Shown: in pieces, positions 1-64,000 of the stretch
How positions within the stretch are numbered: position 1 is the first letter of the stretch
Layout of the letters: each line of letters starts with the position of its first letter
NCBI RefSeq assembly: GCF_021375795.1
Contig: NZ_JAEIOI010000003.1
Coordinates: 62,001-126,000, forward strand
Direction of reading: 5' to 3'
DNA length: 64,000 nucleotides
From: Pseudomonas anguilliseptica
Lineage (GTDB): Bacteria > Pseudomonadota > Gammaproteobacteria > Pseudomonadales > Pseudomonadaceae
The notes under the pieces: model-generated
Seen by the model: only the letters and a program-made list of their open reading frames with translations
What the model was told of the DNA's origin: nothing
The model's database searches: none
Made by a program: the position numbers and the translations under genes

Positions 1-1685
1 ACCTGAACATCAATGCGCTGATGAGTATCGCGGTGACCGGTGCGGTGCTGATTGGACAATGGCCAGAAGCGGCCATGGTCATGTTCCTCTTTTCTGTCGC
101 CGAGTTGATCGAAGCGAAGTCGCTGGATCGGGCGCGCAATGCCATACGCGGCCTGATGGATCTGACGCCGGAGCGCGCCACGGTGCAGCAGATCGATGGC
201 ACATGGCTTGAAGTTGACGTTAAAACCATCGCCGTAGGCGCATTGGTCAGGGTAAGACCGGGCGAACGAATCGGTCTCGATGGCGAGGTAACTTCCGGGA
301 ATTCCACCATCAACCAAGCGCCCATCACAGGGGAAAGCCTGCCTGTAGAGAAAACCATCGGCGATCCGGTTTTTGCAGGAACCATCAACGAAGCCGGCTC
401 CTTGGAATACCGCGTCCTGGCCGCCGCAGCCAACACCACGCTGGCACGTATCATTCACGCGGTCGAAGAGGCGCAGGGTTCACGTGCGCCGACCCAGCGC
501 TTTGTCGATCAGTTCGCCAAGGTATACACCCCTGTCGTATTCCTATTCGCCCTGGCTATCGCCATTGTGCCGCCACTCTTCATGGCCGAGCCCTGGTACG
601 ACTGGATCTACCGTGCCTTGGTGCTGCTGGTGGTCGCTTGCCCTTGCGCCTTGGTCATCTCGACGCCCGTCACCATTGTCAGTGGCCTGGCAGCGGCGGC
701 GCGTAAAGGCATTTTGGTCAAAGGCGGCGTCTATCTGGAAATCGGTGGCAAGCTTGGCGTCCTGGCACTCGACAAAACCGGAACCATTACTCATGGCAAG
801 CCGGTACAGACCGATTACATGCCGTTGGTTGAACAGGACTCAGAACTCTACCGTACTCATGCTGCCAGTCTCGCCAGTCGCTCTGACCACCCGGTTTCGC
901 AGGCAATAGCCAAGCATGCCACTGAGAATGGCCTGACGTTTGCTGCCGTTGAGGGATTCGAAGCCCTACTGGGTCGAGGTGTTCGAGGCACCATCGAAGG
1001 CATAGATTTCCACCTGGGTAACCACCGTCTGGTGGAAGAGCTTGGCCTCTGCTCACCCGAGCTGGAAGCGACGCTGGAGCGTCTCGAACGCCAAGGTAAA
1101 ACAGTGGTGGTGCTGTGCAATCCGCAGCGTGCCATTGCCCTGTTCGCCGTTGCCGATACCGTCAAGGACTCCAGCCGCCAGGCAATTGAGGAACTTCACG
1201 CGCTTGGCGTGAAGACCACAATGCTGACCGGCGATAACCCGCACACCGCAGATGCGATTGCACAGCAGGTAGGCATCGACGAGGCACGCGGCAATCTCCT
1301 GCCAGTCGACAAATTGCAGGCCGTTGAAGCATTGCAAGCGCGCGGCTACGTTGTTGGGATGGTCGGCGATGGCATCAACGATGCGCCGGCGCTGGCGAAG
1401 TCTGAAATCGGTTTCGCCATGGCCGCCGCAGGCACAGACACTGCCATCGAAACTGCGGATGTGGCCTTGATGGATGACGACCTGCGCAAGATCCCGGCCT
1501 TCATCCGCCTGTCTCAACAGACCGCCGCCATCCTCAAGCAGAACATCGTGCTGGCGTTAGGGATCAAGGCCCTGTTTCTCGCCATTACCCTAACGGGGCA
1601 GGCGACGATGTGGATGGCCGTCTTTGCCGACATGGGCGTCAGCCTGCTGGTGGTGTTCAACGGCCTGCGCCTGCTTAAAAAGTAG
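1..1685 (+). CDS. cadA: Zn/Cd/Pb-exporting P1B-type ATPase (CadA/ZntA), 5' end outside window
   Basis: Inner-membrane pump that exports divalent soft metals at the cost of ATP. The open frame runs in from the left edge, so the N-terminal metal-binding domain and first membrane segments are missing; about 560 C-terminal residues are present. Visible signatures are the actuator TGES, the membrane CPC motif (codons at 639-647), the phosphorylation motif DKTGT (Asp codon at 771), the SDHP motif, TGDN, and GDGINDAP. The last membrane helices carry the Lys (ALGIKALF) and Asp (FADMGVS) expected of the Zn/Cd/Pb subgroup (P1B-2) rather than the copper pumps. It is followed 16 bases later by a DUF3703 gene, a common pairing. 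Family and subgroup are clear; the preferred metal is inferred. Confidence 0.95.
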   Translation, partial: LNINALMSIAVTGAVLIGQWPEAAMVMFLFSVAELIEAKSLDRARNAIRGLMDLTPERATVQQIDGTWLEVDVKTIAVGALVRVRPGERIGLDGEVTSGNSTINQAPITGESLPVEKTIGDPVFAGTINEAGSLEYRVLAAAANTTLARIIHAVEEAQGSRAPTQRFVDQFAKVYTPVVFLFALAIAIVPPLFMAEPWYDWIYRALVLLVVACPCALVISTPVTIVSGLAAAARKGILVKGGVYLEIGGKLGVLALDKTGTITHGKPVQTDYMPLVEQDSELYRTHAASLASRSDHPVSQAIAKHATENGLTFAAVEGFEALLGRGVRGTIEGIDFHLGNHRLVEELGLCSPELEATLERLERQGKTVVVLCNPQRAIALFAVADTVKDSSRQAIEELHALGVKTTMLTGDNPHTADAIAQQVGIDEARGNLLPVDKLQAVEALQARGYVVGMVGDGINDAPALAKSEIGFAMAAAGTDTAIETADVALMDDDLRKIPAFIRLSQQTAAILKQNIVLALGIKALFLAITLTGQATMWMAVFADMGVSLLVVFNGLRLLKK

Positions 1686-1701
1686 GATCGGAGGATTGAA
1701 G

Positions 1702-2046
1702 ATGAAAGCAGCATTGCAACTCGCAATTGAACAAGCCTTTCAGCAGGCCCGGCAGGCCATGCAGGAACAGCGCAGTACAGATGCCTTTCAATGGCTGGAG
1801 CGCGCGCACATCCTGACTCAGCGCCAACCTTTGCTGCATGCCAGGTCACACTGGCTGATGCTCACGCTCGGCTGGAAAATTGGCGATTATCGCGAGGTGG
1901 CCGGGCAAATACCGCGCATTTTCGCGGCCTTGTTGTTCTCCAAAATCTGGGTGCCCCTCGGCAATACAGGCCGCTCCAGAATCAGTGCGTTCAAGCCCAT
2001 GCCGGTTCCCGAAGAACCACAGACCTTGCTTGCCGATGACAAGTAA
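1702..2046 (+). CDS. DUF3703 family small protein downstream of cadA
   Basis: A 114-residue cytoplasmic protein with no signal peptide. The ATG at 1702 is chosen over the in-frame start inside cadA because a GGAGG-like ribosome site lies just upstream. The N-terminal half is helical and Gln/Ala-rich with ERAHIL and HARSHWLML segments; the C-terminal half holds GDYREVAGQIPRIFAA and a Pro-rich end. This is the pattern of DUF3703 proteins, which are often encoded beside heavy-metal ATPases. Their biochemical role is not established as far as I know. It probably shares a transcript with cadA, which suggests a role linked to metal export. Confidence 0.75.
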   Translation: MKAALQLAIEQAFQQARQAMQEQRSTDAFQWLERAHILTQRQPLLHARSHWLMLTLGWKIGDYREVAGQIPRIFAALLFSKIWVPLGNTGRSRISAFKPMPVPEEPQTLLADDK

Positions 2047-2072
2047 ACTCAATCCGGTCGGTGATTGCGCCC

Positions 2073-2549
2073 ATGCAAATTGATATCTCTACCCAGCTGC
2101 CATGCTCACTGGCAGAGGTGATCGCCCAGGTGCGCACGCCACGTCTGCTGCATCAGGTTGCATCACCGTTGCTGAGTTTCAGCCCGCTGACTCCCGTTGA
2201 GTTTCCTGGCACCTGGAGCGAGGGCACTTACTGGGTCAAGCTGAAGTTATTCGGCGTACTTCCCATTGGCCGTCAGGCGATTGTGATTACATACCCGCAG
2301 ACGGAAAATGCTCAGATTTTCATGCTAAGAGACAACGGCTACAGCCCGCTGATCAGCAAGTGGGATCACCTCATTACGGCACAAGAGGTCAACGGCGGAA
2401 CGCTTTACCGAGATAGCGTGACCATCAAGGCGGGCGTCCTCACTCCGTTCGTCTGGCTATTTGCGCGCCTGTTCTACGCCCACCGTCAGCGCCGCTGGGC
2501 AACCTTGGCGGCAAATGGCTTTAACTACGGAAACTCTCAGCCGCTGTAG
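2073..2549 (+). CDS. SRPBCC-like conserved hypothetical protein
   Basis: About 158 residues starting MQIDISTQLPCSLAEVIAQV, an opening like the first strand and helix of START/SRPBCC ligand-binding proteins. A GTG four codons upstream (2061) is an alternative start; neither has a strong ribosome site. There is no signal peptide or cysteine motif. The C-terminus (VWLFARLFYAHRQRRW) is aromatic and basic and could contact a membrane. It follows cadA and the DUF3703 gene on the same strand with only short gaps, so it may be the third gene of that transcript. I can place it only by fold resemblance and do not assign a function. Confidence 0.6.
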   Translation: MQIDISTQLPCSLAEVIAQVRTPRLLHQVASPLLSFSPLTPVEFPGTWSEGTYWVKLKLFGVLPIGRQAIVITYPQTENAQIFMLRDNGYSPLISKWDHLITAQEVNGGTLYRDSVTIKAGVLTPFVWLFARLFYAHRQRRWATLAANGFNYGNSQPL

Positions 2550-2741
2550 TAATCGCACCTTGCTAGGTTCTTGGTCGCATCAACCAACTCTTCGTCTGGT
2601 AAGCGCTGAGCCCATGGCTATTCACACCCATGCGGTCACAGTTTCATGCACCATTACTGCCATGAGCTGGAATATACGCAGTGCGCCTGCCAGCTCCAGC
2701 TCGTCAGCGAAATGCTGGCTTACACGGCGGGAGTGAGCAGC

Positions 2742-2942
2742 ATGCCCGAATCACGCAAGGTGATTCGGGTGGACGCTTACGAGCATCCAAACAAGATCAA
2801 CCGGCGTCACCCCCAGCCGGCTTGTCACATCAGCCCGGCGCTATCGATCTATCTGAGTGCACCGTCCTATGAGCTGGCAGTCATGAACATTCGGCCTGAT
2901 CAAGGCTGGAGCTCTCTCGACCTACCCGTCGGATTCTATTGA
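2742..2942 (+). CDS. Small hypothetical ORF (weak)
   Basis: In the 600-base stretch between the cadA group and the first porin, the only supportable reading frame is this 66-codon one. The ATG at 2742 follows a GGGAG at suitable spacing; the same frame is open back to 2646. The product has no signal peptide, membrane helix or motif I recognise. It may be a real small protein, a remnant of a longer gene, or chance. The rest of the stretch up to 2990 shows nothing else. Confidence 0.25.
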   Translation: MPESRKVIRVDAYEHPNKINRRHPQPACHISPALSIYLSAPSYELAVMNIRPDQGWSSLDLPVGFY

Positions 2943-2995
2943 AAATCTGAATTCAAATGTCGCTTTAAGACAACTTTCATTGCCGCCTTGTGAAG

Positions 2996-3011
2996 ATTAC
3001 AGAATTGTAAT
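2996..3011. promoter_or_regulatory. Candidate CopR/CzcR box upstream of porin
   Basis: ATTACAGAATTGTAAT has perfect 6-bp inverted arms, ATTACA and TGTAAT, separated by 4 bases, and lies about 145 bases before the porin at 3155. The same arm and spacer pattern recurs at 17243, 23971, 24304 and 29763 in this island. OmpR-type metal regulators of Pseudomonas (CopR, CzcR) bind sites of this kind, so it is probably their operator. Assignment to one of the two regulators is inference. Confidence 0.6.
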
Positions 3012-3154
3012 TTTCCAATCATCTTCAAGTTATCTTCAGCTTGCAAGGATAGGGCTCAGCTCCCCAAAGGCGCAGAGCGCTTGAGGGTGCAATACCTATA
3101 AGAACGCCATGGCGAAAACTAGACTAATAACTGCCAATTATAAAGGAGCAATAA

Positions 3155-4480
3155 ATGCTTAATAAAACCAAACTATCCCTTGCAGTATTTTCGGCGATTG
3201 TCAGTGCAGCTCCGCTCATGGCGGCCGCAGAAGAGCAAGCCGAAGGTTTTGTAGAAGGTAGCAGTTTCAATATTCTCAACCGTAACTTCTACATGAATCG
3301 TGACTTTCGTAAAGGTCAGTCGAGCAACACTGACAATGGTTATACTGAAGCTTGGGCACACGGGATCATTGGCCAGTTCGAGTCGGGCTTTACCCAAGGC
3401 ACCGTAGGCTTTGGTATTGATGCCTTCGCCATGCTCGGCCTTAAACTGGATACCGGGGATGGTCGATATGGCCCAGGTGGTACTGTTAATCTGCTGCCGG
3501 TAAATAGTGATGGTGAAGCCGAAGATAACTACTCCAAAGTGGGTGGTGCAGTAAAAGCCCGGCTATTCGACACCGTTGTCAAAGTGGGTGATGTGTTCCC
3601 CATGACGCCGGTGGTTCACTACGGTGACTCCCGCCTGCTACCGGAAAGCTTTCGCGGCGTTACGGTTGAGAACACAAGCTTTGATGGTTTGACCCTTCAG
3701 GGTGGCCGCCTGCATGCCATGAGCCAGCCGCAGGTCAGCACCATGCGTGATGAGTTCGCAACCTTCTATGCGGGCTCTGTCGCGTCTCCATGGGTTGCCT
3801 ATTTCGGCGGTGACTATTCGCTAAATGACAACCTGAGCTTTAGTCTCTATAGCAGCCAACTCAAGGATGCTTGGAAGCAGCACTATGCCGGTACGTCCTT
3901 CACCTACCCGCTGACCGACAGTGTTTCCTTGTTCGGTGGCTTGAACTACTACAAAGCTGTTGATGACGGCCAGCAGCTGTTGGGTGAGTTCGATAACGAC
4001 ATTTACAGCGGCAAAGTGGGTGTGCAGTTCGGTGCACACAGCGTTGCCCTGTCGCACCAGCGCAACAACGGCGACGATGATTTCGACTACCTGCGCCAGT
4101 CTGATTCCATCTTCCTCGACAACTCTATTCAGTACAGCGACTTCAACTCGCCGAAAGAGAAGTCCTGGATGCTGCGCTACGACCTAGATATGGCCAGCTA
4201 TGGCGTTCCTGGACTGACCTTCATGACGCGCTATGCGCTGGGTACAGATGCGGACTATTCCGACGCCAACAGTGTGTATATGCGTCGTGATGCCGATGGC
4301 AACCCGCTGACTGACCAGAAGCGCTGGGAACGCAACATCGAAGCCAAGTACGTCGTCCAAACGGGCTCACTGAAAGAGATGTCCTTCCGTGTTCGCCAGA
4401 TGACTACCCGCGCAACGGATTACGAGTCGGATCTGGACGAGGTTCGTCTGATCGTCGAGTACCCACTGAGCGTGCTCTAA
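3155..4480 (+). CDS. OprD-family outer-membrane porin (metal-island paralogue 1)
   Basis: A 441-residue outer-membrane channel with a signal peptide (MLNKTKLSLAVFSAIVSAAP...AAAEE) and an AAAGGAG-like ribosome site. The conserved OprD opening is present (GFVEGSSFNILNRNFYMNRD, then AWAHGIIGQFESGFTQGTVG), as is the typical end DLDEVRLIVEYPLSVL with a hydrophobic C-terminal residue for barrel assembly. OprD porins pass basic amino acids, organic acids or small peptides; substrate cannot be read from sequence. It is closely similar over its whole length to the interrupted porin at 17818. A palindromic metal-response box lies upstream, and Pseudomonas metal regulators are known to control OprD-type porins, so metal-dependent control is likely. 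Confidence 0.9.
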   Translation: MLNKTKLSLAVFSAIVSAAPLMAAAEEQAEGFVEGSSFNILNRNFYMNRDFRKGQSSNTDNGYTEAWAHGIIGQFESGFTQGTVGFGIDAFAMLGLKLDTGDGRYGPGGTVNLLPVNSDGEAEDNYSKVGGAVKARLFDTVVKVGDVFPMTPVVHYGDSRLLPESFRGVTVENTSFDGLTLQGGRLHAMSQPQVSTMRDEFATFYAGSVASPWVAYFGGDYSLNDNLSFSLYSSQLKDAWKQHYAGTSFTYPLTDSVSLFGGLNYYKAVDDGQQLLGEFDNDIYSGKVGVQFGAHSVALSHQRNNGDDDFDYLRQSDSIFLDNSIQYSDFNSPKEKSWMLRYDLDMASYGVPGLTFMTRYALGTDADYSDANSVYMRRDADGNPLTDQKRWERNIEAKYVVQTGSLKEMSFRVRQMTTRATDYESDLDEVRLIVEYPLSVL

Positions 4481-4672
4481 AAATGGATGGGCGGGCGGGC
4501 TCTAAAAGCCCTGCCTGCTCATGCATAACAAGAAAGATAGTGATTAGATTTCAAGAATGTAATGTTGAGCTCACGCTGCTGTTAGCTTCCATCTAGTAAA
4601 ATTCATTCGAACTTGCAGAACTTGTCCATAAAACTCGACAAGCTATTAATTGAATTTTACGAGGCCTGCCTT

Positions 4673-4909
4673 ATGAAGATATTGAAAGCCCTGATTATTG
4701 GATCGTTACTTCTTGCGGCCTCAACACAGACTTATGCAAGAGGAGATGGTTACGACCGCTCAATGAAATTTCAGGAAAGATTTCGAGCAGATCAAAAACG
4801 AATTCACGGAACTAAGCCCGCCGCCAAGCAGGCGGACGAGTCAAAGGTTAAGAACAGCAGCCAAGATCGGATCGATACCGATACTAAAAAAGAAACCAAA
4901 GCTGACTAA
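4673..4909 (+). CDS. Small exported hydrophilic protein
   Basis: A 78-residue product starting at the ATG at 4673, which gives a clean signal peptide (MKILKALIIGSLLLAASTQTYA). An upstream in-frame ATG at 4613 would bury it. The mature part is highly charged, rich in Lys, Asp and Gln, and has no Cys or His cluster. Its beginning, RGDGYDRSMKFQERF, loosely recalls the EGGAER..ARM opening of the PtrA-type proteins elsewhere in the island, but the match is weak. It sits alone between the porin and a terminator. It is probably periplasmic; function unknown. Confidence 0.6.
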   Translation: MKILKALIIGSLLLAASTQTYARGDGYDRSMKFQERFRADQKRIHGTKPAAKQADESKVKNSSQDRIDTDTKKETKAD

Positions 4910-4976
4910 CTGCTCACTTCCGAACGATGTTCACCTCTAGAAGCTCCCGAGCTCCTTTGGAAAGAGGTGTACCCTC

Positions 4977-5000
4977 AGCGCCCTTCGGGGCGCTTTTTTT
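4977..5000 (+). terminator. Rho-independent terminator
   Basis: A GC-rich hairpin, AGCGCCC/GGGGCGCT with a TTC loop, is followed at once by a run of seven T. It ends the transcript of the small exported protein at 4673. Confidence 0.85.
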
Positions 5001-5374
5001 ATTTAACCCCCTCCATATCCAATAGCCTAACTGAGAATATAAAACGCCACGCTAGAGAACTAAACTCTACTCCTTCGCATGTAATTCATATCAGCAACAA
5101 GCCATCGCTGTCAGCGTGTAGCAAGAAGGGCAAAATGATACGGGCCGAAGGCCTTACATTGATCTGCCTGATATCTGCAAATGCACTTGGCTATCTCCAC
5201 GATGCTAGAGCACGGTGTCATTTGAACACCGCGCCCTTGTACCGTCAGCAGACACTCGTTCAGTAGCCAGACGCTGCGCCTATCTCAATCCTTCAAGGCT
5301 CAGGCCATCCAAGAGTGCCCCCACGCTCTCCGCTACCTAATGTAAGCTGACGTTTTTTCCTCCTTGAGGATGCT
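5001..5374. other. Gene-free stretch before the transporter
   Basis: No convincing coding frame: the one open frame here starts inside the preceding terminator and has no family features. I see no repeat or RNA structure beyond that terminator. It presumably holds the promoter of the transporter at 5375, whose start follows a CTTGAGGA ribosome site. Confidence 0.4.
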
Positions 5375-6334
5375 ATGAGTAGGGATGCGCTTGAACAAAA
5401 CCAGATACCGATCTATTTCGTTGCGGTCATTGCAGCGGCAATCGGTGGGTTAATAGCTCCTGCAGCTGCGCAGAGCCTGAACGCATTAGTGACCCCGACC
5501 ATCGCCGTGCTGATGTACGCGATGTTCCTGCAAATTCCCTTTCTTGATCTTCGCGAAAGTCTTAGCAACAAGCGCTTCATGTCAGCCTTGCTTATCGCCA
5601 ATTTCGTACTGATTCCACTGCTGGTGTGGGCACTAACCAGAGGGCTCGCAGACCACCCGGCAATCCTAATCGGCGCTCTTCTGGTTTTGCTCACCCCCTG
5701 TATCGACTACGTGGTGGTCTTTACTCACATTGGCAAAGGCGACTCGCGTGCGATTCTTGCAGCAACCCCCATCCTCTTGCTGTTGCAGCTTGTGCTGTTG
5801 CCTGTGTATTTGGCTTTCATGCTAGGGGAGCAATCCGAAGTCGTTATCTCGATAGGCCCTTTCGTTGAAGCGTTTCTCGCACTGATTGTCGCGCCTTTGT
5901 TGTTCGCGGTGGTTACAGCAGCCTTGGCTAAGCGCTCGCGGGTCGTATGTAGCTGGAACACCGTATGGGCATGGATGCCAGTCCCTGCGATGGCGGCAGT
6001 TCTCATTGCGGTGGTTGGGTCGCAAATCTCGCCGGTGGTACGTGATATCGACCAGCTTTTACCGGTGATCCCGGTGTATATCGGTTTCATGCTTTTGGCC
6101 CCCGTAGTGGGCGCACTCGCTTCAAGAGCTTATAAACTGCCCGCCTCGACGGCGAGAGCGGTTACTTTCAGTACCGCCACACGTAACTCGTTGGTGGTTC
6201 TTCCGCTGGCCCTGGCATTGCCTGAAGAAATACGAGGGCTTGCAGCCGCAGCGGTCATCACCCAGACGCTGGTTGAGTTGGTGGGTGAGCTTGTCTACAT
6301 CCGGGCAGTGCCGATTCTCATTTGGCGTAAATAA
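5375..6334 (+). CDS. ACR3/BASS-superfamily membrane transporter
   Basis: A 319-residue inner-membrane protein with about ten hydrophobic segments covering nearly the whole length. The segment TPCIDYVVVFTHIGKGDSRA and the following LLLLQLVLLPVYLAFM match the crossover region of the ACR3 arsenite exporters and their bile-acid:sodium symporter relatives, and the late FSTATRNSLVVLPLALALP repeats the second half of that fold. Databases often call such proteins arsenic resistance proteins, but there is no arsR, arsC or arsH nearby, so arsenite as substrate is unproven. It is a single gene, convergent with the czc operon across a shared terminator. Confidence 0.8.
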   Translation: MSRDALEQNQIPIYFVAVIAAAIGGLIAPAAAQSLNALVTPTIAVLMYAMFLQIPFLDLRESLSNKRFMSALLIANFVLIPLLVWALTRGLADHPAILIGALLVLLTPCIDYVVVFTHIGKGDSRAILAATPILLLLQLVLLPVYLAFMLGEQSEVVISIGPFVEAFLALIVAPLLFAVVTAALAKRSRVVCSWNTVWAWMPVPAMAAVLIAVVGSQISPVVRDIDQLLPVIPVYIGFMLLAPVVGALASRAYKLPASTARAVTFSTATRNSLVVLPLALALPEEIRGLAAAAVITQTLVELVGELVYIRAVPILIWRK

Positions 6335-6395
6335 AACCGCTGAGGACGTCACAGGCACAGTCACTGCCCACATTGAGCGGTATTTACGGTAAGCA

Positions 6396-6423
6396 AAAAG
6401 CCCCGCTCAAGAGCGGGGCTTTT
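6396..6423. terminator. Bidirectional terminator between transporter and czcA
   Basis: A perfect stem, AAAAGCCCCGCTC with GAGCGGGGCTTTT, has A-run and T-run flanks and lies between convergent genes. It can stop transcription from both sides. Confidence 0.9.
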
Positions 6424-6450
6424 CAGTTGCACACAAATAGCGCTGTGAAC

Positions 6451-9926
<3,476 letters not shown>

Positions 9927-9940
9927 AGCTCGACTCCGAA

Positions 9941-11530
9941 TTAGTGGTCATGGCTCGCGCCGGCTTTGCCAAGCTCAGCTTTGATCAGGAAGCTGTTCTT
10001 CAGCGCGTATCGATCGCCCGCCTTCAGACCCGAGATAACCTCGACGAAGTGGCCGTCGGATTTGCCCAGCTCAAGAGGCCGAGCTTCTAGCTGGTTATCG
10101 AAGCGGCCGAACACTACCTGCCAATCGCGAACGGTCTGGATCGCTTCGACCGCTACTGCAACGGGAACGTCGTTCTCCTGGGCAATCACCTCGACCGTCA
10201 CTGGCAAACCAGGCCGCCATATCCGATCTGGGTTGGCTAGCACGATGCGAGCAGTCGCCGAGCGGGTTTGCGCCCCAACCAGAGCGCTGACATAGGAAAT
10301 GGAGCCCTTAGCCGTGGCGGCGAATGCGCTGGAGCTCACGACAACGTTTTGCCCTTCGGCGATTACGCCCAAGTCTTTCGCCGCGACGGTTGAGTCCACC
10401 CATACGGTCGACAAATCCGAGACGGTAAAGACTGCGGAGTCCTCTTTGAGTACTTCACCAACAGAGATGCTTTTGCTGGTTATCACGCCATCGATAGGGG
10501 CACGAATCTCGAATTCGGTGAGATTCTGGCCTTTGGCCGGGGCACCGCCCAGCGAAGCGATTTGTTGCTGGACGCGCTGCACTGCGATAGCAGCTTCCTG
10601 CATGGCAACTTGCGCCTGCAGGAAGTCCTGCTCGGCGGAAATCTTCTCTTCCCACAATTGCTTTTCACGTGCATAGGTCGTGCGGGCAAGCGCAGAGCGT
10701 TGCTGGGCGGCCATTAGCTCGCCACGCAGTTCGGCCAGCGCCTGGCTGGAGATTTTGGCCAATACCTGACCCTTGCTGACCGTATCGCCAGCACTAACCG
10801 CCACCGAGTCGACGCGCCCGGCAAGTTGCGGGGTCACCTGAACCGTGCGGTCACCGTTGTAACGAACCTCGCCGAGCACTTGCAGCGTGGAGGCGATTTT
10901 CGCTGGACCAGCAGTGGCGAGCGTGACGCCACCCTGCTCAAGCTGCGCATCCGTCATCGTCACGCGGCCCTCAACCTGCTCGTAACCGAACGAATAGCTC
11001 TTGCCACTGTGCTTGGCGCTGATGGAAACCTGGAATGAATGCGGCTCTACAACCGCGGCATCGCCACGTAGGTAGTCATTCTCTTTGCTGAAATTGATGA
11101 TTTGCGCAGGTTGGCCAAGACGCAACAAGGTCACCTGTACCGTGCTTTCAGTAGGATTTAAAAGCTTACCGTCCAGGTAGGTATAGAGCCTGAACTGAGG
11201 CTCTACGCCCTCCTCAAAAATCGTCACTTCAAGTGCATAATCACCCTCGGTGAAAAGCTTGCCGCCATGCTCGCCCTTGGTGGGTTCTACAGTTTCATGG
11301 TGCTCTTTATCTGCATGCTCATCGGCCTCTTCATGCTCGTCGGCCGAAGCCTCCCCGTGGTGCTCGGGATCTGCGTGAGCCGATACATCCTCATGACTCT
11401 CATCATGGCCATGGCCTTCCTCCCCGGACTTACCAGGGCTACCACTTAGAATCAGACCCGCCACGGCTAAACCGATGACGACAACAGCCACAATCATCAG
11501 CCACTGCTTTCTGGGAGTTGTTGATGCCAT
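9941..11530 (-). CDS. czcB: CzcB, periplasmic adaptor (membrane fusion) protein
   Basis: A 529-residue adaptor that links CzcA to CzcC. The start at 11530 (MASTTPRK) is chosen because TTTGGAG lies just upstream; the longer frame begins at a TTG inside that site. It opens with an N-terminal membrane anchor (residues about 10-30). A long His/Glu-rich segment follows (about residues 37-90, HGHDESHED... to ...ADKEHHE), a likely metal-binding strip in the periplasm. The adaptor body comes next, with GRVDSVAVSAGDTVSKGQVL as the lipoyl-like motif, a helical hairpin and a C-terminal beta domain. It is longer than simple adaptors because of the His-rich insert and an extra N-terminal domain, as in other CzcB proteins. 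Confidence 0.95.
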   Translation of the reverse strand: MASTTPRKQWLMIVAVVVIGLAVAGLILSGSPGKSGEEGHGHDESHEDVSAHADPEHHGEASADEHEEADEHADKEHHETVEPTKGEHGGKLFTEGDYALEVTIFEEGVEPQFRLYTYLDGKLLNPTESTVQVTLLRLGQPAQIINFSKENDYLRGDAAVVEPHSFQVSISAKHSGKSYSFGYEQVEGRVTMTDAQLEQGGVTLATAGPAKIASTLQVLGEVRYNGDRTVQVTPQLAGRVDSVAVSAGDTVSKGQVLAKISSQALAELRGELMAAQQRSALARTTYAREKQLWEEKISAEQDFLQAQVAMQEAAIAVQRVQQQIASLGGAPAKGQNLTEFEIRAPIDGVITSKSISVGEVLKEDSAVFTVSDLSTVWVDSTVAAKDLGVIAEGQNVVVSSSAFAATAKGSISYVSALVGAQTRSATARIVLANPDRIWRPGLPVTVEVIAQENDVPVAVAVEAIQTVRDWQVVFGRFDNQLEARPLELGKSDGHFVEVISGLKAGDRYALKNSFLIKAELGKAGASHDH

Positions 11531-11682
11531 TGGTAACTCCAAATTATCAAAAGTATTGAATTTGACTCATGCCCAGGCGGCGACTAAACGCGCTCAATAA
11601 ACATGCAGCCGCCAGGAAAGCAGGCGAGGCTTCATGTCGCATGACGCGACCATCTAAGGCGTTATGTAGGTGTGAGAGATGC

Positions 11683-12966
11683 TTATTTTTTGAATTCGAT
11701 GTTGAGTTGGGAGCCGTAAATCTTCTCCAAGCTCACCCAGGCCGAAATAGCTTCATCCAGGGTATTCAGGTATTGGGAGCGCATGCTTACGAGGGTGCGC
11801 TGAGCATCGAGTACATCGATAAAGGCAAACTTGCCCATCTCGAATCCACGTACTGCGCCCTCTACTGCTTGCTGCGCGGTCGGCAGCAGTGTGCCGCTGA
11901 TCGAGTCGACTTCACTTCTAGCGCTTTCCCACTGCTCAAATGCCTGCTGGGCTTCCGCGCGCAGGCGGAGCTCTGCGGCATTGCGCAAATCCCGCGCTTG
12001 GTCAGCTCCTTGAGCAGCGGCCAGCACATTGCCTTGGTTGCGGTTGAACAACGGAATAGGCATCGACAAGCCGAGCAAATTGACGCGCTCGCCAAGCCCT
12101 TCGTCGTACTGGCTGCCAACGCTGACGGTGAGGTCTGGAATGCGCTGCGACTTTTCGAGTTCCAAGGAAGACTCGGCACGCTGGATTTGCGTGTTGGCCA
12201 GCCGTAGGTCCGCTGTATCTGTTATGCGTGCAAGCATCTCAGCCTGCGACGGCAGGTACGGCAGGCGCTCAAGATCACCCTCGACATGCGCGAAGTTCGG
12301 TGTCTTGGCACCCGTTATGAGCGCCAGTTGCTTGTAGGCATTGCTTTGATTGAGGCGTGCGCGATTCAGCTCCAGTTGAATTTCCGAAAGCTGCACCTGA
12401 GCACGCGAAATTTCGATTGGCGAAGCCTTGCCGGCCTTTACGCGCCCTTCGACCACCTGAAGTCCGCGACGGGCAAGGTCTAACGACTGAGTGGAAAGCT
12501 GCAGTCCTTCCTGGGCACGCAGGGCTGAGTAAAAGGCCTGGATGACCTCAGCGCGCAAGATGTTTTTCTTACGCTCCAGATCAATCGCCACCGCGTCCTG
12601 ATCACGCTCAGACACATCAATACGCGCGCTACGCTTGCCGCCCAGCTCAATTGGCTGAGATACCTGAATGCTGGTAACGCGCGACTCACTGCGCGTGTCC
12701 TCAACGCTCCAGGACAACTCAGGATTCGGGATCAGCCCAGCTTGAGTACGAGCACCTTCGGCAATACCTGTATTCCATTGTGCTGCAGCGAACTCCTGGT
12801 TCTCAGTGAGCGCTTGCGCCAACGCCTCATCAATCGTTATTGACTGCCTTGTTGATTCGGCAGCAGTTGTTGGAACTGGAGCAATTAACAATGCAGCCAG
12901 TAGCCCTGATAACACACAGAACTTACCTACTCCAACTCCATGTCCGGCCATTGTTTTTACATGCAC
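11683..12966 (-). CDS. czcC: CzcC, TolC-like outer-membrane efflux channel
   Basis: A 427-residue outer-membrane factor of the CzcCBA pump. The signal peptide spans roughly residues 15-36 (LSGLLAALLIAPVPTTAAE). The two repeats of the outer-membrane efflux fold are visible, with long coiled-coil helices rich in Ala, Gln and Glu (e.g. VQLSEIQLELNRARLNQSN and the later LRLRAEAQQAFEQWESARSE) and the usual IPNPELSW and MPIPLFNRNQGN segments. It is the first gene of the leftward operon. The 556-base divergent region to czcR upstream holds the regulatory sites listed separately. Confidence 0.95.
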   Translation of the reverse strand: MHVKTMAGHGVGVGKFCVLSGLLAALLIAPVPTTAAESTRQSITIDEALAQALTENQEFAAAQWNTGIAEGARTQAGLIPNPELSWSVEDTRSESRVTSIQVSQPIELGGKRSARIDVSERDQDAVAIDLERKKNILRAEVIQAFYSALRAQEGLQLSTQSLDLARRGLQVVEGRVKAGKASPIEISRAQVQLSEIQLELNRARLNQSNAYKQLALITGAKTPNFAHVEGDLERLPYLPSQAEMLARITDTADLRLANTQIQRAESSLELEKSQRIPDLTVSVGSQYDEGLGERVNLLGLSMPIPLFNRNQGNVLAAAQGADQARDLRNAAELRLRAEAQQAFEQWESARSEVDSISGTLLPTAQQAVEGAVRGFEMGKFAFIDVLDAQRTLVSMRSQYLNTLDEAISAWVSLEKIYGSQLNIEFKK

Positions 12967-13126
12967 TTAAAAGTCCTCCGCAGAACTAACTCTGCTGGAA
13001 TATAATGAAGGCCTTTATATTTATTAATCCCGAGGGATATCGAGGATCATTACTTGGGAAAATAAGTAGAAAGCCAATTCCCGGCAGAATGTAGTGCTCC
13101 ACGCCTATCAGCAAGGTGACTGGAAA

Positions 13127-13142
13127 ATTACAAATACGTTAT
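13127..13142. promoter_or_regulatory. Degenerate CopR/CzcR box between czcC and czcR
   Basis: ATTACAAATACGTTAT keeps the left arm exactly and the 4-base spacer, but the right arm CGTTAT has two changes from TGTAAT. It is 160 bases before czcC and 380 before czcR, in an AT-rich stretch with no coding frame. It is the best candidate for CzcR acting on czcCBA. Confidence 0.4.
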
Positions 13143-13368
13143 CCAGCACCTTTCCAAGTAGGCCTGTATTAGTATTGGCAGCGCTCAAGAGAGCAGGCGA
13201 TTTAGCGCCCAGCAACAACTAGAAACAAACACAGTTAAATAGCGGTTGCCTCGCGTGTAGCGCCCCGGGCAGCCCTGCCAGTCAAAAGTTGGGGGTTTTG
13301 GATAAGGGCAAGTACTGCGACACGTTGTCGCTTAACACCTTGGAGCCATGCGAAATAGGCATTACAGC

Positions 13369-13399
13369 TTGACCCTAAAGCCGCTTCAGGCTTTAGCCT
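13369..13399 (+). promoter_or_regulatory. MerR-type (CadR/ZntR-like) promoter reading toward czcR
   Basis: A -35 TTGACC and a -10-like TAGCCT are separated by 19 bases, the long spacing typical of MerR-regulated promoters. The spacer holds a perfect dyad, CTAAAGCC and GGCTTTAG around GCTTCA. It points toward czcR, whose start is 124 bases beyond the -10. No merR-family gene is in the window, so the regulator would be encoded elsewhere, for instance a cadR next to the truncated cadA. No other feature is visible in the 12967-13522 gap. Confidence 0.5.
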
Positions 13400-13522
13400 T
13401 GGAGCAACCTGAAAAGCCGTAGGTCATATCCGTGACCGCCGATGAAAGAATTAAAACCACTCCGCAGCCACAACAAAAGAATATCTAAAAAATACTGGCT
13501 GCACATTTTAAGGTGAATTTTT

Positions 13523-14197
13523 ATGCGAATCCTTATTGTCGAGGACGAGCCCAAGACTGCCGAATACTTACACCAAGGTTTAAGCGAAAGTGGCTATGTA
13601 GTTGATAAGGCAGCCACTGGCGTGGACGGTCTCCACCTTGTTAGGCAACACGCTTACGACTTGGTAGTGCTTGATGTAAACCTGCCTGAAATTGATGGCT
13701 GGGGCGTGCTTGAGCATATACGCAGTAACAGCAGTACACGCGTGATAATGCTGACTGCACGCGGGCGCTTAGTGGATAAAATTAAAGGCCTGGATTTGGG
13801 GGCAGATGATTATTTAGTCAAACCGTTCGAGTTCCCTGAATTACTTGCGCGAATTCGTACATTGCTACGGCGAAGCGAGCAAATTCCAGTACCGGAAGTG
13901 CTGCGGGTAGCCGACCTTGAGCTTGATCCGGCGAGGCACCGCGCGTTCCGTGGTGAGCAGCGCATCGACCTGACCACTAAAGAGTTTGCGTTGCTGCACC
14001 TACTGATGCGCCGCTCTGGGGAAGTGCTATCGCGCACCCAGATCATTTCGCTGGTCTGGGATATGAATTTTGACTGCGACACAAACGTCGTCGAAGTCTC
14101 CATCCGCAGGCTACGCGCCAAAATTGATGATCCGTTCGATAACAAACTGATCCACACCCTCAGGGGTGTTGGGTACGTGCTTGAGGAACGGGCATGA
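13523..14197 (+). CDS. czcR: CzcR, OmpR-family metal response regulator
   Basis: 224 residues: a receiver domain (about 1-115, acidic pocket ED at 7-8, phospho-acceptor Asp51 in VVLDVNLP, Lys in LVKPFEFP) and a C-terminal winged-helix DNA-binding domain ([13 protein letters not shown] ... [17 protein letters not shown] ... [11 protein letters not shown]). It probably activates czcCBA and controls porin genes when zinc or cadmium is sensed by CzcS. It overlaps czcS by four bases (ATGA), so the pair is translationally coupled. CopR at 29841 is a close paralogue, and cross-talk between the two is known in Pseudomonas. CzcR versus CopR naming rests on position next to czcCBA. Confidence 0.92.
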
Positions 14198-15597
14198 AGC
14201 CGGCCAGTCTATCCATGCGCCTTGGCCTGTCGGTCAGCGTGATGGGGGCGGCACTGGTTGTTCTGCTAGCGGCACTCGCCTACTTCGCGCTTACCCATGA
14301 GCTGGACTCGTTGGCCAAGCAGAGTCTTGACGGCAAACTGGAGCAGATTCAGCACAATCTCGCCGAAGACATGAGTGCACATGCAATTGCCCAGCAACCT
14401 CACGAGTTGCTGGATCTGGTCATGGGGCATGACAACCTGCACCTGACGATCTACGGGAAAAAGTCAGGCACCAAATTACTCCTGAATCTGGGTGAGAAAT
14501 CCAGGGAGCCCATTCTTGCCAACATACCAGCAGGCGATACCCCTAGTTACCAAAGCTGGTCGGATACTGAGGGAAACAACTTCCTGACCGCATCCAAGGT
14601 GATGCTGCTCAACGACGGCGACCACGTCAGGGTCTTACTCTCAATTGATCGATCTGCCGACGAAGCACTGCTCAGTGCCTACCTCAAGTCAACACTGATC
14701 GCACTCCCTCTTCTGCTCGCGCTGATTGGCATGGGCGCATGGTGGATCGTGCAGCGAGGCCTTTCTCCGCTCCGGCAATTTCGCCAGGTTGCATCGCTGA
14801 TCTCCACACAGGATCTGACCCACCGAATTTCCGTGGATAAGCTTCCACAAGAACTCAGCGCGCTGGCCCACGGCATCAACTTCATGCTGCATCGACTTGA
14901 TGGCGGCGTTCAGCAGCTATCGCAATTCTCTGATGACTTGGCCCATGAGTTGCGTTCGCCCATCACCAACCTGATGGGCAAAGCCCAGGTAACTCTCTCC
15001 AGAGAGCGTCCGCCAGAGGAATACAAAGCCGTACTGGAGTGCTGTACAGAAGAGCTTGAGCGCGTCACCCGGATTGTTTCCGACATGCTGTTTCTCGCTC
15101 AAGTCAGCCACCCGGCGTCCCTGGTTCCCTTCGAGAAGATTGCCCTAGAAGATGAGGCAAGACGCGTTGTGGATCTGTTCAGCATCTCCGCGGAAGAGAA
15201 GCAGATCAGCCTGAGCATTGTCGGAGCAGGCCTAACCTTCGGTGATCGGCTGATGGTGCAGCGCGCGATTTCAAACCTGTTGTCCAATGCGATTCGACAT
15301 AGCCCCATCGGCGCAAACATTTCGTTGCTGATCGAAAAGCACAGCGAAACCGTATCGTTCTCGGTGGAAAACCCCGGGATTGGCATTCCCGCACAACACA
15401 TCCCTCATTTGTTCGAACGCTTCTACCGTGTCGATACCAGCCGCTCTCGTGCCGAAGGTGGAACAGGGCTTGGCCTGGCAATTGTTCGCTCGATCATGAG
15501 CCTGCATCAGGGCACGGTCGAGGTCAGCAGCCTGCCAGGCAGCTTCACCGTGTTCCGTTTGATCTTCCCCAAAGTCCGCAATGGTTCCTCGACCTAG
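14194..15597 (+). CDS. czcS: CzcS, metal-sensing histidine kinase
   Basis: A 467-residue inner-membrane sensor. It has two membrane helices (about residues 11-33 and 164-186) bounding a periplasmic sensor of some 130 residues with [14 protein letters not shown], as in CopS/CusS-type heavy-metal kinases. A HAMP linker follows, then the phospho-acceptor His251 in [14 protein letters not shown]. The ATP-binding boxes are N ([11 protein letters not shown]), G1 ([10 protein letters not shown]), F (FERFYRV) and G2 (GTGLGLAIV). It is coupled to czcR by a four-base overlap. Confidence 0.93.
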
Positions 15598-15726
15598 ACC
15601 CTGCAGGCGTACAGGCATAACGACCAGCCGAAGATTGGCTGCAGAGGAACCCGCCCCTATTCGGAGAGCACGGCATACAGCGACGGCTCCCCGATATGCC
15701 AACCCCCTGAGCATGGAGAAACAACA

Positions 15727-16986
15727 ATGAAGAAGACCCTCTTGGCAGTCGCGGTGAGTACTGGGGTACTCAGTCTTAGCCAGCCAGCCTCCGCTGAATT
15801 TTTTGCAGACAGCAAAGCCGGTCTGGAAGCGCGTAACTTCTATTTCAATCGCGACTTCCGCCAAGACTCAGCCAGCCAATCAAAGCAGGAGGAATGGGCC
15901 CAGGGCTTCCTGCTGCGCTACGAATCCGGGTTCACCGAAGGGACAGTCGGCGTGGGCATCGACGCCATCGGCATGCTTGGCCTCAAGCTGGACTCCAGCG
16001 CCGATCGCTCAGGCTCGGGCCTGCTCAAGCGCGATAAAGAAGCACCTCGTGCCGCGCAGGATGAATATGGCGAGATGGGTTTAACCGCGAAGCTACGTGC
16101 TTCGAACAGCGTGCTGAAATTAGGCACGCTGCAACCCAAGCTGCCAACCGTCCAAGCGAACGACTCGCGCCTACAGCCACAGACCTTTCAGGGCGGACAT
16201 CTCAACTCGCTGGAGATTGACGGGCTTACCTTTGATGCAGGCCAGCTCAAGCAAGTAAGCCAGCGCGACTCCTCCGATAGCGAAGACCTCAGCATTACCA
16301 GCGGCTCTGCCCGCGCTATCAGTGGCGGTGGAACCCAGACGAGCGATGAGTTCAGCTTTGCCGGGGCGACCTACAAATGGAACAGCAACCTGACCACTGG
16401 CTACAACTACGGCAACCTGGACGACTTCTACAAACAGCATATTTTCACTGTCCTGCATACCTTGCCGCTAGGTGACAAGCAGTCGCTAAAAACTGATCTT
16501 CGCTACGCCCGCTCCACCGATGAAGGCAACAGCAACGTCGACAACAAGGCATTCGGAGCAATGTTTACCTACGCCTTTGGTGGCCACGCCCTCGGTGTTG
16601 GCTACCAGAGCATGAGCGGAGACACCGGCTACGCCTACATCAACGGCACCGATCCGTTCCTGGTCAACTATGTGCAGATCGGCGACTTCGCCAACAAAGA
16701 CGAAACCTCATGGCAGGCCCGCTATGACTTCAACTTTGCCAGCGTTGGCATCCCTGGCTTGACGTTCATGACCCGTTACCTGACCGGCGACAATATTGAT
16801 CTAGGCGCAGGCGGTGCCGATGGTAAGGAGTGGGAGCGCAATACTGACATCGCCTATGTCTTTCAGGACGGTGCGCTGAAAAACCTGGGCGTTAAATGGC
16901 GCAACGCCACACTACGTTCAACCAACTTCGGCAACGACGTTGATGAGAACCGCCTGATCGTGAGCTACACCCTTCCACTGCTGTAA
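15727..16986 (+). CDS. OprD-family outer-membrane porin (paralogue 2)
   Basis: 419 residues with a signal peptide (MKKTLLAVAVSTGVLSLSQPASA) and a GGAG ribosome site just before the ATG. OprD-family blocks are present ([36 protein letters not shown], the late PGLTFMTRYLTGDN) and the end is DENRLIVSYTLPLL. It is more distant from the porins at 3155 and 17818 than those two are from each other. It follows czcS after 130 bases and could be read from the same transcript or its own promoter; no metal box is visible immediately upstream. Substrate unknown. Confidence 0.9.
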   Translation: MKKTLLAVAVSTGVLSLSQPASAEFFADSKAGLEARNFYFNRDFRQDSASQSKQEEWAQGFLLRYESGFTEGTVGVGIDAIGMLGLKLDSSADRSGSGLLKRDKEAPRAAQDEYGEMGLTAKLRASNSVLKLGTLQPKLPTVQANDSRLQPQTFQGGHLNSLEIDGLTFDAGQLKQVSQRDSSDSEDLSITSGSARAISGGGTQTSDEFSFAGATYKWNSNLTTGYNYGNLDDFYKQHIFTVLHTLPLGDKQSLKTDLRYARSTDEGNSNVDNKAFGAMFTYAFGGHALGVGYQSMSGDTGYAYINGTDPFLVNYVQIGDFANKDETSWQARYDFNFASVGIPGLTFMTRYLTGDNIDLGAGGADGKEWERNTDIAYVFQDGALKNLGVKWRNATLRSTNFGNDVDENRLIVSYTLPLL

Positions 16987-16999
16987 TTAGCAATAATCC

Positions 17000-17026
17000 G
17001 TGCGTTGCACTGTTTGTGCAGCGCAC
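17000..17026 (+). terminator. Hairpin after porin, probable terminator
   Basis: GTGCGTTGCAC pairs with GTGCAGCGCAC (one G-T pair) around a TGTTT loop 14 bases past the porin stop. The T-run behind it is short (CATTT), so termination strength is uncertain. The rest of the 340-base gap shows only the box at 17243. Confidence 0.5.
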
Positions 17027-17242
17027 GCATTTAGCGAAATGCACAGACGGCGACTATGGGGAGCCGCCAAGAGTGCATTACTACCGCTAACGATCGCCTC
17101 ACCAAAGCTGACTTTCCAATGACCCACTCACTGATACCTGGGTAGAAATTGTTATCTTCGGTAGCCGACGCCTGTAATTGCTCTGACGAGTGCCAAACAT
17201 AACTGACGTATCAAAACCTTTACTCTCAAAGAGTTTAGATCC

Positions 17243-17258
17243 ATTACAGGAATGTAAT
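17243..17258. promoter_or_regulatory. Candidate CopR/CzcR box upstream of the DUF2790 gene
   Basis: ATTACAGGAATGTAAT has both 6-bp arms perfect with a 4-base spacer, 70 bases before the ATG at 17328. It has the same form as the box at 2996. Confidence 0.65.
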
Positions 17259-17327
17259 TCTCGCTTCACGTTTGTGACAGGGTCTTGCGTTTATATTTTA
17301 ATCACCACCTTGAAGGAGTGATTAAAC

Positions 17328-17660
17328 ATGAAAAACCTCAAAGTCATTGCTGCACTTTCCGCTATGGTTGTTTCCTCTGCAGCTCTGGCAGAAGGCGGCG
17401 CTGATCGTGTTTATGGTCGGATGATTCAGGCCAATGAGCAGGCCATGCAAGAGTATGCTGCCGCTAACGGAAAGAATCCGCCTGAAGTTATTCATTACCG
17501 CTACGGCATGAAACTCGATATCGCCAGGGTCGTGGCCACTACCCCGACGGACTCTAGCTGCGGTGTGATGCCGGCCCAGATGACCTACGAGGACTCCAAT
17601 GGCGATCTGAATATTCTTGAATACCGGGCAGCCGGGACAGGTTGCCGTAATCAAAACTAG
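17328..17660 (+). CDS. Exported protein with PtrA-like N-terminus and DUF2790 domain
   Basis: 110 residues with a strong ribosome site (GAAGGAG). The signal peptide MKNLKVIAALSAMVVSSAALA is followed by EGGADRVYGRM, the opening shared with the copper-induced protein PtrA. The rest is a DUF2790 domain (HYRYGMKLDIARVV, CGVMPAQMTYEDSNGD, LEYRAAGTGC) with two cysteines likely to form a disulfide in the periplasm. PtrA-N and DUF2790 usually occur in separate small proteins, so this is a compact combination. A perfect palindromic box upstream suggests metal induction. DUF2790 has no firmly known function. Confidence 0.8.
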   Translation: MKNLKVIAALSAMVVSSAALAEGGADRVYGRMIQANEQAMQEYAAANGKNPPEVIHYRYGMKLDIARVVATTPTDSSCGVMPAQMTYEDSNGDLNILEYRAAGTGCRNQN

Positions 17661-17675
17661 ATAAATGACATCGCG

Positions 17676-17691
17676 CTGACTGAAATGTAAT
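17676..17691. promoter_or_regulatory. Half-conserved CopR/CzcR box upstream of the broken porin
   Basis: The right arm TGTAAT is intact with a GAAA spacer, but the left arm is CTGACT instead of ATTACA. It lies 126 bases before the interrupted porin at 17818, at nearly the same distance as the perfect box before its paralogue at 3155. It may be a decayed operator. Confidence 0.3.
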
Positions 17692-17817
17692 TTCCAAGTC
17701 ACCCTGACGTTATTTGGCATGTGGAAATATGACCAAGGCGTGCCTGGCTATGCCCGGCGCGCTTGGCACATATATGCGACCACACAATGACAACTGCCAA
17801 TAACATCAGGAGCATTT

Positions 17818-19143
17818 ATGAATAACAGAACCCTGTTAGGACTTTCTCTGCTCACTCTGAGCGTCAGTACCGGGCAAGCTGCAATGGCCGCCGGCGAGAA
17901 AGGCGAGGGATTTATCGAAGGCAGCAGCCTGACCATTCTCAATCGAAATCTCTACTTCAACCGCGATTTCCGTAAAGGCCAGTCCAGCAGCTCGGGTAAT
18001 GGCTATTCGGAAGAGTGGGCGCATGGCGTGATAGGCAGATTCGAGTCTGGTTTCACCGAGGGCACCATAGGCTTTGGTGTCGATGCCTTTGCCATGCTAG
18101 GGCTCAAGCTTGACACCGGCGACGGCCGTTCTGGAGCAGGCGGCTCAGTCGACGTGATGCCTTACAACAGCCTCGGGCAGGCTGAGGACAACTACTCCAA
18201 ACTGGGGGGCGCGGTGAAAACTCGGTTCATGGATACCGAGATCAAGGTAGGCGACGTCTTTCCCGTCAGCCCGGTCGTCTAATACGGTGATGCACGGCTT
18301 TTACCGGAGAGTTTCCGAGGTGTCACCGTGGTCAACAGCAGCGTGGAAGGACTGTCGCTTCAAGGCGGTCGCCTCCACTCGATGAGCCAACCCAATACCA
18401 GCAGCATGCGCGACGGCTTCGCTACCTTCTACGCGGGCGAAGTGGACTCGCCATGGATCGCCTATTTCGGTGGTGATTACACGCTTAATGACAACGTCGG
18501 CTTTAGTCTCTACACCAGCCGCCTCAAGGATGCCTGGAATCAATATTACGCGGGCACCACGCTGAGCTACCCGCTTGCGGACGATGTCGCCTTGATCGGC
18601 GGGCTGAACTACTACAAGGCGGTCGATGAAGGGAGGCAGCTCCTCGGGAGCTTCGATAACAACATCTGGAGCGGCAAGGTCGGCATCCAATTCGGCGCTC
18701 ATACAGTGCTGGTGGGTCTCCAGCGCAACAATGGCGATGATGACTTCGACTACTTGCGCCAATCGGACTCCATCTACCTCGACAACTCCATCCAGTACAG
18801 CGACTTCAACTCGCCGAAGGAGAAGTCATGGCAAGTGCGCTATGACCTGGATATGGAGCCTTTCGGTGTGCCTGGATTGAGCTTCATGACTCGATATGCC
18901 CAGGGCTGGGATGCCGACTACAGCAACGCCAACGAAGTCTATATGCGCCGTGATGACAACGGCGATCCGTTGACCAACCAGAAGCGCTGGGAGCGGGACA
19001 TCGAGGCCAAGTACGTTGTGCAGTCTGGGTCGTTGAAGGACATGTCCTTTCGCATTCGACAAGCCACGACTCGCGCCACCGACTTCGAGTCGGATTTGGA
19101 TGAGTTCCGCCTGATTGTCGAGTACCCGCTGGAAGTTCTCTAA
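17818..19143 (+). pseudogene. OprD-family porin interrupted by an in-frame stop (paralogue 3)
   Basis: A full-length OprD-type frame of 441 codons with a single TAA at 18280-18282 (codon 155). Before the stop are a signal peptide and [20 protein letters not shown]; after it the same frame continues as YGDARLLPESFRGVTV to the normal end RLIVEYPLEVL. The closely similar intact porin at 3155 has His at the matching place (PVVHYGDSRLLPES), so nothing but one codon is lost. The remaining codons look under normal constraint, which fits a recent mutation or a base-calling error. A truncated 154-residue product could not form a barrel. Confidence 0.85.
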
Positions 19144-19230
19144 CCCTGGCAAGCGAGCGGGTTGATTGCCCGCTCGCTCCTTGGTCCTGCTGTCCCCTCG
19201 TAGTGCTCCTTTGGTTTGGAGACAGCCCTT

Positions 19231-19252
19231 GGCGCCCTAGGGCGCCTTTTTT
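19231..19252 (+). terminator. Rho-independent terminator
   Basis: GGCGCCC and GGGCGCC form a tight hairpin with a two-base turn, followed by a run of T. It lies about 85 bases after the porin stop and faces the leftward copper operon. Confidence 0.85.
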
Positions 19253-19320
19253 ACTTAGGTTAAAGGACGTATGAAAATGAGTCGGCCACTACACACAAGC
19301 GGCCGTGCTGGCAGGCAGTA

Positions 19321-19764
19321 CTACTGGGCGGGATATTCTGCAACGACCTGATCAGAACCCGTCTTGGTCAAGCCAATGACCTGGTAGGCATGCTGTACGC
19401 CATCGACTTCCATGCCGGGGGAGCCCGCCGGCATCCCGGGAACAGCGATGCCCAGCAGATCATCGCGCTTGGTGAGTTCGATGACCTGAGCCGCCGGCAC
19501 ATGACCTTCGACGAACTTGCCGTCAATCACCGCGGTGTGGCAAGACGCTAACCGTGGCGCGACGCCCAGTCTTTGCTTCACTGCTGTCATGTTGCTTTCA
19601 ACATGGTCGACGACTTTGAAGCCATTCGCTTCGAGGTGTGAAATCCACTTCTTGCAACATCCGCAATTGGCATCACGATGGACATCAATCGTCAGGGCAT
19701 CAGCTGCTTGAACCGCAGACGTGACGGAGAGAGCGGCCAGTAAGGCCAGATATTTAGCTTTCAT
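19321..19764 (-). CDS. copG: CopG-like DUF411 periplasmic copper protein
   Basis: 147 residues. The start at 19764 gives a signal peptide (MKAKYLALLAALSVTSAVQA); the frame is open further upstream but that part antisenses the next gene's His tail. The mature domain has DANCGCCKKWISHLEANGF, the CxCC-type cysteine motif of DUF411, and later RLASCHTAVIDGKFVEGHVPA with Cys-His. The CopG protein of this family is known to hold a cysteine-bridged copper cluster and to act in periplasmic copper resistance. It is the last gene of the copA-copB operon, and its start overlaps the cytochrome gene by 11 bases. Confidence 0.9.
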   Translation of the reverse strand: MKAKYLALLAALSVTSAVQAADALTIDVHRDANCGCCKKWISHLEANGFKVVDHVESNMTAVKQRLGVAPRLASCHTAVIDGKFVEGHVPAAQVIELTKRDDLLGIAVPGMPAGSPGMEVDGVQHAYQVIGLTKTGSDQVVAEYPAQ

Positions 19765-20596
19765 GTACGTGCTCTTTGCCATCGGCGTGGGTGTGGGTCT
19801 TGGGCGAGGCGTTCGGAGCCTGCTCGGCGTGATGATCACCTCCGTTGGACGACGCCTCATCCCCAGCATGGTGGTCATCGCCACTCATATCCGAATGGTG
19901 ACCTGCCTTAGGTGCGGAGCCACCCTCGCTATCCGTAGCCGCGGCATCGTGATGACCAGGCTCTCCAGCATCACCTGATCCATGATGGTCATCGCCACCG
20001 CCACTATTGTCATGATGGCCAGGCTTGTTGTCGCCGTGCTGACCTTCATGATTGTGCATTTGCGTTTCCCCACCACCATGCTGATGGCCGCCACTGGATG
20101 CGACGAGTGCTTGGTATTGCTTGGCATCCATCGTCGGCAATTGGTCAAGGAAGGCAACCATGCCCCAGATGTACTCATCGCCCATGCTCTTGCCCCACGC
20201 AGGCATACCCGTTGCCTTGATGCCATGCTTGATCACCCAGAACGCTGCTGACGGATTGCCATCGACACCGATCTTGGCGAGGTTGGGGGGCGCAGGATAA
20301 AGCGATTGGCTTAGCTCGGTCTCCGCCACACCTGGCGCCAAATGACAGCCGATACACATGGAGTTGTAGTTGCCCGCACCGGCGCGAATAAGAGCTTGAT
20401 CATCCAGGTTGGGAACCTCGATGTCCTGCGAACGGACTTCGATAGAGCGGTCACGGGCCATCGTGAGAAACGCATGCACTGCAGGAAAATGGGGATCATC
20501 GGCCCCCACGTTGACCACGCCAAAGTAGGCGCCGGCCAGGACAGCTGTGCTACCGACCACGCCGGCCGCCACCAAAGTTTTAATTGTTCTTTTCAT
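19754..20596 (-). CDS. Periplasmic cytochrome c with a His-rich C-terminal tail
   Basis: 280 residues. The N-terminal signal or anchor (residues about 7-28) leads into a monohaem cytochrome c domain with CIGCH at about residues 81-85 and a distal Met in GIKATGMPAWGKSMGDEYIW. From about residue 168 to the end the protein is a low-complexity tail of some 110 residues with dozens of His, often as HH, HDD or HQHGG, and almost no hydrophobic residues. The tail is probably a periplasmic copper-binding strip. The gene sits between copB (9 bases) and copG (11-base overlap), so a role in oxidising or buffering Cu(I) is plausible, but this is inference. Confidence 0.85.
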   Translation of the reverse strand: MKRTIKTLVAAGVVGSTAVLAGAYFGVVNVGADDPHFPAVHAFLTMARDRSIEVRSQDIEVPNLDDQALIRAGAGNYNSMCIGCHLAPGVAETELSQSLYPAPPNLAKIGVDGNPSAAFWVIKHGIKATGMPAWGKSMGDEYIWGMVAFLDQLPTMDAKQYQALVASSGGHQHGGGETQMHNHEGQHGDNKPGHHDNSGGGDDHHGSGDAGEPGHHDAAATDSEGGSAPKAGHHSDMSGDDHHAGDEASSNGGDHHAEQAPNASPKTHTHADGKEHVHES

Positions 20597-20605
20597 GTCA
20601 GGTTC

Positions 20606-21697
20606 TCAAAACCACATCCGGATACCGGCGACAAAACGCGCCTCGTCTACATCACCGCCCTCGTCGCGCACCATGTCTGCCGTGTTGCCATAGGAGCGGC
20701 TCCAGGAAACCCCGACATAGGGAGCAAACTGTCTGACAATCTCGTAACGCAGACGCAAGCCGAGCTCGGTATTTGCCAACCCAGACCCCACACCTCGCTC
20801 AGGATCGTTCTTGCCGTAGAAGTTCATTTCGGCAGTTGGCTGGAGAATCAGCCGGTTGGTCAGCAGAATGTCGTACTCGCCCTCCAGTCGGGCAGCAGTT
20901 TGGCCATTCTCGCCGACGAAGGCCGTGGCTTCGGCCTCAAAGGCGTAAAGCGCCATGCCCTGGATACCGAAGGCAGCCCAAGTCTGCGGCGACTCCGGTT
21001 TAAAGTCCTGGCGAACGCCCGCGACGACATCCCACCAAGGGCCGATCGAGCGGCCGTACAGCAGCTGTAATTCAGCGTCCTCGGTAACGCCGTTGGTACG
21101 CTCGCCTTCGGAGCGGAACCAGACCCGGTTGATATCACCGCCTACCCAACCCGACGCATCCCAGGCCAGGGTGCTGCCCTCATCTGCGTCTTGGTATTCG
21201 AGCTGATCGAGCAGGAAAAAGCTGTTGATGGCGCTGTCATGCACCTTGTGGCCAGGCAGTGGCGGGAAAGCCGCTTGGCGATCAGCATCCGTCAGAACGG
21301 GAATCGGCGTACGACTGGTAGTTCTCGGGGCTTCAGCGGAGCCATGGTTCATCTTCGAATGATCCATGCCCTCCATCTGTCCCTGCATGGTGCCGTGTCC
21401 CATCTTGCTGTGGTCCATGGCTGGGGCCTTCTCTTGGCTCTGGCTGTGGCCCATCTGGCTATGGTCCATGCTGCCCGATTCGCTCTGCATGGCACCATGA
21501 TCCATCTTGCTGTGATCCATGCCCTCCATCGGCGCTTTGGCGGAACCGTGGCCCATCTGGCTGTGGTCCATCGACATGGAGCCGTGCCCCATTGCCGAAT
21601 GATCCATTTCTTCCGCAGCCTGGGTAACGCCGCCGCTGAGTGCACTCAGCGACACGGCCAGCGCTATGAGGGACGGGCGTGAAAACCTAGTGGTCAT
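20606..21697 (-). CDS. copB: CopB, outer-membrane copper resistance protein
   Basis: 363 residues from the ATG at 21697, which places the signal peptide correctly ([29 protein letters not shown]). The region after the signal is a run of Met-Asp-His repeats ([21 protein letters not shown] and others, about ten) for loading copper in the periplasm. From about residue 125 the CopB/PcoB barrel follows ([43 protein letters not shown]) and ends in [11 protein letters not shown] with a C-terminal Phe. It is the partner of CopA in copper sequestration. It overlaps the preceding small gene by 11 bases. Confidence 0.95.
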
Positions 21698-21998
21698 GGT
21701 TCGAACCTGCTTCGGCTTCGGTGCCGCCATGCTTATCCATCATCTTCTCGTGCCCCATATCGTCATGGTTCATACCCTCATGATCCATGGCGCCATGATC
21801 CATCTGATGGCCAGCGGCCTTGCCTTTCGATTGATCTGCAGGCTTGTCACTGGCGTCGGGCGCAGCCGACTCGGCAGCATGTTGTTCGTGCTCGCTGTGC
21901 CCCTCACCTGCCAATGACGTCGGCGCGTGCAGAACAGCCAAAAGACTGAACATCGCTGCGCTGCCAAACAGGGCATTACGCTTCATAAAAGTACTCAT
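21687..21998 (-). CDS. Small periplasmic His/Met-rich copper-binding protein
   Basis: 103 residues with an AAGGAG ribosome site seven bases before the ATG. The signal peptide spans about residues 8-30 ([22 protein letters not shown]). The mature part is low-complexity and acidic, with GHSEHEQH near the start and [20 protein letters not shown] near the end, the same metal-ligand repeats as in copA and copB. No folded domain is recognisable. It lies between copA (12 bases) and copB (overlap) on one leftward transcript and is presumably a copper sponge or shuttle. Confidence 0.8.
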
Positions 21999-22010
21999 CA
22001 GAAATCTCCT

Positions 22011-23816
22011 TTACTCATCCACACGGACTTCACGGAACATGCCCATTTCCATGTGGAGCAACAGGTGGCAGTGATAGGCCCAACGCCCCAACGCATCGGC
22101 GGTCACCCGATAGCTGCGCTTGGAACCTGGCGGCATGTCGATGGTGTGTTTACGCACCAGGAAATTGCCGTTCGCATCCTCCAGATCACTCCACATGCCA
22201 TGAAGATGGATCGGGTGAGTCATCATGGTGTCGTTGACCAGCGTGATGCGAACACGCTCGCCGTACTTGAGGCGCAGAGGCTCGGCGTCAGAGAACTTGA
22301 TTCCATCGAAGGACCAGGAGAATTTCTCCATATGCCCGGTGAGGTGCAGCTCGATGGTGCGACTTGGTTCGCGACCATCCGGGTCGAGGAAGGTGCTGCG
22401 CAGGTCAGAGTACGTGAGGACGCGTCGGCCGTTGTCTCGCAAACCAATACCTGGGTCGTCCAACTTATGCGTTGGTGTCATGGTTTGCATATCGACCAGC
22501 GGGTTGTTGGTCTCTGAGGCTGGGTGTGCCTGCATGGCACCTGCCATGCCTGCCATGCCCGAATGATCCATTCCAGCCATCTGGCTGTGATCCATGCCGG
22601 CCATGCCACCCTGCATGCTCCCATGATCCATGCCCGCCATACTGCCGTGGTCCATTCCGGCCATGTTCCCGTGATCCATACCGCCCATGCTGCCGTGATC
22701 CATACCCATGTCGCCCATGGCAATCAGCGGACGCGGGTCGGGGCTGGGTACTGGTGCACTCAACCCCTCCTGTACAGCAAGGGTGCCGCGCGCATAGCCA
22801 GTGCGGTCCATGGATTGGGCAAACACGGTATAGGCCTGTTCGCTGTCTGGTTCGATGATCACGTCGTAGGTCTCGGCCACGGCGATACGGAACTCGTCGA
22901 CGCTGACCGGTTTGACGTGCAGACCATCGGCCGCAACCACAGTCATCTTCAGGCCTGGGATGCGCACATCGAAATAGGTCATAGCCGAGGCATTAATGAA
23001 CCGCAGGCGGATCTTTTCGCCTGGTTTGAATATGCCGGTCCAGTTGCCATCAGGTGCCTGGCCATTCATCAGGTAGGTGTAGGTGTAGCCACTGACGTCA
23101 GCGAGATCCGTCGGGCTCATCTTCATCTCGGCCCACATCTTGCGATCGGCTACGGCGGCGGACCAACCCATCTCGCTTACGTCATCGATGAAGTCACCAA
23201 CGGTGCGTTTGTGCTGGTTGTAGTAGTCCGACTGTTTCTTGAGCTTGGCCAGTACCCGCGTTGGATTTTCATCCGTCCAGTCGCTCAGCAACACGACGTA
23301 ATCACGGTCGTAACTGAAGGGCTCGGGCTCCTTGGCATCGATGACCAGCGCACCGTATACGCCGACCTGCTCCTGGAGCCCAGAATGGCTGTGATACCAG
23401 TAGGTGCCGTTCTGGTTGACCTTGAACTTGTACTCATACATGCCATCAGGGGCGATGCCATGGAAGCTCAGGCCAGGAACACCATCCATGTTCGCCGGCA
23501 GGATGATGCCGTGCCAATGGATGGAGGTGTCCTCCTTGAGGCGGTTGCGCACGCGCAATGTGACGGTATCGCCTTCGCGCCAACGAAGAATCGGCCCAGG
23601 GAGCGAGCCGTTGATGGTCATGGCCGTGCGCGCTGCGCCGGTGATGTTCACCGGGGTTTCACCGATGAATAGGTCGAATTCGTTACCAGTCAGTACGTTG
23701 GGCTGGCCGGGGCTGTTCACCGCCCAGACCGGCGTGCGCCACAGCCCCAACCCGCCCAGGATACCGGTGGCGGCCAGGCCTTTGACGAAGGTTCGCCTAG
23801 TGGTTTTGCTGTGCAT
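22011..23816 (-). CDS. copA: CopA, periplasmic multicopper oxidase
   Basis: 601 residues starting at 23816 ([14 protein letters not shown]). The open frame extends another 150 codons upstream but the Tat signal ([17 protein letters not shown]) fixes the start. Three cupredoxin domains carry the copper ligands [28 protein letters not shown] and [12 protein letters not shown]. Between domains 2 and 3 (about residues 370-425) lies a stretch of eight MDHG/MDHS repeats typical of PcoA/CopA. It oxidises Cu(I) in the periplasm and stores copper. It is the first gene of the five-gene leftward operon copA-(His/Met protein)-copB-cytochrome-copG, with a palindromic box 155 bases upstream. Confidence 0.96.
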
Positions 23817-23970
23817 GCCGTTGTGTCCAGTCAAATAAGCCGGAACTATCAGGACCGGCGTTGATGATATTGGCGACTTCAGTTTCAGTGGGCGCTGCCC
23901 TCTGCGGACAGCGCACCAGTCACTGCTGCCGCGAGCAGTATGAAACTGCCACATCTCCCCCCTCAGGGTG

Positions 23971-23986
23971 ATTACATTTCTGTCAG
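23971..23986. promoter_or_regulatory. Candidate CopR box upstream of copA
   Basis: ATTACATTTCTGTCAG has a perfect left arm and the 4-base spacer; the right arm TGTCAG differs from TGTAAT by two bases. It has the same right arm as the box at 24304. It lies between the end of ptrA and the start of copA, in the place expected for the copAB promoter. Confidence 0.6.
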
Positions 23987-23992
23987 CTTGGC

Positions 23993-24199
23993 TCAGCAGT
24001 TGGCGTGCTTGAGCTGCTTGCTCTGCTCGCCGGTGACCGGGGCCTCGCCTTTTTGTTGCTGAGCGAGCTGATTGGCTTCCATGGATGTCTGCCGGGCCTG
24101 CTCCATGCGAGCAAATGTACGCTCGGCGCCGCCTTCGGCCATGGCAAGGCTGGAAACACTGAGAGCGGCTACTACGAACAGCGCCTTGATCGATTTCAT
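23993..24199 (-). CDS. ptrA: PtrA-like small periplasmic protein
   Basis: 68 residues: signal peptide [21 protein letters not shown], then [24 protein letters not shown], a charged helical mature chain with a single Cys at the last position. This matches PtrA of P. aeruginosa, a copper-induced, CopR-dependent periplasmic protein first described as a type III secretion repressor and later linked to copper tolerance. It shares its upstream region with bufA on the opposite strand, and the palindromic box at 24304 lies between the two starts. A related opening occurs in the protein at 17328. Confidence 0.85.
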
Positions 24200-24303
24200 T
24201 TTGGATTCCTCGTGGGTTCGGGTAAGCCTCTGGATAACCGAGGCCGAGCATCAGGCTCGATGTCACCTTAGCCAGAGCGCCCTGTCAGAAGCCTGAACCG
24301 CAC

Positions 24304-24319
24304 ATTACAGTTCTGTCAG
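24304..24319. promoter_or_regulatory. Candidate CopR box shared by ptrA and bufABC
   Basis: ATTACAGTTCTGTCAG lies in the 250-base divergent region, 105 bases from the ptrA start and 131 from bufA. Arms and spacer match the box before copA. It could control both transcripts. Confidence 0.6.
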
Positions 24320-24449
24320 GTAGGCATTTCTTTCTTGTCGAGCCTCCCGCCTGCTCGGTAGTGTCTAACCAGTGTCCTTCCTCTGCCTTGCAAGCTTTGT
24401 GGAAAGGCATACCCGACCTGATCCGACACCACCAAGAGAGATAACCACC

Positions 24450-24710
24450 ATGTCGACAAAATCCAACGCCGCCACCGGCGCCGCACTGGCCCTGGTTGCC
24501 GCCAGCCTCTTCACCACCCTGCCGGCACAGGCGGCGCAAGATGCCAAGGCGGCAGAAGTACAGTGCTTCGGCGTCAACGCCTGCAAGGGACAGAACGACT
24601 GCATGACCGCCAAGAACTCCTGCAAAGGCCAAGGCGAGTGCAAAGGCCAGGGCTTCAAGCTGATGACCCAGGCCAAATGTGATGAAGCCGGTGGCAAGAC
24701 CAGCGAGTGA
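24450..24710 (+). CDS. bufA: BufA-type bufferin precursor (copper-binding RiPP)
   Basis: 86 residues. The ATG at 24450 follows AAGAGAG; an upstream in-frame codon at 24372 is unlikely. The signal peptide MSTKSNAATGAALALVAASLFTTLPAQA leads to a short mature peptide with six Cys in the pattern QCFGVNACKG, NDCMTA, NSCKG, GECKGQGF, AKCDE. This is the hallmark of the Cys-rich bufferin precursors, whose cysteines are modified by an MNIO enzyme so that the peptide chelates copper in the periplasm. The next two genes are the matching MNIO (DUF692) and DUF2063 partner, as in known bufferin operons. A copper-type box lies upstream. Confidence 0.85.
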   Translation: MSTKSNAATGAALALVAASLFTTLPAQAAQDAKAAEVQCFGVNACKGQNDCMTAKNSCKGQGECKGQGFKLMTQAKCDEAGGKTSE

Positions 24711-24755
24711 TACCGCCCCGGGGAGTGCCTGCCACTCCCCTTACTGGAGCCGTGA

Positions 24756-25598
24756 ATGAGCATGCGCAATACGCTGGGGTTTGGTCTTGGCCTACGCAGC
24801 GAGTATTACCAGCAGATCCTGGAGCAGCGACCCGCGGTCGACTGGTTCGAGATCATTTCCGAGAACTACATGGTAGAGGGCGGCAAGGCCCTCTACTTTC
24901 TCGACGCGATCAAAGAGCACTACCCCCTGGTGATGCATGGAGTTTCCCTGTCGATCGGCGGCTCTCACACCCTGGACATCGACTACTTGCGGCAGCTCAG
25001 GAAGCTGGCGGATCGGATCCAGCCCCATTGGATTTCCGATCACCTGTGCTGGAGCCGTGGCAATGCCCATCAGCTGCATGACCTGCTGCCCCTGCCGTTC
25101 ACCGAGGAAAGCCTGCAGCATGTCGCCGCCAGGGTGCGCACGGTGCAGGACATCCTGGAGCGCCCCCTGGTGCTGGAAAACGTCTCCGCCTACCTGCAGT
25201 GGAAAACCTCCTGCATGAGCGAGTCACAGTTCCTTGCAGAGCTGTGCCAGCTGACCGGCTGCGAGCTGCTGCTCGATGTAAACAACGTCTATGTCAGCTC
25301 GCGCAATCAGGGATTCGATCCCTGGCAATTCATCATGGAGCTGCCGCATGAGCGGATCCGCCAGATTCACCTGGCCGGACACAGCGACTACGGACAGTAC
25401 CTCATCGACACCCATGACGCGCCCATCGCTGATACGGTCTGGGCACTCTACGGCAAGACACTGGGCCAGCTCGGCGCGACCGCAACCCTAATCGAGCGGG
25501 ACGACCACTTCCCGTCCCTCGACGAGCTTTTGGCCGAACTGAAGCAGGCGCGCGCGCTTGCCGATGACGCGCTGAACAGGGCTGAATCATGCAGCTGA
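24756..25598 (+). CDS. bufB: BufB, MNIO-family (DUF692) peptide-modifying enzyme
   Basis: 280 residues with a TIM-barrel fold holding a multinuclear iron centre. Likely metal ligands are visible in order: ISENYM, VMHGVSLSIG, ISDHLCW, LVLENVSAY, LLDVNNVYVSS, IHLAGHSDYG, LIDTHDAP and LIERDDHFP. MNIO enzymes oxidise cysteines of precursor peptides, in bufferins to thiooxazole-type heterocycles. The start ATG at 24756 follows CTGGAGCCGTGA. It lies 45 bases after bufA and overlaps bufC by 10 bases, so the three act as one unit. Confidence 0.9.
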   Translation: MSMRNTLGFGLGLRSEYYQQILEQRPAVDWFEIISENYMVEGGKALYFLDAIKEHYPLVMHGVSLSIGGSHTLDIDYLRQLRKLADRIQPHWISDHLCWSRGNAHQLHDLLPLPFTEESLQHVAARVRTVQDILERPLVLENVSAYLQWKTSCMSESQFLAELCQLTGCELLLDVNNVYVSSRNQGFDPWQFIMELPHERIRQIHLAGHSDYGQYLIDTHDAPIADTVWALYGKTLGQLGATATLIERDDHFPSLDELLAELKQARALADDALNRAESCS

Positions 25599-26380
25599 AC
25601 GCACTGCAGGATGCCCTGCAAGCCTACCTTGCAGGCGAATCCGATAGCCCTCCGGCCGAGCTGTTGGCACAGCTTCAAGGCAGTACCGCGCTAGGCGCAG
25701 CCGACGGCCTGAGGATCTACCACAACGCCTACCGCGCGCGCCTGCTGGCGGTATTGCGCGAGGACTTCCCGGCGCTGCAGCAATGGCTGGGAGCGGAGTC
25801 GTTCGAGCAACTTGCGTTGGCCTATCTGGCCACCTGGCCGCCGCAGCACTACAGCCTTCGCTGGCTGGGCGAGAAGCTTCCCGAGTTCATCGCCGGCTAC
25901 GTCGCGGAACCGCAGCTATCGCCACTGCGCGAGCTCGCCACGCTGGAATGGGCCTTTACCCTGGCATTCGATGCCGAGGACGCCGACGCGCTCTCGGCAG
26001 AAGGCATGAACCGCTTCTCGGCCGAAGACTGGGTCGCCCTTACGGCAACGCTGGTACCCTCTGCCAACTGGCTGGAGCTGCGCTACAACACGCTGGCGCT
26101 GTGGAAAGCAGCCAAGGACGGGGAGCCGCTCCCGGAGATCACCCGCCTGGCTATCGATTGCAGCTGCCTGATCTGGCGTCATGATCTGCTATCTAGGTAC
26201 CGCAGTCTGGAACCTGATGAAGCGATGGCGCTGAGGCTGTTCGCAGGCGGTGAGCCCTTTGCCGGACTCTGTGAGTCGCTGCTCGCACGCCATGCCGAAC
26301 AGGCACCAATGCAGGCTGCAATCTGGTTGCGACAGTGGGTGAGTGATGGGCTGTTGGTTCGATTTAAAGCCGAGGCATGA
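25589..26380 (+). CDS. bufC: BufC, DUF2063 partner of the MNIO enzyme
   Basis: 263 residues. The N-terminal DUF2063 domain (about 1-95) has the family pattern LNALQDALQAYL, GLRIYHNAYRARLLAVLREDFPAL, FEQLALAYLATWPPQHYSLRWLGEKLPEFI. The C-terminal part (about 100-263) is a helical and strand mix that resembles the peptide-recognition domains found in RiPP partner proteins. In bufferin and related MNIO systems this protein presents the precursor to BufB. It overlaps bufB by 10 bases and ends the operon. Confidence 0.85.
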   Translation: MQLNALQDALQAYLAGESDSPPAELLAQLQGSTALGAADGLRIYHNAYRARLLAVLREDFPALQQWLGAESFEQLALAYLATWPPQHYSLRWLGEKLPEFIAGYVAEPQLSPLRELATLEWAFTLAFDAEDADALSAEGMNRFSAEDWVALTATLVPSANWLELRYNTLALWKAAKDGEPLPEITRLAIDCSCLIWRHDLLSRYRSLEPDEAMALRLFAGGEPFAGLCESLLARHAEQAPMQAAIWLRQWVSDGLLVRFKAEA

Positions 26381-26403
26381 GGGCCACTGCAAAGCAGTGG
26401 CCC
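26381..26403. terminator. Perfect hairpin between convergent bufC and copZ
   Basis: GGGCCACTGC and GCAGTGGCCC form a 10-bp perfect stem with an AAA loop, directly after the bufC stop (its TGA ends at 26380). No T-run follows on either strand, so it may act as a weak or Rho-assisted terminator or an mRNA end-stabiliser. Confidence 0.5.
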
Positions 26404-26438
26404 ACTCCATTAAGCCAATTATGGGTACCGACAGCGCC

Positions 26439-26639
26439 CTAGGCGCCAATCGCAGCCCCAAAGCCGAGCTTCTGCACCAGATCGCGAATGACTGCCGCGC
26501 TTTCACCGGTGTCGACCGAAACTATGCCACTGGCTCGGTCAATTTCGACTCGTGCATGCTGATCCAGGGACTGGATAGCTCTCGTGATCTTGCCCACACA
26601 GCTGCCACAGCCCATTCCCGTCACCTTCAAAACGACCAT
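26439..26639 (-). CDS. copZ: CopZ, cytosolic copper chaperone
   Basis: 66 residues, one heavy-metal-associated domain. The metal motif GMGCGSC has Cys11 and Cys14, with the ferredoxin-like order of strands and helices and VSVDTGESAAVIRDLVQKLGF near the end. It carries Cu(I) in the cytoplasm to the ATPase or the sensor. A GAGGTG ribosome site precedes the ATG. It lies downstream of the Cu(I) ATPase gene in the same direction but has its own CueR-type promoter in the 158-base gap. Confidence 0.92.
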   Translation of the reverse strand: MVVLKVTGMGCGSCVGKITRAIQSLDQHARVEIDRASGIVSVDTGESAAVIRDLVQKLGFGAAIGA

Positions 26640-26681
26640 AGATCACCTCATCTCAGGAACGGCACCCGTTGCCGTACCCTC

Positions 26682-26713
26682 AGCATCAACCTTGCCACCT
26701 TGGCAAGGTCAAG
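26682..26713 (-). promoter_or_regulatory. CueR-type promoter of copZ
   Basis: On the minus strand, TTGACC (-35) and GATGCT (-10-like) are separated by 19 bases. The spacer contains the dyad CCTTGCC / GGCAAGG, the classic CueR operator for Cu(I)-activated copZ and copA genes. No cueR gene is in the window, so the chromosomal CueR presumably acts here. Confidence 0.75.
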
Positions 26714-26797
26714 CACCTGTGAACGAAGCATGAAAATCAGCGCCGGACAGGTCAGTGAAACGAACCCCATAAGGTTTCCAGCCAATAACAGGTGTGG

Positions 26798-29167
26798 CTA
26801 ATCTATCCGTGTCTGCCGGAGGCGCAGCGCATTGAAGACTACCGACGCAGAGCTAACGCTCATCGCCAGGGCGGCAATCAACGGTGACAGCAAGTGCCCC
26901 GTCAGCGGGTACAGCAGCCCAGCCGCCAAAGGGATTCCCATCGCGTTGTAGAGGAACGCAAACGCCAGGTTCTGCCGCATGTTCTTCACCGTGGCCACCG
27001 ACAGGGTGCGTGCTCGCAGGATGCCCATCAGGTCGCCCTTGACGAGGGTCACCTGAGCGCTGTTCATGGCCACGTCGGTGCCCGTCCCCATGGCAATACC
27101 CACGTCTGACCGGGCCAGGGCCGGCGCATCGTTGATCCCGTCACCGGCCATGGCAACACGTCGACCATAGCCCTGCAGATCGGCGACCAGCTTCTCCTTG
27201 TCCTGCGGTTTGACCTCCCCATGTACTTCTTCGATCCCCAGCTGCCTGGCGACGGCTTTTGCCGTCGTCAGGCCATCGCCGGTGGCCATGATGACTTTCA
27301 CATCCTCGCTTTGCAGTCTGGAAACCGCCTGTTGGGAGGTTGGCTTGATTGGATCGGAAACGGCTAGAAGACCTGCCAGGCTGCTATCAATTGCCAGATA
27401 GATAATGCTGATGCCCTCTAGGCGCAGCTGCTCGGCACGATTGTGCAACGGGGTAATGTCGACGCCAGCATCAGCCATCAAGGCCGTGTTGCCTAGCTGC
27501 AATTGATGACCATCGACCAGCCCTCTCACACCAATACCAGAGCCAGACTCGAAGGTTTCCGGCTTCGCCAAGGCGAGCCCTACGCTGCGGGCATGATCGA
27601 CGATGGCGTGAGCCAGCGGGTGCTCGCTGCCCTGGTCGAGGCTAGCGGCCAGGCGCAGCACCTCGCGGGGGTCATAGGCACCGGTGCCTTCCGCACTATG
27701 GAATACCGGGCGTCCTTCGGTCAGCGTTCCGGTTTTGTCGACAATGAGCGTGTCGATCTTGCAGAGGTTCTCGATAGCGCTGGCATCACGGAACAGCACA
27801 CCGCTGCTGGCCGCCTTGCCCGTCGCGACCATGACCGACATCGGCGTCGCCAGCCCCAGGGCGCAGGGGCAGGCGATGATCAACACCGCCACGGCATTGA
27901 TCAGGCCGAATACCCAGCCTGACTCCGGCCCGAATAGCCCCCAGCCGAAGAAGGTCAGGATCGCGATCAGGATCACCCCAATCACGAAATATCCCGCCAC
28001 GGCATCGGCCATGCGCTGCATGGGCGCCTTGGAGCGCTGGGCTTTGGCCACCATCTGCACGATCTGCGACAGCATGGTTTCGGCGCCGACCTTCTGCGCC
28101 TCCATCACCAGGCTGCCATGGGTATTCAGGGTGGCGCCTATAAGGGAGTCGCCTGCCCGCTTGGTCACGGGTAGCGGCTCGCCGGTGAGCATCGACTCGT
28201 CGACCGCGCTCTCGCCCTCCAGCACCGTGCCATCCACAGGGACTTTCTCACCCGGACGTACACGCAGGTGGTCGCCCTGATGGACGTGGGTGAGAGGAAT
28301 ATCCTCCTCCTGGCCGTCGGGCAGGATGCGCCGCGCTGTCTTCGGGGCCAGCCCCAGCAGCGATTTGATAGCAGCAGAAGTCTGCGAGCGAGCCTTGAGT
28401 TCGAGCATCTGCCCCAAAAGCGTGAGCGAGATAATCACCGCAGCAGCCTCGAAATAGACGCCGATGCGGCCATCCTGGACGAAGGCTGCCGGAAACCATT
28501 GCGGTACCAAGGTAGCGAACACACTGTAGAGATAGGCAGCTGCCGTTCCCAAACCAATCAGGGTCCACATGTTGGGGCTACGGTGACGAATGGAGTCGAT
28601 GCCGCGGGTAAAGAATACCCAGCCGCCCCATAGCGTCACCGGCGTCGCCAGAACCAGCTCAACCCAGTTCTGGGTCGTACCATGGAACAACTGCAAGGAG
28701 TGGCCAGCCATCGCCAGTACCGTGACGATGACGGTCAACGGCAGGGTCCACCAGAATCGCCGCGAGAAGTCTTTCAGCTCCGGATTTTCTTCCTCTTCCA
28801 GCTCTGGGATGACAGGTTCCAACGTCATCCCGCAGATCGGACAATTCCCTGGAGTCGGCTGGCGGATCTGCGGGTGCATCGGACAGGTGTATTCGGCGCC
28901 CTGACTCGCTGGAGCCGCTGGCTGCGGAGCAGCGGCAGGCTGGTTATGCCCTGCATGCGCCTGGTGGCTCATGTATTGATGGGGACTGGCCTGGAATTTC
29001 TCCAGGCACTTGTCACTGCAGAAACGATAGTTCTGCCCCTCAAAACTCAACCGATAAGGGCTGTCGGGCTTGACCTCCATCCCACATACCGGATCGTGAT
29101 GACTGTCCGAGTGCCCGTGCGAGTGATTGGCATGATCCTGATCGTGCTGGCTGGAGGGGCTGTGCAT
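26798..29167 (-). CDS. copF: Cu(I)-exporting P1B-1 ATPase with YHS and CPMHP domains
   Basis: 789 residues. The N-terminus is not the usual CxxC domain. It has a His-rich lead (residues 7-25), a YHS domain ([16 protein letters not shown]...[11 protein letters not shown]) and a CPMHP...CPICGM heavy-metal-binding repeat, as in CopF/SilP-type pumps. The core carries TGEP, membrane CPC (IIACPCALG), DKTGT, SEHP, TGDG and GDGINDAP. The C-terminal helices hold YNAMG and MSVSS, the Cu(I) signature of subgroup P1B-1. It exports Cu(I), or Ag, from the cytoplasm. It is six bases downstream of the DUF2933 gene. Confidence 0.95.
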
Positions 29168-29172
29168 ACGGG

Positions 29173-29421
29173 CTATGTCCTATTGTCGTCCTTGGAAGCG
29201 GCAGAGCTGCCGGAATGGGAGTGGCCACCGTGATTGTGGCCAAACAGATGCATCAGCGGGCACAACAGCAGGATCAGGTATGGCAAGGCCTGCGAAAGAT
29301 AGCCGTAATGCTCTCGCGCCACGTAGAAGACGCCGATGACAGCCAACATGATCAGCACGATACCGAACCGGCTCCTCCAGAAGGGTGGTTCAGTGGTACC
29401 AGGGTGATGAGAGTGGTCCAT
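29173..29421 (-). CDS. DUF2933 small membrane protein
   Basis: 82 residues with two hydrophobic segments ([19 protein letters not shown] and [19 protein letters not shown]) and a His-rich tail ([11 protein letters not shown]). The pattern LLCPLMHLF with flanking His is typical of DUF2933 proteins, which accompany copper ATPases and multicopper oxidases. It is in the same transcript as the ATPase, with a six-base gap. It may hand metal to the pump in the membrane; no function is proven. Confidence 0.8.
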
Positions 29422-29465
29422 GACAATAGCCTCGATTCGACGGTATTGGGATCAGCATAGGTGGC

Positions 29466-29645
29466 TCAAGCCAGGCAGAGTTGACGCTCATCAATAGAGT
29501 CCGGCGCACGGTCACATTGACTGAGATAAAGCGCGACACCGACACGGCGCCGCCAGGCCAAAGGAGCAATCACGAAAGGCCTGAAAGTGGGGATAGTGCC
29601 TTGGCCACGAAATACCGCACACGCTAATACCTCAGCGGTTTCCAT
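29466..29645 (-). CDS. Small hypothetical protein divergent from copR
   Basis: 59 residues starting METAEVLACAVFRG at 29645, supported by GAAGGAG nine bases before the ATG; the frame is open further upstream without a ribosome site. There is no signal peptide. It holds a Pro/Arg-rich middle and two Cys near the end (SQCDRAP, RQLCLA). I do not recognise the family. It lies between copR (opposite strand) and the DUF2933-ATPase pair, so it may be the first gene of that leftward transcript. Confidence 0.45.
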   Translation of the reverse strand: METAEVLACAVFRGQGTIPTFRPFVIAPLAWRRRVGVALYLSQCDRAPDSIDERQLCLA

Positions 29646-29762
29646 GGGAGCAGTCTCCTTCAGAAGGCAGTGGCGGGCAGCGCCAGTTCGGGGCGGAGCA
29701 CGCAAGCCAGTATCCATGCCTGCACCCTAGACAAGTGAGCCTGTCGGCGACCTGAAGCCAGG

Positions 29763-29778
29763 ATTACATTTTCGTAAG
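29763..29778. promoter_or_regulatory. Candidate CopR box upstream of copRS
   Basis: ATTACATTTTCGTAAG has a perfect left arm, the 4-base spacer and a right arm CGTAAG that keeps GTAA. It lies 63 bases before the copR ATG and 118 bases before the divergent small gene, which suggests autoregulation. Confidence 0.5.
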
Positions 29779-29840
29779 CTTCTGGTTGGTCACCCTGTTT
29801 GCCTGCACACTCGGGTCATGTCACATCAGGATCCGCGCGC

Positions 29841-30518
29841 ATGAAACTACTGGTAGCCGAAGACGAGCCCAAAACTGGGGCCTACCTGCAGCAAGGGCTT
29901 ACCGAGGCTGGGTTCACCGTCGACCGGGTCATGACCGGCACAGATGCACTCCAGCACGCATTGAGCGAGGCTTATGACCTGCTGATCCTGGACGTGATGA
30001 TGCCGGGCCTGGACGGCTGGCAAGTACTGCGCATGGTGCGAGCAGCAGGCAAGGATGTTCCGGTGTTATTCCTGACCGCACGTGACGGTGTGGAGGATCG
30101 CGTCAAAGGCCTGGAGCTTGGCGCGGACGACTACCTGATCAAGCCCTTTGCTTTCTCGGAGCTACTGGCCCGGGTCAGAACGCTGCTGCGCAGAGGCAAT
30201 GGCTCGCCCACCCCGACCACCATGAAAATCGCCGACCTGGAAGTCGACCTGATGAGGCGCCGCGCTATCCGTGGCGGGAAGCGCATCGATCTGACCGCGA
30301 AGGAGTTCTCATTGTTGGAGCTGCTGCTGCGGCGGCGTGGCGAGATCTTGCCCAAGTCGATGATTGCCTCTCAGGTATGGGACATGAACTTCGACAGCGA
30401 CACCAATGTCATCGAGGTTGCCGTACGCCGGCTGCGCGCCAAGATTGACGACGACTTCGAGCTCAAGCTGATCCATACCGCTCGCGGCATGGGCTACATG
30501 ATGGATGCGCCGGAGTGA
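29841..30518 (+). CDS. copR: CopR, OmpR-family copper response regulator
   Basis: 225 residues from the ATG at 29841 ([13 protein letters not shown]), behind AGGATCC; the frame begins 14 codons earlier without support. The receiver domain has the ED pair at 7-8, Asp51 in [13 protein letters not shown] and the conserved Lys in [11 protein letters not shown]. The winged-helix domain ([44 protein letters not shown]) binds DNA. It probably activates copA, ptrA, buf and other island genes through the ATTACA-N4 palindromes. It overlaps copS by four bases (GTGA). Confidence 0.93.
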
Positions 30519-31903
30519 GGATCACCCATCTTTCGCTGACCGCGCGCATGAGCCTGATGTTCATGTCCGTGGTGATTGCAGTCCTGGCCGCAGCGGGACT
30601 GGGTTTCAACATGCTCAGCCAACACCACTTCAAGATGCTCGATCAGCAGACGCTGGGCGAGAAACTCGAATCAACCCGGTACATCCTCAGCAATGCCGGC
30701 AATGGAGCAAGCCTTGCCGCCGAGTTGCCGCAACTGCGGGCCTTACTGGGAGCCCATCAGGATCTGACGGCAACCATTCTCGCCAGCGATGGTGCCGTGC
30801 TTTTTTCCGCTCCCGCGGCAGTCGAGATTCCCGACAGGTTCAGACGAGCCGCAAATGCCAGAATGTGGAACTGGCAAGACGGCGAGCACAAATACCAAGG
30901 TGTGACCGCCGAGATCCCGGTTCACGGGCAACCCCAACCACTCACCGCGATACTCGCTCTCGACGTCACCAGTCACGCACACTTTCTCGACACGCTGCAA
31001 CGCTGGTTCTGGATTGGCCTGACGCTCAGCGCCCTGGTCAGTGCCGCGCTGGGCTGGGCAGTCGCGCGAAGCGGCCTCAGCCCGCTGCGCCAAGTCACGC
31101 AGGTCGCCACCTCGATCTCCGCCCGATCGCTACAGGAGCGCATCCCCCTGGGACAGGTGCCACAGGAGCTTCAGCAACTGGTTCTGTCCTTCAACGCGAT
31201 GCTGGACCGGCTGGAAGACTCCTTCGTCCGGCTCTCCAATTTCTCGGCTGACATTGCCCACGAGCTACGAACCCCTCTCAGTAACCTGATGACTCACACC
31301 GAGGTCGTGCTGAGTCAGAAGCGAAATAATGAGGCCTACGAGGAAAACCTGTACGCCAATCTGGATGACTTGAAGCGCATGTCCCGAATGATCGACGACA
31401 TGCTGTTTCTGGCCAAGGCCGATAACGGCCTGATCGTCCCGGAACAGAGCGACATCGAGCTGGCGGACGTTGCCGCCAAGCTGACCGAGTACTACCGCCT
31501 GCTGGCCGAAGAGCGTGACATCCGACTTTCTGTAACGGGTACAGGCCGAGTGCGTGGTGATCGGCTGATGCTTGATCGTGCGATCTCCAACCTGCTGTCC
31601 AATGCCCTGCGCTATACGCCTGAGGGGAAGACGATTTCGCTGCGGATCCGCCAGACAGCGGACACAACCAGTCTAAGCATCGAAAACCCAGGCGGCACAA
31701 TCGCTCCAGAGCACTTGGAGAAGCTCTTCGACCGCTTTTACCGGGTCGATCCCGCCCGGCGCGAGGGAGGCCCGAGCAATGCAGGCCTCGGCCTTGCCAT
31801 CACCCGCTCCATCATCGAGGCCCACAAAGGCCGCATCTGGTGCACTTCGGTAGAGGGCCTCACAGGCTTTCACATCGAACTTCCTCGGCTCTCCCCCTCC
31901 TAG
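30515..31903 (+). CDS. copS: CopS, copper-sensing histidine kinase
   Basis: 462 residues from a GTG at 30515 that overlaps the copR stop. Two membrane helices (about 12-34 and 164-186) enclose a periplasmic sensor with His residues (QHHFKM, GAHQDL, TSHAHF). The cytoplasmic part has HAMP, phospho-acceptor His249 in [15 protein letters not shown] box [12 protein letters not shown]1 [10 protein letters not shown] box FDRFYRV and G2 NAGLGLAI. It senses periplasmic copper and phosphorylates or dephosphorylates CopR. Sister pair of czcRS. Confidence 0.93.
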
Positions 31904-32174
31904 CGGATGGCTGTGCAGCCAAGCGCACATGACCCCTAATGAAGTTAGCTCTGCACCGGTGTGTTGTGGCTTACGCCTATGTCTGGGCACGAATGGCGTT
32001 TTCCGTAAGCACTCGCCGCACCGAAGACGACTGTCTCTATGGGGCCAAGCTGGCAGTCGCCGATTTCTTTTTCAGCCGCCTATTGCCACAAACTTAGGAC
32101 TGGAAGCCTGCATTCGAGCGAGTAGCTCATCCCTCTATGGACTTTCCGCTGAACAGTTCTGACGATTAAGCGTG
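31904..32174. other. Non-coding stretch after copS
   Basis: Between copS and the terminator at 32175 there is no ribosome-site-supported frame; a 77-codon open frame on the plus strand has no family features. Nothing else is visible. Confidence 0.4.
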
Positions 32175-32207
32175 AGCGCGGTCTCGATACTGGAGACCGC
32201 GCTTTTT
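32175..32207 (+). terminator. Strong rho-independent terminator
   Basis: AGCGCGGTCTC and GAGACCGCGCT form an 11-bp perfect stem with a 7-base loop, followed by TTTT. It is the probable end of the copRS transcript, 270 bases past copS. Confidence 0.85.
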
Positions 32208-32216
32208 CAACCGTGG

Positions 32217-32255
32217 CACTGCAGAGGCGATCATAGGACTGAAAATCCTATAGTC
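32217..32255. repeat. 39-bp repeat, copy A, with internal inverted repeat
   Basis: It matches 33071-33109 at 32 of 39 positions and in the same orientation. Inside it, ATAGGA and TCCTAT form an inverted repeat around CTGAAAA. The two copies bracket the gene at 32272 with its promoter. Confidence 0.75.
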
Positions 32256-32271
32256 CGCAGTTCCAACACAC

Positions 32272-32928
32272 TCAGAGGTCCTTCACCTTCTTCAACGCAT
32301 GCAACCCATGCTGCGCTTCATCCCAAAGGTAACCCCCCAGCTTCGAGATACTCGTAAACCACTCACTGCGTGCGCCATCAATCAGCAGAATAACTCGACG
32401 ATTACTGACGAAATCGCCATCAAAACTCATGGAGTAGTCGTCAATCTGAAGCCTGCCTCCTGGCTCGATCACCGAAGAAGCGGCAATACCATCGGCAAAG
32501 GCATTGCCAGCGGTTTGGTATTCATCAATACCTTCGTCCGTGCTGGCGTATGCATACAACTGCCTACGAAGGTAAGTGACAGACTGAGCGGTGCGATTCA
32601 GCAACCAAACCGGCTGCTTATCTGAGCAACGTGAAAAGAACGGAATAGCCAAGTAAAGCCCTTCAGGCGCTTCCTGCTCATAGGCATGTAAATTCGCATG
32701 GGCGATAAGGTCCGCCACCTGCGAGCGGCGCCTGGCAAGCACATCAAAAGCATCGTCATCCATTCTGGGGCGGCACCCGCTAAAAGACTCCAGGGCGGTG
32801 CAGGCCGACGTCAGCCGCGCATACCGAGCCAGCTCTTCTGCATGCTGCTGCGCCACTTGCGGATGGCATTGCTGCGCAAGGCGCGAGGCCAGGCCCATAA
32901 CCTCATCGTGAATGGGTCTACGAAACAC
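32272..32928 (-). CDS. Island-borne protein of unknown function
   Basis: 218 residues from a GTG at 32928 with a clear AAGGAG six bases upstream. There is no signal peptide or membrane helix. The N-terminal half is helical (VMGLASRLAQQCHPQVAQQHAEELARYARL); the C-terminal half has alternating strands (LLNRTAQSVTYLRRQLYAY, VSNRRVILLIDGARSEWFTSI). I do not recognise the family. It sits between copRS and the alpA-integrase module and is framed by two copies of a 39-bp repeat, so it probably belongs to the mobile backbone of the island rather than the metal cargo. Confidence 0.7.
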   Translation of the reverse strand: MFRRPIHDEVMGLASRLAQQCHPQVAQQHAEELARYARLTSACTALESFSGCRPRMDDDAFDVLARRRSQVADLIAHANLHAYEQEAPEGLYLAIPFFSRCSDKQPVWLLNRTAQSVTYLRRQLYAYASTDEGIDEYQTAGNAFADGIAASSVIEPGGRLQIDDYSMSFDGDFVSNRRVILLIDGARSEWFTSISKLGGYLWDEAQHGLHALKKVKDL

Positions 32929-33070
32929 TTGATACTCCTTGATACCCAGCGCTCAAATCAGGCAACGTCTGAATAGGCATAAGCTAGATCTATGCAGAAC
33001 GATACTGGTAGTCCCCAGCCTTTGTTACTGATTCTGGCTCAAGCGGTCGACACAATATCTATCAGACCAG

Positions 33071-33109
33071 CACTGCAGAAACGATCATAGGATCAAAAGT
33101 CCTATGGTC
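33071..33109. repeat. 39-bp repeat, copy B, with internal inverted repeat
   Basis: Second copy of the repeat at 32217. Its inverted repeat is CATAGGA / TCCTATG around TCAAAAG; five of the seven differences from copy A fall between or beside the arms. It lies just downstream of alpA. Confidence 0.75.
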
Positions 33110-33151
33110 ATTTCAGGTAAAAAAACGCCGGTCAATCGACCGGCCTCTTTA

Positions 33152-33334
33152 CTATCTCGCTGCAGCGGCGCTGGCTATCCAGTCGTCGACTTCGTGCTTA
33201 AGCCAGCGGCTGGCTCGACCGATCTTCAACTGTTTCGGGAAGTCACCCTCTCGGATACGGCAGTAGATGGTCTTGCGGCTCAGGCCAACCTTGCGACTGA
33301 CGGCATTGAAATCTAGGAGAACCATCTCAGACAT
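33152..33334 (-). CDS. alpA: AlpA-like excisionase/regulator
   Basis: 60 residues, a single MerR/Xis-like winged helix: LLDFNAVSRKVGLSRKTIYCRIREGDFPKQLKIG, then SRWLKHEVDDWIA. This is the AlpA family, small DNA-binding proteins that switch on integrase genes or direct excision of integrated elements. GGAGG stands a few bases before the ATG. It is encoded 243 bases downstream of the integrase on the same strand, a standard arrangement for genomic islands. Confidence 0.88.
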   Translation of the reverse strand: MSEMVLLDFNAVSRKVGLSRKTIYCRIREGDFPKQLKIGRASRWLKHEVDDWIASAAAAR

Positions 33335-33577
33335 AGGCCACCTCCAAAATCGAGGTACCAGTAGGAAGATGTAGGTGCAGCTGTGGTGATGCTTTCCTCA
33401 TGTTGATCTACTCAGACGGATCGTGCCTTCGAGGCATTAGCTCTACTTTTCCATTTCCGCAGCGCATCAAGTAGACAACGACGCTGCGGCAAACAATGGG
33501 GCTCCGCACAACCCCAACACCTGTATATTTTCACAGCGCCTTGGGTTGATCAATAAAATACTTGACTTTACAGAAAC

Positions 33578-35041
33578 TTATCCAATCTCGAACAAATCCA
33601 GCTGCTCAGCCTGATGCTCATCCTCATCAGAACCGTCGAGCAGACGACTCAGCGCCGCATCGAAAGCCTCCATGGTCGGGCGCATCTGAGGCAGTTTAGC
33701 CTCAGGGTTATTGCGATAGTGCGTAACGACAACACCCGTTTGCCCGTGTGACTGCAACGCGTCACTCTCGAAATCCTTGATACCGTTACGCTGCATGAAC
33801 TGTGTGCATGTGCGACGAATATCACGTGGGCTGAATTTTGGGATGGGCTGGCTGTTCATTTTGGCGTGGTCAGTAGCGAGCCACTCGCTCACCGCATGAG
33901 ACAAACTGGACGCGTGAATCGGCTTTTGCCCACCAACACTCCAGGGATATAAGGCCCCTGGGGACTGCAAGGCACGAACCTGTTCAAGTATCTGCACGGC
34001 CCTGTTGCTTAAGGGAACGAAGTGAGCACGCTTTTTACTACCGCGCCCTTTGCTATCTATGATCTTCAAGTACTTCTTTTGAAGGTTGTAGCTGGTCCAG
34101 GGCTCACGGATAAACTGGAGGGGACGCTGCCCTGCAGTAGCAAAAGCAAAGTGAAAGACACGCGCCATAATCGCACCAACCGAATCGACCTTGGTGATGG
34201 TGTACCAAAATTGCTTAAGTTCCTTATCAGTGAGGGCGCGCTCGCCAGGTTTTGACGTGTTCGGGACAGTCACTGGATCCGCAGGATTCATCTGAAGTCC
34301 GTAGCTTTTAGTACTGCTTCGGTCGATATGATGCTCAGCTTTCAGACCGAAATTGAAAGCAGCCACGAGAAACGAACGAACCTTGCCCGCCTGACGCCTA
34401 GCTCCCCTGTCCCATATTGGTTTCAGCAGAAGATTCACATGCTCCGGCCTGACATCCTTGGCCTTCATATTCATGATGTTGAGCCGTTCCTCTCGGCCTT
34501 CCTCGCTCACGGCTACAACTTTCTCGCCTTCCAGATCCTTAGACAGCACACGCTCAAACTCCTTGATCTGCGCAGCTGAAACACCATCACGGCGACGGTC
34601 TTCGATGTAATCCCGGAACAATTCAGACAAAGTGCCTTTTGAAGCCTCTATTGCAGCAAGTCGCTGCTGCTCATGCAGCTGGCGCTGGCGCTCGGCTTGC
34701 TCGACCTCTTCCTCGGCAGCACATCTGGCTAGGTAAGCCTTAATGTCGCCATGCTCTGCCGCGATCTTTGCGTAACGTACCGCTTGCTCGCGAAGTTCAG
34801 TAAGTGAGAGACCGGGGCTCTTGGGTGTTTTCTTGAAGACCCCTAGCTTGATCTTCTGGCCCCCGCCATCGCGGCGGCGGTAGTACCCTTCAACAGCTCC
34901 TGAAGCACGGCACTCGAACAAGATTGATCCACTACCTCGGCCTGGCAGTGAATCGGTGGCAGTCTGACCAGGCTTAAGCGCCTTCAGCTCCACATCTGTC
35001 AGAAATTTCCTACTACTCGCCTTGCCCGATGCCTCTGCCAT
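33578..35041 (-). CDS. int: Tyrosine-recombinase integrase of the island
   Basis: 487 residues from MAEASGKASSRKF at 35041; the frame is open to 35110, and a GTG there behind AAGGGG is an alternative start. The N-terminal region (about 1-130) is the DUF4102-type arm-binding part with GSILFECRASG and YYRRRDGGGQKIKLGVF. A core-binding domain follows. The catalytic domain has Arg in ATAGQRP, IRR in SPRDIRRT (Arg where many family members have His), His in SHGQTGVV and the nucleophile Tyr in THYRNN. It starts about 150 bases from the tRNA-Met fragment at which the island is inserted. Confidence 0.92.
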   Translation of the reverse strand: MAEASGKASSRKFLTDVELKALKPGQTATDSLPGRGSGSILFECRASGAVEGYYRRRDGGGQKIKLGVFKKTPKSPGLSLTELREQAVRYAKIAAEHGDIKAYLARCAAEEEVEQAERQRQLHEQQRLAAIEASKGTLSELFRDYIEDRRRDGVSAAQIKEFERVLSKDLEGEKVVAVSEEGREERLNIMNMKAKDVRPEHVNLLLKPIWDRGARRQAGKVRSFLVAAFNFGLKAEHHIDRSSTKSYGLQMNPADPVTVPNTSKPGERALTDKELKQFWYTITKVDSVGAIMARVFHFAFATAGQRPLQFIREPWTSYNLQKKYLKIIDSKGRGSKKRAHFVPLSNRAVQILEQVRALQSPGALYPWSVGGQKPIHASSLSHAVSEWLATDHAKMNSQPIPKFSPRDIRRTCTQFMQRNGIKDFESDALQSHGQTGVVVTHYRNNPEAKLPQMRPTMEAFDAALSRLLDGSDEDEHQAEQLDLFEIG

Positions 35042-35193
35042 TTCTGCGTACCGTTTTGCGTACCGTTTCTTAGGGCATGACCGGCCATACCCAGAACCAA
35101 GGGGAAACACCTAACCCCTTGAATTTAGGATAACGCGCTAAATCGGCTTTTTTCGGGAGACGCTGGGAAACGACCAGAAACGTGCTTTTTACT

Positions 35194-35240
35194 GTCTCAT
35201 AATCCTTTGGTCCACGGTTCGAGTCCGTGTGGGCCCACCA
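35194..35240 (+). other. attR: 3' end of tRNA-Met(CAT), island boundary
   Basis: From the anticodon loop CTCATAA (35196-35202, anticodon CAT) to CCA at 35238-35240 the sequence is the 3' part of an elongator tRNA-Met: T-arm CACGG-TTCGAGT-CCGTG, acceptor strand TGGGCCC and ACCA. The 5' half (acceptor 5' strand, D-arm, anticodon 5' stem) is absent upstream, so this is not a complete tRNA gene. It is followed by the original terminator. With the integrase next to it, this is the attachment-site remnant; the intact tRNA should stand at the far left end. Confidence 0.85.
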
Positions 35241-35245
35241 ATTCC

Positions 35246-35268
35246 AAAGCCGCGCACTGCGCGGCTTT
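35246..35268 (+). terminator. Terminator of the original tRNA-Met gene
   Basis: AAAGCCGCGC and GCGCGGCTTT enclose ACT, ending in T. It follows the tRNA fragment by five bases. Confidence 0.8.
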
Positions 35269-35302
35269 TACGTTTCTGTCTACGGGGTTTCTTGCCTGCT
35301 GC

Positions 35303-36664
35303 TCAGCCGTTTCGCCGTTCTACAAACTCGGTAAATGCCTGCAGCGGCAACGGCTTGCTGAATAGGTAGCCCTGGAACTGCATGCAACCGTTGCTGAGCA
35401 GGAACTGTTGCTGGGCTTCGGTTTCTACGCCTTCGGCGATCACGGTCATGCCCATGCTTTGCCCGAGGGCGATCACGGTGCGCACGATGGTTTCGCTGCT
35501 GCTGTCGGTGAGGACATCGCAGATAAACGAGCGGTCGATCTTCAGGGTGTTGAGCGGCAGGCGCTTGAGGTGGCTGAGGGAAGAGAAGCCGGTGCCGAAG
35601 TCGTCCAGGGAAAAGCGCACGCCGCGCTCGACCAGCGCCGTCATCTTGCGCAGCAGATCGTCGATGTCCTGCACGATCAGGGTTTCGGTGAGTTCCAGGT
35701 CGAGTCGGCGGGCGTCGATGGCGTGTTCGTCGATCAAGCGCAACATGTCTGCAACGAAGCTGGCCTGACGAAACTGTTTCTGGCTGATATTTACCGCCAG
35801 GCCGATGCTGGCGTAACGCGGATCGTCGCGCCAGATACGCAGCTGGCGAACGGCCTGTTCCAGCACCCATTGGCCGATGGGGATTATCATCCCGGTCTTT
35901 TCCGCATGGCCGATAAACTCAACCGGGGCCACCAGGCCGCGCTGCGGGTGTTGCCAGCGAATCAGTACTTCGGCACCAATCACCTTGCCGGCACGGTTGA
36001 GCTGAGGTTGGTAGTGCAGCACGAACTGCTGCTCACGCAGCGCCACTTCCAAGTCACGATCAAGCATGGAGCGTTCGGCAGTGTCGCTTTGCAGGATGTG
36101 CAGCAGGGCGAACAGCATCAGCATGGCTGCTACGCTCTGCACCCAGGAGCCACTCATCCGCACCTCATCCGGCAGGTGGTAGGCGCTGGTCGGGCTCCAG
36201 GATGAAGATGCAAGCACGATGAAAAGGCCAAGGCATAACACTGCAACGCCGTAGCGCAGCCACAGCCGCTCATCACGAAAGGCCATCAGCGCAGCAACGG
36301 CAATCGGCAGCAGGTAGAGGTGCGTGGCCCGCGGGGCCGCTGCGGTGTGCGGGTCCATCAACAAGGTGGTGGCGACGATCACTAGGATGATCACCCCGAA
36401 CAGCAGCAGATTGGCCAGGCGCACGCGGTTGCGCAGGGTCAGGATAAATACGCCGATGCCACAGAAGATCATCAGCAGGTCCATCATCACGATGCCCCAC
36501 TCGCCGCGCAGGCTGAAGAAGACGCCCCAGAAGCTGCCGACCAGCAGCAATACCAAGCTGGCAAGCATACGCATGCGCCGCTCACGACGCTGACCGACCA
36601 GAGCCAGATCGGGCGCATGCCAGAGTTTGATGACCTGTTTGAGAAAGGCGGAAAGGACGGTCAT
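35303..36664 (-). CDS. Membrane-bound EAL-domain c-di-GMP phosphodiesterase
   Basis: 453 residues from MTVLSAF at 36664 (GGGAC upstream; the frame continues to 36721). The N-terminal 200 residues contain several membrane helices of no named family. The C-terminal EAL domain (about 205-453) has EVLIRW in place of the usual EALLRW, then [32 protein letters not shown] and IAEGVET; the catalytic Glu, Asn, Asp and Lys positions are present, so it should be active. There is no GGDEF domain. It lies beside a GGDEF protein of opposite activity, 135 bases away on the same strand. It is the first gene of the chromosome beyond the island. Confidence 0.88.
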
Positions 36665-36799
36665 GAAAAGTCCCTGAGTGACCATAAGCGTCGCCAAGGA
36701 GGTCGTCCGATGGCATGCCAACGCAGCGGTTTATCGATAAGCCAAGTTGAGTGTAGACGCCGTAGCAGAGGCGCTACGGACGATTCGCATGCTGCCGCG

Positions 36800-37885
36800 T
36801 TACTCGTCGCCGCGTTCAGCCGCAGCGCTATGCGGGCCCACCAGGCAATTGCGGCCCTGTTCCTTGCCGCGATACAGGCGCTGATCGGCGCAGCGATACA
36901 GCTGCTCGGCCGTGCGGCCATCGACGGGCCACTCGGCCAGGCCGAAGGTGGCCGATAGCGCGATGTCCTGATCACCGTAACGCATCGGCTGGCTGCACAG
37001 CCGCGCGCGCAGACCTTCCACCAGCGACTCGGCGCCCGGGCCATCGGTATTGCGCAGCAGCAAGCCGAATTCTTCCCCGCCAAGACGGCCGAGGGTATCC
37101 GTGGCGCGCAGGCGCTGGCCAAGGCTATTGCAGATATGGCGCAGTGCCTGGTCGCCAGCATCGTGACCGTACTGGTCATTGACCGCCTTGAAATAGTCGA
37201 CATCCAGCACCACCAGCACCAGCTTGGATTGGCTGCGCTGCGCCTCGCGGATGCTCTGTTCCAGGCTTTGCTGAAAGCTGCCACGGTTGGCCACGCCGGT
37301 CAGTGCATCGGTGCGCGCCATATGCTGCAACTTCTGGTAGGCCGTGGCGCGGCGCGCTTCGTAGAGGTAAACGAAGACCAGAATCATCAGCCCGCAGAAC
37401 ACCGCGTTGCCGAGGTCGATCAGGCTTTCAGCATCGCGCCGGATCGGGTAGGTGTACAAATACAGCAGGCAGGCGCCAAGGATGAAAGGCAGCGACAGCA
37501 GGCTGCCGCGCTTGAGGCCGAGCAGCAGGTAGGACAGCACGGGGATGCTGTAAACCCAAACAAAGGCGGTTTTCGAGGCATTGGGAATAACGATGATGTA
37601 CAGCAGAAAGCTGAAGGTCGGCACAAGGTAGAGGTAGATCCAGGGCAGCAGATTGCGCACCCGGACAATCCGCCATGCGCCCCACAGTAACGTTGCGGTG
37701 GCGATCAGTTCGAAACTGGCGAACAGATAATTCCCGGCCATAAATTGCAGCACGCAGAACACCCCGAGGGTCAACCCGGTGCTGGCAAAGATCATGCGGA
37801 TCAGCGAACGCTGGCCGACGTCCTGCATATCGTCGACGGCAGCGGTGCTGTCATTGCCCGGTTTGCTTCGCGGTCGAAAAAACAT
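36800..37885 (-). CDS. Membrane-bound GGDEF diguanylate cyclase
   Basis: 361 residues. The first 190 residues hold about six membrane helices (e.g. LYLYTYPIRR, AVFCGLMILVFVYLYE). The GGDEF domain (about 195-350) has the opening ARTDALTGVANRGSF, metal-binding LDVDYFKAVNDQYGHDAGD and the active-site GGEEF. An RxxD inhibitory site before it is not obvious. It makes c-di-GMP at the inner membrane. The neighbouring EAL protein would degrade the same messenger; whether they are co-transcribed is unknown. Confidence 0.9.
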   Translation of the reverse strand: MFFRPRSKPGNDSTAAVDDMQDVGQRSLIRMIFASTGLTLGVFCVLQFMAGNYLFASFELIATATLLWGAWRIVRVRNLLPWIYLYLVPTFSFLLYIIVIPNASKTAFVWVYSIPVLSYLLLGLKRGSLLSLPFILGACLLYLYTYPIRRDAESLIDLGNAVFCGLMILVFVYLYEARRATAYQKLQHMARTDALTGVANRGSFQQSLEQSIREAQRSQSKLVLVVLDVDYFKAVNDQYGHDAGDQALRHICNSLGQRLRATDTLGRLGGEEFGLLLRNTDGPGAESLVEGLRARLCSQPMRYGDQDIALSATFGLAEWPVDGRTAEQLYRCADQRLYRGKEQGRNCLVGPHSAAAERGDE

Positions 37886-38180
37886 GGTCCGGCGCTGTAT
37901 GGATGGCGGATTGATGGCTCACTGTGCCTCAACTACCTGGGCCTTGACCAGACAGGCAGCGCACGAGCCACCGACCACAGGCGGTTGACTTGCTCGCCAC
38001 AGCCCGTAAAGTGCCAGCCCATGCACAGACACATCTGCCCAATTTCCGCGTTTTATTACGCCCTGCCCCCTCTCACCAGGCGGTAGATGCGTTGTTGCAT
38101 GTCCGATCCGCCTGAGGCGGCCCGGATAGCACACCCTCACTCCAGTCTCCTCAGGCCTTTGCCTAAACCAGGAGACACGT

Positions 38181-39422
38181 ATGCCCCGTAACACCCCTGA
38201 TCTGCTCGACCAGCTTGATACCCGTGGCTTTATCCACCAGAGCACCGACCTTGATGGCCTGCGCCATGCGCTTAACCAGGGCCCGATCACCTTCTACCTC
38301 GGTTTCGATGCCACAGCGGACAGCCTGCATGTCGGCCATTTGCAGGCGCTGATGCTGATGCGTCACCTGCAACGCGCCGGGCACAAACCGATCCTGCTGA
38401 TCGGCGGCGCCACCACACGCATCGGCGACCCGAGCTTTCGCGACAGCAGCCGCCCAGTGCTGACGGAAGCGCAGATCCAGCACAACATCGCCGGGATTAC
38501 CGGCTGCTTTGCCCGCTACATCCAACTGGGCGACGGCCCCAGCGACGGCCTGGTGGTGGATAACGCCGACTGGCTGGATGGCATCGGCTACCTGCAGTTT
38601 CTCGATCAGGTCGGCCGGCACTTCTCCATCAACCGCCTGCTGACCTTCGACGCCGTGCGCAACCGCCTGGAGCGCGAGCACTCGCTGAGTTTTCAGGAGT
38701 TCGGCTACACCCTGCTGCAGGCCCATGACTTCACCGAGCTGGCGCGTCGGCACAACTGCACCCTGCAACTGGGCGGCGCCGACCAGTGGGCGAATATCAT
38801 CAATGGCGTGGAGCTGGGCCGGCGCCAGGGCTGCCAGCCGCTGTTCGGCCTGACCATGCCGCTGCTGACCACCCGTGACGGGCGCAAGATGGGCAAATCC
38901 GCCAGCGGCGCGGTGTAGCTGAATGGCGACAAGCTCGCGCCGTACGACTTCTGGCAGTTCTGGCGCAATTGCGACGATGCCGACGTAGGGCGCTTTCTCG
39001 CCCTGTTCAGCGAACTGCCGCTGGATGAGGTGGCGCGCTTAAGTGCCCTCGAAGGCGCCGAACTGAACCAGGCGAAAATCATCCTGGCCACCGCCGCCAC
39101 CGCCCTAGCCCATGGTGAACAGGCTGCACGCGACGCCGAAGCCACCGCCCTGGCGTTGTTCACGGCGCAGGATAGCGATGCCGAACTGCCGCAACTCAGC
39201 GTTAGCGCGGAAGACCTGGCCGGCGGCCTCAGCCTCACCGATCTGCTGCTGCGGCATGACTTGCAGCCCTCACGCAGCGCAGTGCGCCGCCTGGCGAGCG
39301 GCGGCGGCCTGCTGCTGGATGGCGAACGGCAGAGCAACCCGGACCAGCCGCTGCAGGCCTGGCAGCTGGGCCGCCGGCTCAGTTTGGGCAAGAAGCGTCA
39401 TTACCTGCTGCAGGCGCAGTAA
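38181..39422 (+). pseudogene. tyrS: Tyrosyl-tRNA synthetase interrupted by an amber stop
   Basis: A 413-codon tyrS frame with CAGGAG before the ATG. Class I signatures HVGH (residues 50-53) and KMGKS (236-240) are intact, as is [18 protein letters not shown] single TAG at 38916-38918 (codon 246) follows [10 protein letters not shown]. The same frame resumes with [15 protein letters not shown] and continues through a C-terminal S4-like RNA-binding domain ([26 protein letters not shown]) to the end. Family members have Trp here, so TGG to TAG is the simplest change. Either the gene is dead and another tyrS serves the cell, or this is a base error. Confidence 0.85.
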
Positions 39423-39479
39423 CGCGCCGGTCATGGGTTTATCGTGGGCATGGCCCACTCCTACAAAATAGCCACGTTC

Positions 39480-39540
39480 GTGGGAGGGGCTGTAGCCGCG
39501 ACAGAAGCAGCTAAAAGCTCGCCGCTAAAGCGCCTCCCAC
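39480..39540. repeat. REP-like palindromic element
   Basis: GTGGGAGG and CCTCCCAC form the ends of a 61-base element with GGCTGTAGCCGCGA inside, the style of Pseudomonas REP sequences. It lies between tyrS and speB. Confidence 0.6.
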
Positions 39541-39562
39541 ACATCACACAGTAGGCTTAGTC

Positions 39563-39647
39563 GTAGGGTGGCCCCCGCTTTATCGGTCCACCATAGGCAG
39601 TCGTGCGGACAGCCCATGGTGGAAATAAACCGCGATTTCCACCCTAC
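39563..39647. repeat. Palindromic GTAGGGTGG...CCACCCTAC element ending in the speB stop
   Basis: 9-bp perfect ends and an inner palindrome CCACCATAGG / CCCATGGTGG give an 85-base foldable unit. The right end supplies the TAG stop of speB (39644-39646 on the minus strand). A related unit with GTAGGTTGG ends lies at 51287 and does the same for hutH. Confidence 0.7.
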
Positions 39648-40615
39648 AGTTTTTCGCCCAACTTATGCCGCGCGGCATACAAACACACCAATTCCATCGC
39701 CACCGTGGCGCCGGCCAGGGCGGTGACTTCGGCGTGGTCATAGGGTGGCGAGACTTCCACCACGTCCATGCCGACCAGATTGATCCCACGCAGCGCACGC
39801 AGGATCTCCAGGGCCTGGTGAGTACTCAGGCCGCCGCATACCGGGGTGCCGGTGCCGGGGGCGAAGGCTGGGTCGAGGCAGTCGATATCAAAGGTCAGGT
39901 ACACCGGGTTGTCGCCGACCCGCGCGCGGATTTGCGCGGCGATCTGCTCCGGGGTGCTGCGATGCACCTGGCGTGCATCCAGCACCTGAAAGCCCATCAC
40001 GTCATCATTGGTAGTGCGCAGGCCAATCTGCACCGAGCGCGATGGATCGACCAGGCCCTCGCGGGCGGCGTGGTAGAACATGGTGCCGTGGCTGACGCCC
40101 TGCTCGCTGTCGTCGAGATCTGGCCAGGTGTCGCTGTGCGCGTCGAAATGCACCAATGACAGCGCGCCGTGTTTACGCGCATGAGCCTTGAGCAACGGGT
40201 AGCTGATGAAGTGATCGCCGCCCAGGGTGAGCATGGCGCAACCGGCCTGGACGATATGCTCGGCGTGCGCCTCGATGGCCGCTGGAATCCTGTGCGGCAG
40301 GGCGTGATCGAAATTGCAGTCGCCGTAGTCGATCACCGCCAGGTGGTCGAAGGGGTCGAACTCCCAGGGGTAGTGCCGCTCCCAGGCGCTGGTGATCGAC
40401 GCCGCGCGAATCGCGCGCGGGCCGAAGCGGGTGCCGGGGCGGTTGGTGGTGGCGGTGTCAAAGGGCACGCCGCTGACCACCAGGTCCACGCCCTGCAAAT
40501 CGCGGCTGTAGCGCCGACGCATAAAGCTGGTGACGCCGGCATAGGTCGGTTCGGAAAAGGTGCCGTAGAGGCTGTCGCGGGTAAAGGCCAGGTCGTTGCC
40601 GTTAAATGCTTCCAT
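39644..40615 (-). CDS. speB: Agmatinase-type ureohydrolase
   Basis: 323 residues from the ATG at 40615 (MEAFNGND), behind AAGG; the frame extends 18 codons further. Manganese-binding motifs of the arginase family are complete: GGDHFISYP, HFDAHSDTW and FDIDCLDPAFAPGTGTP. The whole chain resembles E. coli SpeB (SGVPFDTATTNRPGTRFGP; HGTMFYHAAREGLVD), so agmatine to putrescine plus urea is the best guess; guanidinobutyrate is a possible alternative. It lies 10 bases after a polyamine-type binding-protein gene, supporting an amine-uptake and use pathway. Confidence 0.85.
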   Translation of the reverse strand: MEAFNGNDLAFTRDSLYGTFSEPTYAGVTSFMRRRYSRDLQGVDLVVSGVPFDTATTNRPGTRFGPRAIRAASITSAWERHYPWEFDPFDHLAVIDYGDCNFDHALPHRIPAAIEAHAEHIVQAGCAMLTLGGDHFISYPLLKAHARKHGALSLVHFDAHSDTWPDLDDSEQGVSHGTMFYHAAREGLVDPSRSVQIGLRTTNDDVMGFQVLDARQVHRSTPEQIAAQIRARVGDNPVYLTFDIDCLDPAFAPGTGTPVCGGLSTHQALEILRALRGINLVGMDVVEVSPPYDHAEVTALAGATVAMELVCLYAARHKLGEKL

Positions 40616-40625
40616 TGCCTTGTCC

Positions 40626-41705
40626 TCAATACTGACTGCGGAATGTGGTCCAGATACGCGTGCGCTCACGCTGTTGGCGCAGCGGCATCAGCTGCTCGGC
40701 AAACAGCCGTGCGCGCACCGCTTCATCGGGGTAGATATCGGCATCGCCGCTGATCGCCGGGTCGACCAGCGCCGTGGCGGCCTGGTTGGCGTTGGCGAAA
40801 AACACGCTGTTGGTCAGCTCGGCGATGGCCTCGGGGCGCAGCATGTAATCGATAAAGGCGTGAGCGGCTTTGGGGTGCGGTGCGTCAGCCGGGATGGCCA
40901 TGGTGTCGAACCACAGCAGCGTGCCTTCGCGCGGGATGCGGTACTGCACCTCGAACGGCTGCTTGGCCTCCGCGGCGTTGGCTGCGGCCATATAGGCGTC
41001 GCCGTTGTAGGTCAGCGCCAGGCAGATTTCGCCCTTGGCCAGGTCATTGATATGCCGACCGGCACCGACGTAACGCAGATTGGGTTGCAGCTGGGCCAAC
41101 AACTGCGCCACGGCATCGAGGTCGGCGCGATCACTGCTGTAAGGGTCTTTGCCCAGGTAGTTGAGGACGATACTGATCACTTCCTGCGGCGAGTCGATCA
41201 CCGCGATGCCGCAATCCTTGAGCTTGCTGGCGTACTCGGGTTTGAACAGCAGATCCAGGCTGTTCAGTGGTACGCCAGGCAGACGCTGTTCGAGCGCCTG
41301 AAGGTTGAAACCCACACCGACCGTGCCCCAGGTGTAAGGCAGGCCGTACTGATTACCGGGGTCGGCACTGGCAAGTTTGCTCAGCAGCGCCGGGTCGAGG
41401 TTCTCCAGATGCGGCAGTTGCGTGCGATCCAGCGGCTGCACGGCTTTGGCTTGAATCGCCCGGGCCAGTCCACTGGAGGCCGGGAAGACCACGTCATAAC
41501 CGCTGCCGCCGGTAAGCAGTTTGCTGTCCAGGGCTTCGGCGCTGTCGAAGATGTCGTATTTGACCTTGATCCCGGTTTCATCCTTGAAGCGCTGCAACGC
41601 CTGCTCCGGCAGATAGGCGGACCAGCTGTAGAGGTTCAGGGCTTTCTCTTCTGCCTGGGCGGCGAAGGCGCAACACAGCAGTAGCGGAACAAGGGCCTGA
41701 CGCAT
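40626..41705 (-). CDS. PotD/SpuD-like periplasmic polyamine-binding protein
   Basis: 359 residues from MRQALVPL at 41705, which has GAGGT at good spacing and gives a clean signal peptide ending CAFAAQA. The mature protein is a type II periplasmic binding protein of the PotD/PotF group (LNLYSWSAYLPEQALQRFKDETGIKVKYD, PYTWGTVGVGFN, GRHINDLAKGEICLALTYNGD). It binds a polyamine or guanidino compound. No transporter membrane or ATPase genes accompany it, so it must share a transporter encoded elsewhere. Probable operon with speB. Confidence 0.88.
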   Translation of the reverse strand: MRQALVPLLLCCAFAAQAEEKALNLYSWSAYLPEQALQRFKDETGIKVKYDIFDSAEALDSKLLTGGSGYDVVFPASSGLARAIQAKAVQPLDRTQLPHLENLDPALLSKLASADPGNQYGLPYTWGTVGVGFNLQALEQRLPGVPLNSLDLLFKPEYASKLKDCGIAVIDSPQEVISIVLNYLGKDPYSSDRADLDAVAQLLAQLQPNLRYVGAGRHINDLAKGEICLALTYNGDAYMAAANAAEAKQPFEVQYRIPREGTLLWFDTMAIPADAPHPKAAHAFIDYMLRPEAIAELTNSVFFANANQAATALVDPAISGDADIYPDEAVRARLFAEQLMPLRQQRERTRIWTTFRSQY

Positions 41706-41817
41706 AAACATGACCTCGGTGCGGAATGAACTGAGCACATCCTGCCTGCCGGTTTGCTTAGCTTAAATATGAAGTGTTCTACTCTGGCATCGACATTTAT
41801 CAATGTTAGGCACTGTC

Positions 41818-42732
41818 ATGCTCAGCCAGTTACGCGACCTCGACCTGCAGTTGCTGCGTCTATTTGTCACCGTGGTGGAGTGCGGCGGTTTCAGCGCCGC
41901 TCAGGGCGAACTGGGGATTGGCCAGTCGACCATCAGCACGCAGATGGCCAAGCTGGAAACCCGCCTGGGTTTTCGCCTGTGCGAGCGTGGCAAGGCTGGC
42001 TTTCGCCTGACGCCCAAGGGCGAGCAGGTGCTGAGCGCCACACGCCGGCTTTTCAGTGCCATCGACACCTTCAAGGACGAGGCCCAGGGCATGGCCGACA
42101 AGCTGCTCGGCGAGCTGCGCATCGGCCTGTCCGAAGGGCTGGCTGCGCAGGTGCTGGAACAGGTGGCCGAGGCCATCCAGCGCTTTCGCGCACGCAACCA
42201 GGCGGTGCAGATCGAGTTACTCACCGCCATGCCCGCCGAACTGGAACGCCGCCTGCTGCAAGACCAGCTGCACCTGGCCATCGGCTACTTCTCCGGCAAC
42301 CAGAGTGCACTGGACTATCACCCGCTGTTTCGCGAGCGCCAGGTGCTGTACTGCGCCGCAGGGCATCCGCTGTTCAGCCGCCGGCCAATCAGCCGGGCCG
42401 ACCTGCAGCAGGCAGACAGCGTGCGCCACCCTTACCGCTTTGTGCAGGCACGCGAGCCGCTGCAGAGCAGCACCAGCTCAGCGCAGACCGAACAGGTCGA
42501 CGGCGCCCTGGCCTTTATCCTCTCCGGCAGGCATATCGGCTACCTGCCAGTGCACATCGCCGCGCCCTGGCAGGCCACGGGGCGTCTGCGCGCGCTCGAA
42601 GCCGACAGCCTGGGCTTCGACGTGCAGTTCCACCTGGCCAGCCATCGCGGCCAGCACCCCGGCGATGCGCAGCGGGCGTTTGTCGAGGACCTGCTGCAGG
42701 CGTTCAGCGCCAGCCCGTCGACCAGCACTTAA
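41818..42732 (+). CDS. LysR-family transcriptional regulator
   Basis: 304 residues from MLSQLRDLDLQ at 41818 (an ATG five codons upstream is possible). The N-terminal winged helix has LRLFVTVVECGGFSAAQGELGIGQSTISTQMAKLETRLGFRL. The C-terminal effector domain follows (LRIGLSEGL... to ...HLASHRGQHPGDAQRAF). It is divergent from the binding-protein/speB pair across a short region, the usual arrangement for a LysR regulator and its target, so it probably responds to the imported amine. Confidence 0.88.
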   Translation: MLSQLRDLDLQLLRLFVTVVECGGFSAAQGELGIGQSTISTQMAKLETRLGFRLCERGKAGFRLTPKGEQVLSATRRLFSAIDTFKDEAQGMADKLLGELRIGLSEGLAAQVLEQVAEAIQRFRARNQAVQIELLTAMPAELERRLLQDQLHLAIGYFSGNQSALDYHPLFRERQVLYCAAGHPLFSRRPISRADLQQADSVRHPYRFVQAREPLQSSTSSAQTEQVDGALAFILSGRHIGYLPVHIAAPWQATGRLRALEADSLGFDVQFHLASHRGQHPGDAQRAFVEDLLQAFSASPSTST

Positions 42733-42926
42733 CGCCGCAGCACAGGCTCAGGCGCCTGCTGTAACTGCGTACTCAGGCGGTCAATCGCGGCAATCGTCTG
42801 GCTAATGTCGTGATGGATACTCGGCACGCCCAGGCACAGCCAGGGCGCGGCATCAACGGATAGCGCCTCGGCCTCCAGTTGCAGCTGGGGGTCGAAGAGA
42901 TCGTGGGTCAGGGGAAGCAGGTGCAT
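42729..42926 (-). CDS. Small conserved-looking hypothetical protein
   Basis: 65 residues from the ATG at 42926 with a clear AAGGAG nine bases upstream. It is acidic, without signal peptide or membrane helix. Features are LLPLTHDLFDPQLQLEAEALS and SIHHDISQTIAAIDRL, suggesting a small helical fold. It is convergent with the LysR gene and overlaps its end by four bases. I do not recognise the family. Confidence 0.55.
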   Translation of the reverse strand: MHLLPLTHDLFDPQLQLEAEALSVDAAPWLCLGVPSIHHDISQTIAAIDRLSTQLQQAPEPVLRR

Positions 42927-43103
42927 GACAGACTCCTTGCCGGACAACCCGGCGTGACGTTTAAGGTCAGGAGGCAGTAAACAAGTGGCCAATCGGCCAA
43001 GGGGCAGGTCTTGTTGCTATGGCACATAGCATCGGCGCATGAGGTGACAGGTTGATGACCGCGCTGAGCCTGGGGGCCAGGCTCAGCTGCGAAAGCATCG
43101 GCG

Positions 43104-45044
43104 TCAACCTGCCAGCTTACCGTTGGTCGAATGCAGCAACGGCGGCAACGGACAATCCAGCAGGTCGGCCACCGCGCGCAGCAACTCGGCTTCGGCAACC
43201 TCGATACGTCCGTCATGCTCGATGCAACGTGCCATGGCCTTGAGCAGCCGTGGCTTCTGCAAGGGCTGTAACTGGTTGAGCCGTTTGAGCGCAGCCTCCA
43301 GGGCTTTCAGATCACACTGCGCTACCGGCAACAGGTTTAGCACGGTGTAGGGCAACTCACCCGCCGCATGCGCCAGGGCGGCCTGCGCCTGCTCTGGCAG
43401 GATGCTGCCAGCCCTCGCCAGAAACGACAGCAGCACCTGCGCTTCGTCCGCCAGTTCCAGCAAGTGAAAATGACCACTGAGCCGGCGGCTGGGCGCCAGG
43501 TTGCGCTCGACGATGCGCAACAACGTCCACTCCAGCAGCTCAACCTTGCCATCGGCACGGATCAGCCGCGCCATCAGCGCACACAGCGTGGCTGCCTGCT
43601 CGGTGCCCAGCTGCTTGAGCGCCGGCATGGCCAGATCCAGCAAGGCCAGCCGCTGGTTGCCAGGCAACTGCCGCAGCGGTTGCTCCAGCGTCTGCACATG
43701 GTCCATCAGCTCGGCGCTGAGCACTGGTTTGAGCATCTGCAGTTGCTGCTCACGCAAGGGCGCCGCTGGAGCCAGCAACAGTCCATACAGCAAGGCCTGC
43801 GCACCACTACCATGGTGCGCCGCCTGACGTAGCGCCGGGTGCAATTCATCCAGCACCTTGTGCGCTTGCTGCAAGTGCGCCGCACGCGGCTCGCCAATGC
43901 TGGCGATGGCCGCCGTCGCCGAGTCGGCGCTGAAGCCGGCCAGGGCCTGATCCCAGCCCTGGGCCACGCTACGTTGATCTGCCGTGGCATCGGCGGGCAG
44001 CACACTGAGGATCGAGACAGCCGGGTAGCGCCCATCCCACTCTGGCGTAATACGCCGAATCCGCTCATCCAGCGGCGGATGGGTCGCCAGCATGCCCTCC
44101 AGCGCGCGGCTGATACCGGCGGCGAAATACATATGGCTGAACTCGGCCGCATGTCCGGCGCGCAATTGCGAACCGTACTGGTTGCCACCGATCTTCTGCA
44201 GCGCTCCGGCAATGCTCTGCGGATTGCGGGTGAACTGCACCGCCGAAGCATCGGCGAGAAACTCGCGTTGCCGGCTCACGGCGGCCTTGATCAGACTGCC
44301 GAAGAACGTCCCGGCATAGCCCAACAACCACAAGGTAGCGCCGACCGCGATGATCGCCGCCGCCGAGTTGTTGCGGCTGGAGCGCGAACTGCCACGGGAG
44401 CTGCTGCGCAGCAGAAAGCCACCGATCAGCCCCAACAGCAGAATGCCGTGCAGCACTGCCACCAGGCGGGTGTTGAGGCGCATATCGCCGTGGAAGATAT
44501 GGCTGAACTCGTGGGCAATCACCCCCTGCAACTCTTCACGCGAGAGCAGGCTGATCGCCCCACGGGTAATTCCGATCACCGCATCCTGCGGTGTCAGGCC
44601 AGCGGCAAAGGCATTGATCCCGGCGTCATCCAGCACATACACCGGCGGCACCGGGGTACCCGAGGCCAGGGCCATCTCTTCCACCACATTGAGCAAGCGC
44701 TGTTCTTCCAGACTCTGCGGCGCGAGATTGATCAGCCGACCACCCAGCCGTTCGGCCACTGCCTGACCGCCACGGCTCAGTTGCAGGCTCTTGTAGACAC
44801 TGCCCAGTAGCACCACGCCGATTACGCCCAGGGCCACCATGCCCACCAGCCGCCAGCTGGGCAATAGCCCACTCGGAGCCTCACTGGCCAGCCAGAGCGA
44901 GCTATGGCTTTGCCCAAACAATTGCCAGACCACGCCCAACGCCAGGCTGGTCAGGGTGATCAGGCTGAGCACCGCCAATACCATCAGAATCAGCAGACGC
45001 CCACTGTTACGCCGAGCGCGATCCTGTTGCTCGAAGAAATTCAT
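43104..45044 (-). CDS. HtpX-like M48 metalloprotease with TerB-like C-terminus
   Basis: 646 residues. Two membrane helices near the N-terminus (about 16-42 and 65-85) precede the M48 peptidase domain with the zinc motif HEFSH (178-182) and a later REFLADASAV Glu. Two more hydrophobic segments lie between. The C-terminal 250 residues carry two acidic helix pairs (LIRADGKVELLEWTLLRIVE and IEHDGRIEVAEAELLRAVAD) that resemble TerB metal-binding repeats. It is longer than HtpX. It is co-directional with lemA 12 bases upstream, a frequent pairing in membrane quality control. Confidence 0.88.
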   Translation of the reverse strand: MNFFEQQDRARRNSGRLLILMVLAVLSLITLTSLALGVVWQLFGQSHSSLWLASEAPSGLLPSWRLVGMVALGVIGVVLLGSVYKSLQLSRGGQAVAERLGGRLINLAPQSLEEQRLLNVVEEMALASGTPVPPVYVLDDAGINAFAAGLTPQDAVIGITRGAISLLSREELQGVIAHEFSHIFHGDMRLNTRLVAVLHGILLLGLIGGFLLRSSSRGSSRSSRNNSAAAIIAVGATLWLLGYAGTFFGSLIKAAVSRQREFLADASAVQFTRNPQSIAGALQKIGGNQYGSQLRAGHAAEFSHMYFAAGISRALEGMLATHPPLDERIRRITPEWDGRYPAVSILSVLPADATADQRSVAQGWDQALAGFSADSATAAIASIGEPRAAHLQQAHKVLDELHPALRQAAHHGSGAQALLYGLLLAPAAPLREQQLQMLKPVLSAELMDHVQTLEQPLRQLPGNQRLALLDLAMPALKQLGTEQAATLCALMARLIRADGKVELLEWTLLRIVERNLAPSRRLSGHFHLLELADEAQVLLSFLARAGSILPEQAQAALAHAAGELPYTVLNLLPVAQCDLKALEAALKRLNQLQPLQKPRLLKAMARCIEHDGRIEVAEAELLRAVADLLDCPLPPLLHSTNGKLAG

Positions 45045-45056
45045 CCCTGGGAATCC

Positions 45057-45653
45057 TTAGAACGACACCTTCGGCGCTTCCTGAATCGCCGCGCTGTCGG
45101 CGAACTCCAGCAGGCTGGCGTCCTGGGCGTGGCCAAAGCTGGCAGCCAGCAACACCGGCGGGAACGCCTGCTTGTAGGTGTTGTAGGCCATGACTGCATC
45201 GTTGAAGGCCTGGCGGGCGAAGGCCACCTTGTTCTCGGTACTGCTCAACTCTTCACTGAGCTGCTGCATATTCGCCGACGCCTTGAGGTCCGGGTAAGCC
45301 TCAAGCGTGACATTCAGTCGACCCAGAGCACTGTTGAGCAACCCTTCCGCGCCGCCCAGCTGCGCCATGCTCTGCGCATTACCCGGCTGCGCGGATGCCG
45401 CCTTGAGCCCGGTCACGGCGTTGTTGCGCGCGGCAATCACCGCTTCCAGAGTATCGCGCTCATGCGCCATATAACCCTTGGCGGTTTCCACCAGATTGGG
45501 GATCAGGTCATAGCGGCGCTTGAGCTGCACTTCGATCTGCGCAAAGGCGTTTTGAAAGCGGTTACGCAGGGTCACCAGCTGGTTGTAGATGCCAATCACG
45601 TAAAAAATCAGTGCGGCAACAACCGCCAGGAAAATCAGCGTGGAAATGGACAT
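45057..45653 (-). CDS. lemA: LemA family protein
   Basis: 198 residues with one N-terminal membrane helix (STLIFLAVVAALIFYVIGIYNQLV) and a long helical domain (RNRFQNAFAQIEVQLKRRYDLIPNLVETAKGYMAHE), the LemA signature. The bulk lies outside the inner membrane. It forms a two-gene unit with the M48 protease. Despite the old name it is not the LemA/GacS sensor kinase. Precise function unknown. Confidence 0.9.
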   Translation of the reverse strand: MSISTLIFLAVVAALIFYVIGIYNQLVTLRNRFQNAFAQIEVQLKRRYDLIPNLVETAKGYMAHERDTLEAVIAARNNAVTGLKAASAQPGNAQSMAQLGGAEGLLNSALGRLNVTLEAYPDLKASANMQQLSEELSSTENKVAFARQAFNDAVMAYNTYKQAFPPVLLAASFGHAQDASLLEFADSAAIQEAPKVSF

Positions 45654-45727
45654 GGGGAAATCCTTATCAGCATGCAGGAGAGAAACAGATGGTAGCGGAA
45701 AATCCTATTGCGAGAGCTACCCAGCTG

Positions 45728-47214
45728 CTACAGGCCCTGCAACAGCGTCAGAATGGCCTGTGGCCGCTGATTGGCCTGTGCCAGCATCGACGTTGCAGCC
45801 TGCTGTAGGATCTGTCGGCGGACCAATTCCGACACTTCTGCGGCGTAGTCAGTATCTCTAATTCGACTTCGTGCTGCACTGAGGTTTTCAGCGCTATTGG
45901 CCAGGTTGACGATGGTGTACTCGAGGCGATTTTGTACTGCGCCAAGATCTGCTCGGGCACTGTCAATCAAACTCAGCGCGCCATCAATCACGCCGATTGC
46001 AAGTTGCGCGTCGATATCCGTGAGCAGGTTGATATCGCTCAGTGTTTCAAGACTGCTGAAGTTTCGCACCGTACTGCCATCAACAGTGAGGCCATTCACT
46101 TCGGTACTAAACGAATTGCTGCTGCTCAAACGCACCACACCAATTGCCCTGACAGACGAGTCGTCATTGAGCGTTGCTACCGCACTCGTCAATTCGCTCT
46201 CCCCGCTATAGTCGAACGCTTGGATCACTGCGCTACCATTTTCCTCCGAGAGAAAGCTCTCAAGCACAATGTCGTCGCCCGCTTCGCTGACCAACCACAA
46301 CTTGCCCTCCTCAATTCGCGCGCTGATACCGGTAGTATTTTTTTCAGCATTGATCGCCCATGCCAGCTCCCCCAAATCGCCATATTCCACCTTGCCCCGA
46401 ATGTTCACAGCATCCGTATTGGCTCCGTAGAGTTCAAAGTTGTAAGTGTCGTCTTCGCTGAAGCTCAACTGCACAAGCGTGCGGGCGTCCGCAGTGACGC
46501 CGGAGACTTCGGAGCGTTTATTGATACTTTCGGCAATCGATTTGGCCGTTCCCTGAACGGTAAAACTGACCGTGGAGCGCCCGTAAATAGTCAGTTCACC
46601 ACTTACCTCGTTGTCCGCAACATCGCCATTCTGCTCCAGCAACCCACCCAACTGATCAAGACCCAACGACCCAATCGAACCATTGACCAGGTCGCGAGTA
46701 TTGGTGCCTAAACGATTTACTCCATAGTTACCAAGGTTGACGGCAATGGTTTCAAACGCCTCGGCACCGACCTGTAACGACCTGGAACCATAACTGCCAT
46801 CAAGCAGCTTGCGCCCGGCAAAACTGGTGGTTTCAGCAATACGCCCCAGCTCTTGCTGCAACTGCGAAACTTCCTGCTGTAGTGCGCTGCGCTCATTGAT
46901 CGAGTTGGAACCATTGCTGGCCTGCAGCGCCAGATCGCGCAGGCGCTGCAGAATAGATGTGGATTGCTGCAGCGCACCTTCGGCTGTCTGAGCCAATGAA
47001 ATGCCATCGTTGGCGTTACGGATGGCAACCTGCATACCACTGATCTGACTGCTCAGCCGGTTAGATATCTGCAATCCGGCCGCATCATCCTTGGCGCTGT
47101 TGATGCGATACCCGTAGATAGGCGCTGCATCGACGTTTCCAACGCGCGCGTAGTCTCATTCAGGCTGCGCTGAATGCTAAGCGATGAAACGTTGGTATTA
47201 AGCGTCAGCGCCAT
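45728..47214 (-). pseudogene. Flagellin with an N-terminal frameshift
   Basis: The true start is the ATG at 47214: [20 protein letters not shown] and SMQRLSTG are the standard flagellin opening. At about 47108-47115 one base is missing in a GGG run, and the rest ([23 protein letters not shown]...) is read one frame over to 45728. The N-terminal D0/D1 ([22 protein letters not shown]), a long variable D2/D3 centre and C-terminal D1/D0 ([18 protein letters not shown]...[15 protein letters not shown]) are all present. No other flagellar gene is nearby, so this is an orphan flagellin. As written, it could not be made; a homopolymer error would restore it. Confidence 0.85.
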
Positions 47215-47391
47215 TCAGCGGCCCTTTGACGAATGCAACTCCCTTTTACCGCTCCCACCCTGGATTAACGGCTATCTCAATACAACGGCAGCAGACGCAC
47301 TTTCTTGAGCGCGACCCCATTTAAAACTTCATACCTCGTACTGATTCCGCCCTGTAGATCAGATCAATAGCGACAAAAAACACCTGACAAA

Positions 47392-47407
47392 TATACCGAC
47401 CGGTCTA
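47392..47407. promoter_or_regulatory. Probable TetR-family operator (NemR-like)
   Basis: TATACCGACCGGTCTA: arms TATACC and GGTCTA with a 4-base spacer, one mismatch from the TAGACC-N4-GGTCTA palindrome bound by NemR-type repressors. It lies 13 bases before the start of the TetR gene, suited to autorepression of the three-gene operon. Confidence 0.6.
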
Positions 47408-47419
47408 TATATTTAGCCC

Positions 47420-48010
47420 ATGAAAAAGACCTCAACCCGCGACAAACTGATCCACGCCATGGCCGACGCACTGCAGCGCAAAGGCCTGCACGGCGTTGGC
47501 CTGAATGAACTGCTGGAGGTCGCCGGCGCGCCCAAAGGCAGCCTCTACCACCACTTCCCAGGCGGTAAAGGCGAGCTGGCAGTGGCTGCCATTGAGCACA
47601 TCAGCCAGCACATCGACAGCCTGTTCGAACGGCTCTTCGCCCAGCAGGCCGATCCAATGCAGGCCATGCACAACTGGCTTCAGGGCGCGCTGCAACAACT
47701 GGAGAACAGCCAGTTCGAACGCGGTTGCCCGCTGGCCACCATCGCCCTGGAAAGCGGCCCGGAGGATGTAGAAATCCGCGCCGCTCTGCAGCGCAGTTTT
47801 ACCGCCGTGCGTCAGGCATTGAGTGCGCAACTGCATGCCTACGGCTACCCCAGTGAGCAGGCGGATAACCTCGCCGCCCTATTTGTCGCGCTGTATGAAG
47901 GCGGGCTGCTGCAAGCCCGCGTGGCCGGCAGCAGCGAGCCGCTCAAGCGCGCCGCCACTGCCCTGTTCAACCTGACCCGCGAACAGTTCCCGGGAGGAGT
48001 CCGTCCATGA
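47420..48010 (+). CDS. TetR/AcrR-family transcriptional repressor
   Basis: 196 residues. The N-terminal helix-turn-helix is TRDKLIHAMADALQRKGLHGVGLNELLEVAGAPKGSLYHHF followed by PGGKGELAVAAIEHI. The ligand domain has a conserved Cys in ERGCPLATIALE, typical of the NemR/LmrA-like group that senses electrophiles. It overlaps the hydrolase gene by four bases (ATGA), and its likely operator lies just upstream. It probably controls the hydrolase and thioesterase behind it. Confidence 0.88.
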   Translation: MKKTSTRDKLIHAMADALQRKGLHGVGLNELLEVAGAPKGSLYHHFPGGKGELAVAAIEHISQHIDSLFERLFAQQADPMQAMHNWLQGALQQLENSQFERGCPLATIALESGPEDVEIRAALQRSFTAVRQALSAQLHAYGYPSEQADNLAALFVALYEGGLLQARVAGSSEPLKRAATALFNLTREQFPGGVRP

Positions 48011-48885
48011 ATACCCCTGCCATTCTTAGCGAGACCGTGCAGCTGCCGGCACTCGACGGTTATCCGCTGACCGCCACGCTGTATCACGCCCCGGAGCCGG
48101 TTGCGCAGCTGTTGATTGCCGGCGCCACCGGCGTGCCGCAGGGTTTCTACCGACGTTTTGCCGAATACGCGGCGCAGCGTGGCTACAGCACCCTGACCCT
48201 CGATTACCGTGGCATCGGCCAGTCGAAACCGGCCAGCCTGCGCGGCTTCAAGATGGACTACCTGGATTGGGCACACCTCGATCTCGCGGCGGCCGTCGAT
48301 CAGCACCGTCATCCGCAGCGGCCGCTGTATATGGTCGGCCACTCCTTTGGCGGGCATGCCTTCGGCCTGCTGCCCAATCATGATCAGGTCCAGGGCTTCT
48401 ACACCTTCGGCACCGGTGCCGGCTGGCACGGCTGGATGCCCAAGGCCGAACAACTGCGCGTACTGACCATGTGGCGCCTGATCGGTCCACTGATGACCCG
48501 CTACAAGGGCTACCTGGCCTGGAGCAAGCTGGGTATGGGCGAGGATTTGCCGCTGGGCGTGTACAAACAGTGGAAGCGCTGGTGCAGCTACCCGCGCTAC
48601 TTCTTCGAAGACCCGCAAATGCCAGGCCTGGCCGAGCGTTTCGCTCAAGTCAGCACGCCAATCATTGCCGCCAACGCGCTGGACGATCTGTGGGCCCCAC
48701 CCGCCTCGCGCGATGCGTTTATGGCCGCCTACTGCAAGGCGCCCTACCAGGCACGGACCATCGACTCAGCCGCCAGCATCGGCGCGATAGGCCATATGGG
48801 CTACTTCCGTCCGGCGGCGCAGTCGCTATGGGATGAAACGCTGAACTGGTTTGCCGAACTACAGACCCAACGCCAAGCCGCCTGA
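48007..48885 (+). CDS. Alpha/beta hydrolase
   Basis: 292 residues with the alpha/beta-hydrolase order: LIAGATGVPQGFYRRFAEYAA near the oxyanion loop, nucleophile Ser in MVGHSFGGHAF, and a later PIIAANALDDLW with the catalytic Asp and IGHMGYFRP with the His. There is no signal peptide. Similar proteins are often called serine aminopeptidase-like hydrolases; substrate unknown. It is coupled to the TetR gene and 26 bases before the thioesterase, so the operon may process small esters or thioesters under TetR control. Confidence 0.85.
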   Translation: MNTPAILSETVQLPALDGYPLTATLYHAPEPVAQLLIAGATGVPQGFYRRFAEYAAQRGYSTLTLDYRGIGQSKPASLRGFKMDYLDWAHLDLAAAVDQHRHPQRPLYMVGHSFGGHAFGLLPNHDQVQGFYTFGTGAGWHGWMPKAEQLRVLTMWRLIGPLMTRYKGYLAWSKLGMGEDLPLGVYKQWKRWCSYPRYFFEDPQMPGLAERFAQVSTPIIAANALDDLWAPPASRDAFMAAYCKAPYQARTIDSAASIGAIGHMGYFRPAAQSLWDETLNWFAELQTQRQAA

Positions 48886-48911
48886 CACCCCAGAGCAAAG
48901 AGGTTTCGCTG

Positions 48912-49319
48912 ATGAGCATGATCCCCGCAGGCTTTAGCCCGCTATTCAGAAGCAGCCCTTTCCTTGATTTGCTCGGGCCGATCTACAACCAGCGCAGCGC
49001 CACGGGCCTGGTGATTGGTCTGCGTGCCGAGGAGAAACACTGCAATGCGCGCGGCCTGGTGCATGGCGGTGTACTCAGCAGCCTGGCCGATGTGGCCCTG
49101 GGCTATAACAGCGCTTTCGCCGAAGAGCCACCAACCCCGCTGGTCACCAGCAGCCTGACCATCGATTACGCCGGCACCGCCAAACTCGGCGACTGGATCA
49201 ACATCGAAACCGATGTGCAGAAGGTCGGCAAAAGCCTGGCGTTTGCCAATTGCTATTTTGTCGTCGAGTCGGTGCGTATTGCTCGGGCGAGCGCGGTATT
49301 CAGTGTACTTTCGCGCTGA
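48912..49319 (+). CDS. PaaI-like hotdog-fold thioesterase
   Basis: 135 residues of a single hotdog domain: EEKHCNARGLVHGGVLSSLADVALGY contains the HGG motif and the following Asp used in catalysis, and TSSLTIDYAGTAKLGDWI the second half. It should hydrolyse acyl- or aryl-CoA thioesters as a homotetramer or dimer. GAGG precedes the ATG. Last gene of the TetR-hydrolase-thioesterase operon. Its 3' side runs into a cluster of GGA-loop hairpins. Confidence 0.87.
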   Translation: MSMIPAGFSPLFRSSPFLDLLGPIYNQRSATGLVIGLRAEEKHCNARGLVHGGVLSSLADVALGYNSAFAEEPPTPLVTSSLTIDYAGTAKLGDWINIETDVQKVGKSLAFANCYFVVESVRIARASAVFSVLSR

Positions 49320-49370
49320 GTCCATAAACCGCGGAGACAGTGCAGGTTGATGGCGGCCAGAAACGGCCTG

Positions 49371-49539
49371 AGGGGTGAAGCGCATGGATGCGCTGAGCAT
49401 AAAAAATCATCTGGAATGATTTTTAACATCGCGCAGCGATGGCCCGAAGGGTGGCTGCCATGGATGGCAAGCCACAAAAACGTCGGGAGCGTTTTTGCGC
49501 GCAGCCCCGAAGGGGTGAAGCACATGGATGTGCTGAACA
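49371..49539 (+). repeat. Cluster of GGA-loop hairpins flanked by 29-bp direct repeats
   Basis: Read on the plus strand the stretch folds into successive hairpins: AGCGC-ATGGAT-GCGCT (49379-49394), AAAAATCAT-CTGGA-ATGATTTTT (49402-49424), CATCG-CGCAG-CGATG (49427-49441), TGCC-ATGGAT-GGCA (49456-49469), CAAAAACG-TCGGGAG-CGTTTTTG (49475-49497), CCCC-GAA-GGGG (49505-49515) and AGCAC-ATGGAT-GTGCT (49519-49534). Five loops contain GGA. The first and last hairpins sit in near-identical 29-base direct repeats (49371-49399 and 49511-49539). It would form the 3' untranslated region of the thioesterase operon. There is no coding frame. Confidence 0.75.
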
Positions 49540-49540
49540 C

Positions 49541-49668
49541 AAAAAAGAAAACCCCGCGATTGCGGGGCCTTTGCAGACTGTGTGCTGACATCCTTGATCT
49601 GCTTGCCATCCTGGCAGCTGTTCCGCGTATCCCTGTTGCTAAAGTGCGCTTCCTGCGCGACGTCCATG
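49541..49668 (-). ncRNA. Rsm-like regulatory RNA (RsmA/CsrA-sequestering)
   Basis: On the minus strand a GacA-type upstream activating site (49725-49742) is followed by a -10-like TAATCT (49675-49680) and then about 125 bases without coding sense. The RNA would contain at least six GGA motifs, several in hairpin loops: GCGC-AGGA-AGCGC, TGCC-AGGA-TGGCA, and further GGGA, GGAA and AAGGAT sites. It ends in CCCCGC-AATC-GCGGGG and a T-rich run (49541-49567). This is the layout of rsmX/rsmY/rsmZ in Pseudomonas. The 5' end is estimated from the -10 only, and which rsm gene it is cannot be decided here. Confidence 0.8.
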
Positions 49669-49724
49669 GGCAGCAGATTAGCCACCGCCCGGCATTCGGC
49701 ATAGTGGCGATCTGCAGTACGCGG

Positions 49725-49742
49725 TGTAAGCCATGGCTTACA
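49725..49742. promoter_or_regulatory. GacA upstream activating sequence
   Basis: TGTAAGCCATGGCTTACA is a perfect 18-bp palindrome that fits the GacA consensus TGTAAGN6CTTACA. It lies about 57 bases upstream of the inferred start of the Rsm-like RNA. Being symmetrical, it could also serve the nuclease-like gene on the other side. Confidence 0.85.
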
Positions 49743-49855
49743 CCGCGAGAAACCGAGCAAACGCTTGGCTTTATTTTGTGACGCAGGTCTTGTTAGACTC
49801 GATCCCGTCCTACAAAAACAACAGACCCCGTCAACGGTGGTCACTGGGGCCATAC

Positions 49856-50512
49856 ATGCGCTCATTGCTTCTTGCCATCGGCTGTCTGACAGCCAGCATC
49901 AGCCCACTTGCATCCGCCAATGGGCAAAACCAGCTTTCCGATCCCAAAGCCGCCGTGCAACTGTTCTGGAGCCAGGTTTATGGCCAGGGCGGTTCAACGC
50001 TGTATTGCGACAAGGCGTTCAGCGAAGAGAACGGCCAGCTCAAGGCCAGCCCGATCTACAGCAGCAAGCAGCTGAAAAGTGCGCTGCGCTGTGTGACCGA
50101 CCGCCAGTGCGGGATCATGAACCCGCGCTTCGTGTACATCGCTTCCGACCTGCACAACCTCTACCCCGCGATGACCCGCGTCGAGCTGGTACGCCGCAAT
50201 GCGCAGTTCGGCGAGCTGGATGACAGTGTACCGAGCAAGTTCGCCGACATCGGCTGTGACCTGAAAACCAGCTTCCAACTGGTCGAACCCCGCGACGCAG
50301 CCAAAGGCAATATCGCCCGGGCAATCTTCTATATGCACGTCGAATACGGCCTGCCCATCGTCGGCCAGGTACAGATGTACAAGAAGTGGCACCAGATGGA
50401 CCCACCGGATGCCGAAGAGAAGGCGCGCAACGACAAGATTGCCGGCCTGCAAGGTACCCGCAACCGCTTTATCGACAACCCCGAACTGGTCGAGCAGCAG
50501 ATCAAGAACTGA
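49856..50512 (+). CDS. Endonuclease-I-like secreted protein lacking the catalytic motif
   Basis: 218 residues from MRSLLLAIGCLTA at 49856, which yields a signal peptide ending SPLASA; the frame is open to 49733 across the GacA site. The body matches endonuclease I (EndA): STLYCDKAF, SDLHNLYPAMTRVEL, NIARAIFYMHVEYGL. However, where EndA has EWEHVVPAW with the catalytic His, this protein has SPIYSSKQL, and the magnesium-binding Asn region (EVNGDRGNF) is VELVRRNAQF. It is therefore probably not a nuclease, or a divergent one. It is periplasmic or secreted. Confidence 0.7.
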   Translation: MRSLLLAIGCLTASISPLASANGQNQLSDPKAAVQLFWSQVYGQGGSTLYCDKAFSEENGQLKASPIYSSKQLKSALRCVTDRQCGIMNPRFVYIASDLHNLYPAMTRVELVRRNAQFGELDDSVPSKFADIGCDLKTSFQLVEPRDAAKGNIARAIFYMHVEYGLPIVGQVQMYKKWHQMDPPDAEEKARNDKIAGLQGTRNRFIDNPELVEQQIKN

Positions 50513-50518
50513 TCGGTT

Positions 50519-51232
50519 TTAGTGCCGTGGTTTATGCGATGAGCGCAATTTATAGCGATCGCCCGGATGGATCAGCCGGGCGTAGCTGACCAGGTGCTCA
50601 TCCGACCAGGTTCGACGAATCACACTCAGGCACGGCGCAGTCGGCTCAATGGCCAGCCAACCGGCCACCTGCGCATCGACCTGCACAGCCTCGACCACAT
50701 GCTCGACATCGGAAATCGGGCAGCTGTTGACCAGCACCTCGTTGGGCGTCTGCAGGGCAAAATCACTGTCCAGGTAATGCGGCACCCAGCGCGGATTGAC
50801 GAAGCGGTCTTCCAGCTGGATTGGCACGCCATCCTCGCGGTGCACCAGAATGCTGTGAAACACCTCGGCGCCCAAACGCAACCCCAGCCGCAACGCCACC
50901 TCATCATCCGCCGCCAGCGCCTCACAACGAATGATGTCGTTGCTGTAGACATGCCCACGGCCGCGCACTTCATTGGCGATATTCAGCACTTCATGTAGCG
51001 AGGATTCGGCCTTGCGGTCGGTGACAAAGGTGCCCAAGCCGGCCTGACGCAGCAGGTAGCCCTTCTGCACCAGATCGCGAATGGCCTTGTTGGCCGTCAT
51101 CCGGCTGACCCCAAAATCCCGCGCCAACTGCTCTTCCGGCGGAATCTGGTGATTGACCGGGTAAGCGCCGCTGTGGATGCGCTCCAGTAGAAACGCTTCA
51201 ATCGCCTTGTAGCGCGGGGTTGTACTGCTCAC
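50519..51232 (-). CDS. hutC: HutC, GntR-family histidine-utilisation repressor
   Basis: 237 residues. The GntR winged helix (YPVNHQIPPEEQLARDFGVSRMTANKAIRDLVQKGYLLRQAGLGTFV) is followed by a UTRA effector domain (SILVHREDGVPIQLEDRFVNP, CLSVIRRTWSDEHLVSYARLIHPG) that binds urocanate. HutC represses hut genes until urocanate builds up. It is the last of the leftward hut genes, after a 140-base gap with a palindromic element. A large palindrome with the HutC core lies before hutI. Confidence 0.93.
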   Translation of the reverse strand: MSSTTPRYKAIEAFLLERIHSGAYPVNHQIPPEEQLARDFGVSRMTANKAIRDLVQKGYLLRQAGLGTFVTDRKAESSLHEVLNIANEVRGRGHVYSNDIIRCEALAADDEVALRLGLRLGAEVFHSILVHREDGVPIQLEDRFVNPRWVPHYLDSDFALQTPNEVLVNSCPISDVEHVVEAVQVDAQVAGWLAIEPTAPCLSVIRRTWSDEHLVSYARLIHPGDRYKLRSSHKPRH

Positions 51233-51286
51233 AGCGGCTCCTTGGGGTGGTCCCGGTGCGCGGATAATAACCTGTCAACCGCCACC

Positions 51287-51375
51287 GTAGGTTGGGTTGA
51301 GGAGCCTGCAACGCAGCCCAACGGCAAACGACAGGCGGCATCTGTTAGGCTTCGCTGTGCTCAACACCAACCTAC
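51287..51375. repeat. Palindromic GTAGGTTGG...CCAACCTAC element ending in the hutH stop
   Basis: 9-bp perfect ends 89 bases apart, with GGGTTGAGGAGCC inside. The right end supplies the TAG stop of hutH (51372-51374 on the minus strand). Same design as the element at 39563. It fills most of the hutH-hutC gap. Confidence 0.65.
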
Positions 51376-52907
51376 GCCAGCGACGGCAATACCCCCCTCG
51401 GCAGCAACGGGGTCAGCACGCGCTCAGCCAGCAGGGCATTGGCAGACTCGATATCCGGGGCGAAGAAGCGGTCTTCGACGTAATACGGCACCTGCGCGCG
51501 CAGGGCCTGACGCGCCTGCTCAAGCAGCGGCGAGCTTTTCAGCCCTTCGCGGAAGTCCAGGCCCTGGCAGGCGCCGAGCCATTCGATGGCCAGCACGCCA
51601 CGAGTATTGGCGGCCATTTCCCACAGGCGTTTGCCAGCAGCCGGGGCCATGGACACGTGGTCTTCCTGGTTGGCCGAGGTCGGCAGGCTGTCGACGCTGT
51701 GCGGATGGGCCAGCGCCTTGTTCTCGCTGGCCAGGGCGGCGGCGGTGACCTGAGCGATCATAAAGCCGGAGTTGACCCCGCCATTGGCCACCAGAAATGG
51801 CGGCAGCTGCGACATATGCTTGTCCATCATCAGCGAGATGCGCCGCTCGGAGAGCGAGGCGATTTCGGCGATGGCCAGGGCGATATTGTCGGCGGCCATG
51901 GCCACCGGCTCGGCGTGGAAGTTACCGCCGGAAATCACCTCACCCTCAGCGGCGAACACCAGGGGATTGTCCGATACCGCGTTGGCCTCGACGCCGAGCA
52001 CTTCGGCGGCCTGACGCAACTGAGTCAGGCAGGCACCCATGACCTGCGGCTGACAACGCAGCGAGTACGGGTCCTGCACCTTGTCGCAGGCCTGATGAGA
52101 GCGCCCCACTTCACTGCTGTCGCCAAGCAGGTGGCGATAGATGGCGGCGGCGTCGATCTGTCCGCGCTGGCCACGGGCGGCATGAATGCGTGAATCAAAG
52201 GGCGCTCGCGAGCCCAGCGCAGCCTCGACCGTCAGGCCACCGCAAACGCTGGCCGCAGCAAACAGGTCCTCAGCCTCAAACAACCCGCGCAGAGCGTAGG
52301 CCGTCGACACCTGGGTGCCGTTGAGCAGCGCCAGGCCTTCCTTGGCGGCCAGCGTCATGGGCTGCAAACCGGCAATCGCCAGCGCCTCGGTTGCCGGCAG
52401 CCACTCACCGCGATAACGCGCCTGGCTTTCACCCAGCAGCACCAGCGACATATGCGCCAGCGGCGCCAGGTCACCGGAGGCACCCACTGAGCCTTTCACT
52501 GGAATGTGCGGATAGACCTCGGCATTGATCAGCGCAATCAGCGCCTCGATCACTTGCCGGCGAATGCCGGAAAAGCCTCGCGCCAGGCTGTTGACCTTGA
52601 GCAGCATGATCAGCCGCACCATGGCGTCATCCAACGGCTCGCCGATACCGGCGGCATGCGACAGCACCAGCGAACGCTGCAGCTTTTCCAGATCCTCAGT
52701 GGCGATACGGGTCGAGGCCAGCAAGCCGAAACCGGTGTTGATGCCATAGGCGGTACGGCCCTCGGCGATGATACCGTTGACGCAGGCGACACTGGCATCG
52801 ATAGCCGGATAGGCCGATTCCGCGAGGGTCACGCGCACGGGAGCCTGGTAGGCGGCGCGCAGTTGGGCCAGGGTCAACTGGCCGGGGTGCAGGGTAAACA
52901 GGCTCAT
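51372..52907 (-). CDS. hutH: HutH, histidine ammonia-lyase
   Basis: 511 residues from [10 protein letters not shown] at 52907 behind AAGGAG. It turns histidine into urocanate and ammonia in the cytoplasm. The Ala-Ser-Gly triad that forms the MIO cofactor is in [15 protein letters not shown]; also YGINTGFG near the N-terminus, and [14 protein letters not shown]. It has normal family length. It overlaps hutU by four bases. As the first enzyme of the pathway it stands last of the four structural genes, before hutC. Confidence 0.96.
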
Positions 52908-54586
52908 GCATGGGCTCCTTGGGTTGCGCCAATCATAGGCAGATCGAGGCTCTGCTCCTTGGCGCAATCGACAGCAATTTGATAGCCGGCATCGGCGTGG
53001 CGCATCACCCCGGTGCCGGGGTCGTTGCGCAGTACGCGGCCAAGACGAGCGCGGGCATCCGGCGTACCGTCGGCCACTATGACCACCCCGGCATGCTGCG
53101 AATAGCCCATACCGACGCCGCCACCATGGTGCAGCGACACCCAGGTCGCGCCGCCAGCGGTGTTCAGCAGGGCATTGAGCAATGGCCAGTCGGAGACCGC
53201 ATCGGAGCCGTCCTGCATGGCTTCGGTTTCACGGTTGGGGCTGGCCACCGAGCCGGAGTCGAGGTGGTCGCGGCCGATGACGATCGGCGCTTTCAGCTCG
53301 CCACTGGCGACCATATCGTTGAACGCCTGAGCCAGGCGTGCGCGATCCTTCAGGCCGACCCAGCATATCCGCGCCGGCAGGCCCTGGAAGGCAATCCGCT
53401 CACGGGCCATGTCCAGCCAGTTGTGCAGGTGGGCGTCGTCCGGGATCAACTCTTTCACTTTCGCATCAGTCTTGTAGATGTCCTCGGGGTCACCGGACAG
53501 CGCAACCCAGCGGAACGGGCCAATGCCCTGACAGAACAGCGGACGGATATAGGCCGGGACGAAACCGGGGAAGTCGAAGGCATTCTCGACGCCCTCCTGC
53601 AGGGCCATCTGACGGATGTTGTTGCCGTAGTCGAAGGTCGGCACACCCATCTGCTGGAAGGCCAACATGGCGCGCACATGCACGGCCATGGACTGTTTGG
53701 CGGCCTTGACCACCACGGCTTCCTCGGTTTTGCCACGGGCCACGTACTCGTCCCAGCCCCAGCCAATCGGCAGGTAGCCGTGGCGTGGGTCGTGGGCGCT
53801 GGTCTGGTCGGTGACCATATCCGGGCGCACCCCGCGCTTGACCAGTTCCGGCAGGATCTCGGCCGCGTTGCCGCACAGCGCGATGGAGATGGCCTTGCCT
53901 TCACCGGTGTACTTGTCGATGCGCGCCAGGGCGTCGTCCAGATCGCTGGCCTGTTCATCGACATAGCGGGTCTTCAGGCGGAAATCGATACGCGATTGCT
54001 GGCACTCGATATTCAGCGAGCAAGCGCCGGCCAGGGTGGCGGCCAATGGCTGCGCGCCACCCATACCGCCGAGGCCTCCGGTCAGCACCCACTTGCCCTT
54101 GAGGCTGCCGCCGTAATGCTGGCGACCGGCCTCGACAAAGGTTTCATAAGTGCCCTGGACGATGCCCTGGCTACCGATATAGATCCAGCTGCCGGCGGTC
54201 ATTTGCCCGTACATGGCTAGGCCCTTGGCATCCAGTTCGTTGAAGTGCTCCCAGGTGGCCCAGTGCGGCACCAGGTTGGAATTGGCCAGCAGCACGCGCG
54301 GCGCGTCCTTGTGGGTCTCGAACACGCCGACCGGCTTGCCGGACTGAATCAGCAGAGTCTGGTTGTCTTCCAGGCGGGTCAGCACTTCGACGATCTTGTC
54401 GTAGCACTCCCAGTTGCGTGCGGCACGGCCGATGCCACCGTATACCACCAGCTCCTTGGGGTTCTCGGCAACTTCCGGGTCAAGGTTGTTCATCAGCATG
54501 CGCAGCGGCGCTTCGGTCAGCCAGCTCTTGGCGGTCAGTTGCGTGCCACGGGCGGCGCGAATTTCGCTGTCACGGAAAAGGCTCAT
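52904..54586 (-). CDS. hutU: HutU, urocanate hydratase
   Basis: 560 residues, full family length, start behind CAGGAG. It converts urocanate to imidazolonepropionate with tightly bound NAD. Visible blocks are [57 protein letters not shown] (NAD site), DQTSAHDP, and near the end [19 protein letters not shown]. Middle gene of the hutI-G-U-H transcript. Confidence 0.97.
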
Positions 54587-54607
54587 GTCGGGCTCCTGTT
54601 CTTGGGC

Positions 54608-55546
54608 TCAGTGCGTAAGCGTCAGCAGATGAATCAAACGCGCCGCAACCTTGGCGGTGCGAGCGTCGATGTCGTATTCGGGGTTGAGTTCGGCCAGATC
54701 GACCAGGCGCAATTTGCCGCTGTCGCGCACGGTTTCCAGCAAGGGTTCAAGCAGCGCCAGCGGTACGCCACGCGCAGCAGGAGCGCTGACGCCGGGGGCT
54801 TCGCAAGCCGGCAGCACGTCGATATCGATGGTCAGGTAGATCGCATCGCAGCTGGCGATAAAGCTCTGCAACTCAGCGCTGATGGCTGTCAGGCTGCCTT
54901 CGCGGATCTCACGGTCTTCACGCACCAGCACGTTCAGTTCGGCGGCGCGCTGGAATAGAGCGCGGGTATTGCTGGCGCGGCTGACCCCGAGGCAGGCATA
55001 GGCAAACGGCCAGCCACGGGCGGCGCATTGCTCGACGATTTGCGCGAAGGGCGTACCCGAGGAGCGGGCATGGGCTGGGTCGCGCAGGTCGAAGTGCGCA
55101 TCGAAATTGATAATGCCTATACGAGGTATGTCGCCAGCCAAGTGCTCGGCAATACCCTGCCAACTGCCGAAGGCCACTTCATGACCACCACCTAGAACGA
55201 CCGGCAGATGCCCGGCATCCAGCAGCGCGCAGACGTTGTGACCGAGGCGCGCCTGAGCACTTTCCAGATCACCATCAGCGCAGACCACATCACCGGCGTC
55301 ATAGGCCGGATCAGAACGGTGCCAGGCCAGATTGGCCAGCGCCTTGCGGATCGCCAGTGGACCATTAACCGCGCCGACGCGCCCCTGGTTGCGCCGCACG
55401 CCTTCATCGCTGGCAAAGCCGAGCAAGACGATGCCGGGCTGGCTGTCCATGCTTAGCGTCTGAATGCATTGGTGCCAGCGCGGACTGTCCCGCTCGGGGT
55501 CGATACGACCCTGCCATAGATCCATGGAGTTGCGATCAGCGTGCAT
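54608..55546 (-). CDS. hutG: HutG, formimidoylglutamase (arginase-family)
   Basis: 312 residues from [14 protein letters not shown] at 55546, overlapping the hutI end by 11 bases; a longer frame exists but antisenses hutI. Arginase-fold metal motifs are [23 protein letters not shown] and [20 protein letters not shown]. It cleaves formimidoylglutamate to glutamate and formamide. This is the one-step ending of the pathway; many pseudomonads instead use HutF plus an unrelated N-formylglutamate deformylase, and no hutF is seen here. Confidence 0.92.
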
Positions 55547-56771
55547 GGCTGTTGGCCTCTTTGCTGTAGCTAATAACGCCGTTGAAAATGCGCTGACGCA
55601 GCCGCCCCGGCTGCACCGCGTAGGCCAGTTCGGCGGGTTGCTGCACATCCCACAGGCACAGCTCGGCGGGTGCACCCACCTCGATCCGCCCGAGGTCCGG
55701 ACGGCCGAGGGCGCGGGCAGCATGGGCGGTCATGCCGGCCAGGGCTTCGCGCGGGGTCAAACGGAACAGGGTGCAGGCCAGGTTGAGAATCAAAGTAGGG
55801 AAGCAGATCGGCGAGGTGCCGGGGTTAGCATCGCTGGCCAGAGCCATCGGCACGTTGTGCTTACGCAGCAACGCGATGGGTGGCAGCTGGGTTTCGCGCA
55901 AGGTATGGAAAGCACCCGGCAGCAGGGTCGCCACGGTGCCGGCGGCGGCCATGGCTTGCACCCCGGGCTCGTCGAGAAACTCGATATGGTCGGCCGAAAG
56001 CCCTTGATAACGCGCAGCCAGGACACTGGCGCCCTGGTTGGACAGCTGCTCGGCATGCACCTTGATGGGCAGGCCGTGACGCTGCGCGGCCTGGAACACC
56101 AACTCGCACTGTGCCGGGCTAAAGGCGATGTTTTCGCAGAACACATCCACTGCATCGACCAGGCCTTCGGCAACTGCAGCCGGGATCATCTCGTTGCACA
56201 CCAGGGCGATATAGCCATCGCTGTCGCCGGCGAACTCAGGCGGCAAGGCGTGGGCGCCGAGCAAGGTGGTGGTGATGCGCAGCGACAACAACTCACCCAG
56301 GCGACGGGCCACGCGCAGCATCTTCAGCTCATCATCAACAGTCAGACCGTAGCCGGATTTTATTTCCAGGGTGGTCACGCCGTCGTCCAGCAGCGCCTGC
56401 ACACGCGGCAGGCTCTGCGCCAGCAGCTCGTCCTCGCTGGCCACGCGGGTGGCGCGCACGCTGCTGAGGATGCCGCCGCCGGCCTTGGCGATCTCGGCGT
56501 AGCTAGCGCCTTCAAGGCGCTGCTCGAATTCAGCCGCGCGGTTGCCGGCATAGACCAGATGCGTGTGGCAATCCACCAGACCTGGCGTCATCACCCCGCC
56601 GCGCCCCACCTCCAGCGCATCGGTCAGCGTCTTCGTGTCGAACTCGGCTTCTGCGCAAAGCCCGGCGATGCGCCCATCCTGCACCCATAAGGCCATGGGC
56701 TGCGGGTATGTCTGCTCGCCATCAAACAGCACAAGATCACGCCACAACTGAATGGAAGATGTACAAGGCAT
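55536..56771 (-). CDS. hutI: HutI, imidazolonepropionase
   Basis: 411 residues of the amidohydrolase superfamily. Metal ligands are in [18 protein letters not shown], the His of [10 protein letters not shown], and the Asp of [12 protein letters not shown]. It opens the imidazolone ring to formimidoylglutamate. It is the first gene of the leftward hut operon. The palindrome at 56786 lies 14 bases upstream of its start, where HutC would block transcription. Confidence 0.96.
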
Positions 56772-56785
56772 GGGTAGGCTTCCGC

Positions 56786-56807
56786 TTTATTTGTATATAC
56801 AAATAAA
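56786..56807. promoter_or_regulatory. HutC operator
   Basis: A perfect 22-base palindrome centred on TGTATATACA, the HutC core, with TTTATT and AATAAA wings. It lies immediately before hutI. A partial second site, TATACAAATACAAG, is near 56846-56859. Confidence 0.85.
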
Positions 56808-56917
56808 CCTAAAAAACTACCAAATCAACTTTTAATCACAAAATGACTATACAAATACAAGCCGAACTCCCAGCACTGCATACCGCCTGAAGCACCAGTT
56901 CAACCCACCAAAACGCA

Positions 56918-56943
56918 AACCCCGGCACAAGGCCGGGGTTTTG
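56918..56943 (-). terminator. Terminator after the first acyl-CoA dehydrogenase
   Basis: AACCCCGGC / GCCGGGGTT with T-rich flanks on the minus strand, 19 bases past the stop of the gene ending at 56962. It can also act on the plus strand. Confidence 0.85.
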
Positions 56944-56961
56944 TGTGTCGCGAGACAGCGT

Positions 56962-58740
56962 TTAGAACTGCGCGGCGTCCAGCAGGTACAGCGACTCGCT
57001 ACCGGCCTTGACCGAAGCGGTCAGCGAGTGGATACGCGGCAGCAGGCGGGCGAAGAAGAAGCGCGCGGTGCCCAGCTTGCTCACGTAGAACTCGTCCTGA
57101 TCCTGTTTGGCCAGAGCGGTACGCGCCATCAGTGCCCACATGTAGGCGTAGGCGGTGTAACCGAACACCTGCAGGTACTCGACCGAGGCGGCACCGACTT
57201 CGTTCGGATTGGCCTTGGCGCGCTCCAGCAGGTCGCTGGTCATCAGCTCCAGGTTGGAGATGGCGTCTTTCAGCGGGTTGACGAACTCGGCCAGCGAGGC
57301 GTCGGCACTGTCGGTGAAGGCTTTGATCTCTTCAGCGAAGTGCTTGTAGAACGCACCGCCGCTGCCGACCACTTTACGGCCAACCAGGTCGAGCGCCTGA
57401 ATACCGTTGGTGCCTTCGTAGATCTGGGTGATGCGGCAGTCGCGGATCAGCTGCTCCTGGCCCCACTCACGAATAAAGCCGTGGCCGCCAAAGATCTGCT
57501 GACCATGCACGGTGGTTTCCAGCGCCATATCGGTGAGGAAGGCTTTGGCCACCGGAGTCAGCAGAGCCACCAGCTCTTCGGCGCGCTTGCGGGTAGCGGC
57601 ATCTTCGCTGTACTTGGCGGTGTCGAGCTGCATGGCCACGTAGCTGGAGAAGGCACGGCCGCCTTCGTTCAGCGCTTTCATGGTCAGCAGCATGCGGCGC
57701 ACGTCCGGGTGCACGATGATCGGGTCGGCGGCTTTGTCTTTAGCCACCGGGCCGGTCGGCGCACGGCTCTGGATACGGTCGCGGGCGTATTCCACGGCGT
57801 TCTGGTAGCTGCGCTCACCCAGGGACAGGCCCTGGATGCCAACGCCCAGACGCTCGTAGTTCATCATGGTGAACATGGCGGCCAGGCCTTTGTTCGGCGC
57901 ATCGACGATCCAGCCGGTGGCGCCGTCGAAGTTCATCACGCAGGTGGCCGAGGCCTTGATGCCCATCTTGTGTTCGATCGAACCGCAGGACAGCGAGTTC
58001 TTCTCACCCAGCGAACCGTCGGCATTGACCATGACTTTCGGCACCAGAAACAGCGAGATGCCTTTCGGGCCAGCCGGGGCGTCCGGCAGCTTGGCCAGCA
58101 CCAGGTGGATGATGTTCTCGGTCAGGTCGTGCTCACCGCCAGTGATAAAGATCTTGGTGCCGGTGATCTTGAAGCTGCCATCGGCTTGCGGCTCGGCTTT
58201 GGTGCGAATGATGCCCAGGTCGGTGCCGGCATGCGGTTCGGTCAGGCACATGGAGCCGGCCCAGACACCGGAGTACATATTCGGCAGGTATTTCTCTTTC
58301 AGCTCTTCGCTGGCGTGGGCGTTAATCGACAGACAGGCACCGGCGGTCAACATCGGGTACAGGCCGAACGACAGGTTGGCCGAGTTGACCATTTCCTCGA
58401 CCTGGGCCGAGATCACCTTAGGCATGCCCATGCCGCCGAATACCGGGTCGCCACCAACGCCAACCCAGCCGCCTTCGGCGTAGGTCTGGTAGGCCTCGGG
58501 GAAGCCGGCCGGGGTTTTCACCGCGCCATCAGTCCAGCTGCAACCTTCTTCGTCACCGCTGCGGTTCAGCGGGGCGATCACGCCACCGGTGACCTTGCCG
58601 GCTTCTTCGAGAATCGCCGCTGCGGTGTCTTCATCCACCACCTCGGCCAGGCCCGGCAATTGGGCCCACAGCTTGGACACTTCAAACACTTCATTGAGCA
58701 CGAAGCGCATATCGCGCAGGGGAGCTTTGTAGTCAGCCAT
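56962..58740 (-). CDS. FadE-like acyl-CoA dehydrogenase (paralogue 1)
   Basis: 592 residues from MADYKAPLRDM at 58740, behind GAGGA. An FAD enzyme that introduces the alpha-beta double bond in acyl-CoA at the start of beta-oxidation. The acyl-CoA dehydrogenase core has MCLTEPHAGTDLG, GTKIFITGGEHDLTEN and IYEGTNGIQALDLVGRKV with the catalytic Glu, then a C-terminal extension ending in KAGSESLYLLDAAQF. About 590 residues is the longer class seen in Pseudomonas FadE proteins. It is the first of three related genes in the same direction. Confidence 0.93.
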   Translation of the reverse strand: MADYKAPLRDMRFVLNEVFEVSKLWAQLPGLAEVVDEDTAAAILEEAGKVTGGVIAPLNRSGDEEGCSWTDGAVKTPAGFPEAYQTYAEGGWVGVGGDPVFGGMGMPKVISAQVEEMVNSANLSFGLYPMLTAGACLSINAHASEELKEKYLPNMYSGVWAGSMCLTEPHAGTDLGIIRTKAEPQADGSFKITGTKIFITGGEHDLTENIIHLVLAKLPDAPAGPKGISLFLVPKVMVNADGSLGEKNSLSCGSIEHKMGIKASATCVMNFDGATGWIVDAPNKGLAAMFTMMNYERLGVGIQGLSLGERSYQNAVEYARDRIQSRAPTGPVAKDKAADPIIVHPDVRRMLLTMKALNEGGRAFSSYVAMQLDTAKYSEDAATRKRAEELVALLTPVAKAFLTDMALETTVHGQQIFGGHGFIREWGQEQLIRDCRITQIYEGTNGIQALDLVGRKVVGSGGAFYKHFAEEIKAFTDSADASLAEFVNPLKDAISNLELMTSDLLERAKANPNEVGAASVEYLQVFGYTAYAYMWALMARTALAKQDQDEFYVSKLGTARFFFARLLPRIHSLTASVKAGSESLYLLDAAQF

Positions 58741-58865
58741 GGGGCAAATCCTCGAACAAACCAACAGGTATACGGAAGTGCCTGAAGTCTAACCGAACAA
58801 CATTTCAGACACATAGGGTCGCGTCGTGACCAGCAAGCCATAAACCGTTTGGCCGGCCCCAACAG

Positions 58866-58888
58866 GCAAAAACCCGCCAGAAGGCGGG
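58866..58888 (-). terminator. Terminator after the second acyl-CoA dehydrogenase
   Basis: Stem CCCGCC / GGCGGG with loop AGAA, followed on the minus strand by TTTTT. It lies just past the stop at 58912. Confidence 0.8.
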
Positions 58889-58911
58889 CTTTGGCGCGGT
58901 TTGGCCGTCCG

Positions 58912-60708
58912 TCAGAGGGCGAAGTTTTCCGCTGGCAACTCCATCATGCAGGCACTGCCCGCTTGGGCAGCCGCCAGGTGTGCAGCAGTACGTGGCAACA
59001 GGCGCTTGAAGTAGAACTCGCAGGTGGCCAGCTTGGTCTGGTGGAACGCCGCGTCGCCCTCACCAGCCGCCAGTTTGGCCTGCGCCACCAGGGCCATGCG
59101 CAACCAGAAATAGGCCAGGGTGACGTAGCCGGAATACATCAGGTAATCCATCGAGGCGGCGCCGACTTCGTCGGGGTTTTTCATCGCCGCCATCCCGATG
59201 CTCTGGGTCAATTCACCCCATTGCTGATTGAGCTTGGCCAGTTGCGCGACATAGCCCTTGAGCTGCGGGTGTTCAGCCTGGGCCACGCAGAAGGTGTGAA
59301 CGATCTTGGTGAACCCGCGCAGCAGCTTGCCCTGGCTGCCCAGCACCTTGCGCCCGAGCAGGTCGAGGGCCTGGATACCGTTGGTGCCTTCGTAGATCAG
59401 GGCAATCCGGCAGTCACGCACCAACTGCTCCATGCCCCACTCGCGGATAAATCCATGGCCGCCGAACACCTGCATGCCATGGTTGGTCACTTCCAGGCCG
59501 GTCTCGGTCATAAAGGCCTTGCAGATCGGGGTGAGGAAGGCCAGCAGGTTCTCAGCCGCTTCACGCTGCTCGCTGCTGTCGGCGCGGTGAGCCTGATCGA
59601 GCAACTGCGCGGTGAAGTAGGCCAGCGCCCGGTTGCCTTCGTTGAAGGCTTTCATGGTCAGCAGCATGCGCCGCACATCGGGGTGCACGATGATCGGGTC
59701 GGCAGCCTTTTCCGGCGCCTTCGGCCCACTGAGAGCACGCATCTGCAGGCGCTCGTTGGCGTACTTGAGCGCGCCCTGGTAGCTGGTTTCACCCAGGCAC
59801 AGGCCCTGCATGCCGGTGCCGAGGCGAGCATGGTTCATCATGGTGAACATGCAGTTGAGGCCTTTGTTGGCCTCACCGATCAGGTAGCCGGTGGCGCTGT
59901 CGAAGTTCATCACGCAGGTGGCCGAAGCCTTGATACCCATCTTGTGTTCAATCGAACCGCAGCTCACGCCATTGCGCGCACCCGCTTCTCCGGCCGCATC
60001 CGGCAGGAACTTGGGCACGATAAACAACGAGATGCCCTTGGTGCCGGCCGGTGCGTCAGGCAACTTGGCCAGCACCAGATGGACGATGTTCTCGCTCATA
60101 TCGTGCTCACCGGCGGAGATAAAGATCTTGCTGCCGGTCACGGCATAACTGCCATCGGCCTGCGGCACAGCGCGTGTCTTGATCAGACCGAGGTCGGTGC
60201 CACAGTGGGCCTCGCTCAGGCACATGGTGCCGGTCCAGCGGCCTTCGGTGAGCTTGCTCAGGTAGGTCTGCTTCTGCGCCTCACTGCCGTGAGCGTGAAT
60301 CGCCGACATGGCGCCGTGGGTCAGACCGGGGTACATGCCCCAGGAGGTGTTACTGGCGCCGACCATCTCGCTGACCATCAGCCCCAGCGAGTGCGGCAAG
60401 CCCTGACCACCGTAGGCCGGGTCAGCCGCCAGGCCATTCCAGCCGCCTTCGACATACAGGGCGAAGGCTTCCTTGAAGCCTTTGGGCGTAGTCACGTTAC
60501 CGTTGTTGAATTGGCACTCTTCTTCGTCACCGCTACGGTTCAGCGGCGCCAGCACCTGCTCACAGAACTTCGCGCCCTCTTCGAGAATCGCATTGACCAT
60601 ATCCGGGCTGGCATCAGTGGCCCCCAGGGCGGCGTAACTGCCATGGAAGTCGAAGACATCATCGATCAGAAAACGCATGTCGCGCAGCGGGGCTTTGTAG
60701 TCAGGCAT
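58912..60708 (-). CDS. FadE-like acyl-CoA dehydrogenase (paralogue 2)
   Basis: 598 residues from MPDYKAPLRDMRFLIDDVF, behind CTGGAG. Same architecture as its neighbours: MCLSEAHCGTDLG, GSKIFISAGEHDMSEN, IYEGTNGIQALDLLGRKV, and a C-terminal domain ending AGSACMMELPAENFAL. It is clearly closer to the third paralogue (62306) than to the first: both open the mature core with LEEGAKFCEQVL and share YGGQGLPHSLGL-like segments. It has its own terminator, so the three may be independent transcripts with different chain-length preference. Confidence 0.93.
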   Translation of the reverse strand: MPDYKAPLRDMRFLIDDVFDFHGSYAALGATDASPDMVNAILEEGAKFCEQVLAPLNRSGDEEECQFNNGNVTTPKGFKEAFALYVEGGWNGLAADPAYGGQGLPHSLGLMVSEMVGASNTSWGMYPGLTHGAMSAIHAHGSEAQKQTYLSKLTEGRWTGTMCLSEAHCGTDLGLIKTRAVPQADGSYAVTGSKIFISAGEHDMSENIVHLVLAKLPDAPAGTKGISLFIVPKFLPDAAGEAGARNGVSCGSIEHKMGIKASATCVMNFDSATGYLIGEANKGLNCMFTMMNHARLGTGMQGLCLGETSYQGALKYANERLQMRALSGPKAPEKAADPIIVHPDVRRMLLTMKAFNEGNRALAYFTAQLLDQAHRADSSEQREAAENLLAFLTPICKAFMTETGLEVTNHGMQVFGGHGFIREWGMEQLVRDCRIALIYEGTNGIQALDLLGRKVLGSQGKLLRGFTKIVHTFCVAQAEHPQLKGYVAQLAKLNQQWGELTQSIGMAAMKNPDEVGAASMDYLMYSGYVTLAYFWLRMALVAQAKLAAGEGDAAFHQTKLATCEFYFKRLLPRTAAHLAAAQAGSACMMELPAENFAL

Positions 60709-60821
60709 GGTCAGACTCCAGCAGATTCATGGGGTCGCTTCAGCCCACCACGCTAAGGCGTAGCAGGCCGCGCCAACAACGACCGTAGAACTGCTGAATA
60801 CAGCGCCATAAGCGCGCCGCC

Positions 60822-62127
60822 TCACTGGCCGATGCTCGGCTCCAGCTTGACCGCACCGCGCCGCTGGCCGTGGCTGCGAATGCAATTACGCCCGGCACTT
60901 TTCGCGCTGTACAGCGCCTGGTCAGCGGCCTTGATGACCTCATCCGGGTTGGCCTGATCCGCACCACGCTCGGCCACGCCCATGCTGATGGTCACCGCCA
61001 CCTGCGACGCCGCCTTGCCCGCCCGACGCTGACGCCCCTGCTTGTCGTTCTGCGGGCGTTGCTGCTGATCACGCAGTTGCAAGCGGTAATGCTCGATGGC
61101 CTGGCGCACCTGCTCGAGATGCGGCAGGCATTCTTCCACCGTCTTGCCGGGAAACACCAAGGTGAACTCCTCGCCGCCATAGCGGTAGGCCTTGCCGCCC
61201 CCGCCGATCTTGCGCAGTTGGCTGGCGACCAGACGCAGCACCTGATCGCCGATCATCGTGACCGTGGGTGTCGTTGAATTTCTTGAAATGATCAACGTCG
61301 GCCATGGCAATCACGTAACTGCGACCCAGGCGTTGCAACCGCTCATTCAGCGCACGCCGGCCCGGCAGGCCGGTCAACTCATCGCGAAAAGCCATCTGAT
61401 AGGCCTCATGCGCCAGAGCCGCCACCAGCATCAGCATGATCTGGCTGCTGATCACATTCAGCGCATTGGGCAGGATGAAGGTATTCGGCAGCATCCACAG
61501 CAGCCCGCCCAGACCGAGTAACTGCGCCGCATGCAGCGGACGTGGCGCACGCAGGTACTGCACCAGCAGCACAACCAGCCCGAGGATAAACACCGGATAA
61601 GCCAGCTGTATCAGCGCCAACCCGTCGAACTGCAACGCAGGCCAACGCACCTGCGACAGCCAGTGCAACAACGCCTCGGGAAAGCGCTGTGCCAGCCCCA
61701 CGCTCACCGCTCCCACAGCCAGCAGCACCGCCGCACGGGCGACCATATCCTGCAGCAGGTGGGTACGCTCCTGCCAGGCGGCATACAGACTGTAAAGCAG
61801 AGGCAGCAGCAGGCTGCACAGGTGAAAGATCAGCGCCGTATCACTGCTTACCTGGCCAGTGGCACGGAAGTGATCGACCTGGGTATCGAGCAGAAAGTAG
61901 CCGAGGTACAGCGTCAATAGCAGAAACATCTCTCGCTGACGGCCATAGACCAGACAGAACGCCCCGCCGAGTAACAGCAAAAGCGTCGGCAATACATTGA
62001 ACAGCGAGGTGAAAAACTCGTTCAGTACCGCCAGCCGCGCCAGCAACACCCCGCCAAGCAGAAGCAGCAGCGAAGGCAGAAAATGACTGAAGCGCACAGC
62101 AGCAAAACGCGACAAGGCGAGCCCCAC
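60822..62127 (-). pseudogene. Membrane diguanylate cyclase with a +1 frameshift in GGDEF
   Basis: Two frames together encode a membrane GGDEF protein. The first, taken here from a GTG at 62127 (start uncertain; open to a TTG at 62268), has about six to eight membrane helices, then DELTGLPGRRALNERL and ADVDHFKKFNDTHGHD. At about 61255-61262 one extra base shifts the frame; the next frame resumes with IGDQVLRLVASQL, YRYGGEEFTLVF (active-site GGEEF), and ISMGVAERG to the stop at 60822. Without the insertion it would be an active cyclase. It lies between two acyl-CoA dehydrogenase genes. Real mutation and sequencing error are both possible. Confidence 0.8.
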
Positions 62128-62254
62128 ACGACGGCAAAAAGTGGACAACGCCGCGCAGTTTGCCTGTAACAGCAGAAATTCGCACGGAACCTGACCGGCA
62201 AATCGACACACTGCCGGCCTGTGCTGCGCGCTGCCTAGATGACAGGCATAAAAA

Positions 62255-62283
62255 AACCGCCACCCCAAGGGGCGGCGGTTTCT
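62255..62283 (-). terminator. Terminator after the third acyl-CoA dehydrogenase
   Basis: ACCGCC-A-CCCC and GGGG-C-GGCGGT form a hairpin with one internal mismatch and an AA turn, with T-run on the minus strand. It lies 23 bases past the stop at 62306. Confidence 0.8.
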
Positions 62284-62305
62284 TTGACCTGAAAAGGACG
62301 GCGGC

Positions 62306-64000
62306 TTAGTAGCCCAGCGCGAAGTCTTCTTCGGCCATGTCCATCAGGTTGTTAGCACCAGACAGCATGGCTTCAACGTGCGCACGGGTACGCGGCAGGA
62401 TACGTGCGAAGTAGAAGTTGGCGGTCTGCAGCTTGGCCTTGTAGAAGGCTGCGTCGTCAGTACCAGCAGCGATCTTCTCGGCAGCCAGGCGCGCCATGTC
62501 AGCCCAGAAGTAGGCCAGGCAGACGTAACCGGAGTACATCAGGTAATCCACCGAAGCGGCACCGACTTCTTCGCGGTCCTTCATCGCGGCCATGCCCACT
62601 TTCATGGTCAGGTCGCCCCACTCTTTGTTCAGTTTGGCCAGCGGTGCAACCAGCGCTTTGACAGCGTCGTTGCCTTCGTTGGCCTGGCAGAACTTGTGCA
62701 CGATCTTGGTGAAGCCTTTCAGCGCTTCGCCTTGAGTCTGCAGCACTTTACGGCCCAGCAGGTCGAGTGCCTGGATGCCGGTGGTGCCTTCGTACAGCAT
62801 GGAGATACGGCTGTCGCGAACGTTCTGCTCCATGCCCCACTCGGCGATAAAGCCGTGGCCGCCATAGATCTGTACGCCGTGGTTGGCTGCTTCGAAGCCG
62901 ACTTCGGTCATGAACGCTTTGGCAATCGGCGTCAGGAAGGCCAGCAGGGAGTCTGCGGCTTTCTTCTCGGCTTCATCCTGGCTGTACTTGACGATGTCGA
63001 CCTGCTTGGCAGTGAAGTACACCATCGCACGGTTACCCTCGGCGAAAGCCTTCTGGGTCAGCAGCATGCGGCGCACGTCCGGGTGAACGATGATTGGGTC
63101 AGCGGCTTTTTCCGGCGCTTTCGGGCCAGTCAGGGAACGCATCTGCAGACGCTCACGAGCGTACTTCAGGCCGCCCTGGAAACCGGCTTCGGCGTGGGCC
63201 AGACCCTGCAGAGCAGTGCCCAGACGCGCCGTGTTCATGAAGGTGAACATGCAGTTCAGACCTTTGTTGGCTGGGCCGATCAGATAACCGGTTGCGCCGT
63301 CAAAGTTCATCACGCAGGTAGCGTTGCCGTGGATGCCCATCTTGTGCTCGATCGAGCCACAGGAAACGGCGTTGCGCGTGCCCACAGTGCCGTCAGCATT
63401 GACGTTGAATTTCGGCACGATGAACAGCGAGATACCTTTGGTGCCTTGCGGCGCGTCAGGCAGGCGAGCCAGCACGATGTGGACGATGTTATCGACCATG
63501 TCGTGTTCGCCAGCGGAGATGAAGATCTTGGTGCCGGACACTTTGTAAGAACCGTCAGCTTGCGGCTCGGCCTTGGTGCGCAGCATGCCCAGGTCGGTAC
63601 CACAATGCGGCTCGGTCAGGCACATGGTGCCAGTCCACTCGCCGGATACCAGCTTGGTCAGGTAGGTGTGCTTCTGCTCGTCGGTGCCGTGCTCGGAGAT
63701 GGTGTTCATCGCGCCGTGCGACAGGCCTGGGTACATGCCCCACGACCAGTTCGAGGTGCCAACCATTTCGCTGATCGCCAGCCCCAGGGACTCCGGCAGG
63801 CCTTGGCCGCCGTGGTCAACATCATGGGCCAGGCTCGGCCAGCCGCCTTCAACGAACTGCTTGTAGGCTTCTTTGAAGCCGGTAGGGGTTTTCACGCCTT
63901 CCGGGGACCAGGTACAGCCTTCGAGGTCACCTACACGGTTCAGTGGCGACAGCACTTGCTCACAGAACTTGGCACCTTCTTCAAGAATGGCGCTGACCAT
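62306..64000 (-). CDS. FadE-like acyl-CoA dehydrogenase (paralogue 3), 5' end outside window
   Basis: The frame is open to the right edge, giving 564 residues; by comparison with paralogue 2 some 30-35 N-terminal residues lie beyond the window. Motifs are MCLTEPHCGTDLG, GTKIFISAGEHDMVDN, LYEGTTGIQALDLLGRKV (catalytic Glu; Thr where the others have Asn) and a C-terminal end NLMDMAEEDFALGY. Same role as its neighbours in beta-oxidation. Very similar to paralogue 2, which suggests duplication. Confidence 0.93.
   Translation of the reverse strand: MVSAILEEGAKFCEQVLSPLNRVGDLEGCTWSPEGVKTPTGFKEAYKQFVEGGWPSLAHDVDHGGQGLPESLGLAISEMVGTSNWSWGMYPGLSHGAMNTISEHGTDEQKHTYLTKLVSGEWTGTMCLTEPHCGTDLGMLRTKAEPQADGSYKVSGTKIFISAGEHDMVDNIVHIVLARLPDAPQGTKGISLFIVPKFNVNADGTVGTRNAVSCGSIEHKMGIHGNATCVMNFDGATGYLIGPANKGLNCMFTFMNTARLGTALQGLAHAEAGFQGGLKYARERLQMRSLTGPKAPEKAADPIIVHPDVRRMLLTQKAFAEGNRAMVYFTAKQVDIVKYSQDEAEKKAADSLLAFLTPIAKAFMTEVGFEAANHGVQIYGGHGFIAEWGMEQNVRDSRISMLYEGTTGIQALDLLGRKVLQTQGEALKGFTKIVHKFCQANEGNDAVKALVAPLAKLNKEWGDLTMKVGMAAMKDREEVGAASVDYLMYSGYVCLAYFWADMARLAAEKIAAGTDDAAFYKAKLQTANFYFARILPRTRAHVEAMLSGANNLMDMAEEDFALGY

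Follow-up and report, generated by a model that had tools for sequence, protein, structure and literature searches.

The question raised by this locus is whether the minus strand at 49541-49742 of the 64,000-nucleotide stretch of Pseudomonas anguilliseptica DNA analysed here (the window) holds a gene for an Rsm-type regulatory RNA, and which of the known Rsm RNAs it would be. The earlier note had proposed an rsmX/Y/Z-like gene and had named an Rfam covariance-model search as a check. The whole window was scanned with cmscan, and one match above any family gathering score was obtained. This match was RsmY (RF00195), with a score of 93.5 bits where the family's gathering score is 57, and it covered the model in full length. 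Because the full-length match lies well above the gathering score, the locus is identified as rsmY, and this is the decisive point. From its sequence we hold it to be almost certainly a genuine RsmY orthologue. Thus the Rsm-type reading was confirmed and narrowed to rsmY. The gene was said to be invisible to annotation, which holds for annotation by open reading frames only, whereas an Rfam scan detects it directly.

The RNAs rsmX, rsmY and rsmZ all carry a GacA palindrome, GGA motifs and a terminator and belong to one Rfam clan, which would allow the locus to be read as rsmX or rsmZ instead. However, the within-clan comparison returned RsmY as the best match at 49548-49667, and RsmZ was found elsewhere in the genome, at G000:C1:1251978-1252110 (116.8 bits), with a GacA palindrome 180 bases upstream. 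The flanking genes of this second locus are, as we take it from their translations, rpoS and fdxA; neither the presumed rpoS/fdxA site nor the best clan match supports RsmZ membership for the gene in the window. The same two genes are named around rsmZ in PMC4353343. PrrB/RsmZ (RF00166) shares with rsmY the clan, the kind of upstream palindrome and the inferred job, but is a separate gene in this genome. RsmX (RF02144), of the same clan and logic, went unmatched in this genome at E <= 0.001, with 150 of 805 candidates scored and, in a second search, 51 of 765. The same RsmX search was above cut-off in 39 of 59 genomes of the genus. It is therefore extremely unlikely that the locus is rsmX or rsmZ rather than rsmY. 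The coordinates of the rsmY elements and of their surroundings are collected in the table.

Features at and around the rsmY locus (window positions unless a contig is given)
Feature	Position	Strand	Basis or remark
GacA upstream activating palindrome, TGTAAG-N6-CTTACA, perfect	49725..49742	-	sequence reading, pattern scans, consensus in PMC4950607
-10-like box TAATCT	49675..49680	-	7 bases before the predicted 5' end; read directly, promoter comparison
RsmY small RNA body, six GGA	49548..49667	-	Rfam RF00195, model 1-121/121
rsmY intrinsic terminator	49541..49571	-	stem 49571-49548, loop AATC, then T-run; terminator scan and folding
Three units of a dispersed repeat	49371..49546	.	begin at the rsmY terminator T-run; outside rsmY
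Divergent neighbour, endonuclease I-like protein, 218 aa	49856..50512	+	Pfam PF04231, E 9.2e-23; start 49856 inferred
Convergent neighbour, 4HBT thioesterase-like protein	48912..49319	+	Pfam PF03061, E 8e-13
Other places of the dispersed repeat	G000:C1:1603709, C12:231330, C12:566019, C21:296009, C23:32672

The palindrome reads TGTAAGCCATGGCTTACA on the minus strand (49742-49725). It was the sole match in the window at up to one mismatch, and 100 shuffles of the window gave a mean of 0.06 matches. The whole assembly (4,038,619 bases) contained two perfect GacA palindromes, one before rsmY and the other before rsmZ, and a control pattern read backward had no match in it. In the genus sample, at least one exact palindrome was present in 49 of 59 genomes, and the control matched in five of the 59. 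A chance palindrome was rejected on the window shuffles, the assembly counts and the control pattern. From the 5' base of the palindrome (49742) to the predicted 5' end of the RNA (49667) there are 75 bases. This agrees with P. aeruginosa rsmY, for which PMC4950607 gives the palindrome consensus and the position at -75.

Downstream of the palindrome, the linker to the RNA start is 57 bases long and contains the TAATCT box. Either TAATCT or TACTCT stood at the -10 place in most rsmY promoters compared, and the box was also present in the consensus built from the 57 of 70 promoters with equal spacing. A generic sigma-70 scan found no -35/-10 pair where 0.4 were expected; this fits an activator-dependent promoter and proves nothing. 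Within the linker, a conserved TCGCCACT block was seen at -43 to -36 in 38 equal-spacing loci with the endonuclease I-like gene (37 distinct). In the window it occupies 49703-49710, between the palindrome and the -10 box, and it keeps the same place in L044-L084. The block is possibly the site of a second regulator.

The RNA body carries GGA motifs with their first G at 49665, 49653, 49632, 49624, 49611 and 49593. Six or more GGA in 120 nt were reached by 4 of 2000 dinucleotide shuffles and by 342 of 5000 mononucleotide shuffles, and because of the latter the GGA count alone is weak evidence. Two of the six lie in predicted hairpin loops, GCGC-AGGAA-GCGC and GCCA-GGA-UGGC. The predicted fold was modestly more stable than that of shuffled sequences (z -1.30; 22 of 200 shuffles folded at least as well). 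The terminator is GC-rich, and its T-runs reach down to about 49541. A perfect 18-bp palindrome, a -10-like box, a non-coding body with at least six GGA, GGA in hairpin loops and a strong terminator had all been claimed before; each was recovered here, and the limits 49541-49742 proposed for the gene fit the elements found.

The distribution of RsmY was tested in 57 sampled genomes of the genus and the order. RsmY was above cut-off in 35 of 36 genomes of the same genus (the own genome included) and in none of the 21 others of the order. Three of these 21 had weak RsmY matches only, and 18 had none at E <= 0.001. For the comparison of the gene itself, loci were chosen by the exact GCGCAGGAAGCGC core, which 70 of 77 loci hold (L017, L021, L022, L027, L031, L040 and L085 were dropped); merging identical sequences leaves 60 distinct RNAs. 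When 260 bases upstream were searched, the best palindrome was perfect in 53 of the 70 loci, with one mismatch in 16 and two mismatches in one. The spacing from palindrome to core was 65 bases in four loci, 66 in 57 and 67 in nine. GGA sites 1, 2, 3, 5 and 6 were kept in place in 60, 60, 59, 58 and 59 of the 60 RNAs, respectively, where site 2 and the GCGC hairpin are invariant by construction, as the loci were chosen by that core. The fourth site (49624) was in register in a single RNA, with some GGA within four columns in all 60. Compared with RsmY elsewhere, the gene is alike in its full-length match, its multiple GGA motifs and its intrinsic terminator, and differs in this shifted fourth GGA. 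GGA is thus conserved in place at five of six sites (58-60 of 60 RNAs). A two-sided change was seen in three of 21 consensus base pairs (in 12, 7 and 1 of the 60 sequences), counted with no correction for relatedness; the covariation is slight. Since covariation is slight and fold stability modest, sequence and context carry the identification more than structure does.

The protein of the divergent neighbour reached only 62.3 bits against the NCBIfam deoxyribonuclease I model, far under the cut-off of 372, and is called endonuclease I-like here. A contig search with this protein gave 42 loci, with P. peli, P. guineae, P. mendocina, P. oleovorans, P. alcaliphila, P. fluvialis and P. thermotolerans among the species. 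In 41 of these, the rsmY core and an upstream palindrome with zero to two mismatches stood beside the endonuclease I-like gene, and all 41 are gammaproteobacterial or Pseudomonas records. The lone exception was an alphaproteobacterial MAG with 34% identity. By comparison, the gene was seen at two of 34 rsmY loci of the wider genus sample (L033 and L043), where the flanks available measured about 1.5 kb at 30 loci (shorter at L022) and 5 kb at the remaining four. Because of these two counts, we regard the pairing as a trait and landmark of this clade. The earlier statement that the neighbours do not decide the rsm type therefore holds only in part: the endonuclease I-like gene goes with rsmY in nearly all loci reached through that gene, but was seen at few rsmY loci of the wider genus sample within these flanks. 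The rsmY regions of other strains have the regulators pqqH, cynR3 and dnr according to a figure legend of PMC4353343, whereas here the endonuclease I-like gene is found.

The divergent gene on the other side of the palindrome raises the alternative that GacA controls the nuclease directly, through a palindrome that serves this gene as well as, or more than, rsmY. The pairing in 41 of 42 loci would suit this, as would the position of the palindrome, 113 bases before the inferred ATG of the nuclease. The spacing speaks against it. The distance from the palindrome to rsmY is near-fixed, at 65-67 bases in all of the 70 loci, whereas the distance to the nuclease start ranged from 92 to 213 bases in 39 of 41 loci (L080 and L084 were set aside, as their matches start inside the protein). 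We consider direct control of the nuclease quite improbable and assign the palindrome to rsmY.

The same loci bear on the state of the gene. The score of 93.5 bits is the third lowest of the 35 RsmY matches above cut-off, 30 of which score 100.7-133.9, as a decayed or silent relic of rsmY might. However, the palindrome, the -10 box, the terminator and the GGA sites are intact. When 14 of the 42 endonuclease I-like loci were scanned with cmscan, RsmY was above the gathering score in all 14, and these sister loci scored similarly (84.5-112.6 bits). There is practically no chance that the locus is a relic, and rsmY here is a gene of an already known kind, a textbook gene. It adds one more well-supported rsmY and leaves the understanding of the Gac/Rsm pathway unchanged. 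For the species, each of the terms 'Pseudomonas anguilliseptica' and 'rsmY' occurs once in PMC3922812.

Genes for the partners RsmA and GacA were sought in the assembly, and both were found. The former is represented by a single CsrA/RsmA gene (NCBIfam CsrA, 117.6 bits, cut-off 73); it adjoins a tRNA-Ser gene on one side and, on the other, presumably lysC, judging by the translation. The GacA gene is present (NCBIfam UvrY/SirA/GacA, 319.4 bits, cut-off 280), with 92% identity to a GacA query sequence, and is followed by what we take from its translation to be uvrC. Apparently this is a pseudomonad with a small Gac/Rsm set of one CsrA-family protein, RsmY and RsmZ, with rsmX not detected. Among 17 genomes examined of the 42 reached via endonuclease I-like loci, seven had rsmX above cut-off; its presence is therefore patchy.

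In the Gac/Rsm cascade, as described in PMC7366521 and PMC4950607, GacA acts at the palindrome and RsmY then titrates RsmA. By analogy with this known pathway we infer transcription of rsmY, GacA dependence and RsmA sequestration for the gene whose identity, anatomy, conservation and partner genes are described above. Phosphorylated GacA would bind the palindrome 75 bases upstream of rsmY and would activate a promoter that has a -10 box but lacks a recognisable -35 box. The transcript, about 120-127 nt long, would start at about 49667 and stop at the intrinsic terminator. Through its GGA motifs it would bind several copies of RsmA, the sole member of the CsrA family found in the assembly, and pull RsmA off target mRNAs, and RsmZ from the second locus would share in the titration.

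Further rsm-like copies were also considered. Four weak RsmY matches were obtained (25.9-26.8 bits), none at the gathering score of RsmX, RsmY or RsmZ. These scores are noise, because two distant control genomes also match below cut-off. One match reads the rsmY terminator and the repeat array on their opposite strand (plus strand, 49460-49571, 26.8 bits, gathering score 57). Another, L003, fell at a terminator next to a copy of the dispersed repeat, downstream of a gene of cold-shock type (Rfam cspA, 65.5 bits, gathering score 78 not reached); the repeat there overlaps a weak rsmX match as well (33.1 bits, gathering score 56). The remaining two, L004 and L005, fell at terminators at apparent gene ends. 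A search for plasmid copies of the rsmY locus gave no match.

The repeat beside rsmY is the only odd feature of the locus. A unit consists of a CATCCATG hairpin with a varying stem, a CACCC-TTCGGG-like stretch and a closing AAAAAT...ATTTTT hairpin. The genome contained nine exact matches to CATCCATGNNNNNCACCC, against none for the control. By eye, eight of them were real repeat units at six places, and the ninth lay in apparent coding sequence; at five of the six places the unit came directly after a T-run hairpin. In ten near relatives (L044-L053), inspection by eye of 170 bases beside rsmY showed the repeat present in six and absent in four. We take the repeat to be a small element, linked to terminators, that is mobile or recombines. 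Read on the plus strand, the array would give successive hairpins whose loops are AUGGAU, CUGGA and GGGAG and whose stems vary among units. Should transcription from the convergent thioesterase gene reach it, the array might act as a second, opposite-strand RsmA decoy, which we hold to be very improbable. At two other rsmY loci, of P. indoloxydans (L062) and a P. mendocina strain (L063), the sequence past the terminator starts with GTGCGCCCAGC. This looks like the 5' start of a putative group II intron of the kind that targets terminators.

Two observations concern the rest of the window. A flagellin-family gene (Flagellin_N and Flagellin_C) lies at 45728-47074 on the minus strand and drops out of five near-relative DNA alignments (L044-L048), which stop near 45702-45706 and resume near 47372-47389. 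By these alignments the gene appears to have been gained here or replaced. Positions 1-35110 carry what we take to be metal-transporting P-type ATPases, an RND efflux set, a multicopper oxidase-like protein and two-component genes, and these are followed at 33578-35110 by a gene that is, from its translation, presumably integrase-like. This content suggests a metal-resistance island.
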